Below are positions 1-28,936 of a stretch of 28,936 bases of DNA, one piece after another; the stretch's first letter is position 1, and each line of letters starts with the position of its first letter. The notes beneath the pieces were generated by a model, which saw only the letters and a program-made list of their open reading frames with translations, was not told the DNA's origin and did not search any database. Made by a program: the position numbers and the translations under genes. Source of the DNA: Ectocarpus siliculosus (Eukaryota > Sar > Phaeophyceae > Ectocarpales > Ectocarpaceae); NCBI GenBank assembly GCA_000310025.1, contig FN649733.1, forward strand, positions 3,155,149 to 3,184,084. The letters are read 5' to 3'.

Positions 1-261
1 GACGGAGCGGCTGTTGAGCAGGGGAGGCGGGGACGGCTGCGGTGGTGGAGACGGGGCGCTCGTTGGGAGGAGGAAAGGATGAGGTCTCGACTTCGCCGCG
101 AGATGGGGGGAGGGGTACGGGGTTCAACGACCTCGGGGGTCGCGAGCGGAGGCGGGGTCTCCCCCTGCTGCGTAACGGAGAGTTCTCCGTCGTAATTGAG
201 GCTGGAAAGGTTGGAGGTGTCACCGTTTTCGCAGGACATGGTGTGGAGAGAGAGAGGGGCG
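1..261 (-). CDS. Probable sixth exon of the DUF1365 gene (partial)
   Basis: Exon 5 ends two bases into a codon (AG). At 264-262 on the minus strand there is a CAG acceptor after a pyrimidine-rich run, and entering at 261 supplies the one missing base and opens a frame with no stop to the window edge (about 87 codons). Third codon positions in the first two thirds are strongly C-rich, as in the proven exons. The peptide is Ser/Pro-rich (for example TPPPLATPEVVEPRTPPP) and shows no recognisable DUF1365 motif, so it is either a low-complexity linker before the family's C-terminal helix or a chance open frame. The opposite strand is also open here, which weakens the case. Confidence 0.42.
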
Positions 262-3200
262 CTGTGGACAGAGATAGGGCAAGTTCACGACCCGCGTGCA
301 GCTGACGCCAATAAGGGTTGGCCATCTCAACCACAGGGAGGGTGTTGATCCCTCAGCCGTCTGGTGAACAGGCGGTCTCTCCGGAGCAGTGGTGGCGACC
401 GTGAGGTATCACGGGGCAGGACAGTTTTCTAGGAAGAGGCGACGGGTCTCTGGAGACAGAGATGAAGACGGATGTGACAGACGAGGAGGGGGGGACTGTG
501 CACAGCACAGCTCTCCAGCGCTGACGCACAACAAGCCTGACGCCGCGTGGGCACACGCCATGCTGAGCTGGCACGCTGACGTAGCGTGAGACAGCTGTCA
601 TGTCAGCTGGCGGTTGCTGCGACTGATATATTGAAGTCGTTCAGTGAACGGGGTATCTCGGAACACGCGCCTACAATGGCATGCGTATACATGCGTGCGG
701 GGAATGATCCGCAGAATAGTGCGGAAGAACAGTTGAAATGGTCCTCGAGTATGAGCGTGCTCTACAGGGAGACCGGTGACTCACACTACAAGACGAAAGA
801 ATTTCATTGGTTGGCTATGTCGATGCTACCAAATACTTAAAAAAAGTAGCACACACGCTTCTGTTTCTGATCTGTTTCAATTCGACGTCCATTCTTTGCG
901 AACCCGTTCGCAAGGTTTGAGCTAAAAAACACATACCCTGCGCCGATAAAAACCTCGTGTACTTTTGGTTGTCGTGACAACCGCTGCCTGGCGTATTTTC
1001 ATTGGTCAGCCGGGTGGTGCCGCCCGCGGTAAACAAACAAAACACAAGCAGAAACACCAAACAAATTACCCTTTATGCCCCGCTCGGTTAAGATGCAAAC
1101 AGTATCAATCAACAAAAACCACACGCACCTTCTTAGGACAAGCTTAGCGTCAAAGAAGACCTTGCCGCTGCCGGACTCTAGCAGGGTGGTCTGCGCCATC
1201 AGGCCGCTGCCGGGACTTGCGTCGGGAGCCGTGAACTTCCAGTCGTACGTGTGCTTCATGCTCATGAACGGCGACACGTGAAAGTCCTTCTCGAACCTGG
1301 AGCGACGGTGCCGTTAGCGTCGAGAGGTGCGACCGGCGTATGGTAAGCATAGGTCATCTACGTACTGCTGTGGCCGCCGGTCTTTACACACGTCGGAACT
1401 TCGAGGTACACTTTCTTTTCTCACTTGGGGGCGAATTTTGGTGCGTGTACCCGACGGCATGCTCGAACGACTTTCGTGCTTCTCGTTCGTGAGTCGAAGC
1501 TTTTCTTTTTGCTGTCTTTTTTTTTTCTCAGGGCGCCGCCAACCTAACTTCTCCCGAGCTTCTGTTTCGATTGGTGTGGAGGTTTCGAACGCGGAAAAGT
1601 CACTCCGCTGATATGTGGAACCCAGCAGATCAAGCCTCATGCGTAACACGAACAATGGATAGGAAGCGGTTGTTATCTCCTCGCATCACCTGTATCGAGT
1701 TATTTCCTTGGTGCCCCTCTTGCTGGTGTTGTTGTCGTTGTCGTTGCTCTTGTCCTTGGCGATAACTTGGACCCCTTTTGTCTTGGGGTTGAGGACGTAG
1801 CAGTGCATCTCTCCCCAGGGAGTGTTGCTCACCTTTGGGGAGCAGTTATCAGCGTCGACGTTATCGAAAACGACGAGCAAAAGAAGCGACATCCACCGAT
1901 GTTAACGTTGCTAGCAAAACCGGGTGGGTGGGTGTAATATGAGTGCCATGGTCAGTCTGGGATGCACAACGCGTGGGTATCTGTTTCAATTCCACACCGC
2001 ACTAAACATACACTAAACCGCACTGTACCGTACTGCAGCGAGATGTGCACACCTTACGAGACTACCTACAAAGAAATTGTGAGGTTGAGGGCCCTCCTGG
2101 CGGAGGTCCACGCCGAAATGGTCGCAGTTATCGTGCCGGAATCCTTCCACACAAATAATCAAGGAGGCGTTACGACCGATCTCCAGCACACGCATCGAGG
2201 CAGCCTGCACGGTAACCAATCGCGCTCCACCACACAGCATAGCTATGTTGTCTCATTACCACGGCCATTTCGTGTGGCGCCAAAAAAGGGTACAGTAATT
2301 GAATCATCTCCGCTGAGACGAATGTGGGACTCGATGCACCTGGCCTGTTGCGGAACAGAATGGTCGCTGACGTTCGTAAGGGGGGAGCGGGCGCGGGAAG
2401 ACTGCAATACTGGCTACGATGGCACGTCAATTATGCCACCACCCAGGGTCAAGCGTGAGATCAAACCCGTGATTCAAGCGAATGCAAACTCATGAAACAT
2501 GTAACTCTCACTTCGCGAGCAGGTTTCAAACACGCTCTTGCTTTGAAAAGTGGCTTCACTCCCACCACCGCCGTCCGTGTGCAACTCCTTAATAACACCA
2601 TCATAAATCCAAACCCAAAGCAGTTTCACCCCTCGCCCAAGTGCTTCAAGTAGGGTTCTCAAGCGCAGGAATAATAAAAGTGCGATGGCGAAACCATGCC
2701 TTTACAACCGCGGTCCATACTACACGCCTCAGCTGTCACCGCAGCCGTACCTCTGCCACCACTGTCTCGATTTCCCTCTCCGTCTTGTCGAGGCAGTAGT
2801 AGAACGAAACCGGGTTGAAGCAATAGCCAAGGTACGCCAGGTGCGTCAGGAGCTGCACTCGGCCCGTGGGTCGAGCCTGGCCAGAAAACAAGACATGAAA
2901 AGGGAGTGCGACAGGCATAATCAAGAGGCGTGTTCTAGCTTCCATGCCGTGCATTTACTTCACGCAACAAACGACACCCGTAGCAGACTGCTACAGAATG
3001 CTATCCTCTCTGAAAATGACCAACTTCGAAGAATACTGCCATAAGTTATCTCGGGAAAAAAACAAGACACCAGAACACTTCGTTCAGATTTGGAAGTTTC
3101 GGCAGCCCCGCCGACGTCGTCCAAATTATTATCGAACTCCCGATACATGCTGCCCCCTTCCCCCCCGCATCTCCTCTACGTGTAGCCTGACACACAGAGT

Positions 3201-5484
3201 TCTCCTCTCGAACGACATGCGACTACTACCGGTTCCCATCGCCTCCAATCGCCCCCAGCCTCACCCCTGTAGCCTCCTCGACGATGTCCCTAACCCTATC
3301 TGCGAGGCTCGACGACAGCGGTGGAGAGGATGTCGCCGCCGTAGCCCTCGCCCTGGACGGGCCGGACGCCCCTCGGCCCCCCTCGTTCCTCCCCACCCCA
3401 TCTCCCGCAGCATCGACGGGGTCCCCTGCCGCTGCGCTGCTGCTTTCGTCACCACCACCCCCACCACCCGCCGCAAACACCGGTGTGGCGGCCCCCCTCC
3501 CCTTCAGGTGGTCTGCGGACCGGAATCTCGAGAGCGCCGGGAGCCGGGCCGATCCCACCGGCCAAATGTACCTGTTGGGCACAACGCGCGTGAGCAGTGT
3601 GTACATGCGGCGGTGCAGGTTGCGTATGGGTATCACATTGCGTGGGGGACGTGCGTCGCGACAGCAACATGAAAGATGGCCAAACAATTCTGTAGTGGGT
3701 CGTAGAGCGGCGGCGATGCTGTGACTACAAGCTCCAATTGAAATTATCAGTGGCCTGTTCCGTTGGACCTCCCCTTTGAAACCTGTCACACTACACACGC
3801 GAGAAAAACTACGTCCTGTTGGCTAGCGAGTCTCGTCTCGACGTCAGGTTTGCTCACCACAGGAAGAGCGACTTACTTCCCCGGGAATACTTTTCGGCTG
3901 AACTAAATGTCAGGAGCGCTTGTTGCTGCATCCGATCGGACCCGAAGGAATGAGCTCGTGATCATACTGCTGTCTTTTACGCGAGGGCAAGGTCGCCCGT
4001 TGTCAGTAACACCTCGAACACGTGTGGAAACAGCTATTTTCTACCTTCCACGTCGCCTGTGCCCAAGCGGGCAACCGCACATCGCTCAACGTGTCCATCG
4101 AGCGACCGGGAGAACGCAGTGACCCACGTCCTGCCCCACGTTTCCCTCCTCTTGTCTTCATACAAAAAAAAAAACAGATATTTTCTTCAATTGCGGAAGC
4201 CAGTTCCCCCCTTCCGGGCAGCGAAAACCTCGAGGAATTTCTCTGCTGACCAATCACAGCGCTCTTTGCCCCCCCAATCTGTACTGGAGGGCCTCTGTCT
4301 GGGTACCATTTGTAACGTTACAACGACTTTGCGGCGTATCTCTGTTCCAGTCTGTCACCCCCAACCTATTCACCCCCCCTCTTAGGACGCCACTCATTAC
4401 GCAGCAAATATCGCTATCAAAGGCTGTCCCCTCTTTGATCAAGGGGGCATCGGAGGGACTGCAGTTGAACTTTCACCCAGGGACTGCGAGCATGATCCAA
4501 TCACAGCGCTTCTACCTGTGCGCGCTTTCTTGCAAACAAGGCGTGTAAAGGCTTGTACAACAGGCCCCACGGTAGCGTGTTGTGGGGTGTGATGCGCAAG
4601 CAAAGTGCGTGATCGGTGGTGTTTTTAGAAAGGAAACATAATCTCACAGAAAGAGTACCCGTTCGAGATATAACCACAGAGTGGAAAGGGGTGTGCTGAG
4701 AAGTCTTTGTTTCCTGGCGAAACCATGACACCAAGGCTGTGGTGTAACACACGCCGGTTGTCCCTTCCTTGCTCCCTTATCCCACGGGGAGGCACGTCAA
4801 GCTGGATAGGCGGAGAACTCATCGAACGGAGGAGTTCAACTCTTCCGCTGTAAGTCGACCTCTCCTTCGCATCTTGTGCAACGACCGGCATTTCCGTCTC
4901 GAGGATGGTGTCATCCTCGTCAGAAAAGGGGCAACACAAAGAACTGGCGTCTACAGACGAAACATGGAGTACACAGCTGTCTCGTTTGCGTGTACTTGCC
5001 TTGCCGTCCGTGAAAGGTTGAGTATGTGCACCTCAGCGCGCGAGCGCCCTTAGTTCATTCAACGACAGCGGTGTCCTGCTGTTGTGCGTATACTCTGTTT
5101 TTGTCGACAGAAGCTCCACTGCACGGCGCTCTGCTGCCGCTGTTTGCGGCTGAATTATGTACCATGATAAGCTGCAGATATCTGGGTGATACCTTTACCT
5201 TAGTACGCGTCTCACCATGGAAACGCGATGTCCAGCTCGTCGAGGTCGACGAGGCAATAGAAAATCGGGTACGAGAAGTGGTGCGCCGTCGGCTTGAACC
5301 TCGCATGCCACACACGGCCCGCATAGACTGCCGACCTCCCTTCGCCTTCTCCCCTGCCCCGCCTGCGTCGTCTTGCTACTGCATCTGACACGAGCGCTAC
5401 TGCTACCAACGAGGACAGCAGGAGCAGAGCTCCAGCTGTGCCTGCTGCAACTTTGAGAATGTACTGTCGCAAGCTCTCAACCAT
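1..5484 (-). CDS. DUF1365 family protein, multi-exon, C-terminus off the left edge
   Basis: Exons, in order of transcription: 5484-5216, 3571-3265, 2876-2751, 1832-1690, 1296-1129, and probably 261 to beyond base 1. All junctions are GT-AG and all phases agree. The ATG at 5484 begins a short head, one hydrophobic stretch (about residues 12-34) and a basic run, which looks like a signal anchor. DUF1365 landmarks follow in family order: YAGRVWHARF and FSYPIFYCLVDLDEL (exon 1); RFRSADHL and LADRVRDIVEE (exon 2); LLTHLAYLGYCFNPVSFYYC (exon 3); NTPWGEMHCYVL (exon 4); FHVSPFMSMKHTYDW and FFDAKLVLRR (exon 5). A Gly/Ala/Ser-rich insertion of roughly 55-60 residues splits exon 2, and an Asn/Asp/Lys-rich one ends exon 4. 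The biochemical function of the family is unsettled; bacterial members commonly sit beside FAD oxidoreductase and cyclopropane-fatty-acid-synthase-like genes, hinting at lipid modification. The family call is very secure; exon 6 is less so. Confidence 0.9.
262..1128. other. Intron 5 of the DUF1365 gene
   Basis: Intron of 867 bases, with a GTGCGT donor on the minus strand at 1128. An open frame on the plus strand (586-840) has no recognisable motif and no splice or context support. Nothing else is seen. Confidence 0.5.
3572..5215. other. Intron 1 of the DUF1365 gene
   Basis: Intron of 1,644 bases, with a GTGAGA donor at 5215 and a CAG acceptor at 3572 on the minus strand; the tryptophan codon is split TG/G across it. 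Short open frames on both strands show no family motif. No repeat was recognised. Confidence 0.6.
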
Positions 5485-6081
5485 ATCGACAATTGTCGCA
5501 GGAAAACAGCAGTATCTCAGGTGTCTTTCTTCTCGTGGAACCGTCGGACACGGCGCGCCCTGTGCTGCTTATGGATGACACAGCACATCCCAGATGCACA
5601 CCAACATGCTACGCTCGGGTCCGGAATGAAGAGTTTCGCCGCACATCGGTAGGTACGGTACCATGTACTGAACTTTGTCATTCACGAGGCCCCCGAGACG
5701 ATCTTTCGACGATCTTTCTTCCGACTTGTGTTGTGGCGCCATCTTGGCCCCTTCCCTCACTCTGTTGTGTACCAGCCACGTAGCTTTTCTTCGGTACATG
5801 CGCCGATCAACAACTAAAATGATACAGTAACTAACTTCGTGCCTTGTACATCAGAAGACAAGACGAGACTGCTGTAGTAGGTACATGCATGGTGTTGTGT
5901 GCACTTGGATTTATTTTCCGCGCTACGTATCAGGCAACCAACGTGTATGCGCTCAGCGTCGACGGGGCAAAGATGACTGCTCCTCTCGACGACTAGCCAA
6001 GCAAGGTGAACCAAAGATCGAGATAAATCACGAAGAAAGGCTACGGGGGTCTTGCGTGACGAAAGCACTTGGGTTTGTCAA
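5485..6081. promoter_or_regulatory. Divergent intergenic region between the DUF1365 and beta-hydroxylase genes
   Basis: The start codons at 5484 (minus) and 6082 (plus) face away from each other across 597 bases, so both promoters and 5' UTRs must lie here unless upstream noncoding exons exist. No TATA box or other motif can be assigned with confidence. Confidence 0.45.
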
Positions 6082-9000
6082 ATGCACAACAAAAAAGCAC
6101 GACGCCAGGGACGAGCGAAGGGAACCGATGAGGCGTTAGAAGAAGGAGGACCAAGCGTTGAGCACACCGGTCCGCAGTCGGTTACTCTGCCCGCCGTGGA
6201 GCAAAGGCTCCGTACGAGAATCGATAAGTTCGTGCGCGGATACGGGCTAACGCCAATGGGTGAGGCGGTCGCTCGCAGTTGGATACAGGTGGGTCCCACA
6301 CTGCATGCCTATTCAGTTTTCCTCGTCGTCGCGTAGATGACCTCTTCGTAATGCTGCGCGTAGCGAGGGTGTATGCGCATGCTGCTGTTTTGATAGGCAC
6401 CTGACGTGTGTTCCTGTCGCACTCGTGCGGCGTGCTTGCTCTCATTGCCATAACATGCTTAAACCACTGCCTTGGCTTTCCTATTCGGCACGACGATGAG
6501 CGGGGGGGGCGTTGACCCCTCCCACGGGACGAAAGCAATCGGAATTTGTCACAAAAACTAACAAGTGCGCATTTCCTGCCCGTCGTCACTCTAATACTGC
6601 GGCCAGAGTATTGGATCAGACTCTACCGGAGATTTTTCTCGGGTGCGCGGTTGGCTTGTCGGCCGACTGAACTCGTTTGGATCTTCAGGGATATCTACGT
6701 CGGCATCAAGCAAATGGCAAGCGGGCTGCCCTGAGATAATACCCGGTGAGCTAGTATACGGCTGTCCCGCCCAGGTCACGATGGCATGCAACCCTTCATG
6801 CCATCCGCGGGTACGGCAAATCGGTTTCCTCGTCTGCTGGCTCAGACAGCACACTCACATGCCCAACAAAATATACTAGTTCATCACAAGGGTTGACTGC
6901 CCGATACGCTTGGTTCCTCCCAAAGGGTTGGTCCGGTGTTCACCACAACCCAATGCCCTACGTTCCACGAGTTTCTTGCCGAACATCACCGGCACATGTA
7001 CAAAGTACTCTCATCATCATGGGTTGCGGTGTGGAACACTGTGTATACCGCAAATCGTTATCACACAAAGCATGATTACAAACGGATCCTGAGGTATAAA
7101 GCCTCTTCTTTTCTGTTGGGGCGTGTCTCGCCGCTACTACTCTCGTCCAACAAAATCGGCGTTTTTTGTCCCCAACCTATGCTTGCTGTCGCTGGCTTGA
7201 TGATTTGAAGGTTTGAGGTCGAAGGCTTTCTGGTCGGCGGAAGACTTCGACTTTCCATGGGTGACCGACTTCGAGAAAGGATTCCACGACGTCAGGGAAG
7301 AGCTGCTCGCTCTACGGGGACGACGAGGATTCCAGGTGAAACAATTGTTCATTGTGCAAAATTGGTAGTTTACACCCCTTTGTGGTACTACGTAATAAGA
7401 CGTTTCTCCCTGAGATACTGTTATTAAGGAGGACCCGATTCGCAGGGTATCCGTCGATTGACTTTTACCAGAATCGGTACACCTTCGCATATATATGGCG
7501 TCAGCTGGATACTGGTTCGAATCTCCTTGGGTGCACGTTTTTTCTCCTGACTTGGACATTTTCCCATGGACACCATGTGTGTCAGTCCTGAGAACACCTC
7601 TTGGAATCGATCCTATAAATAACCTTGTGACACTTCCATCGAATTACCCGTCCTGGCCACAAGAGGTTCCCAGTTGAGGGTAAATTCTGTGGGTGGAGAG
7701 TGTTAAGGAGGACCCGATTCGCAGGGTATCCGTCGATTGACTTTTACCAGAATCGGTACACCTTCGCACTGTCATGTCGAATGTCATGGTAGGGTACGAG
7801 TGGATTCCATCAGAAAAATGAGTGGTGCTTCGCCTCACCGGAGATATTCCATGTACCCGACGGTTTAAGAATTAAGAGGGGGTATGAAAGGACAAGACCC
7901 ATCCCCCCCTGCCCTCTCGCTCCTTTCTGGGCCCTTACTGTTACCGTTCTGACCCATCAGCCATACAGGGCGCCCAATGGCGGATCGTGCAGTGGAGACT
8001 TGGCGGCGAAGGATGGTGTGGGGAGCCATTGCCATGAAGGGGGAGATTGGAATGTATTTTACCTTTTTTTGCACAGCGTCGTCGACTTTTCACAGGTGCG
8101 TGAGACAGCGCTGATATAAAATGGGAGCAGGTAACTTGCGTTGAATTAAAATCTCAGAACCTACAGCAGTATGAAAGCTGGCTAGACATGGAGGACCTAC
8201 AACCAATAGTAGGCTGGAAGTGCTACTACTCCCATCTCTATCTCCCTCCCCGCCCCCTGCCTCGATGGACTTGTACTCTAATCTTAACGTCGTGTCGGTT
8301 GCATGTCTTGCTACAATTTTGCATGTATCGATCAGAATCGATCCATGTGCCCGAAAACGGTGAAGCTGGTTGAAGCCCTGCCACGCCACCACAAACACGC
8401 CTTTTTCTCGGCACTGGCACCCGGCACCCATGTCGTCAAGCACAACGGTGAGACCCAAAGCTGGAGCAAGTAGCGAGCACGGCAGGTGAACACGAGAGGG
8501 AGAAAAAGGTGATGCATCTCGTGCAGCAGGATACACTCGTCGTTTAACTTCTTCGCCACTTCCTCTCTGGCAGGATCGCTGGAGTTACCATACCGTGCTC
8601 CCTGCCCACATTACAAGCCAAACGTTGACTACCGTAAGAGTCGGAGAGATGGCACCCCCGTGTTAGCGTTTTTGTATAGAATATTTCTCCACAACCAGGG
8701 GGGTACCACTGCCGAGAAGGGTAGTATTGGAAACATCTCGTCGAGGGCTTTCCTGAGAGGTATCGGTTGGTGTTCGCACCCTCCTAGTTGTGGAGAAATA
8801 CGCTACAAAAAAACGCTTACACGGGGGTGCCATCTCATCGACTCTTACGGTACCCACGATACGACTCACCGAAGCTTCAACCGCTTCCCTCAAACTCCTC
8901 ATTCGCGACGTTTTTCATCCTTTATGCGAGCCTGCAGGTCCGACCAATAAGAAGCTTAGGGTGCATCTTCCACTCCTCGGTCCGGGGGGTGGACTCTCCC

Positions 9001-9491
9001 GCCTTCGGGTTGGTTCCGATACAAGGGAGGCTGTTGAGGGGAAGGCGCTTGTGTTCGACGATAGTTTCGAGCACGAGGCTTGGAACGACGACGACAACGA
9101 CGACGACAACGGTCACGACAAAAACGAGGAAGAATATATAGGCGAGGGCGAGGGCGAGGGCGAGGGCAAGGGCGACACCGACGGCGATGGTGACGACGAC
9201 AGCAGCAGCAGCCGCAGCAGCAGCAGCAGCAACGAGAACGTTATTGGCAGAAACGATCGCGGCACCGACAACAACATTAGAGAAGAACCGTCGTGCATAG
9301 AGGAAGCGCAAGGAGATGGCTGTAACGACCCGTGTCGCCCAGGAGAACCTGGAACACGGGGGGAACGGGGAGACTGCAGTCTGGGTGAGGGCAGGGGCAA
9401 AGCAGCAGAGAAAAGATGCCGGAGAAGCAGGGCAGCACCACGGGTTACTTTGATTGCCGACGTGTGGCACCCAGATCTTTCCAACAGGTGA
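6082..9491 (+). CDS. Aspartyl/asparaginyl beta-hydroxylase domain protein
   Basis: Six exons are inferred: 6082-6288, 6607-6745, 7211-7335, 7961-8095, 8336-8447, 8938-9491. Every junction is GT-AG with matching phase, giving 423 residues. The family is Fe(II)/2-oxoglutarate dioxygenases that hydroxylate Asp or Asn. Core blocks in order: PGLRSKAFWSAEDFDFPW (exons 2/3), PYRAP and GDWNVFYLF (exon 4), CPKTVKLVEALP and FSALAPGTHVVKHNG (exon 5), GPTNKKLRVHL, RVGSDTRE, EGKALVFDDSFEHEAW and RVTLIADVWHPDLSNR (exon 6). The His in LRVHL and the His in FEHEAW match the two iron ligands of human ASPH; the Arg in RVGS and in RVTLI match its 2-oxoglutarate-binding arginines. Bases 9090-9440 insert 117 Asp/Glu/Gly/Ser-rich residues between FEHEAWND and RVTLI, where relatives have only a few. 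Neither a signal peptide nor a membrane segment is visible. The ATG at 6082 is the first in-frame ATG of exon 1; exons 1 and 2 lack family motifs and rest on splice sites and phase. Confidence 0.9.
7424..7489. repeat. 66-bp direct repeat, copy 1
   Basis: The sequence from TTAAGGAGG to CCTTCGCA recurs without visible mismatch at 7703-7768, in the same orientation and 279 bases away. Both copies lie in intron 3 (7336-7960) of the beta-hydroxylase gene. The pair could be short terminal repeats of a small element or a segmental duplication. Confidence 0.85.
7703..7768. repeat. 66-bp direct repeat, copy 2
   Basis: Second copy of the 7424-7489 sequence. The interval between copies (7490-7702) contains no recognisable coding motif. 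It does contain GGTTCGAATCT near 7515, which resembles a pol III B box. Confidence 0.85.
8630..8852. mobile_element. Fold-back (MITE-like) element in intron 5 of the beta-hydroxylase gene
   Basis: Arms 8630-8696 and 8787-8852 are inverted copies of each other with about 90% identity; the shared outer end begins TACCGTAAGAGTCG. A 90-base loop separates them. Pairing stops sharply at both outer ends, as expected for a defined element. No clear target-site duplication was found. There is no coding capacity. It lies wholly inside intron 8448-8937. Confidence 0.75.
9090..9440 (+). repeat. Low-complexity coding insertion with GAC, GAGGGC and AGC microsatellites
   Basis: This stretch codes in order for an Asp/Asn run from GAC/AAC triplets, a (Gly-Glu) run from GAGGGC hexamers near 9141-9172, an Asp/Gly run, a polyserine tract from AGC triplets near 9199-9230, and a charged Gly/Arg/Cys-rich tail. 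The frame stays open through all of it, and the conserved RVTLIADVWHP block resumes in frame. Replication slippage of triplet and hexamer repeats is the likely origin. Confidence 0.8.
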
Positions 9492-11290
9492 CCTTCGTGT
9501 TTTCTTTGAACAGTTCATTTTGTAGTCTTGTTTCGCCGGGTTGAAACAACCATCTTGCAAATGAGAAGTGACGCCCATCTTCCCGAGGAGAATCTAAATC
9601 AGCCCGGCCCAACCCCCCTCAATGCATTCTCACTGTACTTCCCCTTCCCACACCACCTCTCGTGTGTGTATGAAATGCGTTTGTGTTTCGTCTCTCCCTC
9701 GTGTCGTGGCACGGTGTTTGTTCCTCGTGCAACGGAAAATCCGACGCATGCTTGCAGCGAAGTTCGGTTCTTGGCATTTCTACAGGAAGCCAGCCTCCGC
9801 CTCGAGAAACGCTTGGTTACGAACGTGGAGAAAGAGGAGATGTGTGCGGTGCTACAAACCCGGACGCATGATCAGGGTTGTCCCAACAACAGCAGCACCA
9901 ATAGCAAGGCCATGGGCAACTTCTTGGGCGTCATCAACCGTGCGAGAGGCCTCTGCTCGGACGAGTCAAATATATTTGGGAATTCTTAGGAATATACGTC
10001 CTCTTACCACGATGGTACCACATTTATATGCTGCCGCATAACTGAGAGAGAAAAAGTACTACCATACATAGTGTACTCTCTACACGATGATGTTTTTTAT
10101 TTACCTGGTCTCTTTGGCGGGGGGGGGACAAGTCAAATCACAAGCAAGCGACGGAAATGTATGTATGGTATTTTCCTGGGTGACCCAGAAGAGAGACAAA
10201 TCCATTAAATTTTCCTGGATCTGCAGACGGTGGGGTGTGTGTGTTGTTTTCGTCCTATATGGGGGTGCACGTTACAATCTGTACCCCCATGTTGTTTTCG
10301 TCCTATATGGGGGTGCACGTTGCAATATGTACCCACATGTAGTATGTATAATAATAGTGTAGATAAATGCTGTATTACATAAGATTAATTCTGAAATCGA
10401 CGAGGCACGAGTTGTTTGCTTCCGATTTCCGACCACATGCATACGAAACGAATTCATTCAAAGTCATTTCCACTTTCACGTTGACGAGGAAAGAGCGGCA
10501 CAAGGAAGGGTTGTAGGATAGCAAGCAAATTGACGTGCACCGACCGCAGGAAGGAACACGTCGTCCTTGAAGAAGATTGGATAGCTTCAACCTGTTCCCC
10601 TCCCAAAAGTTCTTCCCACTACAAAACTCTGAGAAAAATTGAGAAAAAACAGGCGAGGAATGCCACGAGACCCCCGCCTGCACCTGAGTTGTTGAGTGCG
10701 CATGCAATCGTGTTAATTAAGTGTTGGGGGTGACAAGCGAAAGATGCCTACGCCTACGCGACAGTATTTATTTCTGCTTCAGGCGTAGCGCCAGCACATA
10801 CTGTGGAAATGCACGACGGGTTTGTTTGTCTTCGCAGGAGAAAGACTAAAAAAAGAACGTGACAAGGCGTTGTGTAACAAGCCTCTCTGCCCCGAATCAC
10901 TGACAATACCACATTCTGTGGAACAAGGGTTTAGAGTTAGGGTTAGATTTCCTATCGGGCACATAGCAGGAATGGGATTTCGTTCCGGGTGTTTAAAAGT
11001 CGTCGACGACGTCGATGTTCGCCAGAGGAATTTTTGAAAAAACGTGCGCCTCCCGGCATCTTTGTTCCGGCGGGCGTCGCTTAACCTCAAGTGTCAGGAC
11101 AGGCCCCAACATAACGCCCCTCTCCAAGGTAAATAGTACAAGTTTCTCGGAGAGCTGTGATGTACGCTTCCAAAAAAATCGCGGCAAGGCGCCAATAGCG
11201 TGTTAACGGCGAGGAGAGTCATCCTCGACGGGTAAAAGGCCAAGAGTATGAATAGTATCGATAGGTGTGCTTTCGTTGTGACAGCAGTAG
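9492..11290. other. Intergenic region downstream of the beta-hydroxylase gene
   Basis: The proximal part presumably holds the 3' UTR of the beta-hydroxylase gene. An open frame at 9528-9989 has no recognisable motif. The region also holds a 48-bp tandem duplication at 10243-10338 and a short TTAGGG-like stretch near 10931. No supported gene is seen. Confidence 0.5.
10243..10338. repeat. Two-copy tandem repeat, 48-bp unit
   Basis: Units 10243-10290 and 10291-10338 both start GTTGTTTTCGTCCTATATGG and differ at only a few positions. Within each unit ATGGGGGT and ACCCCCAT (ACCCACAT in copy 2) could pair as a small hairpin. Confidence 0.85.
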
Positions 11291-12222
11291 TAGTGAACGC
11301 ATGCTCGAGCAACCAACCAGGACGGGATCAACCTCGATCGATCAACCGCGTAGATGTGAAGCTGTTGCTGGTGCATCACCTGCTGCTGCTGTGTTTTCAT
11401 TAACGCAAGGGCTTTGTACGCTCTCTTCGAAGCATGAGCGCTGATGATGCAACTCCCCCCTAACACAAGACAGGACAGGAGATACCTAAAATCCGTCCCC
11501 TTTGTGAGCTGACAAAAAAAACGAAGAAAAAAACACCAGAAAATATTCAAAACACTACCAGCACCAGCGCTAAACCCAAACCAAAAGTTGTCGCAAAAGA
11601 AAAAACCATCGCCGGCGAACAGGATGTTCCCAAACGAGCCAGCAAGAGTAATCAACAGGGCCTCTTGGGGGGGGGGGGGGGGGGCTCCTTTTAACACAAA
11701 AAAAAAANNNNNNNNNNNNNNNNNNNNNNNNNNNNNNNNNNNNNNNNNNNNNNNNNNNNNNNNNNNNNNNNNNNNNNNNNNNNNNNNNNNNNNNNNNNNN
11801 NNNNNNNTAGTAAACCCATCCTGGACCACCCACCCGGGAGGGGTTCACCCTGGTTGGTTCACCCGGGTAAATGGAAAGCTGTGGTGGGGCCTCCCCCGGC
11901 GGTGGTTGTTTTTTAATAAACCAAGGGGTTTTTTCCCTTTTTTTGAAAGCAGGGGCGGGGAGGAGCAAACTCCCCCTTACCCCAAGCCGGGCCGGGGGAT
12001 CCTAAAATCCCTTCCCTTTTGGGGGGGGAAAAAAAAAAGGAAAAAAAAACCCCCAAAAAATTTTAAAACCCTTCCCGCCCCCGGCGTAAACCCCAACCAA
12101 AAAGTTTTCCAAAAAAAAAAACCCTTCCCGGGGGACCGGGATTTTCCCAACCGACCCACCAGGAGTAATCAACGGGCCTTTTGGGGGGGGGGGGGGGGGG
12201 CTACATTTAAACACAGAATAAA
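11291..12222. other. Assembly artefact: one locus represented twice around the gap
   Basis: Bases 11291-11707 and 11808-12222 align along their whole length at an offset of about 516-517. The right copy has blurred homopolymers and many substitutions, typical of a poor read end. The left copy deteriorates only after its poly-G tract (11667-11684), where the right copy becomes clean (poly-G 12183-12200, then CTACATTTAA). The two contig ends therefore overlap, and about 516 bases here are probably surplus. Open frames crossing this stretch should not be trusted. Confidence 0.85.
11708..11807. other. Assembly gap, 100 N
   Basis: Exactly 100 Ns, the usual placeholder for a gap of unknown size. 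The flanking duplication implies that the true gap is zero or negative. Confidence 0.99.
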
Positions 12223-13879
12223 ATATCGTCTGCCATCTGCCGCCATCATAACATCGACAGTGTGCGTGTGAAAAGAACCAGACCATCATCTACTTCGACC
12301 AAAAAATCAACGCTTGCTGCATGTTCTGCGCTCTCTACCAGACCAGACTTGGCAGGGCCGCATATCCTGTGGCCAATCATACCCATCTCATCCGTCATTC
12401 CCGGAAGACTACGAAGGGAAATGAAAAAGCTGCATGACAGAGGCATTTTCGGCGTGTTTGGCCAAAACGTCCGCAGCAGTATTCCTGGCTCTACGCCCAG
12501 CGCCGTTTTTTCTTCTCTACCGCGCGTGCGCGAAGCGTGGTCAAACTACAAAGCCAACGCCTGCTACCTGTACCTCAACGCGCCCGCTTCCACTTTTGAG
12601 TTCATCCCGTCCCACCGACAGAGCGTCCCGTGCAGGCACCCGGAAACGACACGTCCCACGGGACGGTTCGACCGGACACAGCTACATCGACGCGTGTAGC
12701 CCCTACCCTGACCTCCTAGTCTCTCATTCAACTTTTAACCGGCCGGGAACGTTTAGCCTTTGTTCCCTTGGTGCTCTCGAGACTGGCCCCGCCGTTACCA
12801 CGGCACGGACGCTTTTGAGTCTTCCCGGTCTTTCCTGTGCTGCACCAATAAACAACCCTACCCGCCCCCGTCTCTCTCTCTCTCCGCCACGCTCGCTGAA
12901 ACGACAAACCAGAACGTTGCCGTTCGAGGAAAACCGGATGTCAAAGAGGGGAGCAGACATACCAGTAAACATAAAAAACTAGGAAAGCGGACATACGCTG
13001 CTGCTGTACTCCTGCGACAATGCACACACCAAAAACGACCCTCCCTCTCGTCCAATCCCCTTTCCCATCTGATGATGTGAACTACGTAGCAGCGGCGACC
13101 AGATTGTCGCGCTTGCTGCGCCACCCGCACAGTACGTCGGAGGGACAAGAGCGTCAACCAACGGAGGAGGCCTTGCTGCCACCCCCCGTACCCCCGCCCC
13201 AACTTGGCGCCACTCCCCAAAAACCGATCGTGAGTTTTCTGCGGCCAAGCGAATCGGCTCTTCTTTGTTGACAAAAAGAGCACATCCTCTCTTCGTTTTC
13301 GCACCTGGGCGAGAAGCTGAAAACAAAACACCCAAAGGACGGTATTTCAACTCAACCCACAATGGAGTATGTTTGAGAGATCGGGAAGGTCAAGATTGAA
13401 CACGCGCACTTAAAGAAAAACACGCGGAACATGTTTCCGAATAAAATGGGACAAGGGACGGGTCGTAACCGCGCGAGAACACAAAAAACAAATCTCGCCT
13501 GCTCCATGGCCTCTCTCCCGCTTTGAAGAGACCAAACAGCGCCAAAACGCAACTGTACATGACAAGATGGAAAACACCGTACGAAAGCAGTAACGCCTTC
13601 TCCACGCCGAGAAACCCTGCAAGACTACGTGGACAACGCGTAGTCCATCTTTCCAGCTCTTCCCCCCATACCCTACCCCAGGCCGCCTACCCTAACCTAC
13701 CCCAACTGCTGTATAGGGTAAGGGGGGCCCCCGTTTGCCGCAGCCTCTGTTAATACGCCGCGCGAGTAGGAGGAGCGGGTCTGACAATGGAACACACGAC
13801 GACGAAAGCTAACCCTCAAAAACTGGCGAGGCGAGTTAACTCGGCCAAAGAAAGAACGTACCACGGACGCACTCGCGCG
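12223..13879. other. Intergenic region with the Rac 3' flank
   Basis: The right-hand part should include the 3' UTR of the minus-strand Rac gene. Overlapping open frames occur on both strands (such as 12434-12982), but none shows a protein motif or splice support. Bases 13660-13735 contain degenerate CCCTA-type and GGGTAAGGGG tracts. Confidence 0.45.
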
Positions 13880-20150
<6,271 letters not shown>

Positions 20151-23100
20151 ATGAGGAGCGCGTCAGCTTTGTTCTTCGCGGCGCTGGGGGGGGCAGGATT
20201 CTCTATCGGCGGTGCGGAGGCCGCAGGAGGGTTTTTCGCTTCCTCTTCGCCGGCCGGCGGGGCGGCGGCGGCGCGACCAAGAGGAGGCTTCTTGCCCGGA
20301 TGGGGGCTTCCTCGTCACGAGAGCGTCCTCGATAGGGTGAGTTGTTGATCCCCGCAATGATCAGGCTGTCGTCGTTTGTTGGCGCAGCAGCGGTGTAGGT
20401 GGTGGTTGGGAGTTTGCCGTTCTTGTCGTGGTGTGCTGCTGCAGTGAAAAGTAGGTTGTGTCGGTGATGTTGGAGTCGGTCGTGGTAACACCGGCCGTGG
20501 CGAGGAATTCTTTCGCTGGCTTTTTTGCATTTTGGCGGGAGGGGGAGGATTGTGTTCCAGAAGGGGAACGGCAGAGATGCGTGGGGCTACACTGAAGGAT
20601 GGCCGCCCTCGCAAACCAGCATTGTTGCATCGCTGCATACGGGGTAGTGGCGTCACCTGGTCTGTTTCATTCAAAAAACAACGTTTGAGCGTGTACATAT
20701 GCATACAACCCATAGCACACGTGTCGGCCTGACGCTGGTGCACTGCAGCTGAACCAGACCCTACAGCAGTAGCTGCTTCTTCCAGCTAAATAGTGTCGTC
20801 TCATTCCCCGTTGAGAGGAGGAGCAAGCACTAGCACGCGTCACACACAGAGCACTTGGTTGACCTAAAATCTCGTGTAAATGGGCATGTGAGATCTTCAC
20901 TCGTGAGGCCACGTGCAACACATTTAGGCCACGCGCACGTTATGGTTTGTCGTTCTTCATATGCATTCTGCTGTGTGACACCCACGCACGGAAATTGATG
21001 ATTGCCCAGCCCATGTATACCGCTTTAACATTGTACAATGATCCCAAGGGTTTGGGCGGTTTACCTCCACGCCGAACAAGCGAGTTGAGACACATTCCAC
21101 ATTGGTACCATTTTGAGTGGGTTTTAACGTTTTAACATTGGACACAAAAAAACATACACCGCTATGTTGTCGATTAGCGAGGAAGGCTACAACAAGGTTT
21201 GCCCATTCTACGTTGAGAGATTTTGTTCTTCAGCATTATTGTTCATGTGCTTCTGCCAGGCACGCTCTGAGCGGTCGCTCTATCCCCGAGTTCGCCATCG
21301 GCCGTTGTCCAGACTAATTGATCGAAGTAATATCCATCATGGATCAACATATATTAGTGTAGATAACGCATCCAACACTTCGGGAACCGCAACACCATGT
21401 TTATGTACCCAACGTCCGGTTTTGATCGGTATCTGCAGCAGCTGGGGCGAGAATATGGAAAACACGTGGTTGATGGATGTTGCGGCGACTATATACGATG
21501 CATATCTTACCTGTGGTTGACAGTTAGCACTGCGGACTTTTCTCGTTGGATGCTACCAACTGCTGGTGTGGGAAAGACACTTGGCGAGTGATGCCTCGGT
21601 GTTTGTTGCACAAGCTGATGTGATTCAGGTGCACTTATGCGCGTGCCACTCGGCCGTGTTGTTGCGGCCGGACTTCGCAGCCCTCTCATCCCAGTGCTTC
21701 TGTATTCATACGAATCTCGTGCGCATGCACACAAACCGACACAGCAGGATTGACACTGCTCTCCTCCAAGCAAGCAATACTCGCTGCTGCTGTATCGAAC
21801 CGAAAGAGGTTCGCGTCAGCGGACCGACAAGCGCGCTCGGCACGCATGGGAATGGATTACTATTGCTCGACGGCTGTCACCACCCGTGGGCACGTACTAT
21901 AGTAGCTGCCTGTGGAAGTGAGCAGTAATTTCATTTGGGCTATTGTAAAGACAACTGTTACCTGGGAGGGTTCCAAAAACATGACGTGTTTGCGCAACGG
22001 GTGCGTCCGCCACAACTGTAACTCGTGGAGTAGTTCGACAGCAGTACTTGTGGGGAGGTTGGTGAGAGGTCCGGTCTAGTACATGTACGTTCGCCCTCTC
22101 GCCTTGCTGCTCAAGCACTCCTGCCATCAGTTCGGAGCAGCAGCAGACGGGGATCAATCGTCGCTCTTTTTTTGTAGCTGCGGGAGCGTTTGTTGGAAGC
22201 GTTGAAGATGTTAGCGTAGTGGCACAGAGGCCCTGGAAGACCGGACCCATGATGGTGTGATATCTTGGGGCCGGACTGCTGTACATACACAGACAAGATA
22301 GACAACCAGTTGGTTGCCGGGAAAGCACAGCGGCACGGAAGCTCCTTCCGCGCGGCCTCTCGCGCCCGCCCCTCGCCTCCTTAGTTACCGGTGTCAAGGT
22401 GTCGAGTACTGCCACAGCAGTCTGGCACCACACTGCGGCGAATTAAGAGAGAAATAGTTGGGCGGTGTTGTCTTGCATCTACCAGCAGCCAGCAAGTGTT
22501 TTTGTGCGGCTTCTCGAATGGTGTTCTACCCGAATGCCGTCGGGGCGGGGGTACTGCTTGTCGAATGGGCGAGCGAAATCGGCGCTTGAGTGTTTTCAAG
22601 ATTAAGTCATTCAAGATGAAGTCACACCATCTGCGGGAAAAGTACCGAGGGTTGGTGGTGGTCTGTCTTTCGGCGCCCCGGCTGCAGTTTTGTGGCAAGG
22701 TCATGGACAACGATAGCTGTGGCTTAAAAAAGAACTCGCAAACATCGCTGGCTCTCATTTGCCCGCGTTTGCCCGACCGCCGCTCCTTCTCTTTTTTCCC
22801 TTTCCTGGGTGTATTTGCACACCTCCCAATAAACAGGTGGTGCGGCTGCGAGGGGGAATGCAGCTTTTCGTCAAGACGCTTACGGGGAAAACGGTTACCG
22901 TGGACGTTGAGCCCGGAGATTCTATCGAGACGCTCAAGCACAAGATTCAGGAGAAGGAGGTGGGTCATTGGGCGATATGTAGGTACCTTACCTCCCTAAT
23001 TCGTTTTGCGGACGTTTGTCTGTCACACCGCCGTCACGAGTGTAAAAGGCGACGTTAACGGGCCTGAACCAATCTTGCTGGACGTAGTTCTTGACCCCTG

Positions 23101-24037
23101 AGTTACAGCGACAGAATGGCGTTGTGATCCGCTGACACATGGATTTGGGGAAAGGTCTCGATGAGGTTGTTCGTAGGCAACGTTAGTTTAGCTCGAGCAC
23201 GCCCCACCGCCCATCCATATGGAACTTTCGGGCTAGGATCGTGATGAGAGGGAGTGGTGCACGCCGTGACTCGTACAGTACGGTACATTCGTAAGTTTCT
23301 GTCTGTTGCGATTTGATCAAGCTAAAGCTGAGGAATTTTATTTGGTGCGGGGGATATCGGCGAGCTGCGGCCTTGCTGCCGTGCGTGTAGGGGTGTTTTA
23401 TCGACTGCCTAGAAGAATTACTGCAGATTTGAAGCCAGCTTGGTTGTATGCATAGTATGAGCCTCGTGCTCTTTCTCAACTCAGTCCGTGGAGCCCGCGT
23501 TGCTTGCCGATCAAATGCACGAAATCTTTGAGGCAAGTTGGCGACCTATTTGCGTAGAAGGGTTGCTACTACACTGCGTGTTTGTAGACGTGAACGATTG
23601 TTGTCTCTACACCATAGACGGAGGCGACATGCATCGGTTTAAAACCTCTTCAGAGTCCCCTGTTCATTCGATCACCAAGTATCCCCAAATCGATGCTCTG
23701 TACAGCGTATTCACTTTCTGATTTCTCTTGCCCCTCCTTTTTCGTCTTGCTTCAATGTTGCTGCTGGCTTCCCGTAACCCCTGCAAACATGCCACCGACA
23801 ACGACACAGGGCATCCCGGCGGAACAGCAGCGCATCATCTTCGGCGGGAAGCAGCTGAGCGGGGCGGACAAGCAGCTCAGCGACTTCGAGCTCGAGGAGG
23901 GAAACACGTTGCACCTTGTGCTGCGCCTGAGGGGGGGACCGGAAGACGACGTCCCCTCCCCGTGGCGTTCTGGCTCCAGCGAGGAACGGCGAGGGCTGGG
24001 ATGGTTCGGCTGGAGGACCACGACTGCTGAGGCGTAA
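20151..24037 (+). CDS. Ubiquitin-like protein with a probable bipartite plastid/periplastidal targeting leader (PUBL-like)
   Basis: Three exons are inferred: 20151-20336, 22837-22959, 23810-24037, all phase 0 and GT-AG, giving 178 residues. Exon 1 (62 residues) begins [18 protein letters not shown], a clear signal peptide likely cut near GGAEA, then a Gly/Ala/Ser/Arg-rich acid-poor segment like a transit peptide. Exon 2 supplies VVRLRGG and then Met1 of a ubiquitin fold: [26 protein letters not shown]. Exon 3 continues [11 protein letters not shown] through [10 protein letters not shown]. Equivalents of Lys6, 11, 27, 29, 33 and 48 and the Ile44 patch are present; Lys63 is Glu, and one residue is inserted after Lys48. 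A 32-residue tail follows Gly-Gly and would need removal before conjugation. In algae with red secondary plastids, a plastid ubiquitin-like protein acts in the SELMA import machinery; the leader fits that role. The ubiquitin fold is certain. The join from exon 1 across 2.5 kb is inferred. Confidence 0.78.
20337..22836. other. Inferred intron 1 of the ubiquitin-like gene
   Basis: Intron of 2,500 bases, with a GTGAGT donor at 20337 and an AACAG acceptor after a long pyrimidine tract at 22836. The open frame at 22391-22999 (plus) and its antisense counterpart are long, but neither has a convincing motif. Extra phase-0 exons inside this interval cannot be excluded. Confidence 0.55.
22960..23809. 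other. Intron 2 of the ubiquitin-like gene
   Basis: Intron of 850 bases with a GTGGGT donor and an ACACAG acceptor, between the Glu34 and Gly35 codons of the ubiquitin fold. The open frame at 23488-23721 has no recognisable motif. Confidence 0.85.
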
Positions 24038-24550
24038 ACATTTTTCTCAGTCTTGTTCGGTTGTCCTCGTACTTGCGTCGGCGGGTGCTGCGCGCTTTTT
24101 GGTGTGTGTGTGTTGTGGGGGGCGGGGAGAGTGCATATTGGGTCGATTTGATGCGTAGATGGTAGAGCCGGGAGGTGGGGGGGGGGCGGGATAGAGAGTG
24201 GACACAAGGATTTCTTTTTTTGTGGTCGTTTTTTTCTTTCTTGTCCCTCTCGTGGAAGGATGTGTGTCACAATTTTGTTGTAGTTTGCCTGCTAGAGAGA
24301 GTCAGCAAGCTTTACCTTCTTGATTAAACTCTTACCCTCGCCAGAGAAAGTGCTCCATCACTAGCAACCTGATGTTGGCCTGCTGGAACCATGAAACAAA
24401 CAAGATAGCCCATGTTCGCACGTCTTTCGTTCACTCGAAGCATCTTGCATGCTCTTCTTGGAGAGAGATTCCTAGACCACCTGTGGAGTAGATTGTCGTC
24501 GACAGCGCCTCGTTGAGACATGGGTCCTTGTGACGTCGTGACGTCCACAG
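24038..24550. other. 3' flank of the ubiquitin-like gene
   Basis: G/T-rich sequence, probably 3' UTR at first, with a poly-G tract near 24178-24187 and T-runs near 24214-24239. No gene is seen. Confidence 0.5.
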
Positions 24551-24738
24551 CAGGGATCGAGTACCTCCGGGCGGACTACCGTGTTCACTGCACGGATGCC
24601 AAACACGAGGCCTTTCAGGTGTACGCAGGGTTCATGATCTTCGTTTACCCGCTGGGCATCCCCCTGTTGTACGCCGGCCTTCTGTTTCAACGTCGCGACG
24701 TATTGGCGCCAAACATGAGAAGCACAGAGGAGGCCTGA
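24551..24738 (+). pseudogene. Orphan exon of a multi-pass membrane protein (stramenopile-type)
   Basis: After a TCCACAG acceptor-like site the frame reads GIEYLRADYRVHC, then AFQVYAGFMIFVYPLGIPLLYAG, then LLFQRRDVL, ending at TGA 24736-24738. The hydrophobic core with YP.GIP.LY is a plausible membrane helix. From family knowledge it resembles the ADY..C / YA..M...YP.GIP..Y segment found in very large membrane proteins of stramenopiles. No partner exon is visible in the 500 bases before it (after the ubiquitin-like stop) or the 300 bases after it (before the next gene). It is therefore probably a relic or transposed fragment, or a nested exon of a gene not otherwise visible. Family assignment is from memory of the pattern. 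Confidence 0.45.
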
Positions 24739-25051
24739 CGTAAAACATGAACCGACTTCGCTGGTGTATTAATAGCATTCCCTTGTGGTCCGAGGTGTTT
24801 CTAGTCCCCCGTGGGGAGGCAAGAGGACCCCAACAATATTTCACGACGCAGGACCTCCCAGCAGCGTTAGGCAGGCAAAAAAACACGAAGGGGGTTCCGC
24901 AAGTTCAATCACACACGCGCAGCCCTGGGTGAACAGACGACCCCGCACACAGGGACGCGTGGATCACTTGTGTGTCTGTCTTGTGTTGGCACACGGCGCA
25001 ATTGCACACAACCGCGGGCCTGTGTGTGCTGGCCACAGGGCTGTGGGTTCC

Positions 25052-27385
25052 ATGGGTTGCTCCAGCTCGAGAGATGAGAACGGAGAGGTTGTCTCGTTCG
25101 AAAGATCAGAGCCCCTTCTGGACTTCAAATGCAAGGTGGGATCCGCTTGGCAAATACGCAAATACGGCACTGCCTGCAAGGCAGTTGTTCTCACAAGCAG
25201 CGGACTGATCTATGCCTTGCGCCTTTGGTGTAATGCTGAAAGAAGCCCCGAGCACTCAGGAATTGCAGTAGGCAGCCGCAATGCTGCAGTGTTCATGGGG
25301 TGCTTGGCGAAGGTATTCTCCCACCCTTCCTGCTGTATATGGTACAGCACCGGCAGTGTCTCGAGATGAATTTTAATTTTCGGCGTCGCCATCAACACGT
25401 ACATAATGGCCAGTGCGTTGTAATTTAGCCGACATACACGAGGAGCGGGCTGCCGGGTCATCCCGCGTAACAGCAACGTGCGGTATGCCAACACATAGGC
25501 TTCTTCCCATCCTCACACGGAGCATTACAGCAGGTTCCAAAGCACAGCAACAACAGTCGATTTTTTGCTGCCTGCCTTCCGGAGCACATCTCCCCGCACG
25601 GACGACGTGAACAGCAGCAGTATTGTAAGTAACGAAGGACCACGGCGATACTGCTGTACGTGAAACGTCCCGCTTTTACACCGACTTGATCAGTTTCTCT
25701 CGACGTTCTGGAAAGAGTGCCATTCTCTGACGCGCTGTCGATCTGGAGCTATGCATATGGTTGCCGCTCTAACTGAGTGGTGAATTCTCTCATTTTTCAA
25801 GTGCGGTTCCGTGTTGTTTTCGTCAACTCTTGTAGTTGAGCACCTACTTCCTTGTAGTTGAGCACCTACTTCCTGGAGACCCAAACCTTGCAGTGTATTC
25901 CAGCAAAAAGGGAAGGCATGTCGACGACTTTCGGCTGCATACAACATACAACCCATCACCGTTTTTTTAAAGGCGTGAACGGGGTGTGCATATCCACTGA
26001 GATGTATGCATACTACACACGAGATGCGTCCCATCGCCCGTTACTTTTTTGGTTCCCGAGACACCCGTGGACTGTTTAAGGGCGCGGGGGGGATCGCAGT
26101 ACTTCCTCTTCAAAAAAACAGGAAACGCCTGGAAACGCCTGCATATCTCGGTTTTCCAAAGTCTAACTCCAGTACGAAACTACCATCGTAAATTAACCGT
26201 CCGCAGCGGTCGCTTGTGTACAATGTTAGTAGCTGAGGTTGTACCCCTTGCGATACACTACAGACTAGCGGTCCGCGATTTTCCAAACGATCCTTCTATC
26301 ATCGAGTTCGGTGAACTACAAGCTAGATTTTTGAAGCTGCTGTGCGGTCCAATTTTGAAACGCTTCAAGCACACGGTGAACACGAATCACCGCCTATGTG
26401 AGTGTATGGGGCCGCGAACTTCGAGCGCAGCTCTTCCCTCACATATCCAGCTGGTCGCCATTGTCGATTTGAATGCCTAGGGTCATGTATATGCATGTCC
26501 AGCCTTTAGGAAAAGGTGCTTGAAGCGTTTCAAAATTGGACCGCACAGCAGCTTCAAAAATCTAGCTTGTAGTTCACCGAACTCGATGATAGAAGGATCG
26601 TTTGGAAAATCGCGGACCGCTAGTCTGTAGTGTATCGCAAGGGGTACAACCTCAGCTACTAACATTGTACACAAGCGACCGCTGCGGACGGTTAATTTAC
26701 GATGGTAGTTTCGTACTGGAGTTAGACTTTGGAAAACCGAGATATGCAGGCGTTTCCTGGATTTTTCAGAGGAGGTACTGCGATCCCCCCCGCGCCCTTA
26801 AAGGATTTGGAACTTTGCTGCAAGCGTAATCTGTCGTCGTTCGATGCGAAACGGACGGCACAAATGTTTGTATCGCCGTGACTCTTGCTGTGCACACGGC
26901 GCGCAGCATTTGGTGGGTGGTGCGGCAGCAATTCTGGACGGGCTCCGAGAATTCAAATTTCCGTTAATGTTGGCGATCTGTTGAATGTGACCCCGACAAA
27001 CCTTATGCACCATCGAAACATCGAAACCCATGCTTCCGGGAGCGGTTGGCCTAAGAGCTCCTCCAGGGCTTCGTTGTAGGGCGTGAAGAACTTCCGCAGC
27101 CCCTCCATTACGTCGTCCGTTACCAGAAAACATGCACGAGTGCGCGCGCGCACACACACGGTGGCGGTGGGGAGGGCATATGTTTGCTGCTTACCTTTCG
27201 TCATGTAGCCCATGCATTCATTCATGTCACAAACTAAATAACTTGGTGCACGCGGGCCCCCTTTTTGTCCCGCTTGGAAGGGTTTCGAGCATGGAGGCGT
27301 GCAAGTGGCGCAGTGCGCGGTCCAAGGCTGGCGCAAGACCATGGAGGACGTGGCGTTGGTGCAGTTCGGCGTCCCTCCAAGAGAG
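25052..27385 (+). CDS. Probable N-myristoylated protein phosphatase 2C, first two exons
   Basis: Exon 1, 25052-25135, begins MGCSSSRDENGE. Met-Gly-Cys-Ser-Ser-Ser fits the N-myristoylation consensus (Gly2, Ser6), and Cys3 could be palmitoylated, so membrane anchoring is expected. It ends with an AAG/GTGGGA donor in phase 0. Exon 2, 27281-27385, follows a CCCCCTTTTTGTCCCGCTTGGAAG acceptor tract. It reads GFEHGGVQVAQ, CAVQGWRKTMEDVALVQF, then GVPPRE before a GTACAT donor, also phase 0. GWRKTMED matches the opening motif of PPM/PP2C Ser/Thr phosphatases, in which the Glu-Asp pair helps bind the metal ions. The DGHGG block and the rest of the catalytic domain are not in the window and should lie to the right. 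The exon 1 to exon 2 join is inferred from phase and from myristoylated PP2C precedents; an intermediate exon is possible. Confidence 0.6.
25829..25872. repeat. Two-copy tandem repeat, 22-bp unit
   Basis: The unit CTTGTAGTTGAGCACCTACT(TC) occurs twice head to tail without mismatch, at 25829-25850 and 25851-25872, inside PP2C intron 1. Confidence 0.9.
26075..26802. mobile_element. 728-bp fold-back element with long inverted arms and TTAA ends
   Basis: Left arm 26075-26372 and right arm 26516-26802 are inverted copies around a 143-base loop. The inner part of about 230 bases appears identical; the outer 60 bases differ by a 9-bp GGAAACGCC duplication in the left arm and a few substitutions. 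Each outer end is TTTAA/TTAAA followed inward by GGGCGCGGGGGGGATCGC, and pairing stops exactly there. TTAA at both termini suggests a TTAA target duplication, as with piggyBac-type elements. There is no transposase. The loop contains no recognisable gene. It lies inside PP2C intron 1, so its transcript would fold into a near-perfect hairpin. Confidence 0.85.
26953..27142 (-). pseudogene. Sulfotransferase C-terminal fragment, antisense in PP2C intron 1
   Basis: On the minus strand the frame reads VTDDVMEGLRKFFTPYNEAL and then EELLGQPLPEAW, continuing to a TGA at 26955-26953. The L..F..P.N..L.ELLG pattern is the C-terminal signature of carbohydrate and heparan-type sulfotransferases. These are abundant in brown algae, where they sulfate fucans and other wall polysaccharides. 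No catalytic PAPS-binding motif is seen upstream (to the right), and there is no AG acceptor immediately before the motif. It lies inside an intron of an opposite-strand gene and next to a fold-back element. A captured or decayed gene fragment is the simplest reading; the tail of a nested gene is the alternative. Confidence 0.5.
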
Positions 27386-28936
27386 GTACATGTGTATATG
27401 TATGGCGTAACATGACTGGAGTGGGCAGGGGCGGCACTACCATGCCACAAAGCGAGGGACTGGATCAAAAAGCATCGGCACATGGATGCGTACCCAGCAG
27501 GCAACCACGCCATTCGCCACTCTCGAGATTTTGACACTCACGACCCCTTTCAATACTCGGTGCACTCCGGGACTTCCACCCACATCCGACGAGGTCGAGG
27601 ATGCTGAAAATTCCAATTGGAAACTTCAAACCGCCGGGGGCGACCAATCCTCTTGCACCCCGCTTTGCTGCGCGGAACATCTGCTACCTGTGATGTTCTG
27701 TCCGTACGGCGGTATGAAGTCATCCCGTTTTAGGTTAAGGCCATTTAAGACTCTCCGTTCGGGTCAACCGGCTTATTTTTTTCCCAGTTATGGCCCACCC
27801 GGAGGAGAGAGTGCGTTATCATACATGCATTGCCAACTTTGTACAAACGTCTGTCTGGATCACAGTCATCGTGCGCAGGTTGTCTCCAAATACGGGAAAA
27901 GCCCCAAACGAAAAAAAAACGCCAGGTCCAATCGAATCCTGAAAGGGGGGCATGTCCTAATAACTACAGAGTTTAGGTTGGCAGCTTGCTGCGCCGGAAG
28001 GTCTTGAAACAGGCGAAGGAGACCAGCGCCGATTGAACCAGTAGACATACCTAACATGGAGCGATATAGGAGAAGCGGGGGGGGTGTTGAAAAGGGAGTA
28101 AATACTGAAAATGTGCCTCAGCATAGACGGTGGGAGTTGAAAGGATGAAGGGATGGGTAATATGCGCGACAGAAAATATCCGCTGAAGTGGAGGAGGCCT
28201 ACCTAATGATGAACATACAGCAGTCAAGAAGACTTTTTTTACGAGTGAAGCAAAGTAGAAGTTGGGCAGTTGTAGTGCAAGGGTGAAGAGATGGGCCGAT
28301 ATACGGCGATCGCGAGTAGTCGGGTGAGAGATGGAGTGGAGCGAGAAAAAGGTGAGAGAGAATATTATTAATATGAACATCGGTGATGATGTGGAATGGA
28401 CGCCGCTTACTAAACAAAATGCGGAGAATACAACAGACGGCAGGCCGAGAGAGAAAGACAAAGGTTTAACTTTTGGGTGCGGACCCCAGCTACATTTTAT
28501 AAAGTGTCGCAGTAGCGAAAAAATCACGCGCCTACATTGACGGATGCTAAAAGGGTAGAAAACAAGAGATGTGGACGGTTGATCAAGCTGCCTTTGCAAA
28601 AGTAGTTCTTCTACATGTCGTCCATGCAATGAATCGATGCATTTCTGGCGCTGCTTGGACCATCTTTGACTAAAGGTGTGTGATCGCGACTTCTCTCCTA
28701 TTTTGCAAATGGAAGCAGGGCACTACTGGTGCTTGGTCTGCGCTTTCCGACCGCCCCGCCGTTCGAGCACATCTGATGGCATCGTCCATGGAAGGAATCG
28801 ATGCCTTGTAGCGTTGCCTGGCGCTCTTCGGCAAAAGATACGCCCGAGGATGATCGAATGGATGCCTTCGGGCAATTGCCTGGCGTTCTTCGCAAACGCT
28901 ACAACAGAAGGAGATCGCAGATCTGATTGCGATCTT
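27386..28936. other. Right-hand edge: PP2C intron 2 or intergenic DNA
   Basis: No exon with a PP2C motif (such as DGHGG) was found here. Open frames at 27486-28007 (plus) and 28051-28629 (minus) lack recognisable domains and splice support. Imperfect repeats occupy the last 320 bases. Confidence 0.45.
28619..28905. repeat. Three imperfect copies of a short repeat
   Basis: Related blocks start at about 28619, 28783 and 28845. The last two share ATGCCTT, then TTGCCTGGCG, then TTCTTCG/CTCTTCGG about 61-62 bases apart; the first shares CGTCCATG and AATCGATGC with the second. Function unknown. Confidence 0.55.

Follow-up and report, generated by a model that had tools for sequence, protein, structure and literature searches.

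A Probable Periplastid Ubiquitin Gene of the SELMA Import System in Ectocarpus siliculosus

Introduction

A ubiquitin fold that lies behind what looks like a secretory leader raises the question of where in the cell such a ubiquitin would act. This arrangement is found in Ectocarpus siliculosus within a stretch of 28,936 nucleotides (hereafter the window; C8:3155149-3184084), for which the initial annotation proposed a candidate SELMA or periplastidal ubiquitin. The proposal is supported by an RLRGG motif before the ubiquitin Met, the loss of Lys63, the divergence of the domain, the position of its intron and the several Der1, Cdc48, Ufd1 and E1-type loci that its genome contains. The gene very probably specifies the periplastid ubiquitin, encoded in the nucleus and known as PUBL or sUbi, with which SELMA draws proteins through the second membrane of a red-algal-derived complex plastid. 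It adds a good case to a class of proteins already known, not a new system, and would provide a complete, readable periplastid ubiquitin gene from an ochrophyte genome, its domain being bounded by RLRGG on either side. The own-genome searches described below spanned 189,456,909 bases in 492 contigs. A search of the literature on SELMA in Ectocarpus, brown algae and kelp, with subscription papers mostly outside its scope, gave no title on this gene among the matches listed; Stork et al. (2012) may well include a brown algal periplastid ubiquitin.

Structure of the Gene

Three exons on the plus strand (20151-20336, 22837-22959 and 23810-24037; 186, 123 and 228 nt) can be spliced in phase to give a frame of 178 codons followed by TAA. 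From the N- to the C-terminus, the predicted spliced product consists of a 62-residue leader, the sequence VVRLRGG, a 77-residue ubiquitin domain and a 32-residue tail. The first exon had been described as 62 residues ending in phase 0 at GTGAGT, and this is what is found, with an AGG|GTGAGT donor; intron 1 (20337-22836, 2500 nt) closes with an aaacag|GTG acceptor. The divergent ubiquitin named as the next exon also stands, and the phase-0 join is open; the description is corrected in that the exon opens with VVRLRGG (22837-22857) before the Met. Residues 1-34 of the domain follow (22858-22959) up to a GAG|GTGGGT donor, and intron 2 (22960-23809, 850 nt), which ends with a cacag|GGC acceptor, falls between Glu34 and Gly35. 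The third exon supplies residues 35-77 with the RLRGG end (23810-23938) and then the tail and TAA (23939-24037), the first tail residue being Pro. Intron 2 and the tail are placed by the spliced frame, and the domain by Pfam together with the spliced frame (residues 1-34) or with alignment to human ubiquitin (residues 35-77).

The Ubiquitin Domain

Pfam recognizes a single ubiquitin domain at residues 72-144 of the product (86.2 bits against a cut-off of 25.4, E = 1.2e-24), and two related ubiquitin-like Pfam families overlap the same stretch. Identity to human ubiquitin is 66% (50/76), one extra residue being inserted close to position 53, as against 95% (72/76) for the polyubiquitin of the same genome; this difference is an indirect indication against placement among cytosolic polyubiquitins. 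Lys63 is replaced by Glu in a part of the alignment that is ungapped between LSD and TLHL. This absence is a mark of periplastid ubiquitins: Lys63 is missing from all of them according to a review (PMC5756292). The remaining lysines (Lys6, 11, 27, 29, 33 and 48) are all retained, as are Leu8, Ile44, His68, Val70 and the RLRGG end, and the domain thus has the terminal Gly-Gly that a periplastid ubiquitin of SELMA requires. A polyubiquitin reading was rejected, the genome search giving one domain, in two exon pieces, in the window; a cytosolic polyubiquitin with near-identical tandem units was likewise set aside on the single domain and its low identity.

Evidence for an Upstream Coding Exon

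The best argument that exon 1 is joined to the ubiquitin is an indirect one. The RLRGG motif stands in frame immediately 5' of the ubiquitin Met, as is the case at 1/857 ATGs of the window (both strands counted). Upstream of this Met the frame is open for 40 codons, back to a stop at 22714, and contains no in-frame ATG, and the genome profile search revealed no further ubiquitin unit in the window. One or more upstream coding exons are therefore needed. The RLRGG before the Met is most likely coding; it is likely a relic of the C-terminus of a preceding ubiquitin and a possible deubiquitinase cut site.

Exon 1 is the strongest candidate for this upstream exon. Among the 25 plus-strand ATG frames that start between 19145 and 22836 and encode no fewer than 25 aa, it is the only one to combine a signal-peptide-like start with a consensus donor, which is in phase 0; the score used is home-made and combines a hydrophobic 9-mer, a basic n-region and the -3/-1 rule. 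Two frames starting at 22616 and 22703 run to a donor at 22979, which is 20 nt past exon 2, but they are out of frame with the ubiquitin and either have no cleavage site or score low for hydrophobicity. Over the whole window, 3/434 frames pass both score and donor, the candidate among them, and at six other loci, read in antisense, one of 305 passes. When the donor is left aside, 6/296 window ATG frames of at least 40 aa pass (2/130 plus, 4/166 minus), and the candidate is again among these. That exon 1 is open carries no weight on its own, since all three plus frames are open across nearly the whole exon and its GC content by codon position is flat (0.66/0.71/0.68).

We infer the splice from exon 1 to exon 2 from their phase-compatible join, and the 2.5-kb intron could hide further small exons. 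Nine of the ten plus-strand frames of the intron, all except 21367-21591, were scanned for protein families, and none gave a family above its own cut-off; an Emr1 match was sub-threshold (E = 0.003, 17.9 bits against a cut-off of 25). A transposon origin of the intron was also considered and set aside, as a DNA search of the own genome, which common words may affect, returned one match, the intron itself.

The alternative that survives best is a leaderless divergent ubiquitin, the transcription of which would begin near exon 2, with the Met at 22858 as start and exon 1 belonging to another gene or arising as a chance frame. The ubiquitin exon does possess its own ATG, exon 1 sits 2.5 kb away, and its openness in all three plus frames over nearly its whole length, together with the flat codon-position GC, is in keeping with such a reading. 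The in-frame RLRGG, however, would then be a coincidence if it were untranslated, exon 1 is the sole upstream frame to pass score and donor, and the scanned frames of intron 1 hold no protein family above cut-off. A leaderless ubiquitin is considered unlikely.

The Leader

At the start of exon 1, the best 9-mer has a mean Kyte-Doolittle value of 2.18, and the n-region contains one basic and no acidic residue. Nine cleavage sites are allowed by the -3/-1 rule, of which AEA|AGG is the most canonical, and cleavage is ambiguous. If the AEA cut is assumed, the signal-peptide-like segment extends from 20151 to 20222, and the remainder of exon 1 (20223-20336) forms a transit-type segment of 38 aa that is rich in Ala, Gly, Ser and Arg. 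One Glu and one Asp are the only acidic residues in this segment, and neither lies within its first 15 positions. Given the predicted exon 1-2 join, the home-made score indicates a bipartite leader (signal plus transit-type) at the sequence level, bearing out both the signal peptide and the Ala/Gly/Ser/Arg segment first described, and the designation of the latter as acid-poor is correct.

Two further claims made for the leader fare less well. The absence of Phe at +1 had been taken to mark periplastid cargo, and this argument is weak: the AEA|AGGFF cut places Ala at +1 and has Phe at +4 and +5, the allowed alternative GAG|FSI gives Phe at +1, and an AGG|FF site, three residues past AEA and just beyond the range scanned, fits the rule as well. 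The suggestion that the leader was acquired by exon shuffling is unsupported, as a search of the own genome to E 10 with the leader and VVRLRGG gave one match, itself, though the handling of low-complexity sequence could hide copies.

The chemistry of the leader bears on a second alternative, in which it would carry a ubiquitin-like protein on through the plastid envelope into the stroma. According to ASAFind 2.0, periplastid leaders contain acidic residues, whereas the first 15 positions of stromal leaders are almost free of them (PMC12136025). The periplastid trend, an acidic residue within the first 15, which is not PUBL-defining, is not seen in the window leader. The first 15 residues after AEA would, by this description, fit a stromal rather than a periplastid leader, and the Phe at +4 and +5 points the same way. 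Against this, of 12 light-harvesting loci fetched from the same genome, the two with a readable leader show ASA|FV, which puts Phe at +1; the script used kept frames that either had a Phe motif or stayed open up to the end of the fetched sequence, and is thus biased to Phe. Phe at +1 serves plastid cargo in this genome, at least at those two loci, and for the AEA cut the window leader differs from them at this position. (The light-harvesting family PF00504 has 87 matches in the own genome, which together with the two ASA|FV leaders fits an ochrophyte, perhaps a brown alga.) The domain, moreover, retains its Gly-Gly end and Ile44, which would be needed by periplastid ubiquitin enzymes and Cdc48 cofactors. 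Between periplastid space and stroma, it is the cargo and not the leader by itself that decides. A stromal destination is held to be decidedly improbable.

Least credible of all is a ubiquitin-like protein that a plain signal peptide would send to the ER lumen or out of the cell, for although a signal peptide alone would suffice and the second leader part is low-complexity Ala/Gly, 38 more leader residues with only two acidic ones follow the likely cut, and the RLRGG junction and the loss of Lys63 match the periplastid family.

Comparison with Known Ubiquitins and Origin

The periplastid ubiquitin proposed here can be compared with PUBL of Toxoplasma gondii (TgMe49_223125; PMC5487736), which likewise has an N-terminal targeting extension, RGG immediately before a single ubiquitin domain, and a C-terminal diglycine. 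According to that paper, apicoplast import requires PUBL, and the C-terminal diglycine is needed, but the upstream one is not (PMC5487736). The same work reports that no cut at the upstream RGG was observed (PMC5487736), so that cutting at the RLRGG of the candidate need not happen. Divergence is of a similar kind, with 56% identity of PUBL to Toxoplasma ubiquitin (PMC5487736) and 66% of the candidate to human ubiquitin. The two differ in build: PUBL is described as a protein of 311 aa without an N-terminal signal peptide, for which a recessed one is proposed, and with a C-terminal domain (PMC5487736), whereas the candidate has a short leader with a signal-peptide-like N-terminus and a 32-residue tail that begins with Pro. 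The periplastid ubiquitins of diatoms, cryptophytes and haptophytes (sUbi/pUb) also consist of a leader and a ubiquitin, and they too are described as lacking Lys63 (PMC5756292). Among them, Phaeodactylum 54323, which is named first of its pair in PMC5487736, is presumably the plastid one. Relatives were also sought in viral contigs, where 12 stretches fitted the pattern and none was confirmed.

The polyubiquitin of the same genome (C8:417-421k, C86:104-108k) shares with the candidate the ubiquitin fold and, in tandem, the RLRGG|Met logic. Its splice junctions (AAG|GTNNG, cag|GAG) also resemble those of the candidate in general type. Unlike the candidate, it consists of many units close to human ubiquitin and has one residue past the last Gly-Gly. 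Its intron lies between Lys63 and Glu64, as opposed to Glu34 and Gly35 in the candidate. Because the intron positions differ and identity is low, the candidate seems unlikely to be a recent copy of the host polyubiquitin. RLRGG before the Met suggests descent from an inner polyubiquitin unit. As Toxoplasma PUBL has the upstream motif too, in the form of RGG, the two proteins may share an ancestor, an inner polyubiquitin unit to which the end of the unit before it stayed attached; if true, this shared feature could be tested across lineages as a sign that SELMA arose once.

Import Machinery in the Same Genome

Profile searches located Der1 at four places (seven matches; contigs C26, C31, C23 and C12), CDC48_N at two (C8 above and C11 below the cut-off), UFD1_N1 on three contigs (four matches; C7, C16 and C2) and the E1 domain PF10585 on two (five matches; C31 and C14). 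This set is consistent with host ERAD plus SELMA. The paralogue counts by themselves do not assign loci to SELMA, and the second E1-type locus could instead serve SUMO or NEDD8. A search for ubiquitin E2 in the own genome gave 29 matches.

When a signal-peptide-like start and a donor were both required, two of the six Der1 and Cdc48 loci had such a candidate first exon. Both are Der1 loci, one on C23 (donor in phase 0) and one on C12 (donor in phase 1, 67 nt past the ATG); at the other four, some of which are expected host copies, no leader with a donor was found. In a longer upstream piece of the C11 Cdc48 locus, 1/79 ATG frames is signal-peptide-like (ASASGGFFGPLAGGGG). The score of its alignment with the window leader was reached by 3/2000 shuffles, and that of the parts after the signal peptides by 4/2000. 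This frame was set aside as evidence on account of its distance of 2.7 kb from the first recognized Cdc48 exon, a lysine-rich frame in between and its own-genome search, which returned three matches with E values from 3 to 8 besides itself. The other leader comparisons were not strong, the score being reached by 1833 of 2000 shuffles for the window against Der1 on C23, by 140 for the window against Der1 on C12 and by 978 for Cdc48 against Der1 on C23. At the three Ufd1 loci, where a donor was not required, signal-peptide-like frames numbered 2/42, 1/25 and 1/40, and the scan yielded no trustworthy leader there.

Proposed Route and Maturation

As the periplastid ubiquitin of SELMA, the product would follow a route that, like its location, processing and conjugation, is predicted from sequence. 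The signal peptide would direct the precursor into the ER and then be removed, and the upstream RLRGG|Met may be a site of trimming by a deubiquitinase. For the Gly-Gly to be exposed, the 32 residues that follow the second RLRGG would have to come off, presumably also by a deubiquitinase. Periplastid E1, E2 and E3 enzymes would then attach the mature ubiquitin to incoming preproteins, which periplastid Cdc48 and its cofactors would pull through the Der1 pore. The loss of Lys63 would fit a pulling tag that lacks some of the usual chain signalling.

Pfam recognizes nothing in the tail at E 0.001, and a ubiquitin-ribosomal protein fusion was set aside on this ground. The first residue of the tail, Pro, immediately follows the Gly-Gly (Gly76-Pro77 in human numbering), which is unusual where a precursor needs to be cut. 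Ubiquitin-Pro junctions are poorly cut by deubiquitinases; a literature search on such junctions retrieved no support for deubiquitinase resistance. The Gly-Gly codons contain a seven-G homopolymer, at which an assembly error is possible and would change the tail. We regard it as unlikely that ordinary deubiquitinases do not cut this Gly-Pro, and that either a dedicated Pro-tolerant protease gates the start of import or the ubiquitin stays unprocessed and built in, acting on Cdc48 without conjugation. The Pro after the Gly-Gly makes maturation directly testable.

Leader-like sequences at Cdc48 and Der1 loci

On contig C11 of the same genome, a leader-like frame on the + strand, MKNTVFAVVAAAAVDGASASGGFFGPLAGGGG (local 6251-6496 of piece L016, C11:5442250-5442495), shares an (A/S)GGFF step with the leader encoded by exon 1 of the candidate periplastid ubiquitin gene, and the alignment score between this frame and the window leader was reached in 3 of 2000 shuffles. 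A divergent Cdc48 N-domain exon, which was identified by eye and with a hand-joined fragment, lies 2.7 kb downstream of the frame. At the Der1 locus of contig C23 (piece L012), a putative, signal-peptide-like exon 1 starting with MVLRHPACLGSVVLLALGLTPTAGRVSP ends in phase 0 at its donor, GTG/GTACGT, and a Der1 exon lies approximately 1.7 kb downstream.

Additional observations

As judged by eye, other divergent ubiquitin-like genes with an extension after Gly-Gly lie at C205:33641-34300 (L003) and C11:1646050-1647291 (L007), and FADVS segments are common to both extensions.

Within the window, the ubiquitin gene is arranged head-to-head with a Ras-family small GTPase gene, at a separation of approximately 1 kb. 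Exon 1 of the latter (19012-19128, - strand; Pfam Ras, 42.8 bits) reads, as judged by eye, as a putative Rac/Rho type. At 11690-12200, an N gap precedes a stretch that by eye resembles an error-rich copy of the pre-gap sequence, and this region likely represents assembly trouble. A near-perfect inverted repeat at 26075-26802, with inner arms of 250 nt (26123-26372 and 26516-26765, 99%) and outer arms at 26075-26115 and 26762-26802 (93%), resembles a foldback or MITE-type element.
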